A stretch of 64,000 bases of DNA from Salipiger bermudensis. Its GTDB lineage: Bacteria; Pseudomonadota; Alphaproteobacteria; Rhodobacterales; Rhodobacteraceae. The stretch is taken from contig NZ_JAHVIA010000007.1 in NCBI RefSeq assembly GCF_019801965.1, positions 248,001 through 312,000 on the forward strand, read 5' to 3'. Within the stretch, counting starts at the first letter, position 1; the number at the start of each line of letters is the position of its first letter. The notes beneath the pieces were generated by a model. That model was not told where the DNA came from, did not search any database, and saw nothing but the letters and a program-made list of their open reading frames with translations. Made by a program: the position numbers and the translations under genes. Of this stretch, positions 1-64,000 are shown in pieces.

Positions 1-1657
1 TGACCTCGCGCAGTTCGTCGAGACCCGGCACCTCGATGCCATCCTCGGCAGCATTGCGGCGATAGCCTTCGTAGAGCGTTTCGATCCATTCGGTGCTGGT
101 CTTGCCCTCGGTATAGCTCTCAAGCGCGCCCATGCGGGCGGCGAGCCCGGCGAAGATGTCGTAATCGTCCCGCGCCTCGCCCACCGGCGGGATCATCGCC
201 GGCATGTGGACGAGGTAGTCATCGAGCGGCGAGCGGCCGATATCCTCGCGCTCGTAAGGCGTGGTCGCCGGGAAGACGATGTCGGCGCGCTTGGCGGTGG
301 GCGTCCACCACGGCTCGTTGACGAGGATGGTCTCGGGCTGCTGCCAGGCCTCGTGGAAGGCGTTGAGATCCTGGTGGTGGTGGAACGGGTTGCCGCCGGC
401 CCAGTAGATCAGCCGGATGTCGGGATAGGGCTCGTTCCTGCCGTTGAAATCATAGGGCTGACCGGGATTGCGCAGCATGTCGGCGATGCGCGCCACCGGG
501 ATCACCTTGCCCACAGGGTTGACGCCTTGCGGCAGGGTCATGCCGCGCATCCGGCGAAACGCGTGCCCCACCCCGCCGATGGCGCCGTAGCCATAGCCGA
601 CCCCACCGCCCGGCAAGCCGATCTGGCCCAGCATCGCCGCCAGCACCGCCGACATCCAGTAGGGCTGCTCGCCATGCTCGCCGCGCTGGAGCGACCAGGC
701 CACGGTGATCATCGTGCGGGTTGACGCCATGCGCCGGGCCAGGTCGCGGATCGCCTCGGGCGCGGCCCCGCAGAGCGGCGCGGCCCACTCGGGCGCCTTG
801 GGCACCCCGTCGGTCTCGCCCAGAAGATAGGGGCGGAACCGGTCATAGCCGGTGGTGTAGCGGTCGAGATACGCTTGGTCCGCCAGCCCTTCGGTCTCGA
901 GCACATGGGCCAGCGCCAGCATCAGGGCGGTGTCGGAGCCAGGCCTGACCGGCAGCCATTCGCAGCCCTCCGGCGCGTCGCCGCGCTGCGGGCCGATGTT
1001 GAGGCAATACATGCCCTTGGCGAGGAACCTGTCGATCCAGCCCTTGGTGCCATGCTCGGTCACCCCGCCCATGCTGACCTGGCTGTTCTTGGGATTGATG
1101 CCGCCGAACATCACCAGCGTCTCGGTCTCGGCGTGCAGGGTCTGCCAGTTTTCCTGGTGATCGTAGAGATGCGAGATGAAATCCCGCCCGAACACATGCG
1201 GCATGATCGCCTGCGCGCAGCCCGTGGAGTAGCTCCCGAACGAGGCGACATAACCGCCAACGCTGTTGAGGAAGCGGTGCACCTGGCTCTGGGCGTGGTG
1301 GAAGCGCCCGGCGGAAGACCAGCCGTAGGAGCCGCCGAAGATCGCCTCGTTGCCATGCGCGCGGCGCACCCGGTCGATCTCGGCCGCGGCAATGTCGAGC
1401 GCCTCGTCCCAGGGCAGCTCGACGAAGGGCTCGGTGCCGCGCCCGCCCCGCTTGCGCCCCTCGAGCCAGCCCTTGCGGATCGAGGGCCGCGCCACGCGGC
1501 TGCGGTGATGCACGGCAGCCGGGATCGCCTGCGGGATCTCGGGCGGGTTGGGGTCGGCGCCGAAGGGCCGCGCGGCGGTGATGCGGTCGCCCTCCACGTC
1601 GAGCTCGAAGGCCCCCCAATGGCTCGACGTGACCCGTGTGCGCTGCGGTCCGGACAT
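1..1657 (-). CDS. Molybdopterin S/N-oxide reductase-type oxidoreductase (BisC/TorZ/DorA-like), 3' part missing
   Basis: A bis-MGD molybdoenzyme of the DMSO/TMAO/biotin-sulfoxide reductase family, which reduces S- or N-oxides. About 552 residues are visible and the C-terminal part runs off the window. The start ATG at 1657 gives MSGPQRTRVTSSHWGAFE. A GGSYGWSSAGRFHH segment near residue 105 matches the region that supplies the Mo-ligating serine in DMSO reductases. A WAGGNPFHHHQDLN segment near residue 420 and the following WWTPTAKRADIVFPATTPYERED are family hallmarks. No twin-arginine signal is visible, so a cytoplasmic BisC-like role is more likely than a periplasmic TorA/DorA role. The substrate cannot be told. 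It is transcribed away from the acidic protein gene at 1952. Confidence 0.85.
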   Translation of the reverse strand, partial: MSGPQRTRVTSSHWGAFELDVEGDRITAARPFGADPNPPEIPQAIPAAVHHRSRVARPSIRKGWLEGRKRGGRGTEPFVELPWDEALDIAAAEIDRVRRAHGNEAIFGGSYGWSSAGRFHHAQSQVHRFLNSVGGYVASFGSYSTGCAQAIMPHVFGRDFISHLYDHQENWQTLHAETETLVMFGGINPKNSQVSMGGVTEHGTKGWIDRFLAKGMYCLNIGPQRGDAPEGCEWLPVRPGSDTALMLALAHVLETEGLADQAYLDRYTTGYDRFRPYLLGETDGVPKAPEWAAPLCGAAPEAIRDLARRMASTRTMITVAWSLQRGEHGEQPYWMSAVLAAMLGQIGLPGGGVGYGYGAIGGVGHAFRRMRGMTLPQGVNPVGKVIPVARIADMLRNPGQPYDFNGRNEPYPDIRLIYWAGGNPFHHHQDLNAFHEAWQQPETILVNEPWWTPTAKRADIVFPATTPYEREDIGRSPLDDYLVHMPAMIPPVGEARDDYDIFAGLAARMGALESYTEGKTSTEWIETLYEGYRRNAAEDGIEVPGLDELREV

Positions 1658-1951
1658 CAGACACTCCCGATTTGAGAAAAAATTGTATCCGACGGTGCAC
1701 CGGCGGGACAGACTCAGTGTCGACGAAAAAGCGGTTCCAGATCAAGGGCCTGAAAGCGGTCAGCTCCGCGATTTGCCCCGGCCGCGACCGCCCCGCCGCC
1801 ATCACCCACCAAGTCCAACACATGCACGTTGACATATATCATGGCTTTCGCATGTGACTTTGTGGCCTAATTCAGTTGGGACGGCCAGGGGAAAGACCAT
1901 GGGAAGGGTAATCCAAAGCGGTCCCGGGAGGAGCCTTTGGGAGACGGTACT

Positions 1952-4855
1952 ATGGCAACCTTTAACTCGGCCCTGCACGTGTTTTCGGTCGATGACCTGA
2001 CAGCGACGTTCAGCGGCATTCAATTTCCGGACTATCCTGAAATGCTCGACACCGCAGGTGCGGTGGTCGAGCCCTACGTAAGCCACGCGGGCACCATCCT
2101 GTATGGCATCGACAATGAATTCGGCTTCCATGTGACCGATTTCGTCGGCGCCGAGGAGAAGGAGCTCGACGGCGACTTTGCCGAAGGCTACGCGGGCAAT
2201 ATCTATGGCGAGGGCGGCGAGATCGTCGGCATCGCCGTGCGCAACGCGGAAACCGACCTGTTCCTGTCCGGTGCGCCCTTCGGCACATGGTCTCTGGGGC
2301 TCGGCGGCTCGACCGTGAAAGCCTCGACAGAGCACTACACCACCATGCAGGCGTTGCTGTCGGACCAGGCCTATCCCGGTGACGCAGACGCCATTGGCGG
2401 GCTCGACGACGATCTCAAGATGGCGGATCTCTATGTCGCCGGAGACGGCAGCCTGACCGAAGGTCCGCTGCACGACTTCTACGTCAAGGAAACCGTTGCG
2501 GCGCTTCAGGCGGCGATGGACAGCCCTGACCCGGCGCTCGACACCGTGCTTTCGGATGTCGATTTCGACCGCGACGGCACGCTCGACACCTATCGCCTGA
2601 CCAAGACCACCGTCGATTTCGACAGCGACGGCGACGGCGTCCCCGAGGCGATCACCGTCGGCGCGGTGGATATCGGCAATGACGGTTCGCTCGACGTGGT
2701 CGACAGCTTCCTCAACGGCTACGGCGGCGAGGCCGACCTGACCGACCTGCTCGAGCCCAACGAGTCCAGCGTCACCTACAATATTGCCTACGGGCAGGAT
2801 TACTCGGTGACCCTGAAGGACGATGGCAAGCTGCTCTATCGCTGGGGCGAGGCGGTGAAACGGCCCAATGACGTCCGCATGGAGGTCAATATCGACCTGC
2901 CAGAGGAATGGACCGTCGACGAGGATGGCAACGGCATCGCCGACAGCCTCGAGGATGCCTCCGGCGGCTTCGTGGTGACCAAGGCCGAGCTGATCGTGAC
3001 CCACACGATCACCAACAACCCCAACGACCAGATCCGGCCGGAGGATTACGAGAACGAGGCCGCGATCGGCCGGCTTCCGTCCTACTATATCGTGACGGAT
3101 CCCGACGATCCCGACAACGAGCTCTGGGTTTCCCCGGTCGACACGTTCAACGGTCTTGGCGACGCGCTGCCGAGCTACTTCGTGCTCGACGCGGATGGCG
3201 AGATCGACATGAGCGTGGTCGGCGGCACCGCGGTCTACAATCCCGACGGGGTGCTCGTGGGCTACCGCAACGAGGATGCCGAGGGCAACGCGGTCGGCAC
3301 CGTGCTGCGTGACATGTCGCTGGTCGCGGCTGCCGCGGCGGCGGATCTCGACTTCAGCACCGCGGACCTTGCCGAGGGCTTCACCGACTCGTGGTACACC
3401 TCGACCGACCGCGAGCCGTTCGAGTGGTCCTATGACATGTACCCGGACGATCCCTATGCCAACGTGTTCGTCAGCTTCCGCGACGCCGATGCGGCTGCGG
3501 ATGCCGGCTATACCGAGGACAGCCTCGTCTCCGGTCCGCGCTGGCGCCTGACCCCGAACAAGTTCGGGCAGGACCTTCCGGGCCTCGAGATCCCGCTGGA
3601 GCCCAACAGCGAACCGCCGTTCCAGAAGGACAACATCAAGTATGACACCGGCGAGCTGACCACCACGACGATCAACCTTCTCGACTGGGATGGCGACTCT
3701 CCGCTGGCCAACAGCACCGGCTGGATGGTGATCGACCCGACCCGCCTCGATGTCGATGCGGACGGGATCATCGACGACGGCTGGAGCGCGGTGAACGGCA
3801 CCCTGGGCGCCGGTGACGCGATGCCCACGGGCCTGATCCTGTCGGCGGTGACGCCGAACGGCACGGTGCTCGAGCAAAACGTTTTCGACACGGCGATCTA
3901 CGTGAAGGGCGACCGCCAGGACGCGGCCGATCTCTACGACATGCAGCTGGTGATCGAGTATGAGCCGAATGTCTACGAAGGCACGATCGGGTCTGTCCAG
4001 CAGGTCTCGGGCCTGAATCACGAGGAGATGACGGTCAACTTCCTCGGCGGCAGCTTTGCCAATGCCGTGGTCTTTGCAAGCCCCCTCAGCCGCAATGGCT
4101 GGCAGGCGGCAACGGTGGAGATCTCCGAGATCACCTCGACCAGCGCGACCATCCGGGTCGACGAACCGGACGGCTACGACGACTGGCACGTTGCCGAGCA
4201 GGTCAGCCTGGTGGCATTCGAAGAGGGTGTCTGGGAGATCGGAGACGGAAGCGTGCTCGAGGTGGGAACGACCGTCTTCGAGACTGGCCCGACCAACGTG
4301 TTCCAGACGGTCGAGTTCCAAACCACCTTCTCGGAGGCTCCGGTGCTGATGCTCCAGATCCAGACCGCGAATGGCCCGGAATGGGAGATCGCCCGCGTCG
4401 GACAGGTGACCGAGACCGGTTTCACCTACCTCATCGAAGAGGAGGAAGGTCAGACCAACAATGACCACGGCAGAGAGTTGATCGGCTATGCCGCCATTGA
4501 CGCCGCCGCCGCGGATGGCCTGATCGACTGGGACGGCGTCGCCGCACAGGCCTACCGGACCGGCCCGGTGGTCGACGATCAGCCGACGGCCTTCACCTTC
4601 GACGAGTCGCTCGGCACCGACCCGCTCGTGTCCGGGATCCTCAGCAGCTACCACGGCTGGGACACCGCGAACCTGCGTCTTGTCGACATGGAAGACGATG
4701 GCTCTGCCGCGACAGCCTATTTCATGGCGAGCGAAGAAAGGACGCTCGACAATGAAACAGAGCACAACCCGGAGGACGTGGCCGGCCTCGCCTTCGAAGG
4801 TGCGGCGGTGCTCTATGGGGAGACCTACGTGGTCGACGAGATGATCTTCGTCTAA
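1952..4855 (+). CDS. Large acidic protein with DxDxDG motifs and three lectin-like C-terminal repeats
   Basis: A 967-residue, very Asp/Glu-rich protein of unknown function. Start ATG 1952 is preferred over an in-frame TTG at 1937 because GGGAG at 1939-1943 sits at proper spacing. Calcium-loop-like motifs occur near residues 204 (DFDRDGTLD), 222 (DFDSDGDGV), 323 (DEDGNGIAD) and 600 (DVDADGIID). Three related beta-rich units follow, starting near residues 697, 785 and 884. Each has a F...P(V/L) strand, a V/I-T-x-(T/G)(A/F)T strand and an E-rich segment, and they resemble H-type lectin beta-sandwiches. No Sec signal is visible. The hydrophobic end DEMIFV would suit type I secretion, which is an inference. 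No secretion genes are adjacent and a terminator follows. Confidence 0.8.
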   Translation: MATFNSALHVFSVDDLTATFSGIQFPDYPEMLDTAGAVVEPYVSHAGTILYGIDNEFGFHVTDFVGAEEKELDGDFAEGYAGNIYGEGGEIVGIAVRNAETDLFLSGAPFGTWSLGLGGSTVKASTEHYTTMQALLSDQAYPGDADAIGGLDDDLKMADLYVAGDGSLTEGPLHDFYVKETVAALQAAMDSPDPALDTVLSDVDFDRDGTLDTYRLTKTTVDFDSDGDGVPEAITVGAVDIGNDGSLDVVDSFLNGYGGEADLTDLLEPNESSVTYNIAYGQDYSVTLKDDGKLLYRWGEAVKRPNDVRMEVNIDLPEEWTVDEDGNGIADSLEDASGGFVVTKAELIVTHTITNNPNDQIRPEDYENEAAIGRLPSYYIVTDPDDPDNELWVSPVDTFNGLGDALPSYFVLDADGEIDMSVVGGTAVYNPDGVLVGYRNEDAEGNAVGTVLRDMSLVAAAAAADLDFSTADLAEGFTDSWYTSTDREPFEWSYDMYPDDPYANVFVSFRDADAAADAGYTEDSLVSGPRWRLTPNKFGQDLPGLEIPLEPNSEPPFQKDNIKYDTGELTTTTINLLDWDGDSPLANSTGWMVIDPTRLDVDADGIIDDGWSAVNGTLGAGDAMPTGLILSAVTPNGTVLEQNVFDTAIYVKGDRQDAADLYDMQLVIEYEPNVYEGTIGSVQQVSGLNHEEMTVNFLGGSFANAVVFASPLSRNGWQAATVEISEITSTSATIRVDEPDGYDDWHVAEQVSLVAFEEGVWEIGDGSVLEVGTTVFETGPTNVFQTVEFQTTFSEAPVLMLQIQTANGPEWEIARVGQVTETGFTYLIEEEEGQTNNDHGRELIGYAAIDAAAADGLIDWDGVAAQAYRTGPVVDDQPTAFTFDESLGTDPLVSGILSSYHGWDTANLRLVDMEDDGSAATAYFMASEERTLDNETEHNPEDVAGLAFEGAAVLYGETYVVDEMIFV

Positions 4856-4873
4856 AGACCACGCCAAGGCGAA

Positions 4874-4909
4874 CAGAGGGCGGTGCGTTCGCGCCGCCCT
4901 CTGTCTTTT
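4874..4909 (+). terminator. Intrinsic terminator after the acidic protein gene
   Basis: A perfect 10-bp stem (CAGAGGGCGG / CCGCCCTCTG) with a 10-nt loop, followed by TCTTTT, 19 nt after the stop codon. Confidence 0.85.
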
Positions 4910-5160
4910 CGGGGAACTCTTGGCCTGTCGCGACATGCCTGGCCGGCACGATGCCACGAATGCGAATATACACGCATCCATGCTCAGCGCCTCGTTGCGC
5001 TTCTCGAAGCGACTGAACGCTCCGCCCCGCATCCCCGCCCACGCGACTTGGCCTGCCGGCCACTCCACGAAGGGCACGCCCGCACCACGAGGGAGCCGCT
5101 TCCGGGTTGTAGAGGGGGCCCTGCCCGCCCTATCTAGAGGCGGAACAGATGGAGGTGCGT
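4910..5160. other. Intergenic stretch upstream of pth
   Basis: Between the terminator and pth I see no convincing gene, RNA or repeat. It presumably holds the pth promoter, but no clear -35/-10 pair stands out. Confidence 0.5.
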
Positions 5161-5877
5161 GTGCAGATCTTCGTGGGGCTGGGCAATCCCGGCGGCAAAT
5201 ACGCCAGGAACCGGCACAATATCGGCTTCATGGCGCTCGACCGGATCGCAGAGGATCACGGCTTCGGGCCGTGGCGCGCGCGGTTCCAGGGCGAGGTCAG
5301 CGAGGGCCGGCTCGGCGGTGACAAGGTGCTCCTGCTCAAGCCCGGCACCTTCATGAACCTCTCCGGCCAGGCGGTCGGCGAAGCGATGCGCTTCTTCAAG
5401 CTCGAGCCCGCCGACGTCACCGTGTTCCACGACGAGCTCGATCTCGCGCCCGGAAAGTGCCGGGTGAAGTCGGGCGGCGGACACGCGGGGCATAACGGGC
5501 TGCGCTCGATCCACGCCCATATCGGCGAGGCCTATGACCGGGTGCGCCTCGGCATCGGCCATCCCGGCCGCAAGGATCTGGTGGCAGCCTATGTGCTGCA
5601 CGATTTCCACAAGGCCGACGAGGATTGGCTCGACGACCTGCTGCGCGGCATCTCCGATGGTGCCGACGCATTGGCGCGGGGGGACACCGGCAAGTTCCAG
5701 AACGCCGTGGCGCTGCGGGTCAACCCGCCGCGCTCCTCGGGCGGCAAGCAGGAGAAGCCTGCGCCGCAAGCTGCCAAGCCCGGGCAAGCCAAGCCGAAGG
5801 CCGAGGGGGCGCAAGAGCGCATGCCCCGGCCCGACGACCGCTCGCCCCTGCAGAAGCTCGCCGACAAGTTCCGCTAG
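5161..5877 (+). CDS. pth: Peptidyl-tRNA hydrolase
   Basis: Hydrolyses peptidyl-tRNA released from stalled ribosomes, recycling tRNA in the cytosol. The N-terminus [22 protein letters not shown] carries the catalytic His of [24 protein letters not shown] and [12 protein letters not shown] follow in family order. The start is taken as GTG 5161, because homologues begin M-(Q/K)-(I/L)-F and GGAGG lies at 5151-5155. An upstream in-frame ATG at 5149 would add MEVR. The protein is about 238 residues, with a Lys/Pro/Ala-rich tail beyond about residue 190 that is longer than in E. coli Pth. Confidence 0.95.
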
Positions 5878-5959
5878 AGCGCGGCTGACGGCGCCGTGAC
5901 CGCGCGGCGCTGGACAGCGCCTGCGCGGTTTGCCACGCTGCCCGAGAGGGAGACGCGCA

Positions 5960-6331
5960 ATGCTTGAAAAGGATCAGGCGATCAACGTGCTGGGCGGGCC
6001 GCTCTCGCCCTGCTCGATGGCGCCGCTCACCGGCTACTTCCGGGACGGCCACTGCAACACCTGCGCGCAGGACACCGGCAGCCACACGGTCTGCGCGGTG
6101 ATGACCGCCGAGTTCCTCGCCTACTCGGCTTACGTCGGCAACGATCTCTCGACGCCCCGGCCGGAGTTCCACTTCCCCGGCCTCAGGCCCGGCGACCCGT
6201 GGTGCCTCTGCGCCGCGCGCTTTCTGCAGGCCCATGACGAGGGCTGCGCCCCCAAGGTCTCGCTCGAAGCCACCCACATGCGCGCGCTCGAGATCGTGCC
6301 GCTCGGGGTGCTGCAGAGCCACGCAGCCTGA
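5960..6331 (+). CDS. DUF2237 family protein
   Basis: A 123-residue cytosolic protein of the DUF2237 family; function unknown. It is rich in conserved Cys and aromatic residues: CNTCAQDTGSHTVCAVMT, then FLAYSAYVGNDLSTP and the signature FPGLRPGDPWCLCAARF, ending VPLGVLQ. The ATG at 5960 has GAGAGGGAG upstream as ribosome binding site. It lies 82 bp after pth on the same strand and may be cotranscribed. Paired cysteines could bind a metal, but this is inference. Confidence 0.85.
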   Translation: MLEKDQAINVLGGPLSPCSMAPLTGYFRDGHCNTCAQDTGSHTVCAVMTAEFLAYSAYVGNDLSTPRPEFHFPGLRPGDPWCLCAARFLQAHDEGCAPKVSLEATHMRALEIVPLGVLQSHAA

Positions 6332-6412
6332 GCGACGCGCCTGGGCCGTTGGCCCCGAGCTCTTCGCCTCAGCCCCTGAGCCAGTCGCAACGCCCCTGCC
6401 CCCGAAACGTGA

Positions 6413-6446
6413 ACCGCCCCGCGGCGGCCAAGCGCTGCGGGGCGGT
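6413..6446. terminator. Hairpin between convergent genes
   Basis: A perfect 10-bp stem (ACCGCCCCGC / GCGGGGCGGT) with a 14-nt loop lies between the DUF2237 gene (plus) and the EamA gene (minus). There is no long T run, so intrinsic termination is only probable. Confidence 0.5.
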
Positions 6447-6469
6447 CTCGTGTCTTTATATGGGAGCGG

Positions 6470-7354
6470 TCAGGCGCGGGCCGAGCTGCGGCGCTCCTGA
6501 GTCACCGCCTCGTCGAAGATCAGCCACAGCCCCGAGCCAACAACCAGCGTCACGCCGAGCATCGTGCCCACGGCCGGGATCTCGCCGAAGCCAAACCAGC
6601 CGATCACCACCATCCAGACGAATTGCAGGTTCATCAGCGGCGTCGCCACGTAGGCCGGCAGCAGGCGCAGCGCCTCGACCGAAAGCCAGCGGGCGGCGAA
6701 GAGGAACACCGCGTAGGTCAGCACCCAGCCCAGATCCGAAAGCGGCATCGGCTGCCAGACGAAGGGCAGTGCCACGCCCATGCTCAGCATCAGCGCGAGG
6801 TTCGGCCAGAAAACCTGCGCCAGCGGCACGCGCTCGATGCGGGCGATGTAGCGCGCGGCGATCATCGAACCGGTGCCCGAGAAGGCGGCGAACAGCGCCC
6901 AGAGATGGCCCGGATCGAGCGAGAGCTCGCCCGCCGGCATCACGAAGAGCAGACCGCCCGCGCCGAGCAGCAGCGCCATCCAGACCGCCGGCCGCACCGG
7001 CTCGCCGAGCGCCGGGCCCGACATCGCGGCGGCGATCAGCGGCACCAGCGCGATGAACAGGAAGACATCGGCGAAGGGAAGCAGGCGGAAGGCCTGGAAG
7101 AAGCCGATGGCCGAAAGCACGGTCAGCAGCGAGCGCAGCGCCATGGCGCCGCGGCAGGTGGTGCGCAGGGTCTCGCCGTTCTTGCGCGAGGCGCCGAGCG
7201 ACATCAGCAGCACCAGCCCCGCCGACAGCGCGAAGAGCTGCGGCGCGGCGTAGCCACCGGCGATGAGCTTGGTGATGCCATCCGCCGCCGCGATGGCACC
7301 GGTGTAGAGCGCGACAAGGGCGGCGCCGACGATGGCTGTTCGTGTCCCGTTCAT
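6470..7354 (-). CDS. EamA/DMT-superfamily transporter
   Basis: A 294-residue inner-membrane protein with about ten hydrophobic helices and the two-fold EamA repeat typical of drug/metabolite exporters. It begins MNGTRTAIVGAALVALYTGAIAAADGITK. Helices such as LFALSAGLVLLMSLG and VWMALLLGAGGLLFVMPAG are clear, and the tail is short and basic (TQERRSSARA). Its ATG overlaps the stop of the upstream gene by 4 bp (ATGA at 7354-7351), so the two are translationally coupled. It is the last gene of the unit that starts with the repeat peptide at 9262 and is a natural candidate exporter for that system. The substrate is not knowable from sequence. Confidence 0.9.
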   Translation of the reverse strand: MNGTRTAIVGAALVALYTGAIAAADGITKLIAGGYAAPQLFALSAGLVLLMSLGASRKNGETLRTTCRGAMALRSLLTVLSAIGFFQAFRLLPFADVFLFIALVPLIAAAMSGPALGEPVRPAVWMALLLGAGGLLFVMPAGELSLDPGHLWALFAAFSGTGSMIAARYIARIERVPLAQVFWPNLALMLSMGVALPFVWQPMPLSDLGWVLTYAVFLFAARWLSVEALRLLPAYVATPLMNLQFVWMVVIGWFGFGEIPAVGTMLGVTLVVGSGLWLIFDEAVTQERRSSARA

Positions 7355-8409
7355 GCGTTGCCTGCCCGGGCGAAGCCCTCGAAGAATGCGTCAAACCGAG
7401 GCGAATGATCGGCCAGCTGATCAACCACGTCAAGAGTCTGCGGCGACAGCCGCGCCCCCATGCGCTCACGCATCCCGGCCCAGTCGGCGCTGCGGGCAGA
7501 GCCTTCGGCAAAGAGCGCCTCGGAGAGCTCGCGCAGCGGTGCGACACGCTGGGCACGCTGGAAGCGCATCCGCCCGCCGACCAGCGGCTTGTTGAACGGC
7601 TTGCCGCCGATCACCGAGGCGTGCCAGTTGCAGACGAGGAAATCGTGGTAATCGTCGGCGATCGAGAGGGTCTCGCCGCTTTCGACGCTGAAGAGATGGG
7701 TCTCGCGGTCGAGCCAGATCGTCCAGAGCGGTGGCGGCACCTCGCCGGCATAGCGCAGGGCGATGCAGATCTCGGCCAGCAGATCGGAGTTCTGGTCGAG
7801 ATAGGCCAGGTTGCCGGCGAAGTAGAGGCTGTTGATCGCCTCCTCGTCGAGCCCGGGATCCTGGCGACCGTATTCGCTGAGGTAGAAGACGATGTGGGTG
7901 AGCTCGTAGGCGGCCTTCTTGTTGGGCAGCGCGAAGGTCTGCGAGCGGGCGCAGAAGGCGCGCAGCCGGTCGGCCAGCCCCTCGTCGTCTTCGCTGACAT
8001 GGCCGCGGCGGGCCAGAAGGCGGCGGGCTTCCATGCGCTGAAGGTCCGACAGCTCGGCATCGGCAAAGCCCTGGCGCGCGGCGCGCTCGGTGAGCTTGGC
8101 GCCGGTGTCGCCCTCCATGCCCAGATCCTCGAGATCGAGGGTGAGCGAGAGCAGGAAGCGGTAGTATTGCGGGAAGAAGGCCATGCGGTCTTCGACCGAT
8201 TTGTAGAACCCGCGCAGCGGCGCGAGTGCGGCCCGGGGCACGTAGGTCCCGGTGCATTCCAGGATGTTGAGAAGCTCTGCGTTCTCCTTCAGCCAGAACA
8301 CGTCATCCTCGCGCCGCCGGTTGGTGGCGAAGCTCTTCACGAGCGCTGCGACTCCCGCATCCTGGGATGCGACGGGGGCCTTCGGGCGAAGTGCGATAAC
8401 GTTGGTCAT
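7351..8409 (-). CDS. Unrecognised 352-residue protein, partner of the repeat peptide
   Basis: I do not recognise a characterised family. The protein is soluble and largely alpha-helical. After a short variable N-terminus it reads FWLKENAELLNILECTG (residues about 38-54), FFPQYYRFLLSLTLDLEDLGM (about 78-98) and YELTHIVFYLSEYGRQD, then a C-terminal DDYHDFLVCNWHASVIGG-type segment. His and acidic residues in ELTHIVFYL and DDYHDF could form a metal or catalytic site, but that is a guess. No MNIO (DUF692), radical-SAM CxxxCxxC, YcaO or LanM motif is visible. It lies 85 bp downstream of the repeat peptide gene and is coupled to the transporter. A maturation, chaperone or immunity role is inferred from position only. 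Confidence 0.8.
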   Translation of the reverse strand: MTNVIALRPKAPVASQDAGVAALVKSFATNRRREDDVFWLKENAELLNILECTGTYVPRAALAPLRGFYKSVEDRMAFFPQYYRFLLSLTLDLEDLGMEGDTGAKLTERAARQGFADAELSDLQRMEARRLLARRGHVSEDDEGLADRLRAFCARSQTFALPNKKAAYELTHIVFYLSEYGRQDPGLDEEAINSLYFAGNLAYLDQNSDLLAEICIALRYAGEVPPPLWTIWLDRETHLFSVESGETLSIADDYHDFLVCNWHASVIGGKPFNKPLVGGRMRFQRAQRVAPLRELSEALFAEGSARSADWAGMRERMGARLSPQTLDVVDQLADHSPRFDAFFEGFARAGNA

Positions 8410-8446
8410 GACTGATTTCCCTGTGTCGTTCTGTTTCCGGCCGCAC

Positions 8447-8476
8447 GCGGGCGTCTCATCCCCTCAAGACGCCCGC
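8447..8476 (-). promoter_or_regulatory. Hairpin between the repeat peptide gene and its partner gene
   Basis: A perfect 10-bp stem (GCGGGCGTCT / AGACGCCCGC) with a 10-nt loop, with no U run after it on the minus strand. It could attenuate read-through or protect the 3' end of the upstream message, so that the peptide is made in excess of the partner protein. Confidence 0.5.
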
Positions 8477-8494
8477 AGCGATGGCATCCTGGGC

Positions 8495-9262
8495 TTATGC
8501 GCAGGAGGTGAAGGAGCCGGTCACTTCACCGTTGACGGCGCGGGTGCCGCCGGGGGCTGCGCAGGAGGTGAACATCTCGACGGCGTCGCCGGAGATCGCC
8601 TCGGAGGCTTTCGGCTCGGCGCAGGAGGTGAACATGCCGGTGGCGTCGCCTGCATCGGCCGAGCTGGTGGTCGGGGTTGCGCAGGAGGTGAACATCTCCA
8701 CCGCGTCGCCGGCATCGGTCGAGCTGGTGGTCGGCGCGGCGCAGGAGGTGACCATTTCGACGGCATCGCCGGTCAGGGTCTCGGAGGCCTTCGGCTCGGC
8801 ACACGAGGTGAACAGGCCGGTGGCTTCGCCGGTGGCGACGGAGCCGGTGGTCGGGGTGGCACACGAGGTGAACAGGCCCACGACATCGCCGGTTGCGGTC
8901 GAGCTTGTGGTCGGTGCGGCGCAGGAGGTGAACATCTCGACGGCATCGCCGGTCAGCGCCTCGGTGGCCTTGGGCTCGGCGCAGGAGGTGTAGAGGCCGG
9001 TGGCTTCGCCGGTCGCGGTCGAGCCGGTCAGCGGCGTGGCGCAGGAGGTGTAGAGGCCGGTCGCCTCACCTGCGGCGAGTGCACCGGTGACCGGGGCGGC
9101 GCAGGAGGTGAACATATCCACAGCTTCGCCGGTCAGGGCGCTGCCGAAGCTCTCGGGTGCGGCGCAGGAGGTGAACATCGAGGCACCTTCCCCACCGAAC
9201 ATGTCGGCACCGAAGTCTTCGGTGATTTCTTCAATGATTTCATGCTGGAGTTGTGCAGACAT
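8495..9262 (-). CDS. Twelve-core repeat peptide, candidate multicore RiPP precursor
   Basis: A 255-residue protein: a 27-residue acidic leader-like start (MSAQLQHEIIEEITEDFG...) followed by twelve copies of (E/G/D/S)(M/L/S)(F/Y/V)TSCA(A/T/E)P. The only cysteines are C33, C54, then every 20 residues to C254, and the protein ends one residue after the last Cys. Linkers follow a three-unit cycle (AAP-TTSS, ATP-TTGS, AEP-KASE), giving 60-bp and 180-bp DNA periods. ATG 9262 has AAGGAAGGG at good spacing. The coding strand is supported by synonymous changes such as TCC-TGC versus TCG-TGT that keep T-S-C. The plus strand has stops in the competing repeat frame. There is no signal peptide. Modification of the Cys and cleavage between cores is inference. 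The function is unknown. Confidence 0.85.
   Translation of the reverse strand: MSAQLQHEIIEEITEDFGADMFGGEGASMFTSCAAPESFGSALTGEAVDMFTSCAAPVTGALAAGEATGLYTSCATPLTGSTATGEATGLYTSCAEPKATEALTGDAVEMFTSCAAPTTSSTATGDVVGLFTSCATPTTGSVATGEATGLFTSCAEPKASETLTGDAVEMVTSCAAPTTSSTDAGDAVEMFTSCATPTTSSADAGDATGMFTSCAEPKASEAISGDAVEMFTSCAAPGGTRAVNGEVTGSFTSCA
8501..9180 (-). repeat. 60-bp coding tandem repeat with 180-bp higher-order period
   Basis: The repeat peptide gene contains twelve units, eleven of them spaced exactly 60 bp, each encoding one TSCA motif. Every third unit is more alike than neighbours, which suggests expansion by duplication of three-unit blocks. Confidence 0.85.
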
Positions 9263-9357
9263 GGGGTAACCCTTCCTTGTGTGGCGTTTCCGATTTGGCA
9301 CGCTCAGGGTTTCCTCCAATGCATGTTTCTGGCAATATAGTTTCTTGTTAGGGTTGA

Positions 9358-9363
9358 ATTATA
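9358..9363 (-). promoter_or_regulatory. Candidate -10 box for the repeat peptide operon
   Basis: TATAAT reads on the minus strand about 96 bp before the peptide start codon, in an AT-rich patch. No good -35 is visible at 17 bp. A DnaA-box-like site at 9370-9378 falls in the spacer. This is a weak call. Confidence 0.3.
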
Positions 9364-9369
9364 CACGAG

Positions 9370-9453
9370 TTATCCACATGCGAATTAAGACCTAAAAGAC
9401 ACAAAAAGAACACAATTCGAAGTTGTCCACAGGTGAATAATTTCTGTGGATAA
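9370..9453. promoter_or_regulatory. Cluster of three DnaA-box-like 9-mers
   Basis: TTATCCACA occurs exactly at 9370-9378 (plus) and at 9445-9453 (minus strand). A one-mismatch TTGTCCACA lies at 9423-9431. All sit in an AT-rich intergenic region between the divergent repeat peptide gene and xth. The rest of this 319-bp gap shows no gene. DnaA-dependent regulation is inferred. Confidence 0.55.
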
Positions 9454-9581
9454 GTTTTTGCGCCCTGTTGAAACCCCCTCCACCCACCCGAATCCGGGGC
9501 GAATCAATGGGCGGAAATCGGCCGCGGCCTTGCTCCCGCGCTCCGCTTCGGCGATAGCTTGCTCAAAATTCGGAGGGCCAA

Positions 9582-10364
9582 ATGAAGATCGCCACCTTCA
9601 ACATCAACGGCATCAAGGCGCGCATCGGCGCCCTGACCGACTGGCTCGACGAGGCCCAGCCCGACGTCGCGCTGCTCCAGGAGATCAAGTCGGTCGACGA
9701 GGCTTTTCCTCGCGAGCACTTCGAGGAGCGCGGCTACCAGGTCGAGACCCACGGCCAGAAGAGCTTCAACGGCGTCGCCATCCTGTCGAAGCTGCCGCTC
9801 GAGGATGTCACCCGCGGCCTGCCCGGCGATGACAGCGACGAGCAGGCGCGCTGGATCGAGGCGACGGTGATGGGCGATCACCACGCGGTGCGGCTCTGCG
9901 GCCTCTACCTGCCCAACGGCAACCCGGTGCCGGGCCCGAAATACGACTACAAGCTCGCCTGGATGGAGCGGCTCGAAGCCCGCGCCCGCGAGCTGCTGGC
10001 CAGCGAGATGCCGGCGCTGATGGCGGGCGACTACAATGTCATCCCGCAGGCCGAGGACGCCGCCAAGCCCGAGGCCTGGACCGAGGACGCGCTCTACCTG
10101 CCGCAGACCCGCGCCGCCTTCCGCCGCATCCTGAACCTCGGCTTCACCGAGGCCTTCCGCGCCCGCACCCAGGGGCCGGGCCATTATTCCTTCTGGGATT
10201 ACCAGGCCGGTGCCTGGCAGCGGAACAACGGCATCCGCATCGACCACCTGCTCCTGACTCCGCAGGCGGCGGACCTGATGACCGACGTGCAGATCGACCG
10301 CGACATCCGCGGCCGCGACAAGCCCTCCGATCACGTGCCGGTCTGGATCGACCTCGCCGCCTGA
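9582..10364 (+). CDS. xth: Exodeoxyribonuclease III
   Basis: An AP endonuclease and 3'-5' exonuclease for base-excision repair; 260 residues, the usual size. The fold runs from MKIATFNINGIKARI through LLQEIKSVDEAFP (catalytic Glu), GDYNVIPQAEDA, and C-terminal IRIDHLLLTPQ and KPSDHVPVWIDL with the catalytic Asp-His. The start ATG follows CGGAGGGCCAA. Divergent from the repeat peptide operon across a DnaA-box-rich gap. Close relatives include sequence-specific Xth variants, but nothing here suggests a different role. Confidence 0.95.
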   Translation: MKIATFNINGIKARIGALTDWLDEAQPDVALLQEIKSVDEAFPREHFEERGYQVETHGQKSFNGVAILSKLPLEDVTRGLPGDDSDEQARWIEATVMGDHHAVRLCGLYLPNGNPVPGPKYDYKLAWMERLEARARELLASEMPALMAGDYNVIPQAEDAAKPEAWTEDALYLPQTRAAFRRILNLGFTEAFRARTQGPGHYSFWDYQAGAWQRNNGIRIDHLLLTPQAADLMTDVQIDRDIRGRDKPSDHVPVWIDLAA

Positions 10365-10455
10365 TCCGGCCTCATCGCCCCCAAGCGCCTGCTTGCACCC
10401 GCTTCGCGCGGGGCTTACATCTTGTGGGAACGGACGACAGCGGAGACACGCCCCA

Positions 10456-10698
10456 ATGGCCATTGAAGCGACGGAAATCGAACAGCTCATCCGAGCCGAG
10501 TTTCCCGATGCCCAGATCACCATCACCGACCTTGCCGGTGACGGAAACCACTACGCCGCCGAGGTGATCGACGAGAGCTTTCGTGGCAAGAACCGCGTCC
10601 AGCAGCAGCGCGCCGTCTATGCCGCCCTCAAGGGCAAGATGGACGGGGCGCATGGCGAGCTGCACGCGCTGGCGCTGACCACCAAGGCGCCGGACTGA
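10456..10698 (+). CDS. BolA family protein
   Basis: An 80-residue BolA-like protein that, with a CGFS monothiol glutaredoxin, handles Fe-S clusters. It begins MAIEATEIEQLIRAEFPDAQITITDLAGDGNHYAAEVI and has the conserved helix-turn FRGKNRVQQQRAVYAALKGKM followed by ELHALAL. The ATG at 10456 follows CGGAGAC. The glutaredoxin gene follows 130 bp downstream, a classical BolA-Grx pairing. This short form matches the BolA2/YrbA type more than E. coli BolA itself. Confidence 0.92.
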   Translation: MAIEATEIEQLIRAEFPDAQITITDLAGDGNHYAAEVIDESFRGKNRVQQQRAVYAALKGKMDGAHGELHALALTTKAPD

Positions 10699-10828
10699 CC
10701 ACGGACAAACGCCCGCGCCCGGCGCATCGCGCAGAGCCGCGATGATCCGGCCTGGGCTTGTGAAGATACCGGCCACGCGTCACGCGGGGCCAGCCGGTGC
10801 CACGGCGCCGCGCAGACAGGAGAGAGAT

Positions 10829-11191
10829 ATGACCGACGCGAAGACGATGATCGACGAGACGGTGAAGTCCAACACCGTGGTGCTCTACATGAAGGGCACC
10901 AAGACCATGCCGCAATGCGGCTTCTCGAGCCGGGTGGCCGGGGTGCTGAACTACATGGGCGTCGATTTCCACGATGTGAACGTGCTGGCCGATGACGCCA
11001 TCCGTCAGGGCATCAAGGATTATTCCGACTGGCCGACGATCCCGCAGCTCTACGTCAAGGGCGAGTTCGTGGGCGGCTGCGACATCATCACCGAGATGAC
11101 GCTCTCGGGCGAGCTCGACCAGCTCTTCGAGGCCAACGGCGTCGAGTACAACAAGGATGCCGCCGACAAGATCCGCGAAGCCAACGCGTGA
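10829..11191 (+). CDS. grxD: Monothiol glutaredoxin, Grx4 family
   Basis: A cytosolic [2Fe-2S] carrier and transfer protein of 120 residues with the CGFS active site (MPQCGFSSRV) near residue 30. The WPTIPQLYVKGEFVGGCDI segment carries the glutathione-binding TIPQ and GG-CD residues. The ATG has AGGAGAGA upstream. The BolA gene lies just before it, so the pair likely acts together in Fe-S trafficking and iron sensing. A strong terminator follows. Confidence 0.95.
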   Translation: MTDAKTMIDETVKSNTVVLYMKGTKTMPQCGFSSRVAGVLNYMGVDFHDVNVLADDAIRQGIKDYSDWPTIPQLYVKGEFVGGCDIITEMTLSGELDQLFEANGVEYNKDAADKIREANA

Positions 11192-11218
11192 TCCGGCGGT
11201 TCGGGTTTTGAGATTTGG

Positions 11219-11250
11219 AAAGGCGGGCTCTCTGGCCCGCCTTTTCTTTT
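11219..11250 (+). terminator. Intrinsic terminator after grxD
   Basis: A perfect 10-bp stem (AAAGGCGGGC / GCCCGCCTTT) with a 6-nt loop and a T-rich tail. Confidence 0.9.
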
Positions 11251-11422
11251 GAGGCGGTGCCGCTTGTGAGGTCGGACCATGGGGCGCCGCCGCGCTATCG
11301 CCAGCACCCGGGACGGCGCTCCACACCATGAACCCCTGGGGGTCTCCCCGAGCCAAGAGCGCCCTTGAAACTCAGCTCCCAGCACTACCAAGTCGCCAGC
11401 CCGCGCAAGCACACTTCGAACA

Positions 11423-11607
11423 TAGACGCCGCCGCGCATCGCCGGTCCGCGGGCTGGCGATCCACACCCAGAATCCCTCGGTGCAGCCCGGCCACATCCG
11501 AAGGACCTCGAAGCTTGGGACCCAGCCCAGCCAAATCGCCGGCCCCGGGGGGCGGGTCATGCCGGAGGCATGCTTTCAGCATGACCGATGCGCGGCGGCC
11601 TACGGCC
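11423..11607 (+). repeat. Dispersed intergenic repeat, copy 1
   Basis: A segment of about 180 bp shared with 52.3-52.6 kb. Common blocks in order: AGACGCCGCCGCGCATCG, CGCGGGCTGGCGAT, AGAATCCCTCG, CCCGGCCACATCCGAAGG, ACCTCGAAGCTTGG, AAATCGCC and GATGCGCGGCGGCCT. It lies in the 482-bp gap between grxD and ccmE, where I see no gene. The start and end share inverted motifs (GCCGCGCATCGCC versus GATGCGCGGCGGC). Confidence 0.75.
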
Positions 11608-11673
11608 TTGTCCCGCGCTTGAAGCGTTCAAACGTGGCGTCGGTCCGCCGTCAGCTCAACGGAGCACCGAGCC

Positions 11674-12123
11674 TCAGCTGTTAGGATCCTGGTAGACGCC
11701 CTGCTCCTTCAGCGCGTCCATGACCTCTTTCGGCATGTAGGTCTCGTCGTGCTTGGCGAGGATCTCGGAGGCCACGAAGATGCCCTCGACATAGCGCCCG
11801 GTGCCCACCATGCCCTGGTTCTCGGCGAAGAGATCCGGCAGCACACCGGCAAACACCACCGGCACCGAGGCACCGCCATCGGTAACACTGAAGCGGATCT
11901 CGTGGCCGTCGCCGCGGATCAACGTCCCGCCCTCGACCAGACCGCCGATGCGGAAGGTCTCGTTGGGCGCCGGCGGCTCTGCCACCACCTGGCTCGGCGA
12001 GCGGAAGAAGTTGATGCCGTCGCGCATCGCGTAGCCGATCAGCGCGGTCGAGATCACCAGCGCGACCGCGGCCAGCGCAATCACCTGGATCCGGCGCTGT
12101 TTCTTGAGCGATTTGAGCGACAT
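11674..12123 (-). CDS. ccmE: Cytochrome c maturation heme chaperone CcmE
   Basis: Carries heme covalently in the periplasm and passes it to apocytochrome c. The 149-residue protein has a basic N-terminus (MSLKSLKKQRR), one membrane helix at about residues 12-32 and the OB-fold domain FRIGGLVEGGTLIR...RFSVTDG...PVVFAGVLPDLFAE. The heme-binding His is H125 with Tyr 129 in AKHDETYMP. Other ccm genes are not in the window, so it stands alone here. Its length is typical. Confidence 0.95.
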   Translation of the reverse strand: MSLKSLKKQRRIQVIALAAVALVISTALIGYAMRDGINFFRSPSQVVAEPPAPNETFRIGGLVEGGTLIRGDGHEIRFSVTDGGASVPVVFAGVLPDLFAENQGMVGTGRYVEGIFVASEILAKHDETYMPKEVMDALKEQGVYQDPNS

Positions 12124-12264
12124 GGTTTCTCCTCTCCTGATCGCGCTGGCACAGCCTGCACGACACGTCCCGTTCTGTCAGCCAGGACTATATGGCATGC
12201 AAAGCCCAGCATGTAAGTGCGACAGATCAATTTCCGGCGAGCACGCGCATCAGCGGGGCGCGGC

Positions 12265-13077
12265 TCAGGCCGCCTCGAAGCTGATCTCGCGGCGCAGGAA
12301 GCGGGTCGCATGGCCCGAGACCTTGCGCGGATCGCCGGTGGTCAGGAAGCGGCTCTCGCTGCCGCGGCCGATCATCCCCGGGTGGCGCTGCAGGTAATCG
12401 GCCAGCGACTCGGCCACGAGATTGGCCTGCGAATAGACCGCGACATCGGCTCCCAGCGCCTCCTGGAAAGTTTCCTGCATCAGCGGATAATGGGTGCAGC
12501 CGAGGATCGCCGCCTGCGGCTCGGGCATCTTACGCTTGAGCGCGTCGACATGGCTGCGAACCAGCGCCTCGGCGAGGATCATGTCGCCCTCCTCGATGGC
12601 ATCGACCAGCCCGCCGCAGGCCTGCGCCTCAACATCGACGCCGATCGCGCGGAACGCCAACTCGCGCTGGAAGGCACGGCTGCGCACGGTGGCCGGCGTG
12701 GCAAACAGCGCCACGTGCTGCACGGCGACCTCGCGCGGCGGCGAGTTGTCGCCCCACTGGCGCTCGGTCAGCGCCTCGATCAGCGGCACGAAGACGCCCA
12801 GCACCCGCTTGTCGCGCGGGATCCAGCTCTCCTGCATCCGGCGCAGCGCGGCGGCAGAGGCGGTGTTGCAGGCGAGGATGACGAGATCGCAGCCCGCCTC
12901 CCAGAGCCGCTCCACCGCGGCGGTGGTGAGGTTGTAGATATCGTCGGCATCGCGCACGCCGTAAGGCGCGTGGGCGCTGTCGGCGAAATACACGAAGGGC
13001 ACGTCGGGCAAGCGCTTGCTCACCGCGTCCAGCACCGTGAGCCCGCCAAGCCCGGAATCGAATACGCCAACCGCCAT
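12265..13077 (-). CDS. murI: Glutamate racemase
   Basis: Interconverts L- and D-glutamate for peptidoglycan. The two catalytic cysteines are in [12 protein letters not shown] and [10 protein letters not shown], with the N-terminal [15 protein letters not shown] and PYG motif (HAPYGVRD). The ATG at 13077 is preferred because AGGAGA precedes it at 7-8 nt. A GTG at 13098 would add seven residues. The product is 270 residues, normal for MurI. ccmE lies 141 bp downstream on the same strand. Confidence 0.93.
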
Positions 13078-13206
13078 CGGCCTGTCTCCTGCCGTCACTG
13101 CCCAGTGCCGCGACTCGTTTTCACGGCATTTCCCGCTCTTACGGGCCTTTGGCGCAAAAATCCATTACGACCGTTGCCGCAGTCTGGACAGTGCCGGGGC
13201 GGCGGA

Positions 13207-16200
13207 TCACTCCGCCGCCTGTGCCAGAGCCCGGCCGCCATCGCGGATCACCGCGAGCAGCTCCTCGCGGCGCTTGGCGGCCTCGCGCTCGTTGGCCTCC
13301 TTGACCGGACCGAAGCCGCGGATCTTCAGCGGCAGCTCGGCCAGCGCCACGATGGCATCCTCGGTCTGGGGGGTGAGCTTGGGCAGCACCTCGTCCATGT
13401 CGCGCTCGTACTGCGCGATCAGCGCGCGCTCCATCCTGCGCTCGGCGGTGCGGCCGAAGGGGTCGAGCGGGGTGCCGCGCAAGCCCTTTAGCTTGGCCAG
13501 CAGGCGGAAGCCCCTGAGCATGCCCTCGCCATATTGCTTCTTCACCGGGCGGCCATCGGAGCCGGTCTTCGACAGCAGCGGCGGCGCGAGGTGGAAGCTC
13601 ATCTTGAAATCGCCGTCGAACTGCGCCCGCGCCTTGGCCTCGGTCTCGAGATGCAGCCGCGCTACCTCGTACTCGTCCTTGTAGGCGAGCAGCTTGTGAT
13701 AGCCCCTGGCGATGGCCTCGCGCAGACGTGGCGCCTCCGCCCGGTCGACCAGCGCGCGATAGCGCTTGGCCAGCCGCTTGTTCTGGTAGGCCGTCAGATG
13801 CGCCTCGCGGAAGGCGATCTTCTCCTCCAGCGTCTTCGGCTTCTCGATCACCGTGGGGCTCAGGAGCTTTTCGGCCGCCTCCGGGTGCAGCATCGCCCAG
13901 CGGCCGATCTCGAAGGCGCGCAGGTTCTTCTCGACCGCCGCGCCGTTGAGGCGCAGCGCCTCGGCGATGGCGTCATGCGGCAGCGGCACGAGGCCCTGCT
14001 GCCAGGCGGCGCCAAGGATCATCATGTTCGAGAAGATCGAGTCGCCAAGCGTCGCCTTGGCCAGCTCGGTGGCGTCGAACAGCTTGGCGCGCTCCTGCAT
14101 CCGCGCTTCAATGGCGAGCTTCAAGCGGTCGTTCGGCAAAGCAAATTCGGTGTCACGGGTAAACTCGCCGGTGACGATTTCGTGGCTGTTGACCACCGCC
14201 CCGGTGCGCCCCGCGGAGGTCAGACCCAGCGTCTTGGCCCCTGCACTCACCACCAGATCACCGCCGATCAGCGCATGGGCCTCGCCGATCGCCACGCGCA
14301 CCGCCGAGATGTCCTCGGGGCGGTTGGCGAGACGCAGGTGGATATGCACCGCGCCGCCCTTCTGGGCGAGCCCGGCCATCTCCATCATCCCCGCGCCCAG
14401 CCCGGCGATCTGCGCCGCCTGCGCCAGCACCGCGCCGATGGTCACCACGCCGGTGCCGCCGACGCCGGTGATCACCACGTTATGGGTGCCGTCGATCGTT
14501 GGCAGCGCCGGCTCGGGCATGTCGGGCAGCGCGAGCTCGGTGGTCGCGCCCTTGCGCACCTTGGCGCCCTCGAGGGTGACGAAGGACGGGCAGAAGCCCT
14601 TGAGGCAGGAGAAATCCTTGTTGCAGCTCGACTGGTCGATGGCGCGCTTGCGGCCCAGCTCGGTCTCTTCCGGCACGATGGCGACGCAGTTCGACTGCAC
14701 GCCGCAATCGCCGCAGCCCTCGCAGACATCGGTGTTGATGAAGACGCGCTTGTCCGGGTCCGGGAACAGGCCGCGCTTGCGGCGGCGGCGCTTCTCGGCG
14801 GCGCAGGTCTGGATGTAGAGGATCACCGAGACGCCCTCGACCTCGCGCATGCGCTTCTGCACCGCGTCCATCTCGGCACGCTCGAAATGCTCGATGCCCT
14901 GCGGGAAGAGGTCGAAATTCACGTCCTCCTTCTCGTCATAGACCACGACGAGGCGCTGCACGCCCATCGCCACCAGCTCGCGGGCGATGCGGTCGGCGGT
15001 GAGGCCGCCCTCGTTGGCCTGTCCGCCGGTCATCGCGACGGCGTCGTTGTAGAGGATCTTGTAGGTGATGTTGGTGTTTGCCGCGAGCGCGGCGCGGATC
15101 GCCTGCACGCCCGAGTGGTTGTAGGTGCCGTCGCCCAGGTTCTGGAACACGTGCGGGCGCTTGGAGAACGGCGCCTCGCCGATCCAGTTGGCGCCCTCGC
15201 CGCCCATATGGGTGAAGCCGGTTGTCTCGCGATCCATCCACTGCACCATGTAGTGACAGCCGATGCCGGCATAGGCCCGGCTTCCCTCGGGCACCTTGGT
15301 GGAGGTGTTGTGCGGGCAACCGGCGCAGTAATAGGGAAGCCGCGCCGCGATGTCCTCGGCATTGTCGGACTTGCGCGCCTCGGCGAGGGTCTGCAGCGAT
15401 GCGCGCAGGCGCTCGGTGTCGCGGCCTTCCTCGATCAGGATGGTGCCGAGCCGCTCGGCGATCATGATCGGATCGAGCGCGCCCTGCGTCGGGAAGAGCT
15501 CGGGCCCGTGCATCGAGCCCGCGCCGCCGCCCTTGTGCCAGCCATAGACCCGGCGGCCGCGGCGGTCGTCGAAGATCGCCTCCTTGACCTGCACCTCGAT
15601 CAGCTTGCGCTTCTCCTCGACCACGACGATCAGGTCGAGCCCCTCGGCCCAGTCATGGAAGCCCAGCATGTCGAGCGGGAAGGTCTGGCCGACCTTGTAG
15701 GTGGTGATCCCGAGCCGCTCGGCCTCGGCCTCGTCGATGCCCAGAAGCGACAGCGCGTGCACCAGATCGAGCCAGTTCTTGCCCGCCGCGACGAAGCCGA
15801 TCTTGGCGCCGGGCTTGCCCCACATGCGCTTGTCCATCTTGTTGGCGTGCGAGAACGCCTCTGCGGCGAAGCGCTTGTAATCGATGATGCGCTTTTCCTG
15901 CTCGTGTGGCGTATCGCCGAGCCGGATGTTGAGCCCACCGGGCGGCATGTCGAACTCCGGCGTGACCAGCGACATGCGCTCGGGCCGGCCATCGACCACC
16001 GCCGTGGCCTCGACCGTGTCCTTCATCGTCTTGAGCCCGACCCAGACGCCGGCAAAGCGCGACAGCGCGTAGGCGTAGACGCCGTAATCGAGGATCTCCT
16101 GAACGCCCGCCGGCGAGACCACCGGCATGTAGGCATCGACCATCGCCCATTCCGACTGGTGCAGCACGGTCGAGCTCTCGCCCGTGTGGTCGTCGCCCAT

Positions 16201-16629
16201 CGCCATGATGACGCCGCCATGCTGCGAGGTGCCGGCCATGTTGGCGTGGCGCATCACGTCGCCCGAGCGGTCGACGCCGGGCCCCTTGCCGTACCAGAGG
16301 CCAAAGACGCCGTCATACCTGCCCTCGCCGCGCAGCTCGGCCTGCTGGCTGCCCCAGAGCGCGGTGGCGGCGAGATCCTCGTTCAGGCCCTCCTGGAAGG
16401 TGACGTCGGCGGCGGCGAGATATTTCCCGGCGCGCTGCATCTGCAGATCGACCGCGCCGAGCGGCGATCCGCGATAGCCGGTGACGTAGCCCGCCGTGTT
16501 GAGCCCAGCCGCCACGTCGCGGGCCTTCTGGATCAGCATCAGCCGCACCAGCGCCTGCGTGCCGTTCAGGAGCACCGGGCTCTTCTCGAGGTCGAAGCGG
16601 TCTTGAAGTGAGATCTCTTGCTTGGTCAT
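13207..16629 (-). CDS. Indolepyruvate ferredoxin oxidoreductase, fused alpha-beta subunits
   Basis: Oxidatively decarboxylates aryl-pyruvates to acyl-CoA with TPP and ferredoxin-type electron transfer. The 1140-residue protein combines what archaea encode as IorA and IorB. The TPP-binding region holds GIGCHYMVQWMDRETTGFTHMGGEGANW and LGDGTYNHSG. A ferredoxin-like segment follows near residue 635 (INTDVCEGCGDCGVQSNC and SSCNKDFSCLKGFCPS), then the gamma-type domain GVGGTGVVTIGAVLAQAAQ. The ATG at 16629 follows GGGAGG. It is divergent from a LysR gene with an LTTR-type site between, so regulation by that LysR is likely. Confidence 0.92.
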   Translation of the reverse strand: MTKQEISLQDRFDLEKSPVLLNGTQALVRLMLIQKARDVAAGLNTAGYVTGYRGSPLGAVDLQMQRAGKYLAAADVTFQEGLNEDLAATALWGSQQAELRGEGRYDGVFGLWYGKGPGVDRSGDVMRHANMAGTSQHGGVIMAMGDDHTGESSTVLHQSEWAMVDAYMPVVSPAGVQEILDYGVYAYALSRFAGVWVGLKTMKDTVEATAVVDGRPERMSLVTPEFDMPPGGLNIRLGDTPHEQEKRIIDYKRFAAEAFSHANKMDKRMWGKPGAKIGFVAAGKNWLDLVHALSLLGIDEAEAERLGITTYKVGQTFPLDMLGFHDWAEGLDLIVVVEEKRKLIEVQVKEAIFDDRRGRRVYGWHKGGGAGSMHGPELFPTQGALDPIMIAERLGTILIEEGRDTERLRASLQTLAEARKSDNAEDIAARLPYYCAGCPHNTSTKVPEGSRAYAGIGCHYMVQWMDRETTGFTHMGGEGANWIGEAPFSKRPHVFQNLGDGTYNHSGVQAIRAALAANTNITYKILYNDAVAMTGGQANEGGLTADRIARELVAMGVQRLVVVYDEKEDVNFDLFPQGIEHFERAEMDAVQKRMREVEGVSVILYIQTCAAEKRRRRKRGLFPDPDKRVFINTDVCEGCGDCGVQSNCVAIVPEETELGRKRAIDQSSCNKDFSCLKGFCPSFVTLEGAKVRKGATTELALPDMPEPALPTIDGTHNVVITGVGGTGVVTIGAVLAQAAQIAGLGAGMMEMAGLAQKGGAVHIHLRLANRPEDISAVRVAIGEAHALIGGDLVVSAGAKTLGLTSAGRTGAVVNSHEIVTGEFTRDTEFALPNDRLKLAIEARMQERAKLFDATELAKATLGDSIFSNMMILGAAWQQGLVPLPHDAIAEALRLNGAAVEKNLRAFEIGRWAMLHPEAAEKLLSPTVIEKPKTLEEKIAFREAHLTAYQNKRLAKRYRALVDRAEAPRLREAIARGYHKLLAYKDEYEVARLHLETEAKARAQFDGDFKMSFHLAPPLLSKTGSDGRPVKKQYGEGMLRGFRLLAKLKGLRGTPLDPFGRTAERRMERALIAQYERDMDEVLPKLTPQTEDAIVALAELPLKIRGFGPVKEANEREAAKRREELLAVIRDGGRALAQAAE

Positions 16630-16673
16630 GTGCGCCTCCCGTCGCTCATCACATGGCATTCTGCTCACATAAT

Positions 16674-16692
16674 AGGTCAAAAAAGCTGACCT
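16674..16692. promoter_or_regulatory. Candidate LysR-type operator
   Basis: The palindrome AGGTCA-N7-TGACCT contains the T-N11-A signature (T16677, A16689). It lies between the divergent iorAB and LysR genes, 45 bp from the iorAB start codon. Confidence 0.55.
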
Positions 16693-16782
16693 TGATAATG
16701 TTTTTTTTCGTGTTTTCAGCCCGTCATGAAAGGATAGGTTCCTATTTAAGATATCTGTCGTATACAGACGCCGCGAGCAGGC

Positions 16783-17700
16783 ATGGGTACCGAAATGGAC
16801 TGGGACAAGCTAAGAATATTTCACGCGGTTGCGGATGCGGGCAGCCTGACACATGCGGGAGATGCGCTGCATCTGTCGCAATCCGCGGTCTCGCGGCAGA
16901 TCCGCTCGCTCGAGGAGTCGCTCAACACGACCCTGTTTCACCGCCATGCCCGCGGGCTGATTCTCACCGAGCAGGGCGAACTGCTGTTCGACGCCACCGC
17001 CTCGATGGTCAAACGCATCGATGCCGCCACCGCGCGCATCCGCGACAGCGAGGAAGAGGTGTTCGGTGAGCTCAAGGTCACCACCACCCACGGCTTCGGC
17101 GTTCTGTGGCTCGCCCCCCGCCTGACCAAGCTCTACGAGAAGTTTCCCGATCTCAAGATCGACCTGATGCTCGAGGAGCGCGTGCTCGACCTGCCGATGC
17201 GCGAGGCCGACGTCGCCATCCGCATGAAGGAGCCGAGCCAGGCCGACCTGATCCGCAAGCGCCTGATGTCGATCCGGATGCGGATGTATGCCTCGCCCGA
17301 GTATCTCGCCGATCACGGCGTGCCGAGCTCGCTCGACGAGCTCTCGCAGCACCGGCTGATCTGCCAGAATCCTTCCTCCTCGCAGGTCGCCGCCGGCAAG
17401 CTGCTGGTGCAGGAGCTGCTGACCTACGACATCCAGACCGCGCTCACGGTCAACAACTATTTCGGCGTGTTGCAGGCCGTGGTCGCAAATCTGGGCATCG
17501 GCGTCCTACCCGATTACATCATCGAAGATTTCCCCTCGGTGGTTCGCGTGCTGCCCGAAATCGAGAGCAACGAGGTTCCGGTGTTCCTCGCTTACCCGGA
17601 AGAGTTGCGCCATTCCAAGCGTGTAGCGGCTTTCCGAGATTTCGTTCAGGAAGAAATCTTTGCCCACCGGCGGCAGCTTCGGGCTATGGGAGCGGACTGA
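16783..17700 (+). CDS. LysR-family transcriptional regulator, probable regulator of iorAB
   Basis: A 305-residue LTTR with the N-terminal winged helix-turn-helix (MDWDKLRIFHAVADAG, AGDALHLSQSAVSRQIRSLEESL) and a periplasmic-binding-fold effector domain from about residue 95. The start is ATG 16783; the in-frame ATG at 16795 (MDWDKLRIF) is an alternative and matches how such proteins often begin. It is divergent from the fused indolepyruvate oxidoreductase, and the shared promoter has an LTTR-type palindrome. Control of iorAB and autoregulation are inferred from this arrangement. The effector is unknown. Confidence 0.9.
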   Translation: MGTEMDWDKLRIFHAVADAGSLTHAGDALHLSQSAVSRQIRSLEESLNTTLFHRHARGLILTEQGELLFDATASMVKRIDAATARIRDSEEEVFGELKVTTTHGFGVLWLAPRLTKLYEKFPDLKIDLMLEERVLDLPMREADVAIRMKEPSQADLIRKRLMSIRMRMYASPEYLADHGVPSSLDELSQHRLICQNPSSSQVAAGKLLVQELLTYDIQTALTVNNYFGVLQAVVANLGIGVLPDYIIEDFPSVVRVLPEIESNEVPVFLAYPEELRHSKRVAAFRDFVQEEIFAHRRQLRAMGAD

Positions 17701-17771
17701 ACTCGCCCTAAAAGTGTGAGCTATGCGCCACATTCATGGCGGCAATGCTGCTCCTGCGGCATCTTCTCCCT

Positions 17772-17799
17772 TGATCGACTCAGAACTGATAACATATTC
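17772..17799 (+). promoter_or_regulatory. Candidate promoter of a small RNA
   Basis: TTGATC, 16-bp spacer, CATATT. Its predicted start near 17806 lies about 80 nt before a strong terminator with no coding frame between. Confidence 0.35.
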
Positions 17800-17805
17800 G
17801 GCAGA

Positions 17806-17888
17806 TGAAGCTTGAAGCGCCCGAGCGCGCATCATCTTCATACCTCCCTGTTGGACTTCGGCCGAGCTTTGTGCTCGGCCTTTTTTTT
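17806..17888 (+). ncRNA. Candidate small RNA with CCUCCC motif
   Basis: About 80 nt between a possible promoter and a strong terminator. The 5' part can fold (ATGAAG at the start pairs with CTTCAT at about 17837). A single-stranded stretch then holds CCTCCCTGTTGG, which resembles the anti-Shine-Dalgarno loops of trans-acting RNAs in Rhodobacteraceae. The identity is inferred. It could instead be only the LysR gene's 3' end. Confidence 0.4.
17860..17888 (+). terminator. Strong intrinsic terminator
   Basis: An 8-bp stem (GGCCGAGC / GCTCGGCC), 5-nt loop and eight T residues. Confidence 0.9.
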
Positions 17889-17939
17889 GGCCGCGCCCAT
17901 CCGGATTCTTGGGTAGGCTCCATCATGGGGGGACCAACG

Positions 17940-18803
17940 ATGACCGACAGCATGACAGACGGGCCGAATGCGGGGCAGGAAGCCTTCTGGAGCACCGGCC
18001 CCGGCCAGCACTGGGTGCGGCTGCACCACGAGCTCGACCAGCTGCACGCGCGGCTCACCGACATTATCCTCGACGCCGCCGATCCGCGCCCCGGCGAGCG
18101 GGTGATCGACATCGGCTGCGGTGCCGGTGCGGTGGCCATCGCGGCGGGCCAGCGCGTCGGTCGCGATGGCCACGTGCTCGGGCTCGACATCTCCGCCCCG
18201 CTGGTCGAGGTCGGGCGGTCGCGCAGCGAGGGGGTGACCTGCGCGCCGGACTTCCTCGTCGCCGATGCCCAGACATGGGCGCATGAGGGCGCTCCCTTCG
18301 ATCTCTGCGTCTCGCGGATGGGGCTGATGTTCTTCGCCGACCCGGTGGCGGGCTTTGCCAACCTCCACCGCCACCTGCGCCCCGGCGGGCGGCTGGTCTT
18401 CGCCGCCTGGGCCGCCGCCGCGCACAACCCGTGGTTCGGCCTCGCCAAGCGCGTCGCCGAGGCGCGACTCGGCCCTTCCGAGCCCGGCGACCCGCACGCC
18501 CCCGGCCCCACTGCCTTTGCCGATGGCCCGCGGGTGAGGCAGCTGCTGACCACGGCCGGCTTCAAGGACCCGCGGGCAGAGGAGATCGACACCACCCTCG
18601 AGATGCCCGGCGGCAGCGCCGAGGCGGCGGAGCTGACGCAGTATATCGGCCCGATCCCGGCGCAGCTGCGCGCCAAGGGCGGCACCGAGGCCGACCGCGC
18701 GGCGCTTGTCGAGCAGATGCGCGCCGCCTTTGCCGCCTATGACGACGCGCAGGGCTGCCATATCCCCGCCCGCATCAACCTTTTCTCTGCAACCCGGCCC
18801 TGA
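17940..18803 (+). CDS. Class I SAM-dependent methyltransferase
   Basis: A 287-residue Rossmann-fold methyltransferase. Motif I is [16 protein letters not shown], followed by LGLDIS (acidic residue binding the ribose), [16 protein letters not shown] and [14 protein letters not shown]. The ATG 17940 has GGGGGGA upstream. The WxTG(x)GQxW opening ([19 protein letters not shown]) resembles UbiE-like small-molecule methyltransferases found near LysR or ArsR genes. The substrate is unknown. It is a single gene between a terminator and purL. Confidence 0.88.
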
Positions 18804-18871
18804 GCGGCGCTCAGCCCCCTTCCCACTGCGTCACCCTTGCCTTAAAGAGCGCGCAGGATTGCCAGAGGGGT

Positions 18872-21037
<2,166 letters not shown>

Positions 21038-21092
21038 TCCGGCGCGCGCACGGGTTTTCTCGCCGTCTTCGATCAACAGAAAGTGTGAGTAC

Positions 21093-21139
21093 AAATGATC
21101 GGCCCGCCACTCCCTCAGGAGTGGCGGGCCGATCATTTT
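21093..21139 (+). terminator. Very long-stem terminator after purL
   Basis: A perfect stem of about 21 bp (including GATCGGCCCGCCACTCC and its complement) with a CTCA loop and TTTT after it. Confidence 0.85.
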
Positions 21140-21348
21140 GATAAACTTTGGCGCACTATCAATACCTTAGTCGCCTTGCAGATATGTAATAGCACTATTG
21201 CAAAAACATATTACGCATCCTAGAGATGTCTTTAGTAGATAGTCAGGTATCGATTCCGACAGTGCTCAGACTAAGTCCCTGTCTGTCTCACCCGCATCTT
21301 CCGTGCGGTTAGCGATGAACTGTCTCTGTAGGTATTGAGCACGACACG
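21140..21348. promoter_or_regulatory. AT-rich region upstream of LysR gene
   Basis: About 210 bp, clearly more AT-rich than its surroundings. It contains an imperfect palindrome TAATAG-CA-CTATTG at 21187-21200. No coding frame is convincing. It presumably holds the promoter and operator of the following LysR gene. Confidence 0.4.
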
Positions 21349-22203
21349 ATGAATAACTGGGACGATCTGCGCTTTCTGGTAGCGCTATCAAAGACCGGGA
21401 CGATGACCGCCGCCGCCAAGAGCCTCGGCACCAACACCGCCACCGTGTCTCGCCGGATCGAGCGCCTCTCCGAGACGCTCGGGATGCCGGCTTTCGTCAA
21501 GACCGGGGATGGCTGGCGCCCGTCCGAGGCGGTGGCCTCGCTCATCAACCTCGCCCAAAGCTTCGACGGGGAGCTGCAGGCCGCGCTCAACACGCAGGCC
21601 GCCAACACCGACTCAGAGCCGGTAACGATCAATGTCGGCAGCCTGCCGATCATCACCTCGATGGTCCTGTTTCCCGGGCTGACGACGCACAAGCCGATGC
21701 TCGAGGGGGTCCGGCTCAACTTCTCCGACCGGATCTTCCGCGAAGGGCTCGGCGACCACGATCTCGTGCTGCAATACAACCGCCCCGATCAGGGCCGCAT
21801 CATCGCCCGCAAGGTCGGCGAGATGGATTTCCGCTTCTACGGCTTCAGTGACGCGCCCGTGGGTGAGGAATGGGCCGGCCTTGGCGAGGGCCATGACGAC
21901 TCGCCCCTCATGCAGTTCGGCCACAGCCACTTCGGCCGCGAACCCAAGCTGCGCGTCGACAGCCTGATGGCGCTGCACCGCCTGATGAAGGTCACCCGGC
22001 TTCCCGGCCCCCTGCCCGACCTGCTGGCCGCGAGCGATCCCGATCTCGTGCCGGTGTTTCCGAACGCGCCAACGCGGCATGAAGACGTCTGGCTGTTCTA
22101 CCACGAGAGCCGCCGCAACGATCCCGGCATGCGCCGCGCCGTGGACTGGATCATCAAGTGCTTCGGCGACGCCACCGGCACCACCATCGCGAATGACGCG
22201 TAA
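21349..22203 (+). CDS. LysR-family transcriptional regulator
   Basis: 284 residues. The N-terminal HTH is MNNWDDLRFLVALSKTGTMTAAAKSLGTNTATVSRRIERLSE. The effector domain begins near residue 90 (VTINVGSLPIITSMVLFPG). It lies alone between purL and the convergent carboxypeptidase gene, with no divergent partner, so its target is unknown. The C-terminal VWLFYHESRRNDPGMRRAVDWI is typical of the short-effector LTTRs common in Roseobacters. Confidence 0.88.
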   Translation: MNNWDDLRFLVALSKTGTMTAAAKSLGTNTATVSRRIERLSETLGMPAFVKTGDGWRPSEAVASLINLAQSFDGELQAALNTQAANTDSEPVTINVGSLPIITSMVLFPGLTTHKPMLEGVRLNFSDRIFREGLGDHDLVLQYNRPDQGRIIARKVGEMDFRFYGFSDAPVGEEWAGLGEGHDDSPLMQFGHSHFGREPKLRVDSLMALHRLMKVTRLPGPLPDLLAASDPDLVPVFPNAPTRHEDVWLFYHESRRNDPGMRRAVDWIIKCFGDATGTTIANDA

Positions 22204-22344
22204 CCGCACCTGCCACGCTGGCGCCCCGACACGCGCGGCCCCTCACCCGTCCCGAGACAGCAACACCCCGCGGCGCACAGGCGCCGCATCGGGCGCCCCC
22301 GGAAAGGCCGCCCGGTTTCGCGCCGGCGCTGATCGCGCCCCGTC

Positions 22345-23820
22345 TCAGACGCTGTAGATCGCGCCGAACTTCTCTTCGAGATAATCGAGCAGCGCGCCCT
22401 CCGAGGGCGCCCCGCCACAGGCCCGGGTGATGACCTCGCGCGGCTCGTAGAGCCCGCCATATTGCTGCACGTTCTCGGCCAGCCAGCCGGTCGCCGTCCG
22501 CAGATCGCCCTGCTCCAGCTGCGCATCGAGATCCGGGACCGCCTCCCGGAGCGAGCGATGCAGGCAGCCGGCATAGACATTGCCCAGCGAATAGGTCGGG
22601 AAGTAGCCGAACAGCCCCGCTGACCAGTGCACATCCTGCAGGACGCCGTCGGAGGGCTTGTCGACCTCGTAGCCGAAATCCGCCAGGAAGCGCTCGTTCC
22701 ACGCCGCCTCGAGATCGTCGACCTCGAGATCGCCGGCGATCAGCGCGCGCTCGAGATCGAAGCGCAGCAGGACGTGGAGGTTGTATTGCACCTCGTCGGC
22801 CTCGGTGCGGATATAGCCGTTCTGCACGCGGTTGACCGCGGCGTAGAAGGCGTCGGGCCCGTCGAGCCCGAGATCGCCATAGGCCTCGACCATGCGGGCG
22901 TAGAGCCAGCTGGTGAAGGCGCGCGACCGGCCGAGCTGGTTCTCGTAGATCCGGCTCTGGCTCTCGTGCACGCCCATCGACACGCCCGCACCCAGCGGCG
23001 TGAAGCGATAGGCCTTGCGCACGTTCTGCTCGTAGCAGGCATGGCCGACCTCGTGGATCGTCGAGTAAAGGCAGTTGAACGGGTCGAGCGCGTTGGTTCG
23101 CGTGGTGATGCGCACGTCATCGCCGGAGCCCGAGCTGAACGGGTGCACCGACTTGTCGAGCCGCCCGCGCGACATCTCGTAGCCGAAGGTCTTGGCGATG
23201 GTCAGCGCCAGCGTCATCTGCGCCTGCTCGTCGAACGGACCGCGCAGCGCGCGAGGCTGGGGCTTCTCCAGCACCGCCTGCCGCAGCGCCACGAGGCGCG
23301 GGCGCAGCGCGCCGAACATCTCGCCAAGCTGCGCCGCGGTGGCGCCGGGCTCGTAATCCTCGAGCATGGCATCATAGACATTGCCGCCCGCCGCCAGTGC
23401 CGCGCCCTCCTCGCGCTTGAGGCTGACCACCTCGCGCAGCACCGGCGCGAAGGCGGCGAAGTTGTCGTCGGCCCGCGCCTCGGCCCAGACCCGGTGGGCG
23501 CGCGAGGTCAGCCGCGCCAGATCGCTGGCCAGCTTGCTCGGCACCCTGAGCGTGCGCTCGTAGGAGCGGCGGATATGGCGCAGCTGCGCCTTGCCCTCGG
23601 CGTCGAGCGCCTCCGGGTCGATGGCGTCGAGCCACTCGCCGACCCGCGGGTCGGTGCGGCGGGCATGCAGCACGGCCTCCATCGCCGCGATCTCCTCCGA
23701 GCGCTGCTCACCGGCGCCGCGCGGCATGATGGTCTCCTGGTCCCAGCCCAGCCGGCCGGCGACCTGCGCCAGCGCGCCGGTCTCGCGCTGGAAGCTCATC
23801 AGACTGTCAAAGGCACTCAT
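22345..23820 (-). CDS. Carboxypeptidase M32
   Basis: A 491-residue cytosolic zinc metallocarboxypeptidase, mostly helical. The HEVGH zinc motif lies near residue 255 within STIHEVGHACYEQNV, followed by GVHESQSRIYENQLGRS (third ligand Glu) and YNLHVLLRFDLERALIAGDLEVDDLEAAWN. PFSSGSGDDVRITTR and DVHWSAGLFGYFPTYSLGN are further M32 hallmarks. ATG 23820 overlaps the stop of ctaA by 4 bp, so the two are coupled although functionally unrelated. The length is normal for the family. Confidence 0.95.
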   Translation of the reverse strand: MSAFDSLMSFQRETGALAQVAGRLGWDQETIMPRGAGEQRSEEIAAMEAVLHARRTDPRVGEWLDAIDPEALDAEGKAQLRHIRRSYERTLRVPSKLASDLARLTSRAHRVWAEARADDNFAAFAPVLREVVSLKREEGAALAAGGNVYDAMLEDYEPGATAAQLGEMFGALRPRLVALRQAVLEKPQPRALRGPFDEQAQMTLALTIAKTFGYEMSRGRLDKSVHPFSSGSGDDVRITTRTNALDPFNCLYSTIHEVGHACYEQNVRKAYRFTPLGAGVSMGVHESQSRIYENQLGRSRAFTSWLYARMVEAYGDLGLDGPDAFYAAVNRVQNGYIRTEADEVQYNLHVLLRFDLERALIAGDLEVDDLEAAWNERFLADFGYEVDKPSDGVLQDVHWSAGLFGYFPTYSLGNVYAGCLHRSLREAVPDLDAQLEQGDLRTATGWLAENVQQYGGLYEPREVITRACGGAPSEGALLDYLEEKFGAIYSV

Positions 23821-24962
23821 GCGGCTTTCCCCCGGATCGATTGGGCCTTGGGATATTGCGCCCCGAAGCGGGCGCGGATGATCAGGACCCAGAGCACCAC
23901 GGCGCCGATCTGGTGGGTGATCGCGATATGCATCTGCGCCACGTAGAGCACCGTGACGATACCCAGCACCACCTGCAGCAGCATCATCGCCATGACCGCG
24001 TTGAAGCGGAAGCGGGTGTCGGGGTTGGCGGATTTGCGCGCCCGGAGCCAGGTCACGAGGCCGAAGACGAAGAGCAGGTAGCCCGCCATGCGGTGCATGA
24101 ACTGGACGAGCCCCGGATCCTCGAAGAAGTTGCGCCAGAGCGGCACGATCTCGAAGGGCTGCGGCGGGAAGAACCCGCCGGCCATCAGCGGCCAGTCGGT
24201 GTAGCTGCGGCCGGCATCGATGCCCGCCACCAGCGCGCCGAGCAGGATCTGCAGGAAGGCGAAGTGCATCAGGCCGGTGCCCATCGAGAAGAGCTTGGCC
24301 TCGCGCCCGCGCCGCGCCTGCATCAGCTCGCGCTCGGGGCGCGCCAGCGCGAAGGTGTACCAGGCGATGAAGCCGAGGATCACGAAGGCGAGGCCGAGAT
24401 GCGTGGCCAGCCGGTAGGAGGCGACCGAGACCATCTCGCCCACCAGCCCCGAGGCCACCATCCACCAGCCAATCGCGCCCTGCAGCCCGCCGAGCGCACC
24501 CAGCAGCAGCAGACGCCCGGTCCAGCCGGTGGGGATCTTCTTCGTGACGAGGAAGCCCAGGAAGCCAAGCGCCCAGACCAGTCCGATCACCCGGCCGAGC
24601 TGGCGATGGCCCCATTCCCACCAGTAGATGCTCTTGAACTCGGCGAGCGTCATCTGGTTGTTCATGATGCGGTATTGCGGGCTCTGCTGGTAGAGCTCGA
24701 ACTCTTCCTGCCAGTGGCTGGCATCGAGCGGCGGGATCGCCCCGGTGACCGGCTTCCACTCGGTGATCGACAACCCACTGTCGGTGAGCCGCGTCATGCC
24801 GCCGACCACGATCATCGCCATGACGAGCGCGAAGAGCAGCATCAGCCAGAGCCGGATGGCGCCGCGCGCGCCGCCGCGTCCCTTGTCGATCATGCCGCCC
24901 GCGGGCTGCGCTTTCGGCGTCTCGGCGCCGACCTCCTCGAAGAGCTTTCGCTGTCCGGCCAT
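23817..24962 (-). CDS. ctaA: Heme A synthase (COX15 family)
   Basis: Converts heme O to heme A for cytochrome aa3 oxidase. The 381-residue protein has eight membrane helices. Conserved blocks are VVGGMTRLTDSGLSITEWKPVTG, the HR of WWEWGHRQLGR, the RLATHLGLAF histidine, QFMHRMAGYLLF and ITHQIGAVVLW, which give the heme-ligand histidines. The alphaproteobacterial long extramembrane loop after helix 1 (EEFELYQQSPQYRIMNNQM) is present. It reads into the M32 gene with a 4-bp overlap. The ATG at 24962 has AGAGGTG upstream. Confidence 0.96.
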   Translation of the reverse strand: MAGQRKLFEEVGAETPKAQPAGGMIDKGRGGARGAIRLWLMLLFALVMAMIVVGGMTRLTDSGLSITEWKPVTGAIPPLDASHWQEEFELYQQSPQYRIMNNQMTLAEFKSIYWWEWGHRQLGRVIGLVWALGFLGFLVTKKIPTGWTGRLLLLGALGGLQGAIGWWMVASGLVGEMVSVASYRLATHLGLAFVILGFIAWYTFALARPERELMQARRGREAKLFSMGTGLMHFAFLQILLGALVAGIDAGRSYTDWPLMAGGFFPPQPFEIVPLWRNFFEDPGLVQFMHRMAGYLLFVFGLVTWLRARKSANPDTRFRFNAVMAMMLLQVVLGIVTVLYVAQMHIAITHQIGAVVLWVLIIRARFGAQYPKAQSIRGKAA

Positions 24963-25060
24963 GCCTCACCTCTGCTTGGGTTCGGAGCGGACGATAGGGC
25001 CGCCCCGGTCTTGCTTCAACCTGCGCGCGCCATTGTGACGCAGCGCTCCGGGTCGCGGAC

Positions 25061-25804
25061 TCAGCCGCGTTCCTTCCAGCGCACCATCTGGCGCAGGATG
25101 CCGTGCAGGGTACGCACGTCCTCGCTGGTCAGCGGCATGCGCGACCAGAGATTGCGCAGCGTGAGCTTCATCGCCGGCGCCTTGTGGTCGGGGAAGAAGA
25201 ACCCGGCCTGCTCGAGCCGCTCCTCGTAATGCTCCGCGAGCTTCTCGACCTCGATGCCGCTGGCCCAGGCCGCACCCGCCATCTCGTCGCGCCGCGCCTC
25301 GATCGCGGCGCTGGCCCGGCGCCACTCGTAGCCGCAAAGCAGCACGCATTGCGCGAGGTTGAGCGAGGGGAACTCGGGGTTCACCGGCACCGAGATGATG
25401 GCGTTGGCCTGCGCCACGTCGGCATTCTCGAGCCCGGCGCGCTCCGGCCCGAACATCACCGCGACGCGGCCGCCCTGCGCGATGCGCTCGGCGGCCGCCT
25501 TCATCGCCTCTTCCGGCGAGTAGACCGGCTTGGTCATGCCGCGCTGGCGCGCGGTGGTGGCGAAGACGAGGTCGCAATCGCCCACCGCGCCGGCCACATC
25601 CTCGCTGAGCTGCGCGTCGTCGAGCAACCGCCCGGCGCCCGAGGCCATGGCCACGGAGGCCGGGTTCGGCCAGCCGTCGCGCGGGCTCACCAGCCGCATC
25701 CGGTCGAGCCCGAAATTCCACATGGCGCGCGCGGCGGCTCCGATATTCTCGCCCATCTGCGGGCGCACCAGCACGAAGGCGGGCTGTTTCACATCGCTCG
25801 GCAT
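25061..25804 (-). CDS. tRNA/rRNA 2'-O-methyltransferase (TrmJ/SpoU family)
   Basis: A 247-residue SPOUT methyltransferase, probably the TrmJ enzyme that 2'-O-methylates position 32 of tRNAs. Motif 1 is ENIGAAARAMWNFG, motif 2 VAVMFGPERAGL and motif 3 SLNLAQCVLL, which forms the trefoil-knot SAM site. The C-terminal extension (MKLTLRNLWSRMPLTSEDVRTLHGILRQM) is typical of TrmJ. The ATG follows AAAGGAGAG. It is divergent from the thiE-like gene across the tandem repeat array. Confidence 0.92.
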   Translation of the reverse strand: MPSDVKQPAFVLVRPQMGENIGAAARAMWNFGLDRMRLVSPRDGWPNPASVAMASGAGRLLDDAQLSEDVAGAVGDCDLVFATTARQRGMTKPVYSPEEAMKAAAERIAQGGRVAVMFGPERAGLENADVAQANAIISVPVNPEFPSLNLAQCVLLCGYEWRRASAAIEARRDEMAGAAWASGIEVEKLAEHYEERLEQAGFFFPDHKAPAMKLTLRNLWSRMPLTSEDVRTLHGILRQMVRWKERG

Positions 25805-25927
25805 GGCCTCTCCTTTGTCTCGCGCGCATCCCTAAGCGCCCAGCAAAACAAGGGCAAGCACGCATCGCCCCTGCATGCCGCGCGGCTCCCCCGTCCCGTC
25901 GAACCAAAGGCCCCACACCCATCCCTC

Positions 25928-26290
25928 TTCTCTACGTCCCAAATACTCCCGCCGGAGGCATCTCCCCTCCACCACCGCAACACCTGGCGCCCGCGACCCC
26001 AGGCCCCCAAACCCATCACCCCTTCTCTACGTCCCCAAATACTCCCGCCGGAGGCATCCACCCCATCCACCATCTCAACACCGGGCGCCCGCGACCCCAG
26101 GCCCCCAAACCCATCCCCCCTTCTCTACGTCCACAAATACTCCCGCCGGAGGCATCCACCCCATCCACCATCGCAACACCTGGCGCCCCCGACCCCAGGC
26201 CCCCAAACCCATCCCCCCTTCTCTACGTCCCCAAATACTCCCGCCGGAGGCATCCACCCCCTCAACCACCGAAACGCCGGGCACCCTCGC
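25928..26290. repeat. Tandem array, four units of about 95-98 bp
   Basis: The core TTCTCTACGTCCC-AAATACTCC-CGCCGGAGGCATC starts at 25928, 26023, 26121 and 26219. Between cores lie conserved blocks such as CACCTGGCGCCCGCGACCCC and AGGCCCCCAAACCCATC. On the minus strand the core reads GCCTCCGGCGGGAGTATTT...GTAGAGAA, the same short element found singly at 44.2-44.4 kb. The whole 585-bp gap between trmJ and the thiE-like gene holds nothing else I can support. Confidence 0.85.
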
Positions 26291-26389
26291 AAACGCCGCC
26301 ACGGGGCCCCGCCTGTCAGAGCCCCCGCCCCCCCTTGGCACCGCGCGCTCACTCGGTGTATGGACGCCGAAGCTTTCCGGAGAATACCC

Positions 26390-27016
26390 ATGGCCGAGAC
26401 CGACACCGATCTGCCCCAGCTCTACCTGATCACCCCGCCGGAGTTCGATCTCTCCGCCTTCCCGGCGCAGCTCGACGCGGTGCTGAACGCGGCGCCGATC
26501 GCCTGTATCCGGCTGGCGCTGGCGACCCGCGACGAGGATCGTATCATGCGCGCCGCCGACGCGGTGCGCGAGGTGGCGCATGCCCATGACGTGGCGCTGG
26601 TGATCGACACCCACGTGGTGCTGGCGCAGCGGCTGGGGCTCGACGGGGTCCACCTGACCGACGGCGCGCGCTCGGTGCGGCTGGCGCGCAAGGAGCTCGG
26701 CCCCGACGCGATCGTCGGCGCCTTCTGCGGCGCCTCGCGCCATGACGGCATGACCGCCGGGGAGAGCGGCGCCGATTACGTCTCCTTCGGCCCGGTGGGC
26801 GGCGCCGCGTTGGGCGACGGCACGCTGGCCGAGCCCGACCTCTTCGAGTGGTGGTCGCAGATGATCGAGCTGCCGGTGGTGGCCGAGGGCGGGCTCACGG
26901 CGGAGCTGGTGGCAAAGCTGACCCCGGTCACCGATTTCTTCGGCATCGGCGAGGAGATCTGGTCGCAGGACGAGCCCGCCGCCGCGCTGAAGGATCTCGT
27001 CGACGCGATGGGCTGA
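26390..27016 (+). CDS. Thiamine phosphate synthase-like protein (ThiE/TenI fold)
   Basis: A 208-residue TIM-barrel protein. MAETDTDLPQLYLITPPEFDLSAF opens the barrel. VALVIDTHVVLAQRLGLDGVHL, the phosphate-binding SGADYVSFGPVGG and LPVVAEGGLTAEL match ThiE. ThiE couples HMP-PP and thiazole phosphate. ATG 26390 is chosen because GGAG lies just before; the open frame extends upstream into the repeat array but has no good start there. Active-site residues are partly diverged (PVGGAALGDG in place of PVFPT), so a TenI-like or diverged role is possible. No other thi genes are adjacent. Confidence 0.8.
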   Translation: MAETDTDLPQLYLITPPEFDLSAFPAQLDAVLNAAPIACIRLALATRDEDRIMRAADAVREVAHAHDVALVIDTHVVLAQRLGLDGVHLTDGARSVRLARKELGPDAIVGAFCGASRHDGMTAGESGADYVSFGPVGGAALGDGTLAEPDLFEWWSQMIELPVVAEGGLTAELVAKLTPVTDFFGIGEEIWSQDEPAAALKDLVDAMG

Positions 27017-27119
27017 CGCTTCAAGCGTCAGCGACAGGCCCGACGCTGGCACGCACGACAGTTACAGTAGCGACACGGGCGTCACGGGCCGCGCGCCGCG
27101 CAGCGGCGCGCCCCCGGGC

Positions 27120-27140
27120 GGCGCGGACGCAGTCCGCGCC
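27120..27140. terminator. Hairpin between convergent genes
   Basis: A 9-bp stem (GGCGCGGAC / GTCCGCGCC) with a GCA loop between the thiE-like gene and olsA. There is no T run, so its role is uncertain. Confidence 0.35.
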
Positions 27141-27164
27141 GCAACCCCTCTGAAATAACGAACG

Positions 27165-27989
27165 TCAGTGCCCCGCCGGGTGGACGCTGCGCACCTCGTC
27201 CTCGAGATGCGCCGCAAGCGTCTTGCGGTTGGGGTGATCGTCGACCCGCACCGGCGGGTGATAGATGAGCTCCACCCGCCCGCGCCGCCGCGACGCCAGC
27301 ACCTTCAGCAGATGCGGCCCGAAGCCCATGTCCCCCCACCAGCCGTAGAAGCGCGGGTCCTCGCCCGCCGGGGCGTGCCAGATCACCGTCACCGCCTGCA
27401 GCGCCATCTCGTGGCGCAGGTGGTCGCTGAAGAAGGCCGCGAAGAGGGTCGGCTTGAACGGCAGGATCCGCTGGCCGTCGGTCGATGTGCCCTCGGGAAA
27501 GAACAGCAGCCGGTGGCCATGCAGCAGCCGCTCCTCGAAAACCCGCTTCTGCTCGGCCGCGGCGCGCGGATCGCGGGTGATGAAGACGGTGCCGGTGAGG
27601 CGCGCCAGCGTCCCGATGCCGGGCCAGCCCGAGACCTCGGCCTTGGAGACGAAATAAACGGTGCGCCGTGCGTTCAGCGCGAAGATGTCGAGCCAGCTCG
27701 CGTGGTTTGCCACCAGCGCGCCGGGGCCGGAGAGCCGGGGGCCGCGGGTCACGAGGCCGATGCCGAGGATCACCAGTGCCAGCCGCGACACCGCTTGCGT
27801 GAGGAGCGGCGTCAGCGGGCGGCGCTGGCCGCAGAGCGGGCGCTCGATCAGCCGCAGCGGCAGCGTCAGCAGCACGCCCAGCAGGATCACCAGCGCCAGC
27901 GCCGGCCCGCGCAGGGCCACGCGCCCCCAATCCGCCGCGGAGAGGCGCACCGGCTCCGGCGCGTCGCCGCGCCAGGTCGGCCCGCTCAC
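27165..27989 (-). CDS. olsA: Lyso-ornithine lipid O-acyltransferase (PlsC family)
   Basis: The second step of ornithine lipid synthesis, adding an acyl chain to lyso-ornithine lipid at the inner membrane. The 274-residue protein has a membrane helix near residues 25-45 and the PlsC motifs NHASWLD (HX4D), FPEGTST and the basic KPTLFAAFF region. The GTG start at 27989 overlaps the olsB stop (GTGA), giving tight coupling. The olsB neighbour supports OlsA over the phospholipid enzyme PlsC, as the motifs alone cannot distinguish them. Confidence 0.88.
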   Translation of the reverse strand: MSGPTWRGDAPEPVRLSAADWGRVALRGPALALVILLGVLLTLPLRLIERPLCGQRRPLTPLLTQAVSRLALVILGIGLVTRGPRLSGPGALVANHASWLDIFALNARRTVYFVSKAEVSGWPGIGTLARLTGTVFITRDPRAAAEQKRVFEERLLHGHRLLFFPEGTSTDGQRILPFKPTLFAAFFSDHLRHEMALQAVTVIWHAPAGEDPRFYGWWGDMGFGPHLLKVLASRRRGRVELIYHPPVRVDDHPNRKTLAAHLEDEVRSVHPAGH

Positions 27990-28744
27990 CCGCGCCCCCG
28001 CGTGTAGATCCCGGCGGCCTTCTCGTTGAGGCGTGCGGTGTCCATCACCAGGCAGATGTCGGTGGTGTTGAAGGCGTGATCGACGAAGGCGCCCTCGCCC
28101 ACCACCCCGCCGAGCCGCAGGTAGCCCTTGATCAGCGCCGGCACGTCGCGCATCGCCGCGCGGCGGTCGATCTCGGGCTCGGGCAGGAGGTCCATGCTCT
28201 GGAAACGCTTCGAGCGCACCCGCAGCGGCTCCGGCGCGAGGTGACGGTGATGCAGCAGCGACAGCGGCTGCGCCAGCGCGGCCACGTCGGTGCCATGGAA
28301 CGAGGCGGTGCCGAAGAGGATCTCGATGCCATGGCTGCGGACGTAATCCGCCAGCGCGTTCCACAGGTGCATCATCGCCGTGCCCCCGCGATACTCGGGA
28401 TGCAGGCAGGAGCGCCCGAGCTCCAGCAGCCGCCGCCCCGAGGCGCGCAGCGGCGCCAGATCGTACTCGTCCTCGGAATAGAACTGCCCGGCGGCCTCGG
28501 CCTGATCGTCGCGCAGCAGGCGGTAGACGCCGACCACCGCGTCCTCGCGGCGCGCGTCGGTCAGGATCAGGTGATCGAAGAACGGATCGAAGCGGTCGCG
28601 CTCGAGGCGCTCCGCGTGATCTACCAGCGCCCCGCCGCCCCCGAGCTCGGCGACGAACACCTCGTAGCGCAGGCGTTGCGCGGCCCGGAGATCGGCCTCG
28701 TCGCGGGCCAGCCGCACGGTGAAATCTGCGTCGTCCAGAGCCAT
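27986..28744 (-). CDS. olsB: L-ornithine N-alpha-acyltransferase
   Basis: Transfers a 3-hydroxyacyl group from ACP to ornithine, the first step of ornithine lipid synthesis. The 252-residue GNAT-fold protein shows the family features RYEVFVAELG near residue 25, DHLILTD, VVGVYRLL, the LELGRSCLHPEYRGGTAMMHLW acetyl-binding block and GYLRLGGVVGEGAFVDHAFNTTDICLVMD. olsA follows by a 4-bp overlap. Phosphate-responsive expression is known for this pathway in other bacteria, but I see no clear Pho box here. Confidence 0.92.
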   Translation of the reverse strand: MALDDADFTVRLARDEADLRAAQRLRYEVFVAELGGGGALVDHAERLERDRFDPFFDHLILTDARREDAVVGVYRLLRDDQAEAAGQFYSEDEYDLAPLRASGRRLLELGRSCLHPEYRGGTAMMHLWNALADYVRSHGIEILFGTASFHGTDVAALAQPLSLLHHRHLAPEPLRVRSKRFQSMDLLPEPEIDRRAAMRDVPALIKGYLRLGGVVGEGAFVDHAFNTTDICLVMDTARLNEKAAGIYTRGRG

Positions 28745-28909
28745 GCGTCCCTCTTCCGGTCGCTCCGCTCGTTCATAATCCGGGCCGGCGCAAAGGAAAA
28801 CCGGTTTCGCCCGGGCTTTTGCCTCGGCGCCTGCGCCAGTCTCGGTTAGCCTGCTCCGCAGCGACAGCGCGGAAACTGGGTTAACCTCGCATTAAGATAT
28901 GACTGGCTA

Positions 28910-29092
28910 TCACTCCCCGAAGACCGGCAGCAGGGTCACCCGGCTGCCATCGATCACCACCTTGCCCTCCTCGCGGAAGTTGACCGTGATGCGGCCGCCG
29001 ATATTGGATTGCACCTGCCCGACGCCCCAGTCGGGTCGATCGGGATGGGAGACCAGCATGCCGGGCTCGAGTAATGCGTTGAGGTCGTCCAT
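28910..29092 (-). CDS. Small DUF3553 family protein
   Basis: A 60-residue protein, MDDLNALLEPGMLVSHPDRPDWGVGQVQ and onward to GRITVNFREEGKVVIDGSRVTLLPV. The SHPxxPDWGxGQVQ pattern and SH3-like strand order match DUF3553, related to the small domain in some helicases and CarD-like folds. The ATG at 29092 is preceded by a weak GAAGAGA. It is divergent from chpT by 51 bp. The function is unknown; a nucleic-acid-associated role is only a suggestion from fold resemblance. Confidence 0.8.
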   Translation of the reverse strand: MDDLNALLEPGMLVSHPDRPDWGVGQVQSNIGGRITVNFREEGKVVIDGSRVTLLPVFGE

Positions 29093-29143
29093 GATCTCTT
29101 CATCCACCTTGTGCTGTCGCGTCCCGGCGCCGGGGCGCCTGCC

Positions 29144-29746
29144 ATGAGCCTTGATAACGCGCGCATCGCAGGTCTGGTAGGGTCCCGGCTCTGTCACGAT
29201 CTGGTGAGCCCGGTGGGGGCGATCTCCAACGGGCTCGAGCTGATCGCCCTGTCGGGCAGCCCCGGCAGCGACGAGATGGCGCTGATCGCGCAGAGCTGCG
29301 CCTCGGCCTCGGCACGGATCAATTTCTTCCGCGTCGCCTTCGGCGCCGCCTCGGCGGAGCAGAGGATCGGGGCGGCGGAGGCCGGGAAGCTGCTCACCGA
29401 CTACGCCGGGGGCAGCCGGCTCGCCCTGCTCTGGCAAGCCCCCGGAGATGCCGAGCGGCGCGACGTGCAGCTGGCCTTCCTCGCGGCGCTCTGCTGCGAG
29501 ACGGCGCTGCCGCTGGGTGGGCGCGTGGTGATCGCATCGGAGGCCGGCGGCTGGCGCATCACCGGAACCGGCCCGCGGCTCGGGATCGAGCCGGCGCTCT
29601 GGAAGATCCTGCAGGGCGGCGCCCTGCCCGCAGACCTGGCCCCCGCCCGGGTGCAGTTTGCGCTTCTGGCGATGCTTGCGCCCGAACGCGGGCGCAAGCT
29701 CGAGCTCACCACCGGGGAGGCCGCCGTCTCAATACGGCTGGGCTGA
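29144..29746 (+). CDS. chpT: Histidine phosphotransferase ChpT
   Basis: Relays phosphate from CckA to CtrA in the alphaproteobacterial cell-cycle and motility network. The 200-residue protein has the phosphorylated His18 in LCHDLVSPVGAISNGLEL, the two-helix dimer bundle with a conserved FFRVAFG, and a degenerate GHKL-like C-terminal domain without ATP motifs, as expected of ChpT. ATG 29144 (MSLDNARIAGLVGSRL) is taken over an upstream in-frame start at 29111. cckA and ctrA are not in the window. Confidence 0.9.
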   Translation: MSLDNARIAGLVGSRLCHDLVSPVGAISNGLELIALSGSPGSDEMALIAQSCASASARINFFRVAFGAASAEQRIGAAEAGKLLTDYAGGSRLALLWQAPGDAERRDVQLAFLAALCCETALPLGGRVVIASEAGGWRITGTGPRLGIEPALWKILQGGALPADLAPARVQFALLAMLAPERGRKLELTTGEAAVSIRLG

Positions 29747-29779
29747 GCCCGCCGCGAGACCCGCGGCCCCCTCCGGGGC

Positions 29780-31045
29780 CTACGGGCGCAGCGCGCCGTC
29801 GGCGCGGACCACGTATTTGAACGAAGTCAGCTGCTCCGCGCCCACCGGGCCACGGGCATGCATCTTGCCGGTGGCGATGCCGATCTCCGCCCCCATGCCG
29901 AATTCGCCGCCATCGGCGAACTGGGTCGAGGCGTTGATCATCACGATGGCGCTGTCGACCCGCTCCACGAAGCGCTCGATCGCCGCCGGATCCTCGGCGA
30001 GGATGCAGTCGGTGTGATCGGAACCGAACGCGCGGATATGCGCGATGGCGGCGTCCTCGTCCTCGACCACCTTCGCGGCGATGATGCTGTCGAGATATTC
30101 GCGGCCCCAATCCTCGTCGGTGGCCGCCGCCGTGCCCTCGATGGTCTGCAGCGTGGCGTCGGCGCGCACCTCGACCCCGGCCTCGAGCAGCGCACGGATC
30201 ACGCCCTGCCCGATGGTGTCGACCGCGTCGCGGTGGATCAGCAGGCACTCGGCGGCGCCGCAGATGCCGGTGCGCCGGGTCTTGGCGTTGAGCACCACCT
30301 GAAGCGCCTTCACCGGGTCGGCGGAGGCATCGATGTAGATGTGCACGATGCCCTCGAGATGGGCAAAGACCGGCACCCGCGCCTCGCGCTGCACGAGCCC
30401 CACCAGCCCCTTGCCGCCGCGCGGCACGATGACGTCGACATAGTCGGTCATGTGCAAGAGCTCGGTCACCGCGCCGCGGTCGCGCGTCGGCACGAGCTGG
30501 ATCGCATCCTCCGGCAGGCCGGCCTTGACCAGCCCCGCGACGAGGCAGGCATGGATGGCGCGCGAGGAGTGGAAGCTCTCGGAGCCGCCGCGCAGGATCA
30601 CCGCGTTGCCCGATTTCAGGCACAGCGCACCGGCATCGGCGGTGACGTTGGGACGCGATTCGTAGATCACCCCCACCACGCCGAGCGGCGTGCGCACGCG
30701 CTTGATGTGCAGCCCGCTGGGCTGGTCCCACTCGGCGATCACCTTGCCGACCGGATCCTCCTGCGCCGCGATCGCGCGCAGGCCGCCGACGATGCCCTTG
30801 ATGCGCTCCTCGGTGAGCAGCAGCCGGTCCATCATCGCCTCGGTCAGGCCCTTGTCGCGGCCGAATTGCAGGTCCTGCGCGTTGGCCTCGATGATCTCGG
30901 CCCGCTTGGCCCAGACCGCGTCCGCGGCGGCCTCGAGCGCCTCGGTCTTGCGGGCTGGCGGGGTGAAGGCGAGCTCGGCTGCGGCCGCTTTCGCACGACG
31001 GCCGATTTCGGTCATGACGGCGGGAATGTCGCTCATGTCGTTCAT
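29780..31045 (-). CDS. proA: Gamma-glutamyl phosphate reductase
   Basis: Reduces gamma-glutamyl phosphate to glutamate semialdehyde for proline synthesis, using NADPH. The 421-residue ALDH-fold protein shows [38 protein letters not shown], the catalytic Cys in [15 protein letters not shown] and [24 protein letters not shown] at the end. proB lies 5 kb upstream on the same strand, separated by an inserted cassette, so proA here must have its own promoter. The usual order in relatives is obgE-proB-proA. Confidence 0.96.
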
Positions 31046-31223
31046 CGCTGTTCACCCTTCGGGTTCCGGTTTCAGAGGGCTTCCCTATAGCGCCTCGCGC
31101 GGGCGGGGCCTAGGGGAAGTTCGCGCGGTGGCGAAGCTCGGGAGTTCGCGTGCCCGGGTGGGCGGGTTCGCGGCGGCGACGGGCTGGCTTTCCTGGCGTC
31201 GCGCGGGATGGCACGCGTCGGTT

Positions 31224-31287
31224 GGGGGCGCTGCCCCCGTCCGCGTGCCGCGGACTCCCCCGGGATATTTTTTGGCCAGAAGAAGAC
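31224..31287 (+). repeat. Short dispersed repeat flanking the cassette, left copy
   Basis: GGGGGCGCTGCCCCC hairpin, a variable GC-rich hairpin, then CTCCCCCGGGATATTTTTTG and CCAGAAGAAGAC. It is in direct orientation with 35978-36042 and lies in the 456-bp gap between proA and the hydrolase gene, which holds no other feature I can support. Confidence 0.75.
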
Positions 31288-31501
31288 CGCGGGTGGTGCC
31301 CTTGCCGGGGGCCGTGCGGGGGACGGTGGGCATGAACGGCGTTGTGCGGGCGCCTGCGCGGTCCGGGAGGCGGCGGTGCTTCAGAGCGTCTTCCGAAGGC
31401 GCGCGCGCCCGGATAGGTTGACGATGACGCCGCGGAGCCCTGCCCGCCATGAGACGCCCGCGCCGGCGCGGACCGGCCCCAAGACGAAAGACGTGACCCG
31501 A

Positions 31502-32320
31502 ATGCTCGACCTTCCGAACACCGCGACGATCGCTGGCAACACCGTGCGCTGGGGCCGGATCGGCAGCGGCCCGCCGCTCGTGGCGATCCACGGCACGCCG
31601 TTCTCCTCGCAGGTCTGGCGCCGGATCCTGCCCGAGCTCGCCGATCGGCGCAGCGTCTATTACTTCGACCTGGTGGGCTACGGGGCGTCGGAGAAGCGCG
31701 CCGGCCAGGACGTCTCGCTCGCGGTGCAGAACCGGGCGCTGGCCGGGCTCTTCGCGGAATGGCAGCTGGAGCGCCCCGATGTCCTGGCGCATGATTTCGG
31801 CGGCGCGACCGCGCTGCGGGCCTGGTATCTCGACGGTCTGCGCTACGCCTCGCTGACGATCTTCGACGCTGTCGCGCTAGCGCCCTGGGGCTCGCCCTTC
31901 GTGCAGCATGTCCGCAACCACGAAGCCGCCTTCGCCGGCATGCCCGACTACATGCACCGCGCGCTGCTGCGGGCCTATCTGCAGACCGCGGCCCACAAGC
32001 CGCTCTCGGAGGAGGCGCTCGAGATCTATTCCGCGCCCTGGCTCGGCCCGGTCGGGCAACCCGCCTTCTACCGGCAGATCGCGCAGATGGACCAGCGCTT
32101 CACCGACGAGATCGCCCCGCTGCTCGGGCGCCTCGACTGCCCGGTCTCGGTGCTCTGGGGCACCGAGGATGACTGGATCCCCTTCGAGAAGGGCGTGGAA
32201 CTTGCGGGGCTGATCTCGGACCGCCCGGTGCAGCCGGTCAGCGACGCGGGCCACCTGGTCCAGGAGGATCGGCCGGAGGCGATCGTGGCGGCGGTTCTGC
32301 GGCAGATCCAGCGCCGCTGA
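31502..32320 (+). CDS. Alpha/beta-hydrolase with probable Asp nucleophile
   Basis: A 272-residue alpha/beta-hydrolase. The oxyanion region is AIHGTPFSSQVW, the nucleophile elbow is AHDFGGATALRAW near residues 95-107 and the catalytic His is in DAGHLVQEDRPE. The elbow has Asp, not Ser, at the nucleophile position, as in haloalkane dehalogenases and epoxide hydrolases (HDWGG type). The acid residue may be in LWGTEDDWIPF. The start at 31502 has only a weak ribosome site. It converges on the LysR gene of the same cassette. The substrate is unknown. Confidence 0.85.
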   Translation: MLDLPNTATIAGNTVRWGRIGSGPPLVAIHGTPFSSQVWRRILPELADRRSVYYFDLVGYGASEKRAGQDVSLAVQNRALAGLFAEWQLERPDVLAHDFGGATALRAWYLDGLRYASLTIFDAVALAPWGSPFVQHVRNHEAAFAGMPDYMHRALLRAYLQTAAHKPLSEEALEIYSAPWLGPVGQPAFYRQIAQMDQRFTDEIAPLLGRLDCPVSVLWGTEDDWIPFEKGVELAGLISDRPVQPVSDAGHLVQEDRPEAIVAAVLRQIQRR

Positions 32321-32398
32321 TCCGGCGCGCGCCCGACCGCTGCCGTTACCGCCGCGCCGGTCGCAAGGCGCCAGCCCCGGAAGCACGTGCCGGCGGGA

Positions 32399-33298
32399 TC
32401 ACAGTTTGCGCCGCTCCTTCTCGGCGCTCACCAGGAGTTTCGCGAACTCGATCACCCGCGGCGGGCGGAAGCGCGCCGGGGCGTAGAGGATGTGAATGCC
32501 GCCCTCCGGCAGATGCCAGTCGGGCAGGAGCTTCACCAGCTCGCCCCTGGCGAGCCTCTCGGCGACGAGGAAATCCGGCAGGATCGCCGCGCCCAGCCCG
32601 GCCAGCACCGCTTCGAGAACGGCCGGGGTCGTGGTCATCGAGGCGACCACGTCGGGGCGGATGCGCTCCTGCGCGCCCTGCCCCCGGGAGAAATCCTGGC
32701 TGAGCGGTTCGCGCAGCGCGGAGTTTTTCACGAAGGGCCAGCCCGCGAGATCCTTCGGACAGGACGGCGCTGGATGCTGCGCGACCAGCGCTGCGCTCGC
32801 CACGAGATGCTGCGTGAAGCTGCCGACCCGGCGTGACTTGAGGCTGGAATCAGACAGCCACCCGAGCCGGATCGACAAGTCCCAGTTGCCGGAGTGAAGA
32901 TCGACGATGCTGTCGCTGAGATCGAGCGCCACCTTGCAGGCCGGGAAACGCGCCCGGAACTGCGTCAGCACCGGGATCAGGAAGCTCTGGCCGTAATCGA
33001 GCGGGGCGGTGATGCGCAGGACCCCCGACGGCGTCTCCCATTTTGACTGTAGCGCCTCCTGCGCGCTCTCCGCCTCGGCCAGGATCTGCCTGGCATGGCC
33101 GAGCAAGAGCTCGCCATCCTCGGTCAGCGTCACGCTGCGCGTGGTGCGCATGAACAGCGACACGCCAAGCTCATCCTCGAGCCGGGCGACCTGCGCGCTG
33201 ACCACCGCCTTGGTCATCCCGAGACGGTCGGCGGCGCGGGTGAAGGAGCCGGTCTCGGCGACGGCAAGGAAGTAGGACAGGCGATCGAGCTTCAGCAT
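32399..33298 (-). CDS. LysR-family transcriptional regulator of the cassette
   Basis: 299 residues. HTH: MLKLDRLSYFLAVAETGSF, RAADRLGMTKAVVSAQVARLEDELG. The effector domain starts near residue 90 (GVLRITAPLDYGQSFLIPVL) and is of the AphB/DhcR-like subgroup judged by that opening. It is divergent by 128 bp from the secreted metallo-hydrolase gene, so it most likely controls the metallo-hydrolase-SDR-SnoaL run. No clear palindromic T-N11-A box stands out in the gap. Confidence 0.9.
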   Translation of the reverse strand: MLKLDRLSYFLAVAETGSFTRAADRLGMTKAVVSAQVARLEDELGVSLFMRTTRSVTLTEDGELLLGHARQILAEAESAQEALQSKWETPSGVLRITAPLDYGQSFLIPVLTQFRARFPACKVALDLSDSIVDLHSGNWDLSIRLGWLSDSSLKSRRVGSFTQHLVASAALVAQHPAPSCPKDLAGWPFVKNSALREPLSQDFSRGQGAQERIRPDVVASMTTTPAVLEAVLAGLGAAILPDFLVAERLARGELVKLLPDWHLPEGGIHILYAPARFRPPRVIEFAKLLVSAEKERRKL

Positions 33299-33426
33299 GG
33301 GGCAGGACTAGCCGCAACCGTATGCCAAATCAATACAGTGAATCGCGCTTTATCGGCCTAGTGGCAGACGATCCTCCAATCTACCTGAGACACATCAAAC
33401 TGATGCAACCACAGGAAGACATCGCC

Positions 33427-34449
33427 ATGACCCGCAACCTTCGTTTCGCCGCCACCACCGCGCTGGCCCTCGTGCTCGGCCACGGCGCGCTGGCCGACGT
33501 GCCCTCGACCGTGGGCGCCACCTACCGCGCCGAGTCCACCAGCGAGGCGCTGGCCCCGGGCGAGAAGATCGAGCACCTCTTCACCAAGAACATGACCCAG
33601 GCCTTCATCCTGCAGAAGCTGACCGACCGGGTCTATTTCTACCAGGGCGGCTTCTACGGCACCGTGTTCTACGTCGGTGACGAGGGCGTGCTGCTGTTCG
33701 ACGCGCTCGAAGGCCAGGGCGCCGGACTGCTCGACGCCATCGCCTCGGTCACCGAGCTGCCGGTCACCGCCATCGTCTACAGCCACAACCACGCCGACCA
33801 CATCCAGGACGCGCCGGTGATCCTCGAGGCCTTCCCCGACGCCGAGATCATCGCCACCGAGGCGACCGCCGCGCAGATGGAGAAACTGGGCTCAAGCCAC
33901 CCCGCGCCGACCCGCGTGCTGGGCCATGACGAGGCCAGTTTCGACTTCGAGGGCCTGACCGTCGACGTGATCGCCGCCGAAGACGACGCCCACGCCCATG
34001 ACCACTCGATCTTCGTGCTGGAAGGCGAGAAGGTCGCGCATATCCCCGACGTCATCAACCCCGACCAGCCGCCGTTCTGGTCCTTCGCCGGCTCCGCCTC
34101 CTATCTCGGCTACCGCGAGCTGGTCGAGCAGATCGGCGCGCTCGACTGGGAGTATCTCTCGGGCGGCCACGGCAATGTCGGCTCGCATGAGGACATCGCC
34201 TTCTACCTGCAGTTCCTTGACGATCTCGAGGCCGCTGTCGGCAAGGCGATGGGCGAGGTGCCGTGGGGCTTCGGCGTCGACAGCGCGACGCTGACCGCTC
34301 ATACCCCGATGCTGCCCGCCTGGTACGACGAGATCGCGCGCCGTGCCACCGAGAGCCTGCGCGACACCTACGGCGCCTATTACGGCTTCGACGCCGCGAC
34401 CCCGGCGAATGCCGAGATGGTCGCGGAATACCTCTTCAGCTACCGCTGA
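33427..34449 (+). CDS. Exported metallo-beta-lactamase-fold hydrolase
   Basis: A 340-residue protein with a Sec signal (MTRNLRFAATTALALVLGHGALA, cleavage near residue 23). The metal-binding motif HNHADH lies near residues 119-124 in VYSHNHADHIQD, with a downstream HDHS (about residue 195) and GGHGNVGSHEDI. The fold is MBL, as in lactonases and quinoprotein relay enzymes. The ATG follows AGGAAGAC. It is the first gene of a run with an SDR and a SnoaL-like protein, all divergent from LysR. The substrate is unknown. Confidence 0.88.
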   Translation: MTRNLRFAATTALALVLGHGALADVPSTVGATYRAESTSEALAPGEKIEHLFTKNMTQAFILQKLTDRVYFYQGGFYGTVFYVGDEGVLLFDALEGQGAGLLDAIASVTELPVTAIVYSHNHADHIQDAPVILEAFPDAEIIATEATAAQMEKLGSSHPAPTRVLGHDEASFDFEGLTVDVIAAEDDAHAHDHSIFVLEGEKVAHIPDVINPDQPPFWSFAGSASYLGYRELVEQIGALDWEYLSGGHGNVGSHEDIAFYLQFLDDLEAAVGKAMGEVPWGFGVDSATLTAHTPMLPAWYDEIARRATESLRDTYGAYYGFDAATPANAEMVAEYLFSYR

Positions 34450-34519
34450 GCGCTTTCGCCTGCCGGACCCCGCGCCCGGCAGGCGCTTTTATCGCCGCAT
34501 TTCAGGAATGGAGATTTTC

Positions 34520-35281
34520 ATGACAACGACGACAGCTTTCCTCGACGGACAGGTCGCGCTGGTGACCGGCGGAGGGGCCGGTCTCGGCCGTTCGATCGCT
34601 CTGCACTATGCCCGCGCCGGCGCGCAGGTCATGGTGGCGGATCTCGACGACGCCGCAGGTGCCGAGACGGTTCGCCTGATCACCGAGGCCGGCGGCACCG
34701 CGCGGTTCCGGCACACCGATGTTTCCAAGGATGCCGACGCCCGGGCGCTGGTCGCCGGCACGCTCGAGGCCTATGGCAAGCTCGACATCGCCTGCAACAA
34801 CGCCGGCGTGGCGCCGCCCGCCACCAAGCTGGCCGAGATCGATGACGCGCTCTGGCGGCGCATCCAGTCGATCAACCTCGACGGCGTGTTCTACGGCATG
34901 CGCGCGCAGATCCCGGCGCTGATCGAGAACGGCGGCGGAGTGATCGTCAACATCGCCTCGATCCTCGGGCAGGTCGGCTTCCCAGGCATGGCGCCCTACG
35001 TTGCCACCAAGCACGCGGTGGTCGGGCTGACCAAGCAGGTCGCGGTGGATTACGCCGAGCAGGGCGTGCGCGCCATCGCCATCGGCCCCGCCTTCATCAA
35101 GACCGGGATGGAAGACAATCTCGACCCCGATTCCCGTGCCGAGCTCGAAAGCGCCCACCCGGTGGGCCGCATGGGCGAGCCCGAAGAGGTCGGCTCGGTC
35201 GTGGCCATGGTCTCGGCCCCGAACTGGACCTTCGTCAACGGCGGCTACCTGCCGATCGATGGCGGCTACCTGGCGCGCTGA
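34520..35281 (+). CDS. Short-chain dehydrogenase/reductase
   Basis: A 253-residue classical SDR. The cofactor motif is TGGGAGLG near residue 18, with ADLDD (an NAD-preferring acidic residue), NNAG, the catalytic Ser of NIASILG and YVATK. The C-terminus INGGYLPIDGG-type (VNGGYLPIDGGYLAR) is standard. ATG 34520 is preferred over 34508 because GGAG at 34510-34513 serves it. It lies 70 bp after the metallo-hydrolase and is probably cotranscribed under the cassette LysR. The substrate is unknown. Confidence 0.92.
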   Translation: MTTTTAFLDGQVALVTGGGAGLGRSIALHYARAGAQVMVADLDDAAGAETVRLITEAGGTARFRHTDVSKDADARALVAGTLEAYGKLDIACNNAGVAPPATKLAEIDDALWRRIQSINLDGVFYGMRAQIPALIENGGGVIVNIASILGQVGFPGMAPYVATKHAVVGLTKQVAVDYAEQGVRAIAIGPAFIKTGMEDNLDPDSRAELESAHPVGRMGEPEEVGSVVAMVSAPNWTFVNGGYLPIDGGYLAR

Positions 35282-35362
35282 GCGCCCCTGGCGGGTGCCG
35301 GTCCGCGGCGCCTGCTGCCTCTGAACAGCATAACGACACAACCACACGAAGGAGTGCGTCTC

Positions 35363-35833
35363 ATGTCTTTCCCCCACCTTTCCCGGCCCGCGGCGCTCAC
35401 CGCCGCGCTGCTGGCCGGCAGCACCGCCCTGGCCCAGTCGCCGGAGCGTGACATCACCCGGGAGGCCGCCAACCTCGCCCTGGTAACCGAGTTCTACGAG
35501 GGCGTCTTCCTCGACCACGACGTCGCGGCCGCCTCCGCCGTGGTCGCCGACAGTTACATCCAGCACAACCCGAACGTGCCCGACGGCAAGGCCCCCTTCG
35601 TGTCGTATTTCACCGGGCTCTTCGCCGAGAACCCGGCCGCGAAGAACGAGATCGTGAAAAGCGCCGCCTCCGGCGACCTGGTCTGGCTGCACGTGCATTC
35701 GACCGCCGGCGCGGATGACCGCGGCCGCGCCATCGTCGACATCTTTCGCGTCGCGGACGGCATGATCGTCGAGCATTGGGATGTCATCCAGCCGGTGCCC
35801 GAGACCTCCGCGAACGAGAACGGGATGTTCTGA
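35363..35833 (+). CDS. Exported SnoaL/NTF2-like protein
   Basis: A 156-residue protein with a signal peptide (MSFPHLSRPAALTAALLAGSTALA, then QSPERD). The SnoaL-like cone fold shows YEGVFLDHDVAAASAVVADSYIQHNPNVPDGK, HVHSTAGADDRGRAIVDIFRVADGMIVEHWDVIQPVP, with the His and Trp-Asp residues characteristic of the family. The ATG follows AAGGAG. It is the third gene of the metallo-hydrolase-SDR run. It may be a cyclase, isomerase or binding protein; the function cannot be stated. Confidence 0.85.
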   Translation: MSFPHLSRPAALTAALLAGSTALAQSPERDITREAANLALVTEFYEGVFLDHDVAAASAVVADSYIQHNPNVPDGKAPFVSYFTGLFAENPAAKNEIVKSAASGDLVWLHVHSTAGADDRGRAIVDIFRVADGMIVEHWDVIQPVPETSANENGMF

Positions 35834-35977
35834 GCCCCCGCCTGCGGGCGGCCGCGCCTTCGGGTGCGGCCGCTGTCGCGTCTCGAGACGTGACGCGGTC
35901 TTCTATGCGTGGGGCGTTCTTGCCGGGTGGCGCGGTCCGGCGTCTCGGCTGGGGGCAGCGCAAGGGGCAAGGGATGC

Positions 35978-36042
35978 GGGGGCGCTGCCCCCGTCGCAGC
36001 GGAGCTGCGACTCCCCCGAGGTATTTTCGAACCAGAGAAGAC
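35978..36042 (+). repeat. Short dispersed repeat flanking the cassette, right copy
   Basis: GGGGGCGCTGCCCCC, GTCGCAG-CGGAG-CTGCGAC hairpin, CTCCCCCGAGGTATTTTCG and AACCAGAGAAGAC. It lies immediately downstream of proB and may act as its terminator. Confidence 0.75.
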
Positions 36043-36066
36043 GGGGGCGGGGCGCCGGGTGACGGG

Positions 36067-38234
<2,168 letters not shown>

Positions 38235-38286
38235 TTAACCTGCGTGACGGCGTTTCTCAAGCGGTGCGCGCGTGGGGGGATGCTGA

Positions 38287-38358
38287 AGGGGCGCTGCCCC
38301 TCTCGGCGCGCAGGCGCGCCAATTCACCCCGGAGTTATTGATCGACGTAGAGAAGACA
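38287..38358 (+). repeat. Short dispersed repeat between tRNA-Asp and obgE
   Basis: AGGGGCGCTGCCCCT, a GGCGCG-CAGG-CGCGCC hairpin, then ACCCCGGAGTTATTGATCG and ACGTAGAGAAGAC. It is a diverged member of the family seen at 31.2, 36.0 and 60.0 kb. Confidence 0.6.
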
Positions 38359-38420
38359 GTGAGACCGATCGTGGCCCCCGGTGGGGGTGATCTCCATAGT
38401 CCTTGGCGAAGGGGGGAAAG

Positions 38421-38497
38421 TGGCGCGGTTGACGGGGCTCGAACCCGCGACCCCCGGCGTGACAGGCCGGTACTCTAACCAACTGAGCTACAACCGC
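38421..38497 (-). tRNA. tRNA-Asp (GTC), downstream copy
   Basis: A 77-nt cloverleaf with encoded CCA. The acceptor is GCGGTTG/CAACCGC, the anticodon loop CTGTCAC closed by CCGGC/GCCGG, and the T arm GGGTTCGAACCCC. It is identical to the copy at 38532-38608. Confidence 0.97.
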
Positions 38498-38531
38498 GCT
38501 TTCCGCGGGGCGGCATCTTTGGGGGCAGTGG

Positions 38532-38608
38532 TGGCGCGGTTGACGGGGCTCGAACCCGCGACCCCCGGCGTGACAGGCCGGTACTCTAACCAACTGAGCT
38601 ACAACCGC
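38532..38608 (-). tRNA. tRNA-Asp (GTC), upstream copy
   Basis: Identical to the neighbouring copy, 34 bp upstream on the same strand, with the same acceptor, anticodon GTC and encoded CCA. The pair is probably one transcript. Confidence 0.97.
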
Positions 38609-39084
38609 TCACTGCCCTCCGAGGAGTGCCTCCCCGAACGTGGAGGCCCTTCTAGGCGGAGGTCCGGATGCCGTCAAGCGGTTTTGGCGAGGGAAATGTG
38701 CATTTTCTCAGAAAAGCCGAAAGCGCCGCGTCCCGCCCCCTGCCAGAGCAGTCTAGAGCACCATATTTTCTTGGGTTTACAGGGATTTGCCCTCAAGACG
38801 CCCGCGCGGCGCGGGCGCGGGAAATACCCGACAGGGGGCGCGCTCTTCCGCTCGGCCGGTGCCCATGACCCTGCTCTGAGCACGCGCCCCGCAGTGGCCT
38901 GCCCGCCGGGCCGGTCGGCCGCTTCGGCGGAGGGCCTTGCGGGCGCTTGGTGCCGGCGGTGCCGGCCCTGCCGTAGCACGCGGAGAGCGCGTCTTGCGCA
39001 GCGTCACGGCCCGGCGAGCGCCTTGATTTTCATGACAATCCCATGCATCCCTGAACGACGCGCTCTTGAGCCGGATATTTTGAC
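38609..39084. other. Gene-free stretch
   Basis: I see no supported gene, repeat or RNA in these 476 bp. It should hold the tRNA-Asp promoter (leftward) and the LytTR gene promoter (rightward), but no clear boxes stand out. Confidence 0.5.
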
Positions 39085-39987
39085 GTGCATGATTTTCTAC
39101 GGACCAACCTGAACCTGCGGGCCACGACGCTGGAGCAGATCGATCTCACCGCCCAGGAGTTCCTGGCGCTGTTCGAGCATCGGCTGACACAGGTCTACCT
39201 CGGATTCGTCCTGGTGATTCTCCTGGTCTCCGATCCCAGCCACCTCTTCGCCTCTGTCCCGCTGGGGATCTACGCGCTCTCGTGGACGGCAGCGTTCTTC
39301 CTCTACCTCTGTGTGCATGTGGCGATCATGCTCGGGCTCGCGGCGCTGCGCTACATGAGCGGACGGCAGACCCCCGCGGTCTACATGCCAATTCTGAGCC
39401 TGCTCGCCTTTGCCCCCACCCTGACCGCGATGGAGACCGGCCTGAGCCTCATCGCCGGCGACGAACTTCGCCCGCTGCTGCTTCAGCGCATGGGATATGT
39501 CGCGGTTACGGTGATCATGTTCGAGACCATCTTCACGCGATTCGTCCTGCCCCGGGTGACCCAGCCGCCAGCTGCTCCCGGCCCGGCCCCGGAGAGGCCC
39601 GAGCCCGCAATCGCCGAGGCGCTGCCGGAGGCGCCCGAATTCGCCGAGCCGGAGGCCGGGACCGAGGATCGCAAGATCCATATCGGAGCGCGCCCGGTCT
39701 CGATTGGAGAGGTCTCGTTCATCGAGGCGCGCGAGCACCACGTGCATGTGCGGCTGCGCCACGGCACCCTCAGCCAGCGCGCGCGGCTCTCGGACATCGT
39801 GGCCCAGACCCGCGCCGAGGATGGCGTGCAGCCGCACCGATCGTGGTGGGTGCCGCGCCACGCGGTGCGCGAGCTAGGCCGCGACGATGGCAAGCCGGTG
39901 CTGCGGCTGGTCGACGAGAGCGTGATTCCCGTCGCGCGCGGCCGGCTCGAAAGCGTGCGCCACTGGATCGCCACCCATATGGTCTGA
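39085..39987 (+). CDS. Membrane-anchored LytTR-domain regulator
   Basis: A 300-residue protein with four hydrophobic helices between about residues 35 and 160 (VYLGFVLVILLVS, ALSWTAAFFLYLCVHVAIMLGLAAL, MPILSLLAFAPTL, MGYVAVTVIMFETIF). A Pro/Ala/Glu-rich linker follows, then a C-terminal LytTR DNA-binding domain from about residue 195 (IHIGARPVSIGEVSFIEAREHHVHVRL, LVDESVIPVARGRLESVRHWI). The start is GTG 39085. It likely binds DNA while tethered in the membrane. The signal and targets are unknown, and no kinase is adjacent. Confidence 0.85.
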   Translation: MHDFLRTNLNLRATTLEQIDLTAQEFLALFEHRLTQVYLGFVLVILLVSDPSHLFASVPLGIYALSWTAAFFLYLCVHVAIMLGLAALRYMSGRQTPAVYMPILSLLAFAPTLTAMETGLSLIAGDELRPLLLQRMGYVAVTVIMFETIFTRFVLPRVTQPPAAPGPAPERPEPAIAEALPEAPEFAEPEAGTEDRKIHIGARPVSIGEVSFIEAREHHVHVRLRHGTLSQRARLSDIVAQTRAEDGVQPHRSWWVPRHAVRELGRDDGKPVLRLVDESVIPVARGRLESVRHWIATHMV

Positions 39988-40120
39988 GCCCGGGCGCGCG
40001 CCTTGGCCCCGCCTGAGGAGGCCGCGCCGAGCCGGGCGCGCCCCTGCGCCGATTGCGGCCTTTACCCGCCCCGGCAGCTTTCCTATATAATCAGTCGGAA
40101 AAGCAGACAAAGGACAGGCA

Positions 40121-40477
40121 ATGGATGACGCACCGCTCGAAGGCGCCCCGCTGATCGCGCCCTCCTCCACCGAGCACCCGCTTCACGAAGCATGCGTCGA
40201 GGCGTGCCGGTCGGTCTATGACCCGGAGATCCCGGTCAACATCTACGATCTCGGCCTGATCTACACCATCGAGATCGATGCCGAGAACGCCGTGAAGGTC
40301 ATCATGACCCTGACCGCTCCGGGCTGCCCGGTGGCCGGCGAGATGCCCGGCTGGGTGCAGGATGCCGTCGGCGCCGTGCCCGGCGTCAAGGAGGTCGATG
40401 TCGAGATGGTCTTCGACCCGCCCTGGGGCATGGACATGATGAGCGACGAGGCCCGCCTCGAGCTCGGCTTCATGTGA
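40121..40477 (+). CDS. sufT: SufT / MIP18-family Fe-S assembly factor (DUF59)
   Basis: A cytosolic factor helping transfer Fe-S clusters to target proteins. The 118-residue DUF59 protein has VYDPEIPVNIYDLGLIYTIEI, LTAPGCPVAGEMPGWV with the conserved Cys and DPPWGMDMMSDEARLELG. It is usually next to the suf operon, but here the suf genes are outside the window. An IscA-type gene lies 2.5 kb downstream, which fits a scattered Fe-S neighbourhood. PaaD is the related alternative but normally has extra C-terminal cysteines, absent here. Confidence 0.9.
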   Translation: MDDAPLEGAPLIAPSSTEHPLHEACVEACRSVYDPEIPVNIYDLGLIYTIEIDAENAVKVIMTLTAPGCPVAGEMPGWVQDAVGAVPGVKEVDVEMVFDPPWGMDMMSDEARLELGFM

Positions 40478-40562
40478 GGCTTGCGCCGGTCCTCCAGAGG
40501 GGCCGGCGGTTTTATTTTACCACCAACGGGAACGAACCCGCCGCATCCGCAGTTGAACCGCG

Positions 40563-42233
40563 ATGCTGCATCTTGCCCGTGCCCTTCCCCTTTGTCTCGT
40601 CGCGCTCCTGCTGGCGCTGCTGATCGCGCCTCCCGCGCGGGCACAGGAGCAGGCCGGCCTCGATGCGTGGTACCGGGTCACCGAGGTCAATCCCGGGCTC
40701 GGCACCCCGCCCGACAATATCGACCGCACCACGCCGCGCTCGAGCCTCGAGAGCTTCCTGTTCCGCGCCGATGCCGAGGAATGGGGTGAGGCGGCGCACC
40801 TGCTAGATCTCTCGGCGATCCCCGCCGAAAAGCAGGCCGAGATCGGCCCCGAGCGGGCCGAGCAGTTCGCCACCCTGCTCGACCGCCGCATCATCATCGA
40901 CTGGTATGACTTGCGCGATCGCCCCGACGGGGTCGACGCGCGCACCACCGACGCGCCGATGGCCGGGGAGCCGCGACGCTCGCTGCTGCTGTGGTACGTC
41001 AAGCTCGGCGACCGCCCGGTGCCGATCCGCATCAACCGCATCAAGCCGGCGATCGGCGAGCCGGTGTGGCTGGTGTCGCGCCAGACGGTGATGTCGCTGC
41101 CGGCGCTGGCCGACGCCTACGGACCGACCGAGTTCGAGTTGATGCTGCCCGAGCCGCTGCGGCAGAAGGCCTTCTGGGGCCTGCGCTGGTACGAGGTCGG
41201 GGCGTTTCCGCTGGTGCTGATGATCACCGCGCTGGTGGGCTTCCTGTTCAACAAGGCGATGTCGAAGGGGCTTGGCCGCACCCATCGCGATGCGCCGACC
41301 TCGATGCTGGTGGCGACGCGCGGCCCGCTGACGCTGGCAGTGGTGACGCTGACCATATCGCTGCTGACCAGCAAGGTCTTCGTGTTCTCGGGCCGCATCG
41401 ACACCGTCCTGTCGCCGCTGATCATCCTCGGCTACGTGGTTGCCACGCTCTGGCTCATCGTCAACGTGGCCGACGTGATCCTGTCACGGCTGGTGAATTT
41501 CGACGACGAGGAACTCGCCGCGATGGGCGACGGCATGGAGCAGCGCCGCAACATCGCCACGCGGGTCTCGGCGGCGCGCCGCGCGGTGATCGTCATCGTG
41601 GTGCTGGTGGGCGCTGGCATCACCATCAACGAGGCCAGCGTGATGCGCTCGCTCGGTCTGTCCCTGCTCGCCGGCGCCGGCACCGCGACGATCATCCTCG
41701 CCTATGCCGGGCGCAACGTGCTCACCAACATCATGGCCTCGCTGCAGATCGCCCTCAATCAGTCGGCCCGGATCGGCGACAAGGTGATCTACCAGGGCCG
41801 GTTCTGCACCGTGGAGCGCATCCACTTCACCTTTGTGCAGCTGCGCGTCTGGACCGGCTCTCGGCTCGTCGTGCCGGTGGTGGATTTTGTCTCGGAGCCG
41901 TTCGAGAACTGGACGATGAAGGAGCATTTCCTCATCGAGCAAGTGGTGCTGCGCCTGTCGCACAAGGCCGATATCGAGGCGCTGCGGCAGAAATACGAGG
42001 AGATCCTCGACGGCATGGACATTCCCGAGGATCGCGCTGAGGACCGGGGCGTCTACGTCAAGGGCCACGACGTGTTCGGCCAGGAGGTGCTGTTCCTGGT
42101 GCCGACCCCGGATCCCAACCTTGCCTGGACCATGGCCTGCGAGGTGCGCGAGGCGCTGCTCAAGGAGGCGCGCCGGCTCGACGACGAAGCGCAGGCGATC
42201 TTCCCCGAGGTCACGCCCGCCGAGGCGGCCTGA
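40563..42233 (+). CDS. MscS-family mechanosensitive ion channel
   Basis: 556 residues. The N-terminus is a signal peptide (MLHLARALPLCLVALLLALLIAPPARA), followed by a periplasmic domain of about 170 residues. Helices start near residue 215 (AFPLVLMITALVGFLF), and the MscS pore helix is SLLAGAGTATIILAYAGRNVLTNIMASLQIAL. The beta domain carries IGDKVIYQGRFCTVERIHFTFVQLRVWTGSRLVVP. This is the larger MscK/YnaI-type architecture. The probable role is an osmotic release valve of the inner membrane. Confidence 0.93.
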   Translation: MLHLARALPLCLVALLLALLIAPPARAQEQAGLDAWYRVTEVNPGLGTPPDNIDRTTPRSSLESFLFRADAEEWGEAAHLLDLSAIPAEKQAEIGPERAEQFATLLDRRIIIDWYDLRDRPDGVDARTTDAPMAGEPRRSLLLWYVKLGDRPVPIRINRIKPAIGEPVWLVSRQTVMSLPALADAYGPTEFELMLPEPLRQKAFWGLRWYEVGAFPLVLMITALVGFLFNKAMSKGLGRTHRDAPTSMLVATRGPLTLAVVTLTISLLTSKVFVFSGRIDTVLSPLIILGYVVATLWLIVNVADVILSRLVNFDDEELAAMGDGMEQRRNIATRVSAARRAVIVIVVLVGAGITINEASVMRSLGLSLLAGAGTATIILAYAGRNVLTNIMASLQIALNQSARIGDKVIYQGRFCTVERIHFTFVQLRVWTGSRLVVPVVDFVSEPFENWTMKEHFLIEQVVLRLSHKADIEALRQKYEEILDGMDIPEDRAEDRGVYVKGHDVFGQEVLFLVPTPDPNLAWTMACEVREALLKEARRLDDEAQAIFPEVTPAEAA

Positions 42234-42298
42234 CCGCCGCCATTGCGCCCTGCCCCGCGCTTTGACAGGCTCACCCCGCGGCAGCGGAGGAGACCGGC

Positions 42299-42862
42299 AT
42301 GACGAGCGAGAAGCAGAAGATGATGGCTGGCGAGCTCTATGACCCGGGTGATCCAGAGCTCTGCGAGGACCGCAAGCGCGCGCAGCGGCTGATGTCTCGG
42401 TACAACGTCACGATCTACGGCGATGACACACGCCCGGCATTGCTGCAGCAACTGCTTGGCACCTGCCCGGAAGCGGTGGCGCTTCGGGCGCCCTTCTATG
42501 TCGATTACGGCTACAACATCCATCTCGGCGAGGGCGTATTCTTCAATTACGGCTGCGTCTGCCTCGACGTCTGCCCGATCCGCATCGGCGCGAAAACGCA
42601 GATCGGCCCCTACGTCCAGCTCCTCACCGCCGACCATCCGCGCGACGGCGCCACCCGCGACACGGGCCTTGAGTTCGGCCGTCCCATCACCATCGGCGAC
42701 AATGTCTGGATCGGCGGTGGCGCATTGATCCTGCCCGGCATCCGCATCGGCGACGCCGCGGTAATCGGCGCCGGGTCGGTGGTGACGCGCGACGTCGCGC
42801 CGGGGGTCACCGTGGCGGGAAACCCGGCAAGGGCGCTGCGCGCTGCTGCGGAAGAGGCCTGA
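42299..42862 (+). CDS. Sugar O-acetyltransferase (Maa/NodL type)
   Basis: Acetylates sugars such as maltose or glucose from acetyl-CoA, forming a left-handed beta-helix trimer in the cytosol. The 187-residue protein has the N-terminal maltose-acetyltransferase domain MMAGELYDPGDPELCEDRKRAQ. Hexapeptide repeats follow, with the catalytic His in LTADHP, then IGDNVWIGGGALILPGIRIGDAAVIGAGSVVTRDV. The length is normal. It lies downstream of MscS and is possibly cotranscribed. Confidence 0.92.
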   Translation: MTSEKQKMMAGELYDPGDPELCEDRKRAQRLMSRYNVTIYGDDTRPALLQQLLGTCPEAVALRAPFYVDYGYNIHLGEGVFFNYGCVCLDVCPIRIGAKTQIGPYVQLLTADHPRDGATRDTGLEFGRPITIGDNVWIGGGALILPGIRIGDAAVIGAGSVVTRDVAPGVTVAGNPARALRAAAEEA

Positions 42863-42950
42863 GCGCTGGCGCACAGGGCCGCCTCCCGCCGCCCCCCTTG
42901 TGACGGGAGGGCGGGCATATTACCTTGGGAGACGAATAAGGAGACGCGAA

Positions 42951-43331
42951 ATGTTCGGCATTCCAGGCAAACAGGCTGTCACCATGACCCCGGCGGCGGT
43001 GATGCAGGTGCGCAAGCTGATGGAGCGCGATGGCCGCGCCGGTCTGCGCATCGGCGTCAAGAAAGGCGGCTGCGCCGGCATGGAATACACCATGGAGTTC
43101 GTCGACACCGCCGACGGCAATGACGAGGTGGTGGAGCAGGACGGCGCCCGGGTGATGATCGCGCCGATGGCGCAGATGTTCCTCTTCGGCACCGAGATCG
43201 ACTACCAGGTCTCGCTGCTCGAGTCGGGCTTCCAATTCAACAACCCCAACGTCGCCGACGCCTGCGGCTGCGGCGAATCGATCAAGTTCAAGGATCTCGA
43301 CGAGCTCGAGGCCGAGCGCCAGGCCAACTGA
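42951..43331 (+). CDS. A-type Fe-S carrier (IscA/SufA/HesB family)
   Basis: A 126-residue A-type carrier with the three cluster cysteines in GVKKGGCAGMEY and the C-terminal ADACGCGESI. It begins MFGIPGKQAVTMTPAAVMQVRKLM after an AAGGAGACG ribosome site. It transfers [2Fe-2S] or [4Fe-4S] clusters to apo-proteins. The distinction between SufA and IscA cannot be made by sequence alone. It stands alone between an acetyltransferase and tpiA. Confidence 0.93.
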   Translation: MFGIPGKQAVTMTPAAVMQVRKLMERDGRAGLRIGVKKGGCAGMEYTMEFVDTADGNDEVVEQDGARVMIAPMAQMFLFGTEIDYQVSLLESGFQFNNPNVADACGCGESIKFKDLDELEAERQAN

Positions 43332-43452
43332 CGCCCACGGGCGTGCCTGCGCCTTGCAAAATCAGGCCCCTGCGTCATTTCTCCCCGGGCGGCGCCCTTG
43401 ACGCCGCCGCCCCGCCCCCGATGATGGGCGCGAACCGAATGAGGGAGAGACC

Positions 43453-44202
43453 ATGCGCACGAAACTCGCCGCCGGCAATTGGAAGATGAACGGCCTCACC
43501 GCCGCGCTTTCGGAACTCGAGGGCATGGCCGAGGCCGCCAGGGGCGCCGCCGAGGTGCTGATCTGCCCGCCGGCGACACTGGTCGCCGCCGCCGCCGGAG
43601 CCAGCTCCGACGACATCGCCATCGGCGGCCAGGATTGCCATGCCAAGGCGTCCGGCGCCCATACCGGCGACGTCTCGGCGGAGATGCTGAAGGATGCCGG
43701 CGCCACCTACGTGATCCTTGGCCATTCCGAGCGCCGCACCGACCACGACGAGCACGACGAGGACGTCCGCGCCAAGTGCGAGGCGGCCTGGGCGGCCGGG
43801 CTGATGGTGGTGCTCTGCGTGGGCGAGAGCCTCGAGGAGCGCGAGGCGTCGAACACGCTCGAGATCATCGGCGGCCAGCTCGCCAAGTCGGTGCCGGACG
43901 GCGCCACCGGCCACAACCTCGTCATTGCCTATGAGCCGATCTGGGCGATCGGCACCGGCAAGGTGCCCACCACCGACCAGATCGGCGAGGTGCACGATTT
44001 CATGCGCGCCAAGCTCGAGAAGCGCTTCGGCGAGGGCGTCGGCCGCTCGGTGCGCCTGCTCTACGGCGGCTCGGTGAAGGCGTCGAACGCCGAGGAGATC
44101 TTCGCGGTCTCCAATGTCGACGGCGCGCTGGTGGGCGGCGCCTCGCTGAAGGCCGCGGATTTCGTACCGATCATCGAGGCCCTGAACGCGGCGCCGGCCT
44201 GA
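43453..44202 (+). CDS. tpiA: Triosephosphate isomerase
   Basis: Interconverts DHAP and glyceraldehyde-3-phosphate in glycolysis and gluconeogenesis. The 249-residue TIM barrel has AGNWKMNG (catalytic Lys), VILGHSERR (catalytic His), [14 protein letters not shown] (catalytic Glu) and [11 protein letters not shown]. The ATG follows GGGAGAGACC. The length is normal. It is convergent with the dctM gene, with a bidirectional terminator hairpin between. Confidence 0.97.
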
Positions 44203-44212
44203 GCGCCGGAGC

Positions 44213-44440
44213 TTGAGTATTTAGAAACGTAGAGAAGCAGGGGTGCGGCGCGCTGCCCCCTGCTTCTTCATGTTGGCAAATACTCCCGCCGGAGGCGATC
44301 CCGCCCTCTCTACGCAGACGCCCCCCGGGCAAGAGCGCCGTCTCTCCCAAGCGCATCCCCCTCACAAGGCCGGATCATCGCGCCGCGCCCCTGCTTCTTC
44401 ATGTCGATAAATACTCCCGCCGGAGGCGATCCCGCCCTCT
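44213..44440. repeat. Inverted and direct copies of short intergenic element
   Basis: GAGTATTTAGAAACGTAGAG then AAGCAGGGG (from 44213) is followed by two plus-strand copies of CCTGCTTCTTCATGT...AAATACTCCCGCCGGAGGCG (near 44259 and 44391), so the first copy can pair with either. It is the same core as the tandem array at 25.9-26.3 kb. The 300-bp gap between tpiA and dctM holds nothing else besides the terminator. Confidence 0.7.
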
Positions 44441-44447
44441 CCACGAC

Positions 44448-44482
44448 AAACGGCGCCCCGAACAAGGGCGCCGTTTCTCGTT
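44448..44482. terminator. Bidirectional terminator between tpiA and dctM
   Basis: A perfect 11-bp stem (AAACGGCGCCC / GGGCGCCGTTT) with a 7-nt loop, A-rich on one side and T-rich on the other. Confidence 0.85.
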
Positions 44483-44502
44483 TCAGCGATCTCGTCCCCG
44501 GA

Positions 44503-45879
44503 TCACCGGGTGATGATCTCCGGCCCCATGAAGGTGGTCGGCAACCAGGTCGACAGGATCGGGATGTAGGTCACCATGATCAGGAACACGAAGAGCACCG
44601 CAAGGAAGGGAAGTGCGGCGCGAACCACGCTCATCATCGGCATGCCGGCAACGCCCGAGGTCACGAAGAGGTTCAGGCCGACCGGCGGGGTGATCATGCC
44701 GATCTCCATGTTCACCACCATGATGATGCCGAGATGGATCGGGTCGATGCCGAGCTCGATGGCGATCGGGAAGACCAGCGGCGCGACGATGACCAGCAGG
44801 CCCGAGGGCTCCATGAACTGGCCGCCGATCAGCAGGATCACGTTGACGATCACCAGGAACATCACCGGGCCGAGGCCGGCGTCGAGCATCGCCGCGGCGA
44901 TCTGCTGCGGGATCTGCTCGTCGGTCAGCACGTGCTTCAGGATCAGCGCGTTGGCGATGATGAACATCAGCGTAATCGTCAGCTTGCCGGCGTCGAACAG
45001 CGTGTCACGGGTGTCGCGGTGGAAGAACGCCGTCACCAGCGCGATCGGCTTGCGCAGCAGCGTCAGGTTGCGCTCGCCGTCCTTGCCCGCCAGCGGGCCC
45101 ATGTCGCGGTAGACGAAGTTGGCGATGAAGAAGGCGTAGACCGCCGCCACCGCCGCCGCCTCGGTCGGGGTGAAGATGCCGCCGTAGATGCCGCCCAGGA
45201 TGATCACGATCAGGAACAGGCCCCAGAGCGCGTCGCGGCCCGAGGACAGCACCTCGCCCCAGCCCAGCCACTCGCCCTTGGGCAGGTTCTTGACCCGCGC
45301 GATGGCGTAGATGGTGATCATTAGCATGGTGCCGGCCATAAGGCCCGGGATCACGCCCGCGAGGAACATCCGGCCCACCGAGACATCGGTCGCGGAGGCA
45401 TAGACCACCATGACGATCGACGGCGGGATGAGGATGCCCAGCGTGCCCGCGTTGGCGATCACGCCGGCGGCGAAATCCTTGGTGTAGCCCACCTGGCGCA
45501 TGCCGGCGATGACGATGGAGCCGATGGCCACCACAGTCGCGGGCGAGCTGCCCGAGAGCGCCGCGAAGAGCATGCAGGCGAAGACGCCGGCGATGGCGAG
45601 GCCGCCATGCATGTGACCCACCAGCGCGATCGAGAAGCGGATGATCCGCCGCGCCACGCCGCCCGTCGACATGAAGCTCGAGGCGAGGATGAAGAACGGG
45701 ATCGCCAGCAGGGTGTAGTGCCCGGCCATCGCCTGGAAGAAGCTCTGCGCCACCGAGGCCAGCGAGGTGTCGGAGAGCACCAGCAGGAAGACGATCGACG
45801 ACAGGCCGAGCGACACGGCGATCGGCACGCCGATCAGCATCAGGCCGATGACGGAAACGAAGAGAAGAAGAACGTCCAT
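44503..45879 (-). CDS. dctM: TRAP transporter large permease DctM
   Basis: The 12-helix membrane subunit that drives Na+-coupled uptake in a TRAP system. The 458-residue protein opens MDVLLLFVSVIGLMLIGVPIAVSLG and has SGSSPATVVAIGSIVIAGM, GTLGILIPPSIVMVVYA and IEMGMITPPVGLNLFVTSG-type motifs (NMEIGMITPPVGLN). An inserted hydrophilic loop near residues 265-285 (YRDMGPLAGKDGERNLTLLRK) is typical of the dicarboxylate type. It is the last gene of dctP-Q-M. Substrate specificity lies in DctP. Confidence 0.95.
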   Translation of the reverse strand: MDVLLLFVSVIGLMLIGVPIAVSLGLSSIVFLLVLSDTSLASVAQSFFQAMAGHYTLLAIPFFILASSFMSTGGVARRIIRFSIALVGHMHGGLAIAGVFACMLFAALSGSSPATVVAIGSIVIAGMRQVGYTKDFAAGVIANAGTLGILIPPSIVMVVYASATDVSVGRMFLAGVIPGLMAGTMLMITIYAIARVKNLPKGEWLGWGEVLSSGRDALWGLFLIVIILGGIYGGIFTPTEAAAVAAVYAFFIANFVYRDMGPLAGKDGERNLTLLRKPIALVTAFFHRDTRDTLFDAGKLTITLMFIIANALILKHVLTDEQIPQQIAAAMLDAGLGPVMFLVIVNVILLIGGQFMEPSGLLVIVAPLVFPIAIELGIDPIHLGIIMVVNMEIGMITPPVGLNLFVTSGVAGMPMMSVVRAALPFLAVLFVFLIMVTYIPILSTWLPTTFMGPEIITR

Positions 45880-45883
45880 CAGA

Positions 45884-46573
45884 TCAGTCCTCGCGGTTCA
45901 TGTGGGCCACGTCATCGACGGCGTCTTCCGCCTCGTGGCTGACGATCAGGCTCTGCTGGTCGCCGGTCCAGATCCGCACACCGGCCTGGATGAAGCGGAA
46001 GAACAGCAGCGCCGCGCCGAAGGGCAGGATCGCGTAGGGGATGAAGCGGGGCAGCTTCTCGTAGGCATCGCCGTAGTTGATCCACGGTTCGATGAAGCGC
46101 AGCCACTCGGGCATCGGGATGTCGACGACCTCGTACCAGGAGCGGTAGGAGGTGCGTTTCATCTCCTCGAAACCGGTGGGGAACCAGCGCCCGGTGGTCT
46201 GCGGCAGGTTGGCGAAGTTCGCCCAGTAATCCCACGCGCCCTTGAGCAGCAGCGCCGCGTAGACGATGCAGATCACCGCCGCGATCAGCGCCAGCACCCG
46301 GCGGGCGGTCGGCGAGACCAGGTTGATGACCGCGTCGACGCCCAGATGCGCGGTGACCTTTACCGCGTAGCTGATCCCGAACAGCACCAGCCAGGCGAAG
46401 AGGATGGTCACTGCCTCGAGGCCCCAGATGATGCCGGTGTTGAAGCCGTAGCGCAGCACGACGTTGACGAAGGTGATGAGTGTCATGAGGCCGAGGATCA
46501 CCGCGATGGCGGTTTCCTCGATCTCGTTGACGATGCGGCCAAGTGCACTGTGGCCATGGTACTGACTGGACAT
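45884..46573 (-). CDS. dctQ: TRAP transporter small permease DctQ
   Basis: A 229-residue four-helix membrane protein linking the periplasmic receptor with DctM. MSSQYHGHSALGRIVNEIEETAIAVILGLMTLITFVNVVLRY, the conserved EAVTILFAWLVLFGISYAVK and the C-terminal helix PYAILPFGAALLFFRFIQAG are characteristic. ATG 46573 is preferred over an in-frame ATG at 46585. It lies 4 bp from dctM. The insert of about 60 residues between helices 3 and 4 is longer than in short DctQ proteins. Confidence 0.92.
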   Translation of the reverse strand: MSSQYHGHSALGRIVNEIEETAIAVILGLMTLITFVNVVLRYGFNTGIIWGLEAVTILFAWLVLFGISYAVKVTAHLGVDAVINLVSPTARRVLALIAAVICIVYAALLLKGAWDYWANFANLPQTTGRWFPTGFEEMKRTSYRSWYEVVDIPMPEWLRFIEPWINYGDAYEKLPRFIPYAILPFGAALLFFRFIQAGVRIWTGDQQSLIVSHEAEDAVDDVAHMNRED

Positions 46574-46720
46574 GCCGTCCCCCATTCCGCGTCCGGGCCC
46601 CGGCCCCGGTGCCAATTTTTTTGGTGTTTCAGGATGGTAAGAAAAAGGGGACGGCGTTGCGTCCCCTGATCCCCGCCCGGCCGCTCGCGCAGAGGGCCGG
46701 TCGGGTGCCTTGGCGGGCGA

Positions 46721-47731
46721 TCAGCCCTGGACTTCGGAGTTGAACGCCTGGGCGGCGTCGATGTTCTCCTGGCCGACATCGTCGGTGAACTGCTCCCAGA
46801 CCGGCTTCATCGCGTTGACCCAGGCCTCGCGCTGCTCGGGGGTGAGCTCGCGGATCTCGCCGCCGGCATCGAGCACCGCCTGGCGGTTCTCGGCGTCGAC
46901 CTCGGCGATCGCCGCGTTGCGCGCTGCGGTCACTTCGTTGACGATGGTCTCGAGCTGGGCGCGGACGTCCTCGTCGAGGCTGTCCCACCAATCGGCGGAG
47001 GTCACGACCATGTAGTCGAGCACGCCGTGGTTGGTCTCGGTGGTGCCGTCCTGCACTTCGAAGAACTTCTGGCCGTAGACGTTGGACCAGGTGTTTTCCT
47101 GACCGTCGACAACGCCGGTCTGCAGCGCGCCGTAGACTTCCGAGAAGGCCATCGGCTGCGGGCTGGCGTCAAGCGCTTCGAACTGCGCCTTGAGCACCTC
47201 GGAAGGCTGCACGCGGAACTTCAGGCCGGCGGCATCCTCGGGCATCAGCAGCGGCTTGTTGGCCGACATCTGCTTCATGCCGTTGTGCCAGAAACCGAGG
47301 CCGAGCAGGCCGCGGCGGACCATCGATTCCTTCATCTCCTGGCCGGTTTCCGAGTTCTGGAAGGCGTCGACCGCTTCCATGTTCACGAACATGAACGGCA
47401 GGTCGAAGATGCGGAACACCTTGGTGAACTGCTCGAATTTCGACAGCGAGGGCGCGGCCATCTGGACGTCGCCGTTCAGCATCGCCTCGAGCACCTGGTC
47501 GTCGTTGTAGAGCGTGGAGTTCGGGTAGACCTCCATGCAGGCCTTGCCGTTCATTTCCTCGTTGACGCGCTCTTGCAGCAGCGAGGCGGCGATGCCCTTG
47601 GGGTGCTTGTCGGTGTTGGTGACGTGGCTGAACTTGATGACAATCTCGCCATCGTCGCAAGCCGCCATCGCGCCGGTGGCGCCGGTGGTGAGGGCCGCAG
47701 CGGCCACGGCGGTCATCAGAAACTTCTTCAT
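46721..47731 (-). CDS. dctP: TRAP transporter substrate-binding protein DctP
   Basis: A 336-residue periplasmic receptor with a signal peptide (MKKFLMTAVAAAALTTGATGAMA, then ACDDGE). The DctP signature is IKFSHVTNTDKHPKGIAASLLQERVNEEM, FDLPFMFVNMEAVDAF, KFRVQPSEVLKAQFEALDASPQPMAFSEVYGALQTGVVDGQENTW, with the conserved Arg and the Gln-Glu-Asn ligand region. It is very close to C4-dicarboxylate (succinate, malate, fumarate) receptors. It precedes dctQ and dctM and follows dctBD on the same strand. Confidence 0.95.
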   Translation of the reverse strand: MKKFLMTAVAAAALTTGATGAMAACDDGEIVIKFSHVTNTDKHPKGIAASLLQERVNEEMNGKACMEVYPNSTLYNDDQVLEAMLNGDVQMAAPSLSKFEQFTKVFRIFDLPFMFVNMEAVDAFQNSETGQEMKESMVRRGLLGLGFWHNGMKQMSANKPLLMPEDAAGLKFRVQPSEVLKAQFEALDASPQPMAFSEVYGALQTGVVDGQENTWSNVYGQKFFEVQDGTTETNHGVLDYMVVTSADWWDSLDEDVRAQLETIVNEVTAARNAAIAEVDAENRQAVLDAGGEIRELTPEQREAWVNAMKPVWEQFTDDVGQENIDAAQAFNSEVQG

Positions 47732-48035
47732 CGGTATCCTCCCGAGATGATGATGAGCGAGGGCCCGCTCCCCTGCTGGCCCTTCGCTGAGCACAAGACA
47801 GCCATGCGCCAGACGCATCAAGGGATTGCTCAAAACCGGGTCATTTTGACATTTTTACATTTATAACCATATACTTGACGCAGATCCGGCGCCACCCGCT
47901 CCTATTGCAACCCGGTCGCCTGTGCGAAATCCCGCACGTCGCCCAGCGCGGCTTGTGCGGAAATCCGCACAGATCCGATTCGCCGCCGAGTCGCCCGTGA
48001 TTCGCCGAGGAGGGTCCGCGAGGAGCCGAGGAGGC
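47732..48035 (-). promoter_or_regulatory. Upstream region of dctPQM
   Basis: An AT-rich 304-bp gap between dctD and dctP. It holds three tandem 8-mers on the plus strand, CATTTTGA, CATTTTTA and CATTTATA (47842-47865). I find no convincing sigma-54 GG-N10-GC element. Regulator binding is inferred. Confidence 0.4.
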
Positions 48036-49262
48036 TCAGCGGAACTCTTCCGGCTTCAGCCCGTATTTCGCCAGCTTGTCGTAGAAGGTCTTGCGCGGCA
48101 GCTTGAGCATCTCGGCCGCCGCGCTGGCCTGACCGCCGGTGCGCTTGAGCGCATCGGCCAGCAGCGAGCGCTCGACCTGCGCCAGACGCTCGGCAAGCCC
48201 CAGCCCCTCGCCCGCGGCATCCTCGTCGCCGAGGCCGAGCACGAAGCGCATCGCCGCCGACATCAGCGCCCGCGCGTTGCCCGGCCAGTCGCGCGCGATC
48301 AGCCCGGCGATGACCTCGTCGCCGATCTCGGGCGGGGTCATGCCCGATTGCTCTGCCGCCTGCGCCACGTAGTGCCGGAAGAGGACGGGGATGTCCTCGG
48401 GGCGTTCGGCCAGCGCAGGGATGCGCAGCTGCATGACCTCGAGCCGGTAATAGAGCTCGGCCGAGAACCGCCCGGCCTCCGCCGCCTGCCCCAGATCCTC
48501 GACGCTGCCGGCGATCAGCCGTGCCCCGCCGGCCTCGAGCCGGTCCTGCAGCGCCAGCTGGGTGTCGAGCGGCAGCTGCGCGATCTCGTCGAGAAACAGC
48601 GTCCCCCCGGCGCAGGCCTGCCACACCGCCTCGAGCCCCTCGCGCCCGAGCCCCGCCGCCGAGCGCTTCTCGAACGGCCCCTTGGCGCGGGTCGAGCACA
48701 GGTGCACCACCTCGGCCACCTTCGAGATCCCCGAGCCGCGGGCGCCGCGGATCAGCACGTCGGTGCCGGCGCGGGCGGCGGCGCGGGCCTGCGCGCGCAG
48801 GGTCTCGGATTGCGGCGAGATGCCAAAGATCATCCGCGCCGCCGGGTCGCCGGTCTCGAGCTGCGCCTTGAGGCGACGATTCTCGAGCACGAGGCCACGG
48901 GTGCGCAGGGCGCGCTCGATCACCGAGATCAGGTCCTGCGGCGCGCAGGGCTTCTCGAGGAAGTCGAAGGCGCCCGCCGACATGGCGCGCACCGCCATCG
49001 GGATGTCGCCCTCGCCGGTCAGCAGGATCACCGGCAGCTCCGCATCCTGCTCGTGGGCATAGTCGAGCAGGTGGAACCCGTCGCGCCCCGGCATGCGGAT
49101 GTCCGAGACGATCACGCCCTCGAATTGCGGCCCGATGCGGTCCTTGGCCTCGACGAAGGAGCCGGCGGTGATGGCGTCGAACTCGGCGAGCTCCAGCGTC
49201 TGGCCCAGCGCCTCGCGCACCGCCGCGTCGTCATCCACCAGAAGCACGCTGCGCACGCTCAT
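48036..49262 (-). CDS. DctD-like response regulator with degenerate AAA+ domain
   Basis: 408 residues: receiver domain with phospho-acceptor Asp54 (VSDIRMPG), then an NtrC-type central domain and a C-terminal Fis-type HTH (KRTGGQASAAAEMLKLPRKTFYDKLAKYGL). The Walker A motif reads GARGSGISK instead of GETGTGKE. About 20 residues are missing before Walker B (AGGTLFLDEIAQL), including the GAFTGA loop that contacts sigma-54. R. capsulatus NtrC is the known precedent for such an activator, using sigma-70. It overlaps the sensor gene by 4 bp and precedes dctP, whose expression it presumably controls. Confidence 0.9.
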   Translation of the reverse strand: MSVRSVLLVDDDAAVREALGQTLELAEFDAITAGSFVEAKDRIGPQFEGVIVSDIRMPGRDGFHLLDYAHEQDAELPVILLTGEGDIPMAVRAMSAGAFDFLEKPCAPQDLISVIERALRTRGLVLENRRLKAQLETGDPAARMIFGISPQSETLRAQARAAARAGTDVLIRGARGSGISKVAEVVHLCSTRAKGPFEKRSAAGLGREGLEAVWQACAGGTLFLDEIAQLPLDTQLALQDRLEAGGARLIAGSVEDLGQAAEAGRFSAELYYRLEVMQLRIPALAERPEDIPVLFRHYVAQAAEQSGMTPPEIGDEVIAGLIARDWPGNARALMSAAMRFVLGLGDEDAAGEGLGLAERLAQVERSLLADALKRTGGQASAAAEMLKLPRKTFYDKLAKYGLKPEEFR

Positions 49263-51010
49263 GCCATCTCCTTCGCCTGCATCAGCTCGACGGTGAAACA
49301 TGCGCCGCCCGGCACGTTCTCGCCGCGCAGCCGCCCGCCGAAGCCCTCGACGATGCCATAGGAGATCGACAGCCCGAGGCCCATCCCCTCGGCGGCGCCG
49401 ACCTCCTTGGTGGAGTAGAACGGATCGAAGATGCGCGACGGATCGGCGATCCCCGGGCCGGTATCGCGCACCGTGAGCATCACGCGCCCGCCCGCGTCGT
49501 CGCGGGTGACGCGGATGGTGATGGCGCGGGTCTCGCTGCCGGCCATCGCGTCCATCGCGTTGGAGAGCAGGTTGATGACAACCTGCCCCAGCCGCACCTC
49601 GCCCGCCATCACCACGGTCGCGGTCTCGGGGCGCTGCCAGTCGATCATCGTGCCGGTCTCGGCGATGCGCGGCGCCAGCACCTCGAGCGCGCTTTCCACC
49701 ACCGCCGCCAGCCCGACGCGGCGTGCGGGCTCCGGCTCGGCCTTCGCGAAGGCGCGCAGGTTCTTGATGATCCGTCCCATGCGGCCGGCCATGTCGGAGA
49801 TGCGCCCGAGGTTTTCCGCCGCGCGCTCCTGCTTGCCGCGCTCGAGGAAGGCGGCACCGTTCTCGGCAAAGGAGCGGATCGCCATCAGCGGCTGGTTCAG
49901 CTCATGGCTGATGCCGGCGCTCATCTTGCCCAGCGCGGTCAGCTTCGAGGCCTGCACCAGCTCTGCCTGCGCCCGCTTCAGCGCCGCCTCCGCCTCCTGC
50001 CGCTCGGCGATCTCGCGGCGCAGGGCGAGGTTCGATTGCTGCAGCGCCCGGGTGCGGGCCGAGACCCGCTCCTCGAGCACGAGATTGGCCTCGGCCAACG
50101 CCCGGCGGCGCTCCAGCGCCAGCCAGAGCAGCGCCCCGAAGAACAGCACCACCGAGGCCACCACCGCCGCCTGCAGCCCGGCAAGGCGGGTGGCGGGCGC
50201 GGTGTCCATCAGCAGCACTCCTGTCATGCCGATCACCGGCAGCTCGCTTTCGAGGCGCAGCGCGTGGGCCGGCACGTAGGGCGAGAAGCGCTGCTGCCAG
50301 ACGATATGGCCGCCGGGCTCGCGCACCGTCACCTCGCGGCGGGTGCCATCGGGGGTGACCACTTCCGCCGGGCCGGTGCGGCGCCAGCCCAGCAGCTCGG
50401 AGCGGTTGGTGGCGAAGATCTCGCCGGCGCTGTCGGTGAAGAACACCGCCGGCAGCGAGCCGCGCCAGTCCTGCTCGAGCCGCGCGATATCGACCACAAC
50501 GATCAGCGCCCCGCGCACCGCCCCGTCCATGCCGAAGCTCGGGGCTGCGAAGTAGAAGGCGCGGTCGATGCCCTCGGGCCCCTCGCCATGGGCGATGCCC
50601 AGCGCCCCGTCGAGCGCCCGGTCGAAGGGGTCTCCCTGCAGCACCCAGTCCGGCAGACCCGGCTCGGAGGCCGCGAGGATACGTCCCTCGGTATCGACAT
50701 AAGCGGCGAGGGCGGCGCCGGAGCGGTCAGCCCCGCGCAGCAGCATCGCCTCGGCGGTGCGGCGCGAGCCGAAATGGTGCAGCCCGCTCAGCGCCGGGTG
50801 ATCGGCGCTGAGCACGGCAAACTCGCGGAAGCGCTGGAGCTGGGTGACGAGGCGCTCGGAGGCGAGTTCGAGATCGCTCTGCCCGCGCGCCGCGAGCGGG
50901 CCCAGCGCCTGCACGTAGCCATAATGCCAGACCCCCGCCGACAGCGCGGCGGTGGTGGCGAGCGACAGGGCCAGCAGCGCGCCGCGACTGTGTTGCAGGG
51001 TCCGCTTCAT
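49259..51010 (-). CDS. dctB: DctB-like sensor histidine kinase
   Basis: A 583-residue inner-membrane kinase. A first helix near residue 12 (GALLALSLATTAALSAGVWHYGY) and a second near 280 (AAVVASVVLFFGALLWLAL) enclose a periplasmic double-PAS sensor domain. A coiled coil (EERVSARTRALQQSNLALRREIAERQEAEAALK) leads to the H box GISHELNQPLMAIRSFAENG, N box NLLSNAMDAM, and G boxes DTGPGI and GMGLGLSISYGIVEGFGG. It is expected to sense C4-dicarboxylates and phosphorylate the adjacent DctD-like regulator. Confidence 0.94.
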   Translation of the reverse strand: MKRTLQHSRGALLALSLATTAALSAGVWHYGYVQALGPLAARGQSDLELASERLVTQLQRFREFAVLSADHPALSGLHHFGSRRTAEAMLLRGADRSGAALAAYVDTEGRILAASEPGLPDWVLQGDPFDRALDGALGIAHGEGPEGIDRAFYFAAPSFGMDGAVRGALIVVVDIARLEQDWRGSLPAVFFTDSAGEIFATNRSELLGWRRTGPAEVVTPDGTRREVTVREPGGHIVWQQRFSPYVPAHALRLESELPVIGMTGVLLMDTAPATRLAGLQAAVVASVVLFFGALLWLALERRRALAEANLVLEERVSARTRALQQSNLALRREIAERQEAEAALKRAQAELVQASKLTALGKMSAGISHELNQPLMAIRSFAENGAAFLERGKQERAAENLGRISDMAGRMGRIIKNLRAFAKAEPEPARRVGLAAVVESALEVLAPRIAETGTMIDWQRPETATVVMAGEVRLGQVVINLLSNAMDAMAGSETRAITIRVTRDDAGGRVMLTVRDTGPGIADPSRIFDPFYSTKEVGAAEGMGLGLSISYGIVEGFGGRLRGENVPGGACFTVELMQAKEMA

Positions 51011-51070
51011 GCCCCTGACATAGCAAGCCGCGTCTTGTCAGGGAAGCGGCGCGGAGGCAGGGTCGCGCCC

Positions 51071-52243
51071 ATGCAACGCGTCTCCCAATCCCCGACCGAT
51101 CCCGCCTTCGTGCAAGACCCCTACCCGTTCTACGACCGCCTGCGCGCGGGCGGCGATCTGGCTTGGTGGGAGGAGTTTGGCATGGTCTGCGCCGCCTCGC
51201 ACCGCGCCGTGCACGCTCTGCTGCGCGACCGGCGCTTCGGGCGCGAGATCCCGTCCGAGCTGCTGCAGCCGGTGCCGGAGCATCTGCGGCCCTTTTACAA
51301 GGTCGAGGCGCATTCGATGCTCGAGCTCGAGGCGCCGCGGCACACCCGCCTGCGCGGGCTGGTGCTGCGCGCCTTCACCTCGCGGCGCATCGCCGCGCTG
51401 GGTCCGGAGATCGCGGCGCTGGCGCATGGGCTGATCGATGCCTTCCCCGAGGGCGCGGTCGATCTGTTGCCCGCCTTCTGCCAACCGATCCCAGTGATCG
51501 TCATCGCGCGGCTTCTGGGGGTGCCCGACGCGATGGCGCCGCAGCTGCTCGACTGGTCGAACGCGATGGTGGCGATGTACCAGGCGCGGCGCACGCGCGA
51601 GATCGAGGAGGCGGCCTCAAAGGCCGCGTCGGAGTTCTCCGCCTTCCTGAGCGAGTATATCGACGCCCGCCGCAGCGATCCGCGCGACGATCTGCTGTCG
51701 CAGCTCATTGCCGCCGAGGAGGCCGGCGAAAAGCTCTCGACCGAGGAGCTGATCACCACCTGCATCCTGCTGCTCAATGCCGGGCACGAGGCGACGGTGC
51801 ACACCATGGGAAACGGCATCAAGACCCTGCTCGAGACCGGCCACGGGATCACCGAGGTCACCGCCGCGCCGGTCTGCGAGGAGATCATGCGCCACGACCC
51901 GCCGCTGCATCTCTTCAGCCGCTACGCCTACGAGGAGGTCGATCTCTTCGGCCACCGCTTCGCGCGCGGCGATCAGGTCGGGCTGCTTCTGGGCGCGGCG
52001 GGGCGCGATCCGGAGGTTTATGCCGCCCCGCATCGCTTCGATCCGGAGCGCGAGGGGCCGGCGCATCACGCCTTCGGCGGCGGGCCGCATTTCTGTGTCG
52101 GCGCGCCGCTGGCGCGGCTGGAGCTGCAGGTGGCGCTGCCGATCCTCTTCGCGCGCTGCCCTGGGCTGCGGCTGGCCGAGGCGCCGCGCTACGCGGATCT
52201 CTACCATTTCCACGGGCTGGAGCGGCTTCTGGTGACGCGGTGA
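51071..52243 (+). CDS. Cytochrome P450
   Basis: A 390-residue soluble bacterial P450. The I helix is LLNAGHEATVHTMGNG (oxygen-activating acidic residue with Thr nearby), the K-helix ExxR is in EEIMRHDPP and the heme ligand Cys lies in HAFGGGPHFCVGAPLARLEL. The substrate-binding region is unknown. No ferredoxin or reductase gene is adjacent (the fpr at 57.3 kb is 5 kb away). It is transcribed divergently from dctB. The A of AGHEAT in place of the usual T (AGHETT) changes the proton-relay position. Confidence 0.93.
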   Translation: MQRVSQSPTDPAFVQDPYPFYDRLRAGGDLAWWEEFGMVCAASHRAVHALLRDRRFGREIPSELLQPVPEHLRPFYKVEAHSMLELEAPRHTRLRGLVLRAFTSRRIAALGPEIAALAHGLIDAFPEGAVDLLPAFCQPIPVIVIARLLGVPDAMAPQLLDWSNAMVAMYQARRTREIEEAASKAASEFSAFLSEYIDARRSDPRDDLLSQLIAAEEAGEKLSTEELITTCILLLNAGHEATVHTMGNGIKTLLETGHGITEVTAAPVCEEIMRHDPPLHLFSRYAYEEVDLFGHRFARGDQVGLLLGAAGRDPEVYAAPHRFDPEREGPAHHAFGGGPHFCVGAPLARLELQVALPILFARCPGLRLAEAPRYADLYHFHGLERLLVTR

Positions 52244-52297
52244 GGCGACGCTCTGGGCTGAGAAAGGCTGAGTTCTGAGGCCAACGCGAACCGCGCC

Positions 52298-52594
52298 CTC
52301 GCCAGCCCGCGGGATGGCGACCCGACCGATGATCCTCTTGGTTTATCCCGGCCAGATCCGAAGGACCACGACACGATGCGCTCGGCCCAACCAAATCGCC
52401 AGCCCCGGGGGCGAGCAGCGTGCCCGCGCGGAATAGAGGCCGCAGGCCGCCGCGCATCGCCGGGCCGCCCCCCGGACCGGCGATTTAGTGACGCAGGTGC
52501 CAAGCTTCGAGGTCCTTCGGATGTGGCCGGGATAAATCGAGGGATTCTCTGCGACGATCGCCAGTCCGCGGCCCGACGCTGCGCGGCGGCGTCT
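52298..52594. repeat. Inverted pair of dispersed repeat copies 2 and 3
   Basis: A plus-strand copy (about 52298-52412, with CCCGGCCAGATCCGAAGG and AAATCGCCAGCCCCGGGGG) is followed by a minus-strand copy (about 52438-52594, with CCAAGCTTCGAGGTCCTTCG and GATGTGGCCGGGATAAATCG). Both match the element at 11.4-11.6 kb. The 384-bp gap between the P450 and Lrp genes holds nothing else. Confidence 0.75.
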
Positions 52595-52627
52595 CCCGTC
52601 CAATCGGATCAGACGCACCGCAACCGC

Positions 52628-53083
52628 TCACACCGGCAGCGCCGTGGTGTTCTTGATCTCTTCCATCGACAAGAGCGCGGTGACGTTGTGCACCTTCACC
52701 TCCGAGATCAGCGCCTGATAGAACACATCATAGGCCCGGGCGTTCTGAACCCGGACCTTGAGGATGTAGTCGATATCCCCCGCCAGCCGGTGCGCCTCCA
52801 TCACCTCGGGGCGCGAGCGCACCGCGTGCAGGAAGCGCCCCTGCCAGTCGGCATCATGCTCCGAGGTCCGCACCAGCACGAAGAAACACGCCTCGAAGCC
52901 CAGCTTGTCGGCATCCGCGATGACGACCTGCGGCCCGATCACCCCACCCTCGCGCATCTTGCGAATCCGGTTCCACACCGGGGTCTTGGACGAGCCCACC
53001 GCGCGGGCAATCTCGTCGAGTGAACGGCCCGCATCGAGCTGCAGTTCGCGAAGGATTTTCCGATCGGTGCCGTCGAGCTGCAT
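52628..53083 (-). CDS. Lrp/AsnC-family transcriptional regulator
   Basis: 151 residues. The HTH is MQLDGTDRKILRELQLDAGRSLDEIARAVGSSKTPVWNRIRKMREGGVI, and the RAM ligand domain begins near residue 65 (FFVLVRTSEHDADW) with HRLAGDIDYILKVRVQNARAYDVFYQ. It is divergent from the cysteine/siroheme operon at 53236 and probably controls it in response to an amino acid or sulfur metabolite, which is an inference. An AGAAC-AAA-GTTCT palindrome lies in the shared region. Confidence 0.92.
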   Translation of the reverse strand: MQLDGTDRKILRELQLDAGRSLDEIARAVGSSKTPVWNRIRKMREGGVIGPQVVIADADKLGFEACFFVLVRTSEHDADWQGRFLHAVRSRPEVMEAHRLAGDIDYILKVRVQNARAYDVFYQALISEVKVHNVTALLSMEEIKNTTALPV

Positions 53084-53140
53084 GGGTTTTCCTCTTTCCT
53101 GTCCATCCGTAGACGCTGTTTCATATCACGCCACCCAGAG

Positions 53141-53153
53141 AGAACAAAGTTCT
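53141..53153. promoter_or_regulatory. Candidate operator between lrp-like gene and the cys operon
   Basis: The palindrome AGAAC-AAA-GTTCT is centred 64 bp from the Lrp start codon. A TATATT hexamer at 53195-53200 could be the -10 of the rightward operon, though no matching -35 is evident. Confidence 0.4.
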
Positions 53154-53235
53154 TTAAAACCGCCCCCTCCTAGCGGGAAAGGGGGAAAATGTTCTATATT
53201 TCCGTGAGCGAAACACTCACAGCGGACGGACCCAC

Positions 53236-54009
53236 ATGGCACATACCTCCCAGACCCCGCCCCGCGGGCACGTGGCCTTTGTCGGCGCCGGCCCCGGCGA
53301 CCCGGAGCTTCTGACCGTCCGTGCCCTGCGCGAGATCCAGGAGGCCGAGGTCATCCTGCACGACCAGCTCGTGCCCGAAGCGATCCTGTCGCTGGCCTCA
53401 GCGACCGCCACGCTGGTGCCCGTCGGCAAGAAGGGCTTCGGCCCGTCGATGAAGCAGGGGGATATCAATGCCCTCATCATCGCGCACGCGCAAAGCGGTG
53501 CCCGCGTGATCCGCCTCAAGGCTGGGGATCCCGGCGTGTTCGGCCGGCTCGACGAGGAAACCGAGGCGCTCGACGCCGCCGGCATCCCCTACCACGTCAC
53601 CCCGGGCCTGACCGCCTCGACCGCCGCCGCCGCCAGCCTCGGCGTCTCACTCACCAAGCGCGGCCGCAACTCCGACCTGCGCCTGCTCACCGGGCATGAC
53701 GTCAAGGGCTTCGCCGAGCAGGACTGGCGCACGCTGGCCCGCCCAGGTGCCGTCGCCGCGATCTACATGGGCAAGCGCGCCGCGCGGTTCCTGCAGGGAC
53801 GGCTGATGATGCATGGTGCCGATCCCGCCACCCCGGTGACCGCGGTCGAAAACGCCTCGCGCCCCAACGAGCGCCACATCGCCACCACCCTCGCCATGCT
53901 GGCCGCCGATCTCGATGCCGCCGAGCTCGATGGCCCCGCCGTGCTGCTGCTGGGCCTCGCCCCGCAGGCGGCCCGCGCCCTCGCAATCGCCAGACAGGAG
54001 GTTTCCTGA
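53236..54009 (+). CDS. cobA: Uroporphyrinogen-III C-methyltransferase
   Basis: Makes precorrin-2, the precursor of siroheme for sulfite reductase and of cobalamin. The 257-residue SUMT has VGAGPGDPELLTVRALREIQEAEVILHDQLV, RLKAGDPGVFGRLDEE, ITPG-type HVTPGLTASTAAAASLGVSLTKR and YMGKRAA. It heads an operon with sulfite reductase, so siroheme supply is its likely main job. The oxidase/chelatase part of CysG is not present, so another gene must complete siroheme. The next ORF overlaps by 1 bp (TGATG). Confidence 0.93.
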   Translation: MAHTSQTPPRGHVAFVGAGPGDPELLTVRALREIQEAEVILHDQLVPEAILSLASATATLVPVGKKGFGPSMKQGDINALIIAHAQSGARVIRLKAGDPGVFGRLDEETEALDAAGIPYHVTPGLTASTAAAASLGVSLTKRGRNSDLRLLTGHDVKGFAEQDWRTLARPGAVAAIYMGKRAARFLQGRLMMHGADPATPVTAVENASRPNERHIATTLAMLAADLDAAELDGPAVLLLGLAPQAARALAIARQEVS

Positions 54010-54308
54010 TGCCCAAGGCCTTTACCCCGAAAGTCGTCACCGCCAATGCCCTGCTCGAGGGCGACGTGATCTACCTCGCCGCCGATGACCGCTGGGTCCG
54101 GCGCCTCGACGAGGCCGAGATCATCACCGACGAGGCCATCGCGCAGCTTCGCCTGCTCGACGCGCAGGCCCGCGCCTCCGAGGCGGTCGGCGTCTACCTC
54201 GCCGACATGGCCCCCACCGAGGCTGGACCGCAGCCCACGCATTTCCGCGAGGAGTTCCGCGCCACCGGCCCGTCCAACTACCACCACGGCAAGCAGGCCG
54301 CCGGCTGA
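54009..54308 (+). CDS. DUF2849 family protein
   Basis: A 99-residue protein of the DUF2849 family: MPKAFTPKVVTANALLEGDVIYLAADDRWVRRLDEAEIITDE and a C-terminal VGVYLADM...PTHFREEFRATGPSNYHHG. It is a standard member of the alphaproteobacterial cobA-sulfite reductase operon, and its start codon is fused with the cobA stop. The function is unknown. The position suggests an accessory role in sulfite reduction or siroheme delivery, an inference. Confidence 0.88.
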   Translation: MPKAFTPKVVTANALLEGDVIYLAADDRWVRRLDEAEIITDEAIAQLRLLDAQARASEAVGVYLADMAPTEAGPQPTHFREEFRATGPSNYHHGKQAAG

Positions 54309-54373
54309 GGCCGCGCCCCTTCTCGAAGACATTTGCGGGGTCCATCCGTGACCCCCGCGGGAGAGACTGACAG

Positions 54374-56047
54374 ATGTACAGCTACACAGAGTTCGACACA
54401 GCCTTCGTTGCAGAGCGCAACCGCCAGTTCCGTCAGCAGGTGGAGCGCCGCATCTCCGGGGCCCTCACGGAGGACGAGTTCAAGCCGCTGCGCCTGATGA
54501 ACGGCCTCTATCTCCAGCTGCACGCCTACATGCTGCGCGTGGCGATCCCCTATGGCACCCTCAACGGCGCGCAGATGGACCAGCTCGCGCTGCTGGCCGA
54601 GAAGTGGGACAAGGGCTACGGCCATTTCACCACCCGCCAGAACATCCAGTACAATTGGCCCGAGCTGCGCGACGTGCCCGACATGCTCGACGCGCTGGCC
54701 GAGGTCGGCATGCACGCCATCCAGACCTCGGGCAACACCATCCGCAACGTGACCGCCGATCACTTCGCCGGCGCCGCCGCCGACGAGGTCGCCGACCCGC
54801 GCCCCGTCGCCGAGCTGCTGCGTCAGTGGTCGACCGATCACCCCGAATTCCAGTTCCTGCCGCGCAAGTTCAAGATCGCCGTCACCGGCGCCGAGAACGA
54901 CCGCGCCGTGATCAAGGCGCATGACATCGGCATCCAGGTCGTCGAGCATGACGGCGAGATCGGCTACCGCGTCCTTGTGGGCGGCGGGCTTGGCCGCACC
55001 CCGATGATCGGCAAGGAGCTCGCGCCCTTCGTACCGCAGGCCGATCTGCTGCCCTATGTCGAGGCCGTGGTCTCGGTCTGGAACCTGCTCGGCCGGCGCG
55101 ACAACAAGTACAAGGCCCGCATCAAGATCACCGTGCACGAGCACGGCATTGACGAGATCCGCGAGCGGGTCGCGGCGCGCTTTGCCGAGACCAAGGCGGC
55201 GTTCGGCGGCGTCGATCTCGAGCTCTTCGAGGAGATCGAGGCGCAGTTCGCCCCGCCCGCCTTCCGCAACGCGCCGACCGAGGCGTTCGATGCCGCCTAC
55301 GAGGCCGACCCGGTGTTCCGCGCCTGGTGCGACAGCAACCTCACCGCGCACAAGGCCGGCGGCTATGCCATCGCGCAGATCAGCCTCAAGGCCCACGGCA
55401 AGACCCCGGGCGATGCCACCGCCGAGCAGATGCGCGTGATGGCCGATCTCGCCCGCCGCTTCGGCCATGACGAGCTGCGCATCACCCACGAGCAGAACGT
55501 GGTGCTGCCGCATGTCCACAAGTCCGACCTGCCCGAGATCCACAAGATCCTGAAGGCGCATGGTCTGGCGACGGCCAATATCGGCAAGATCTCGGACATC
55601 ATCGCCTGCCCCGGCATGGATTACTGCGCGCTGGCGACCGCCCGCTCGATTCCCATCGCGCAGGAGATCGCGACCCGGTTCGACGAGCTGAAGATCGAAA
55701 ACGAGATTGGCGAGCTGAAGATCAAGATCTCCGGTTGCATCAACGCCTGCGGCCACCATCACGTGGGCCATATCGGCATCCTCGGCCTTGATCGTGCCGG
55801 CGTGGAGAACTACCAGATCACCCTTGGGGGTGATGCCACCGAGACCGCGAGCCTCGGGGAACGCACCGGGCCCGGCTTCCCGGCGGAAGAGGTGGTGCCC
55901 GCGATCGAACGCATCGTGGACGCCTACATGCAACATCGAGAAGGACCCGGCGAAAGCTTCCTGCAAACCTACCGCCGCATCGGTATGGCCCCCTTCAAGA
56001 CGGCGCTCTACGGCGAGGACGCAGGCAAGCGGCAGCGGGCTGCGTGA
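54374..56047 (+). CDS. cysI: Sulfite (nitrite/sulfite) reductase hemoprotein
   Basis: Six-electron reduction of sulfite to sulfide, using siroheme coupled to [4Fe-4S]. The 557-residue protein has both ferredoxin-like and siroheme domains. KGYGHFTTRQNIQYNW binds near the siroheme, and the cluster cysteines are IACPGMDYCALATA (about residues 412-420) and KISGCINACGHHHVGHIG (about 455). The assimilatory pathway is indicated by cysH downstream and cobA upstream. Ferredoxin or NADPH electron supply is possible; the nearby fpr may serve. Confidence 0.95.
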   Translation: MYSYTEFDTAFVAERNRQFRQQVERRISGALTEDEFKPLRLMNGLYLQLHAYMLRVAIPYGTLNGAQMDQLALLAEKWDKGYGHFTTRQNIQYNWPELRDVPDMLDALAEVGMHAIQTSGNTIRNVTADHFAGAAADEVADPRPVAELLRQWSTDHPEFQFLPRKFKIAVTGAENDRAVIKAHDIGIQVVEHDGEIGYRVLVGGGLGRTPMIGKELAPFVPQADLLPYVEAVVSVWNLLGRRDNKYKARIKITVHEHGIDEIRERVAARFAETKAAFGGVDLELFEEIEAQFAPPAFRNAPTEAFDAAYEADPVFRAWCDSNLTAHKAGGYAIAQISLKAHGKTPGDATAEQMRVMADLARRFGHDELRITHEQNVVLPHVHKSDLPEIHKILKAHGLATANIGKISDIIACPGMDYCALATARSIPIAQEIATRFDELKIENEIGELKIKISGCINACGHHHVGHIGILGLDRAGVENYQITLGGDATETASLGERTGPGFPAEEVVPAIERIVDAYMQHREGPGESFLQTYRRIGMAPFKTALYGEDAGKRQRAA

Positions 56048-56051
56048 CCGC

Positions 56052-56843
56052 ATGAGCTTTCAATCCCTCCCTGACACGCAGGCCTCCGGTGCGCCCGCGC
56101 TCGGCGCCGATGCGCTGGCCGATCTGCGCCAACGGGTCGCGGCGCTGAACGCGCGTTACCGGCATCACGGCGCGGTCTCGGTGCTCGAGGGCGCGCTGCG
56201 CGATCCCGAGGCAGGCGAGATCGCCATGGTGTCGTCCTTCGGCGCCGAGTCGATCGCGCTCCTGCACCTCGTGGCGATGATCGACCGCAAGACGCCGGTG
56301 CTGTTCATCGACACGCGGCTGCTGTTTGCCGAGACGCTGGTCTACCAGCAGGACGTGGCCGAGCGGCTGCATCTCGAGGACGTGCGGGTGATCCGCACCG
56401 ACGAGACGATGCTGGCGCAGCGCGATCCGAATGACGACCTGCGCCTGAGCAGCACCGATGCCTGCTGTGCGCTGCGCAAGACGGTGCCTCTGGAGCAGGC
56501 GCTGTCGGGCTTCGACGGCTGGATCACCGGCCGCAAGCGCTTCCAGTCGGCGACCCGGCAGGCGCTCGAGTTCTTCGAGCTCGAGGACGCGACCGGCCGC
56601 ATCAAGGTCAACCCGCTGGCGCATTGGGCGCCGGAGGATGTCCGGGCCTACATGGACGAGAACCGCCTGCCCCGGCACCCGCTGGTGGCCAAGGGCTACC
56701 CGTCGATCGGCTGCGCGCCGTGCACCTCCCCGGTGGCCGAGGGCGAAGACCCGCGGTCGGGGCGCTGGCGCGGCGAAGAGAAAGTGGAATGCGGCATCCA
56801 TTTTGCCAATGGCCGCATGGTGAGACAAGGACCGAGCACATGA
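56052..56843 (+). CDS. cysH: Adenylylsulfate reductase (APS reductase, assimilatory)
   Basis: Reduces activated sulfate to sulfite with thioredoxin. The 263-residue protein has VSSFGAESIALLHLV and FIDTRLLFAET in the PAPS-reductase fold and the catalytic Cys of ECGIH near the C-terminus (about 248). The pairs TDACCALRK (about 137) and IGCAPCTSP (about 220) form the CC/CXXC [4Fe-4S] site, which marks APS rather than PAPS specificity. ATG 56052 is 5 nt after the cysI stop. It overlaps the DUF934 gene by 4 bp. Confidence 0.94.
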   Translation: MSFQSLPDTQASGAPALGADALADLRQRVAALNARYRHHGAVSVLEGALRDPEAGEIAMVSSFGAESIALLHLVAMIDRKTPVLFIDTRLLFAETLVYQQDVAERLHLEDVRVIRTDETMLAQRDPNDDLRLSSTDACCALRKTVPLEQALSGFDGWITGRKRFQSATRQALEFFELEDATGRIKVNPLAHWAPEDVRAYMDENRLPRHPLVAKGYPSIGCAPCTSPVAEGEDPRSGRWRGEEKVECGIHFANGRMVRQGPST

Positions 56844-57223
56844 GCATCATCGTCACCGACGCGGGCTTCGCGCCCGACGACTGGAGCGCCGGCTTCGAGG
56901 CCGAGACCGTGCGCGACCTGCCCTCCGACACCGCGCCCGAGGCGCTGGACTTCGACGCCGACACCCAGATGATCCGCATCGACTTCCCGAGCTTCGCCGA
57001 CGGCCGCGGCTTCACGCTGGCCCGGCTGCTGCGCCTGCGCGGCTATACCGGCCGCCTGCGTGCCAAGGGCCACGTGATCTCGGATCAATATGCCATGGCG
57101 CGCCGTTCGGGCTTCGACGAGGTCGAGATCTCCGAGGAGCTCGCCGCGCGCCAGCCCGAGGCCGACTGGCTCTTCCGCTCAAATTGGCAGCAGCACGACT
57201 ACCAGAGCCGCATGCGCGGCTGA
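56840..57223 (+). CDS. DUF934 family protein
   Basis: A 127-residue DUF934 protein, commonly encoded after cysH in alpha- and betaproteobacteria. Conserved: IRIDFPSFADGRGFTLARLLRLRGYTGRLRAKGHVISDQYAMARRSGFDEVEI. The ATG overlaps the cysH stop (ATGA). The function is not established; the constant operon position points to sulfite or APS reduction. The operon seems to end here. Confidence 0.88.
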   Translation: MSIIVTDAGFAPDDWSAGFEAETVRDLPSDTAPEALDFDADTQMIRIDFPSFADGRGFTLARLLRLRGYTGRLRAKGHVISDQYAMARRSGFDEVEISEELAARQPEADWLFRSNWQQHDYQSRMRG

Positions 57224-57275
57224 GTCATCTTCCAATCCATACGAAAACGCTCTAGAAAGGGACTCGAGTTTCGTT

Positions 57276-57307
57276 CGCCTACAAATGAATTTCATGCTAT
57301 GTAGGCG
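57276..57307. promoter_or_regulatory. Inverted repeat upstream of fpr
   Basis: CGCCTACA at 57276-57283 and TGTAGGCG at 57300-57307 form an 8-bp inverted repeat with a 16-nt spacer, 21 bp before the fpr start. It could be an operator or a leader hairpin. Confidence 0.4.
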
Positions 57308-57328
57308 CGACGTTTCGAGTTGATTGCC

Positions 57329-58192
57329 ATGACCGAGATGAGCCCCGTGACCGATACCAACGCCGCCAAAGCCGAAGCGCCCAAGAAGATGGTGCTGCCC
57401 GACGCCCAGACCGTGACCGAGGTCAAGCACTGGACCGACCGCCTGTTCTCGTTCCGCGTGACGCGTCCGGCCAGCCTGCGCTTCCGCTCGGGCGAGTTCG
57501 TGATGATCGGCCTGATGGGCGATCCGCATCCCGAGACCGGCAAGCAGAAACCCCTGCTGCGCGCCTATTCGATCGCCTCGCCCTCCTGGGACGAAGAGCT
57601 CGAGTTCTACTCGATCAAGGTGCAGGACGGCCCGCTGACCTCGAAGCTGCAGCACATCCAGCCCGGCGACGAGATCATCCTGCGCCCGAAGCCCGTCGGC
57701 ACGCTGGTGCATGACGCGCTGCTGCCCGGCAAGCGCATCTGGTTCTTCGCCACCGGCACCGGCTTCGCGCCCTTCGCCTCGCTGCTGCGCGAGCCGCAGA
57801 CCTACGCCGATTACGACGAGGTCATCATCACCCATACCTGCCGCGAGGCCGGTGAGCTCAAGTATGGCGCCGAGCTGATCGAAAGCCTGAAGACCGACGA
57901 GCTGCTCAACGAGCTGATCGGCGAGGGCTTCTGGAAGAAGATCAAGTACTACCCGACCACGACCCGCGAGGAGAGCGCCAAGATGGGCCGGATCACCGAC
58001 CTGATGCGCTCGGGCGAGGCCTTCGCCGATCTCGGCGTCGCGCCGCTCAACCCCGAGACCGACCGCGCGATGATCTGCGGCAACCTCGCCTTCAACCTCG
58101 AGCTCAAGGAGATGTTCGAGGAATACGGGCTCGAGGAAGGCGCCAATTCCGATCCCAAGCATTACGTGGTCGAAAAGGCGTTTCTCGACTGA
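57329..58192 (+). CDS. fpr: Ferredoxin--NADP reductase
   Basis: Transfers electrons between NADPH and ferredoxin/flavodoxin via FAD. The 287-residue protein has the FAD-binding RAYSIASPSWDEELEFYSIKV, the NADP-binding FFATGTGFAPFASLLREP and the C-terminal AMICGNLAFNLELKEMFEEYGLEEGANSDPKHYVVEKAF typical of the bacterial FPR type. The ATG at 57329 is preferred over an in-frame TTG at 57320. It lies after the cys operon and may feed sulfite reductase, an inference. Confidence 0.95.
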   Translation: MTEMSPVTDTNAAKAEAPKKMVLPDAQTVTEVKHWTDRLFSFRVTRPASLRFRSGEFVMIGLMGDPHPETGKQKPLLRAYSIASPSWDEELEFYSIKVQDGPLTSKLQHIQPGDEIILRPKPVGTLVHDALLPGKRIWFFATGTGFAPFASLLREPQTYADYDEVIITHTCREAGELKYGAELIESLKTDELLNELIGEGFWKKIKYYPTTTREESAKMGRITDLMRSGEAFADLGVAPLNPETDRAMICGNLAFNLELKEMFEEYGLEEGANSDPKHYVVEKAFLD

Positions 58193-58224
58193 GATCGCCC
58201 TGCTTCGCTTGTGCCGCAGTCACG

Positions 58225-58246
58225 CCCCCGCCCTCACCGGCGGGGG
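58225..58246 (+). terminator. Terminator after fpr
   Basis: An 8-bp stem (CCCCCGCC / GGCGGGGG) with a 6-nt loop and a short TCTT tail between convergent genes. Confidence 0.6.
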
Positions 58247-58373
58247 TCTTGCGTTGGGCCGCGACTGGCCCTGGATAGGCTGAGTGCGAAGGATCGGAGA
58301 AAAGCCCGGCACCCGTCCGGCCCGACATGGCCGGGGCGCCGCGCCGGCGTCGGGCGCGGCACCAAGGTCAGGG

Positions 58374-58994
58374 TCAGTCGTACTCGGCCTGCGACTGCGC
58401 GGCGTTGCGGGCGTCGATGCTCAGGAGCAGCGCGAAGAACAGCACCGCCAGCGCGCCGGCGGTGTAGACCGACATGCCGTCGAGCAGCGGAATCGCGAAG
58501 GCCGACTCGGGCTCGAAGGAATTGCCGGCCACGATCGCCACGAAGCTCGAGAGCCCCACCACCGCCATCAGGCCGGGCACCAGCGTGGCCGCGAGGCGCA
58601 GCGTGGCGAGCACCGTCGCCGCGGCGACGATCAGGCCGATCGCGGTGCCGTGCGACATCCGGTCGGAGGGCGCGAGCACGTGCTCGAACACAAGGTGATC
58701 GATGTCGGTACCACCGATCAGCGACAGCGACAGGTTGACCAGCGCCAGCGCGATGGTCGCGCAAGCGAGCGTCCGCGCGAGCCGCGCGGACAGCGGCGCG
58801 GTCATCCCCAGCATCGGCAGGCAGAGATAGAGCATCGCAAGGCACAGCGCCGTGCTCGGCACCGTGCTGGCAAGCTGCGGAGCCGGCCGCACGAGCAGAT
58901 CGACGCCCAACGCCCAGCCGCCGAGCACACACAGCATCATCAGCGCGCCGAGAGCGGCGAGGATCCGAACAAGGACGTGATGTTCGCGGGTCAT
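58374..58994 (-). CDS. Hypothetical multi-spanning membrane protein
   Basis: A 206-residue protein with about six hydrophobic helices (ILAALGALMMLCVLGGWAL, LCLAMLYLCLPMLGM, LACATIALALVNLSLSLIG, AIGLIVAAATVLATL, LVPGLMAVVGLSSFVAIVAG, AGALAVLFFALLLS). Between helices 3 and 4 there is a short HLVFEHVLAPSDRMSHG loop. I do not recognise it. The ATG 58994 lacks an obvious ribosome site. It looks like the membrane part of an MHYT/MASE-like sensor without any output domain, but this is only a resemblance. It lies between fpr (convergent) and infC (divergent). Confidence 0.6.
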   Translation of the reverse strand: MTREHHVLVRILAALGALMMLCVLGGWALGVDLLVRPAPQLASTVPSTALCLAMLYLCLPMLGMTAPLSARLARTLACATIALALVNLSLSLIGGTDIDHLVFEHVLAPSDRMSHGTAIGLIVAAATVLATLRLAATLVPGLMAVVGLSSFVAIVAGNSFEPESAFAIPLLDGMSVYTAGALAVLFFALLLSIDARNAAQSQAEYD

Positions 58995-59307
58995 TTCAAA
59001 CGTGCCGTCGAGCAGAGGGAGTTGAGCAGGCTCACCGCATTCTACCGAAACTCGTGAGAATTCTGCAAGTCCGTGTTTGCACCAGCCAACGCGCCTCCTC
59101 CGCCGCTTGCGCCGCGTCCTCGGCAAGAATGGCGGCGCCGCGAGACCGTCGCTGCGACCCGAGGCCGCGCCCCCGGGAGGGCCCCAGGCAGCGCCGCCCC
59201 GGCGCCGCTGGCGGATCTGCCATGCAGCCAGCAATAATCGCTTGAAACACTGGGCCGGCAGCCCTATTTTGCGCCTCCAAAGTGTTCACGGTAAAAGGAC
59301 CGATACC
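58995..59307. other. Gap between the membrane protein gene and infC
   Basis: A 313-bp gap that should contain the infC leader and promoters in both directions. A weak 6-bp stem (AACACT 59246-59251 / AGTGTT 59281-59286) lies just before the infC ribosome site. I see no gene. Confidence 0.4.
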
Positions 59308-59853
59308 ATAGCTCGCAGACCTCACAACGCGCCCCCCACGCGCGACACCGGCCCCCGCGTCAACGATCGCATCCGGGCCCCTGAAATCCGTCTGATCGGC
59401 GCCGAAGGCGAGAACCTGGGCGTCCAGCCCCCGCGACGCGCGATGGAGCTGGCCGAGCAGGCCGGGCTCGACCTCGTCGAGATCTCGCCCAATGCCAATC
59501 CGCCGGTCTGCAAGATCATGGACTTCGGCAAGTTCAAGTACGAACAGCAGAAGCGCGAATCCGAAGCCCGCAAGAAGCAGAAGATCATCGAGGTCAAAGA
59601 GGTGAAGTTCCGCCCCGGCACCGACACCCACGACTACGACGTGAAGATGCGCAACGTGCTGAAGTTCCTCGAGAAGGGCGACAAGGTGAAGATCACCCTG
59701 CGGTTCCGCGGTCGCGAGATGGCGCACCAGAACCTCGGCCGCGAGCTGCTCGAGCGGGTGGCGGAAGACGTCAAGGAGCTCGGCAAGGTCGAGAACATGC
59801 CGAAGATGGAAGGCCGCCAGATGATCATGATGATCGGACCGCTGGCGAAGTAG
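59308..59853 (+). CDS. infC: Translation initiation factor IF-3, probable AUA start
   Basis: Binds the 30S subunit and checks start codons. The protein reads [30 protein letters not shown] from the ATA at 59308, with AAAAGGA at 59293-59299 (8 nt spacing). No in-frame ATG/GTG/TTG with a ribosome site lies near, and ATA fits the known size (181 residues). The N-domain [24 protein letters not shown] linker and C-domain [39 protein letters not shown] are conserved. IF-3 genes in other bacteria use rare AUU starts, which IF-3 itself represses, giving autoregulation. A terminator follows. Confidence 0.92.
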
Positions 59854-59888
59854 TCTCCGCCCTTTAGCACGACAGACCGACAGACCGA

Positions 59889-59917
59889 CCCGCCGCTTCG
59901 CCGGCGGGTTTTTCTTT
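59889..59917 (+). terminator. Terminator after infC
   Basis: A 7-bp stem (CCCGCCG / CGGCGGG) with a CTTCGC loop and a TTTTTCTTT tail. Confidence 0.85.
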
Positions 59918-59998
59918 GCGTGGGGGCTTTGGCCGGAGCTTTGGGTCTTGGGGGGGGGGCGTCTGGCTGGCCTCCGTTTGTCTGGCTAGGCGTGTCCT

Positions 59999-60063
59999 GG
60001 GGGCGCTGCCCCCGTCCGCGCGGGGCGCGGCCTCCCCCGAGGTATTTTTGAACCAGAGAAGAC
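59999..60063 (+). repeat. Short dispersed repeat downstream of infC
   Basis: GGGGGCGCTGCCCCC, GTCCGCGCGGGGCGCGG, CCTCCCCCGAGGTATTTTTG and AACCAGAGAAGACG. The same family as at 31.2, 36.0 and 38.3 kb. It lies in the 226-bp gap between infC and the molybdopterin-binding gene. Confidence 0.7.
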
Positions 60064-60079
60064 GAGCGGGGCGGTGGGC

Positions 60080-61065
<986 letters not shown>

Positions 61066-61069
<4 letters not shown>

Positions 61070-62034
61070 GCGCCCTTCCTCAGCACGGCGGTCATCTGGG
61101 CCAGGATCGAGACGGCGATCTCGGAGGGGCCGGCGGCGCCGATATCGAGCCCCACGGGGCCGTGGATGCGGGCGATCTCGGCCTCGGAGAAGCCCGCCTC
61201 CTGCATCCGCGCCACGCGCTTGGCATGGGTGCGGGTGGAGCCCAGCGCGCCGATGTAGAAGCAGCGCGAGCGCAGCGCCAGCATGAGCGCCGGGTCGTCG
61301 AGCTTGGGGTCGTGGGTCAGCAGCACCAGCGCGGTGCGGCTGTCGAGGCCGAGCTGTTCCACCGCCTCGTCGGGCCACTCGTTGAGCAGCCTCTCGCCGG
61401 GGAAGCGGGCGGCGGCCCCGAAGGTTTCGCGCGGGTCGACGATGGCCGGGTCGTAGCCCGCGATGCGCGCCATCGGCACCAGCGCCTGCGCGATATGCAC
61501 CGCGCCCACCACGATGAGCCGCAGCGGCGGGTTGTGGATCGCAACGAAGGTCCGGCTCTCCTCCTCGAAGCCGGAGCGGTCCATGCGGAAGCGCGTCTCG
61601 TGCCCGTCGTGGTCGAGCCGGCGGGCGCCGGTGTCGAGGTCGACCACGTAGGCCACCGGCTCGCGCGCGGCGCGGGCGGCGCAGAGATCCGCCAGCAGCG
61701 CCTCGGGCAGCGCGCTGCCCACCGGCTCGACCAGCACCCGGATGGTACCGCCGCAGGCCAGCCCCACGGCGAAGGCATCGCCATCGGAGACGCCGAATTC
61801 CAGCTCGCGAGGGGCGCCCTCCTCGAGCGCCTCCAACGCCTCGACGATCACCGCCCCCTCGACGCAGCCGCCCGAGACCGAGCCCTCGATCTCAGCGGCA
61901 CCCGAGATCGCCAGCTGCGCGCCGACGCGGCGCGGGGCCGAGCCCCAGGTCTCGATCACGGTGGCGAGCACGGCGCCCCTGCCCTCGCGGTGCCAGGCCA
62001 GCGCGGTTTCCGGAATGCTGTCGGTCTGGGTCAT
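61066..62034 (-). CDS. XdhC-family molybdenum cofactor maturation protein
   Basis: A 322-residue protein with the N-terminal XdhC/CoxI domain (AVLATVIETWGSAPRRVGAQLAISG, GSVSGGCVEGAVI, LACGGTIRVLVEPV) and the C-terminal Rossmann domain (RLIVVGAVHIAQALVPMARIAGYDPAIVDPRETF, LVLLTHDPKLDDPALMLALRSRCFYIGALGSTRTHAKR). XdhC binds the cofactor and helps its sulfuration and insertion into molybdenum hydroxylases. The GTGA overlap with the next gene implies cotranslation. The client enzyme is not visible here. Confidence 0.92.
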
Positions 62035-62107
62035 CGGTTTGTCTCCCGGTTTCAGTCTGCCACGGGGCGGGACGCGCCGCCCTGCGCCATTGGTCGGATG
62101 TGGCCGC

Positions 62108-63301
62108 TCAGCCCTGCTGGTGCACCGCCGAGACCTCGGCGCGGATGATGCGGGCGATCTGGGCGCAATCATCAACGCTGAAGGTCAGCGGCAGGCGCAT
62201 GTCGAGCAGCCCCGCCAGCACCCGGTCTGTGCGCGGCAGCGGCGCGCTCTCGGCGTAGCGCCAGCTGTCGTAGCGCGAGGTGAAAGCCACCGGCTCGGCG
62301 CCGCCGAACCACTTGAGCTCGACGCCACGCGCGGCGCAGCGGCGCAGCACCTCCTGGACCGCCTCCGCCGCCCAGTCGAGCAGCAGCATCTGGATCGAGG
62401 AGCCGACATACCGCTCGGGCTCGGGACGGTCGATCAGGGTCAGCCCCGGCAGGTCGCGCAGGCCATGTTCGACCGTGCGGTAGCGTTCGTTCCAGCGGGC
62501 GACCTGGGCGTCCAGAGCGCGCAGCTGCGGGCGCAGGATGGCGGCGCGCAGGTTGTCCATGCGGCCCGAGACGTTGGGGGTGTGGTATTTCACCCGCTCG
62601 AAGACCTCCGGGTCCGGCGCCGCGAGGTGGCGTTCGTAGAGCATGTAGGAGCCCGAGAGGATCACCGCGCGGGCGGCGATCTCTTCGTCATCGGTGACGA
62701 GGAAGCCGCCCTCGCCGGAATTCACATGCTTGTAAGTCTGGGTCGAGTAGCAGCCCACCGCGCCGTGGCGGCCCGAGGGCACGCCGTTCCACGCCGCCCC
62801 CATAGTGTGGGCGCAATCCTCGATCACCGTGACCCCGGCGGCATCGCAAAGCGCCATGAGACGGTCCATGTCGCAAAGGTGCCCGCGCATGTGGCTGAGC
62901 ATCAACACGCGGGCCTGCCCGAGCTTGGCGGCGAGATCGTCGAGATCGATGACCAGATCCTCGGTGACGCCGACAAAGACCGGTGTCGCGCCGACCGAGG
63001 CGATGGCCCCGGGGACCGGCGCAAGGGTGAAGGCGTTGGTCAGCACCGCTTCGCCGGACTGCACCCCCACGGCGCGCAGGGCGCAGCCGAGCGCGTAGCC
63101 GCCGGAGGCCACGGCGAGCGCGTAGCGGGCGCCGGTGAGCCCGGCCACCTCCTGCTCGAGCAGCGCGGTTTCCGAGAGCTCGCCGGGCGCGGTGTTGTAG
63201 CGGTGCAGGCGGCCGTGGCGGAGCACCGCGAGCGCGGCCTCGATGCCATCCTCGGGGATCGGCTCCTGCTGGGTGAAACTTCCGGTAAAGCGCTCTGTCA
63301 T
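62108..63301 (-). CDS. DegT/DnrJ/EryC1/StrS-family aminotransferase
   Basis: A 397-residue PLP enzyme of the sugar-aminotransferase type. The fold opens MTERFTGSFTQQEPIPEDGIEAALAVLRHGRLHRYN. ALAVASGGYALGCALRAVGV, VIEDCAHTMGA (Asp-x-x-His for PLP) and YSTQTYKHVNSGEGGFL with the lysine near residue 191 are the family signatures. The C-terminal part (ERYVGSSIQMLLLDWAAEAV) is divergent. Substrates in the family are keto-sugars, but cyclitol and small-molecule cases are known. No sugar biosynthesis genes are adjacent. Confidence 0.9.
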   Translation of the reverse strand: MTERFTGSFTQQEPIPEDGIEAALAVLRHGRLHRYNTAPGELSETALLEQEVAGLTGARYALAVASGGYALGCALRAVGVQSGEAVLTNAFTLAPVPGAIASVGATPVFVGVTEDLVIDLDDLAAKLGQARVLMLSHMRGHLCDMDRLMALCDAAGVTVIEDCAHTMGAAWNGVPSGRHGAVGCYSTQTYKHVNSGEGGFLVTDDEEIAARAVILSGSYMLYERHLAAPDPEVFERVKYHTPNVSGRMDNLRAAILRPQLRALDAQVARWNERYRTVEHGLRDLPGLTLIDRPEPERYVGSSIQMLLLDWAAEAVQEVLRRCAARGVELKWFGGAEPVAFTSRYDSWRYAESAPLPRTDRVLAGLLDMRLPLTFSVDDCAQIARIIRAEVSAVHQQG

Positions 63302-63348
63302 GCGCCGTTTCTGCGCCCCGGCGGGCGCCACGTCAATCACCCCGCCGC

Positions 63349-64000
63349 TCAAGATTTTTCGGACGAAACATCTTCTGCCCCGAGGCCGCGCCGGTCGGGG
63401 GCGCAAAGCAGCGCGTAAAGCGCATCGAGGGCGGCGCGCACCGGCGGGTCGTGGCGGGCATCGTGATGCGAGACCAGCCATTCGTCGTGGCTCAGCGCCG
63501 CGATCGGATCGGAAACCCGCACCAGCCCCGGCTCCACGTCGCCGGCGAAGCACGGCATCACCACCCGCGCCACGCCGCCCAGCGCCAGGTCGAGCGCGAG
63601 GCGGGCGTCGGAGGCGTGGGTGGTGATCTCGTCGGGGCGGGTCTCGCGCAGCCAGCGCTCCGAGGGCGTGGTCGCGGCGCCCGGTGGCAGGGTGACATAG
63701 CCCTGCACCTGCGCGTCGCGCGCATAGACCGCGTAGTCGAGCCGCACGGTCCTGCGCCCGGCCAGCCAGGGCTGCTCGGGGCGGCGATTGCGGATGCCGA
63801 TATCGGCGGCGCGGCGGGCGATGTCGAGATCGGCGTTGGAGGCGGCAAACTCCGGCATCCACGGCGCGCCGGGCGCCCAGACCCGCGCCAGCCCGCGCCC
63901 GAGATAACGCGAGGTCCAGAGCCCGGCGGTGATGCGCACCCGCACGGCCCCATCGCGCGCCTGCCAGCGCGCCAGCCGCGCCGCCTGCCCGCGCAGCCCG
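63349..64000 (-). CDS. LysR-family regulator, C-terminal part (5' end beyond the window)
   Basis: About 217 residues of an LTTR effector domain are visible: ARDGAVRVRITAGLWTSRYLGRGLARVW, then the DIGIRNRRPEQPWL segment and a C-terminal SDPIAALSHDEWLVSHHDARHDPPVRAALDALYALL. The N-terminal HTH lies to the right of position 64000. It is upstream of the DegT gene on the same strand with a 47-bp gap, but whether it controls it cannot be told. Confidence 0.85.
   Translation of the reverse strand, partial: GLRGQAARLARWQARDGAVRVRITAGLWTSRYLGRGLARVWAPGAPWMPEFAASNADLDIARRAADIGIRNRRPEQPWLAGRRTVRLDYAVYARDAQVQGYVTLPPGAATTPSERWLRETRPDEITTHASDARLALDLALGGVARVVMPCFAGDVEPGLVRVSDPIAALSHDEWLVSHHDARHDPPVRAALDALYALLCAPDRRGLGAEDVSSEKS

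Follow-up and report, generated by a model that had tools for sequence, protein, structure and literature searches.

The precursors of cyanobactins and of dikaritins are multicore, each consisting of a leader followed by many core copies with conserved flanks. MslH, the epimerase of a D-Trp lasso peptide, is described as using His/Asp pairs for acid-base chemistry on the core of a ribosomal peptide (PMC10406935); a DUF6895 protein acts, by the title of its report, as an epimerase in the modification of lasso peptides (Shi et al., ACS Catal. 2026; ref. 371 of PMC13352647), and FlmA is reported as a 55-56-residue precursor used by a peptide arginase (PMC12703449). The RiPP work on Sulfitobacter, as outlined in PMC11278168, concerns DUF692 and P450 clusters. 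Here we describe, in a stretch of 64,000 nucleotides from Salipiger bermudensis (contig NZ_JAHVIA010000007.1; hereafter the window), a putative cassette formed by a multicore precursor with a leader and 12 copies of a short core, a DUF6902 protein and, as in most relatives, an EamA transporter. We propose that it belongs to a new multicore RiPP class in which DUF6902 modifies the core, probably by epimerisation, prior to cleavage, an explanation that we hold to be likely, though not securely so. The multicore interpretation of the precursor is well supported, and we infer the epimerase, cleavage and DnaA steps.

The features of the cassette are collected in Table 1. Each unit of the window precursor is formed by a G(D/E)xxxxF-like element, the core TSCA, xP and a variable linker, and the M-x-A-Q-x-K start is the consensus of 44 aligned arrays. 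A ribosome-binding-like purine-rich stretch can be seen by eye directly upstream of the ATG at 9262, which was preferred over a TTG start giving a longer frame of 274 aa since it matches the starts of the homologues. An open frame on the plus strand (8252-9340) was discarded as a second gene, being the complement of the repeat with no evidence for a gene. A preliminary description of the locus, made from the letters of the window, had reported twelve regularly spaced TSCA motifs, each holding the only Cys of its unit, and the translation bears this out: the first gap is of 21 residues and the other ten of 20, all 12 Cys lie in the motifs and the protein ends one residue past the last of them. 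The three-unit linker cycle noted there can likewise be read by eye, as AAP/ATP/AEP after TSC from the second unit onward. The leader proposed in that description is indeed acidic and Cys-free, its length of 27 residues being corrected to 28 before the first MFTSCA, or 30 before the first TSCA, and the lead-in (M/L)(F/Y) holds for most units but is not strict, with one MV and one SF. Residues 1-23 would act as the leader. As had also been claimed for T-S-C, T-S-C-A is kept through synonymous codon changes, and the core codons of the window vary only synonymously (Thr ACC 12/12; Ser TCC 10 and TCG 2; Cys TGC 10 and TGT 2; Ala GCC 9 and GCA 3). The window precursor matched no Pfam or NCBIfam model over cut-off, and no NCBIfam model at E<=0.01.

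Table 1. Features of the cassette in the window and of small motif ORFs at DUF6895 loci (the latter in the coordinates of their own loci)
Feature	Position	Strand	Remarks
Precursor gene	8495..9262	minus	255 aa + stop, 12 TSCA cores; from the translation
Leader-like region	9194..9262	minus	residues 1-23, MSAQLQHEIIEEITEDFGADMFG, acidic, Cys-free
Repeat array	8498..9193	minus	residues 24-255, 12 units, ends exactly at the last core
DUF6902 protein	7351..8409	minus	352 aa; candidate modifying enzyme; next gene after the precursor, same strand
EamA-family transporter	6470..7354	minus	overlaps the DUF6902 gene by 4 nt
Perfect DnaA-box 9-mer TTATCCACA	9370..9378	plus	116 nt upstream of the precursor start
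DnaA-box-like site, one mismatch	9423..9431	plus	169 nt upstream of the precursor start
Perfect DnaA-box 9-mer TTATCCACA	9445..9453	minus	191 nt upstream of the precursor start
L157 motif ORFs	7104-7703	plus	two tandem ORFs; GALVGRWYVY, GSLVGPWFVL
L158 motif ORF	8437-8868	minus	AELAGPWYIY, GELVGPWFVL repeated within one ORF
L162 motif ORF	2488-2898	minus	EVAGYVFV, EVAGYIYT repeated within one ORF

A scan of one genome for each of 84,980 species gave 346 relatives, and the best 80 of them were read (L048-L127), so that the named loci are those nearest to the window; the closest named relative found is Salipiger bermudensis HTCC2601, with 98% identity over DUF6902. A multi-copy core array lies upstream of DUF6902 in 80/80 of these named loci (the best 80 of 346 relatives), with 3 to 20 copies of the core in the readable part (six arrays are incomplete, three being interrupted by N runs and three by a contig edge), and the sameness of this architecture indicates that the repeat is more than chance. 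In the family, the unit runs from G(D/E)xxxxF through a core of four residues and a pair that is mostly A/G-P to a variable linker. The regular spacing of the Cys in the window is reflected in the homologues as a unit spacing of mostly 20 or 21 residues (546/576 gaps); the Cys itself is absent from most of their cores. The array stops exactly at the core in 53 of the 77 arrays without N, which suggests that the core has its C-terminal boundary there; five extra residues follow the last core in 18 of the 77, mostly of TSWS type. In L053 and L054, both with TSCA arrays, decayed forms such as SELTSAF or AELTATA stand in place of the G(D/E)xVxxF element, and the core is still fixed. Enemella evansiae is an actinobacterial name, and the record so titled (L127) carries a roseobacter-type DUF6902 locus, probably through misnaming or contamination.

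Of 149 genomes of the window's family (Rhodobacteraceae), 45 have DUF6902; in the order sample it occurs in 57 of 195 genomes (all 57 in that family, one below cut-off), and in the class sample in 5 of 385 (four in the family, and one outside it and below cut-off). The array is present in 43 of the 45 DUF6902-positive genomes of the family. A profile search across Rhodobacteraceae, as the preliminary description had recommended, matched the precursor in 41 of the 149 genomes (E<=1e-6), all of them among the 45 with DUF6902, and in 0/104 DUF6902-free genomes. Two DUF6902-positive, profile-negative genomes, G041 and G099, hold short divergent arrays of two units each; in G139, which has no precursor-profile match, the DUF6902 locus ends at the contig end, and in G039 a DUF6902 homologue but no array was found. 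G277 carries DUF6902 in pieces together with a remnant array containing an internal stop codon. The array was thus lost together with the conserved polar residues or the intact form of DUF6902 in both available cases, the two genomes G039 and G277. Of 49 residues checked that are otherwise invariant, the homologue in G039 (L046:4831-5925, plus) keeps 22; H172, D209, E213, C215, Y254 and H255 stand among the changed positions, with alignment gaps nearby, and the protein is possibly, to judge from these changes, a repurposed or decaying enzyme; the distant but intact member in L110 keeps 49/49.

In order to count cores without reference to the core, the units were located by the frame G-x5-F (with Y, V, M or I admitted for F if D/E follows G), which fixes the G at -7 and nearly fixes the F at -1 and so makes both columns uninformative. 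In the 76 of the 80 named loci that entered this count (L054, L068 and L085 were left out for N runs and L053 for its decayed element), the commonest four-residue core of the locus is carried by 626 of 635 units; this value supersedes the 651/652 exact cores obtained when the units were picked by the core itself, which is circular. The commonest form of the linker tetramer, in the same comparison, is found in only 244/561. Between the units of one array the codon identity of the core is 0.44-0.62, and the comparison of synonymous and nonsynonymous changes across units, which had been advised for this locus, demonstrates that 95-99% of the differing core codons are synonymous, the corresponding share being 19-31% in the linker (+6 to +11), 31-42% at -6 to -2, and 63% at +4 and 88% at +5 in A/G-P. 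Since the core codons differ and yet do so mostly synonymously, recent duplication does not explain the identity of the cores and selection does; judged from these codons, the core is under strong purifying selection within each genome.

Between species the core changes. Among the best 80 of 346 relatives, 22 modal cores occur in the 76 loci (TSGS in 20, TSWS in 13, SSGS in 8, TSGA in 7, TSGL in 6, TSCA in 2, and sixteen others), those of other genomes including PSGS, LSAS, MCCS, TTSM and IAGL; Ser, Thr, Gly, Trp, Ala, Leu and Cys make up most of the core residues. On the DUF6902 tree of 80 rows, a quick-method tree with 31 of 77 inner branches open and the deep branches partly unresolved, the core changes at least 30 times. 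Four of the 76 loci, all counted, hold two core types (L074, L099, L113 and L120); two types stand in one precursor in L113 (CSWS/SSLS), L120 (STSC/SSGS) and L099 (TSGS/TTSA). The TSC that the preliminary description had expected its homologues to conserve is therefore not conserved, while the fixity of the core within each genome survives. This behaviour fits a product that varies between species.

The window DUF6902 protein matches DUF6902 (PF21843) with 529.7 bits (cut-off 27) and DUF6895 (PF21836) with 73.7 bits (cut-off 23.8), and DUF6895 is matched by 64 of the 64 DUF6902 proteins scanned (E<=0.001). Residues Y168, H172, D209, E213, D252, Y254 and H255 of DUF6902 are invariant in 64 alignment rows and, by eye, both families share in the same order Y-x3-H, G, D-x3-E and Y-H; when the profile of DUF6902 was compared directly with that of four DUF6895 proteins, the similarity was weak (hhalign probability 13%, E 0.002). 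DUF6902 may recognise the repeated G(D/E)xVxxF element and act on the adjoining four-residue core of each unit, and the most likely chemistry, by analogy with DUF6895, would be an epimerisation that turns a core residue into its D form; we favour this because DUF6902 matches the family of the lasso-peptide epimerase reported in that title. It could instead be that the precursor is a multicore RiPP and DUF6902 performs another change (cyclisation, dehydration, prenylation or a change of the backbone), or only binds or presents the core; we consider this unlikely but a serious contender. The composition of the core would suit such chemistries, as would the predicted structure of DUF6902, which is almost all-helical (pLDDT 92.5) and, among the chains listed by VIA-align, is nearest mostly to alpha/alpha toroids; this fold serves many chemistries, and the toroids listed include terpene cyclases, a protein farnesyltransferase and complement C3d/C4d. 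A Z of 11.6, the best obtained, can, however, be reached by helical models that have no true relatives, and both the match to the reported epimerase family and the conserved His/Asp/Glu, suited to acid-base chemistry, point away from this option and towards epimerisation. Searches with DUF6902 gave 0 Foldseek matches for the model at E<=0.001, no PDB sequence match up to E 10 and, for plasmid carriage, no match in 72,556 plasmid records for the window protein. No paper was found by name for DUF6902, DUF6749 or PF21843 in a literature consisting mostly of papers outside subscription, DUF6895 was named in one paper, in its reference list, and a search by motif matched only an unrelated modelling paper.

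Of the 80 named loci (best 80 of 346 relatives), 62 have a gene for the EamA transporter downstream of DUF6902 and 18 lack it. The genes scanned in the window between 5149 and 11191 correspond to Pept_tRNA_hydro, DUF2237, EamA, DUF6902, the array, Exo_endo_phos, BolA and glutaredoxin, and the recurrent neighbours at the other loci scanned are Na/H exchanger, ArgS, HD hydrolase, SPOR, FAD-binding and EamA proteins. Lasso cluster genes (the leader-processing B protein and the macrolactam synthetase C) were absent from the neighbours scanned in window 5149-11191 and at the other loci, and nothing in the cassette was recognised as a dedicated protease or as a leader-binding protein. A protease from outside the cassette would cut after the core and before the conserved A/G-P, leading to the release of many copies of one small peptide, ending ...FTSCA in Salipiger bermudensis, which may then be exported. 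Rfam gave 0 matches at the gathering threshold in window 6000-12500, and a scan for promoters and terminators gave numbers close to those of shuffled sequence, with one promoter-like site, not at the precursor start, and three terminator-like ones. Elsewhere in the window, positions 1937-4855 (plus) encode a 972-residue acidic protein with Asp/Gly-rich stretches and no Pfam match at E<=0.001; an ORF resembling it occurs in 1 of the 80 named loci.

The DnaA boxes of Table 1 lie in the region that separates the precursor from the divergently oriented xthA. The DnaA-box consensus and the action of DnaA as a transcription factor in Caulobacter are described in PMC8203912. The two perfect TTATCCACA boxes found there are the only two of the window (0.06 expected by shuffling), and the TTATNCACA pattern retrieves the same two sites (0.13 expected, reached in 2/100 shuffles). 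At least one perfect box lies within 400 nt upstream of xthA in 57 of the 76 loci that have xthA in reach, with two or more in 28, and 90 of the 92 perfect boxes in the 80 loci (990,483 bases altogether) lie in these 400-nt regions. Allowing one mismatch, the proximal box is present in 59, the distal box in 58 and both in 55 of 74 upstream regions (73 named loci and the window), with start-to-start spacings of mostly 75-76 or 53-54 (background 0.0035 per 61 nt), and TTATCCACA/TGTGGATAA is the commonest 9-mer upstream of the precursor (54/73 loci; reversed control 0). The whole-genome count of TTATCCACA is barely above that of the reversed-pattern control (17 vs 13 in G000); it is the local clustering, and not the genome-wide count, that is special, and of the 17 copies in the window's own genome only the two at the cassette lie within 100 bases of each other. 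Perfect boxes at the cassette number two in G000, G141 and G313 and one in G055 and G294, and G009 has none there; they are absent in 19 of the 76 named loci with xthA in reach and in 9 of 15 further loci, the latter mostly divergent or broken. Putative DnaA boxes are thus present in the promoter region of the precursor, as is expected of a DnaA-regulated promoter, and its expression is probably governed by DnaA, which would act through two or three boxes about 110-190 nt upstream.

The boxes might instead constitute only a titration or replication-control site, or serve xthA, and be a mere neighbour of the peptide cassette, which we judge doubtful though deserving of real weight. Two to three boxes at a fixed spacing and the divergence of xthA from the box region would be in keeping with this, as would a second close box pair elsewhere in the genome of G141. 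Against it, a perfect box upstream of xthA is found in 0/30 genomes with xthA but without DUF6902 (drawn from the negatives of the family and order samples, one having only a split xthA), nor is there one in G039, with its degenerate DUF6902 and no array, and the distances of the boxes from the precursor start are fixed. A bolder extension of DnaA control is that the operon could deliver a burst, timed to each replication initiation, of a D-residue peptide of about five residues, specific to the species and made in many copies, as a signal linking replication to population behaviour in a RiPP class common to many roseobacters; the core would then be fixed within a genome and switch as a block between species. 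We would call this rather unlikely. To our knowledge no RiPP operon has been proposed to be under the replication initiator, and a literature search for 'DnaA box' with 'RiPP' gave no such title among the matches listed.

The main structural rival to the multicore precursor is an intact beta-solenoid, in which TSCA, TSGS or TSWS would form stacked ladders and DUF6902 would be a folding or assembly partner. Stacked ladders would also give a uniform change of all units in a genome, and AlphaFold2 (44 rows) returned a model with pLDDT 83 and pTM 0.77, with one coil per 20 residues and strands over the core; however, AlphaFold2 is described as giving confident but unrealistic solenoids for tandem repeats, even those of random sequence (PMC11795689). 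In addition, no PDB chain matches the model at E<=0.001 (best 0.25), W occupies the third core position in some loci and G/A/C/S in others, which is hard to reconcile with a shared interior, and all four core residues are fixed although strand neighbours should face opposite sides, and we regard the solenoid as quite improbable. A metallothionein-like protein binding metal through its Cys array, which the twelve evenly spaced Cys of the window precursor might suggest, is hardly credible, as a core Cys occurs in only 12 of the 76 loci, single Cys 20 residues apart are unlike metallothionein clusters, and the Cys-free cores of the other 64 loci (e.g. TSGS, SSGS, TSWS, TSGL, TSGA) lead us to reject metal binding or Cys chemistry for the family. 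The Cys is therefore not the point of the array, contrary to what the preliminary description had supposed. Its multicore RiPP-like precursor with a leader stands, by the linkage to DUF6902 and the selection on the core, and the finding is real and wider than could be seen from the window; the emphasis on Cys fails for the family.

Outside the DUF6902 genomes, DUF6895 over cut-off is rare (2/249), other samples giving 3/145, including one of these two, and 1/150, the other one. At three of four DUF6895 loci (L157, L158 and L162) small upstream ORFs carry short GPW/GRW/AGY motifs, and no motif ORF was found in the small locus of L161. These motifs recall GDAVEMF + core or G(D/E)xVxxF, by eye at three loci and with no statistic, and the ORFs are candidate precursors of a second, related peptide group. 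In L161 (571-3282, plus) the DUF6895 domain is fused to an APH-like phosphotransferase domain. The RiPP model of the FlmA family, NF052472, is matched by 3 of 44 arrays at E<=0.01 (best 1.7e-10), L086, scored singly, reaching 16 bits against a cut-off of 30; membership in that family was set aside, the window precursor having no match to the model. An FlmA-related search of the window's genome gave no match, but neither did its controls, so that little can be read from it. The Pfam matches of the 44 arrays (31 families at E<=0.01) look like repeat noise, with at most five arrays in any one of the 25 families listed.

If our proposal is true, a domain of unknown function, DUF6902, gains a function, the RiPPs gain a class whose core is very small and repeated many times over, and the family represents a natural library in which at least 22 core variants come with the enzymes that match them. 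A close likeness is to the DUF6895 protein titled a lasso-peptide epimerase, through the DUF6895 match of all the DUF6902 proteins scanned and the polar motifs shared by eye, and DUF6895 genes, like DUF6902, can adjoin ORFs with short repeated motifs. DUF6902 differs from DUF6895 in being a separate Pfam family whose matches over cut-off, among the samples scanned, all fall in the window's family, and from the titled epimerase in having a multicore array as partner and no lasso-synthesis gene recognised beside it. With MslH, as it is described, DUF6902 would share an acid-base action on a ribosomal core, although MslH has a calcineurin-like fold with Ca(II) and DUF6902 is predicted to be almost all-helical. 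Cyanobactins and dikaritins combine a leader with a multicopy core as here, but their enzymes differ, and in the present cassette each copy of the core, four to five residues long, is accompanied by a copy of the presumed recognition element.
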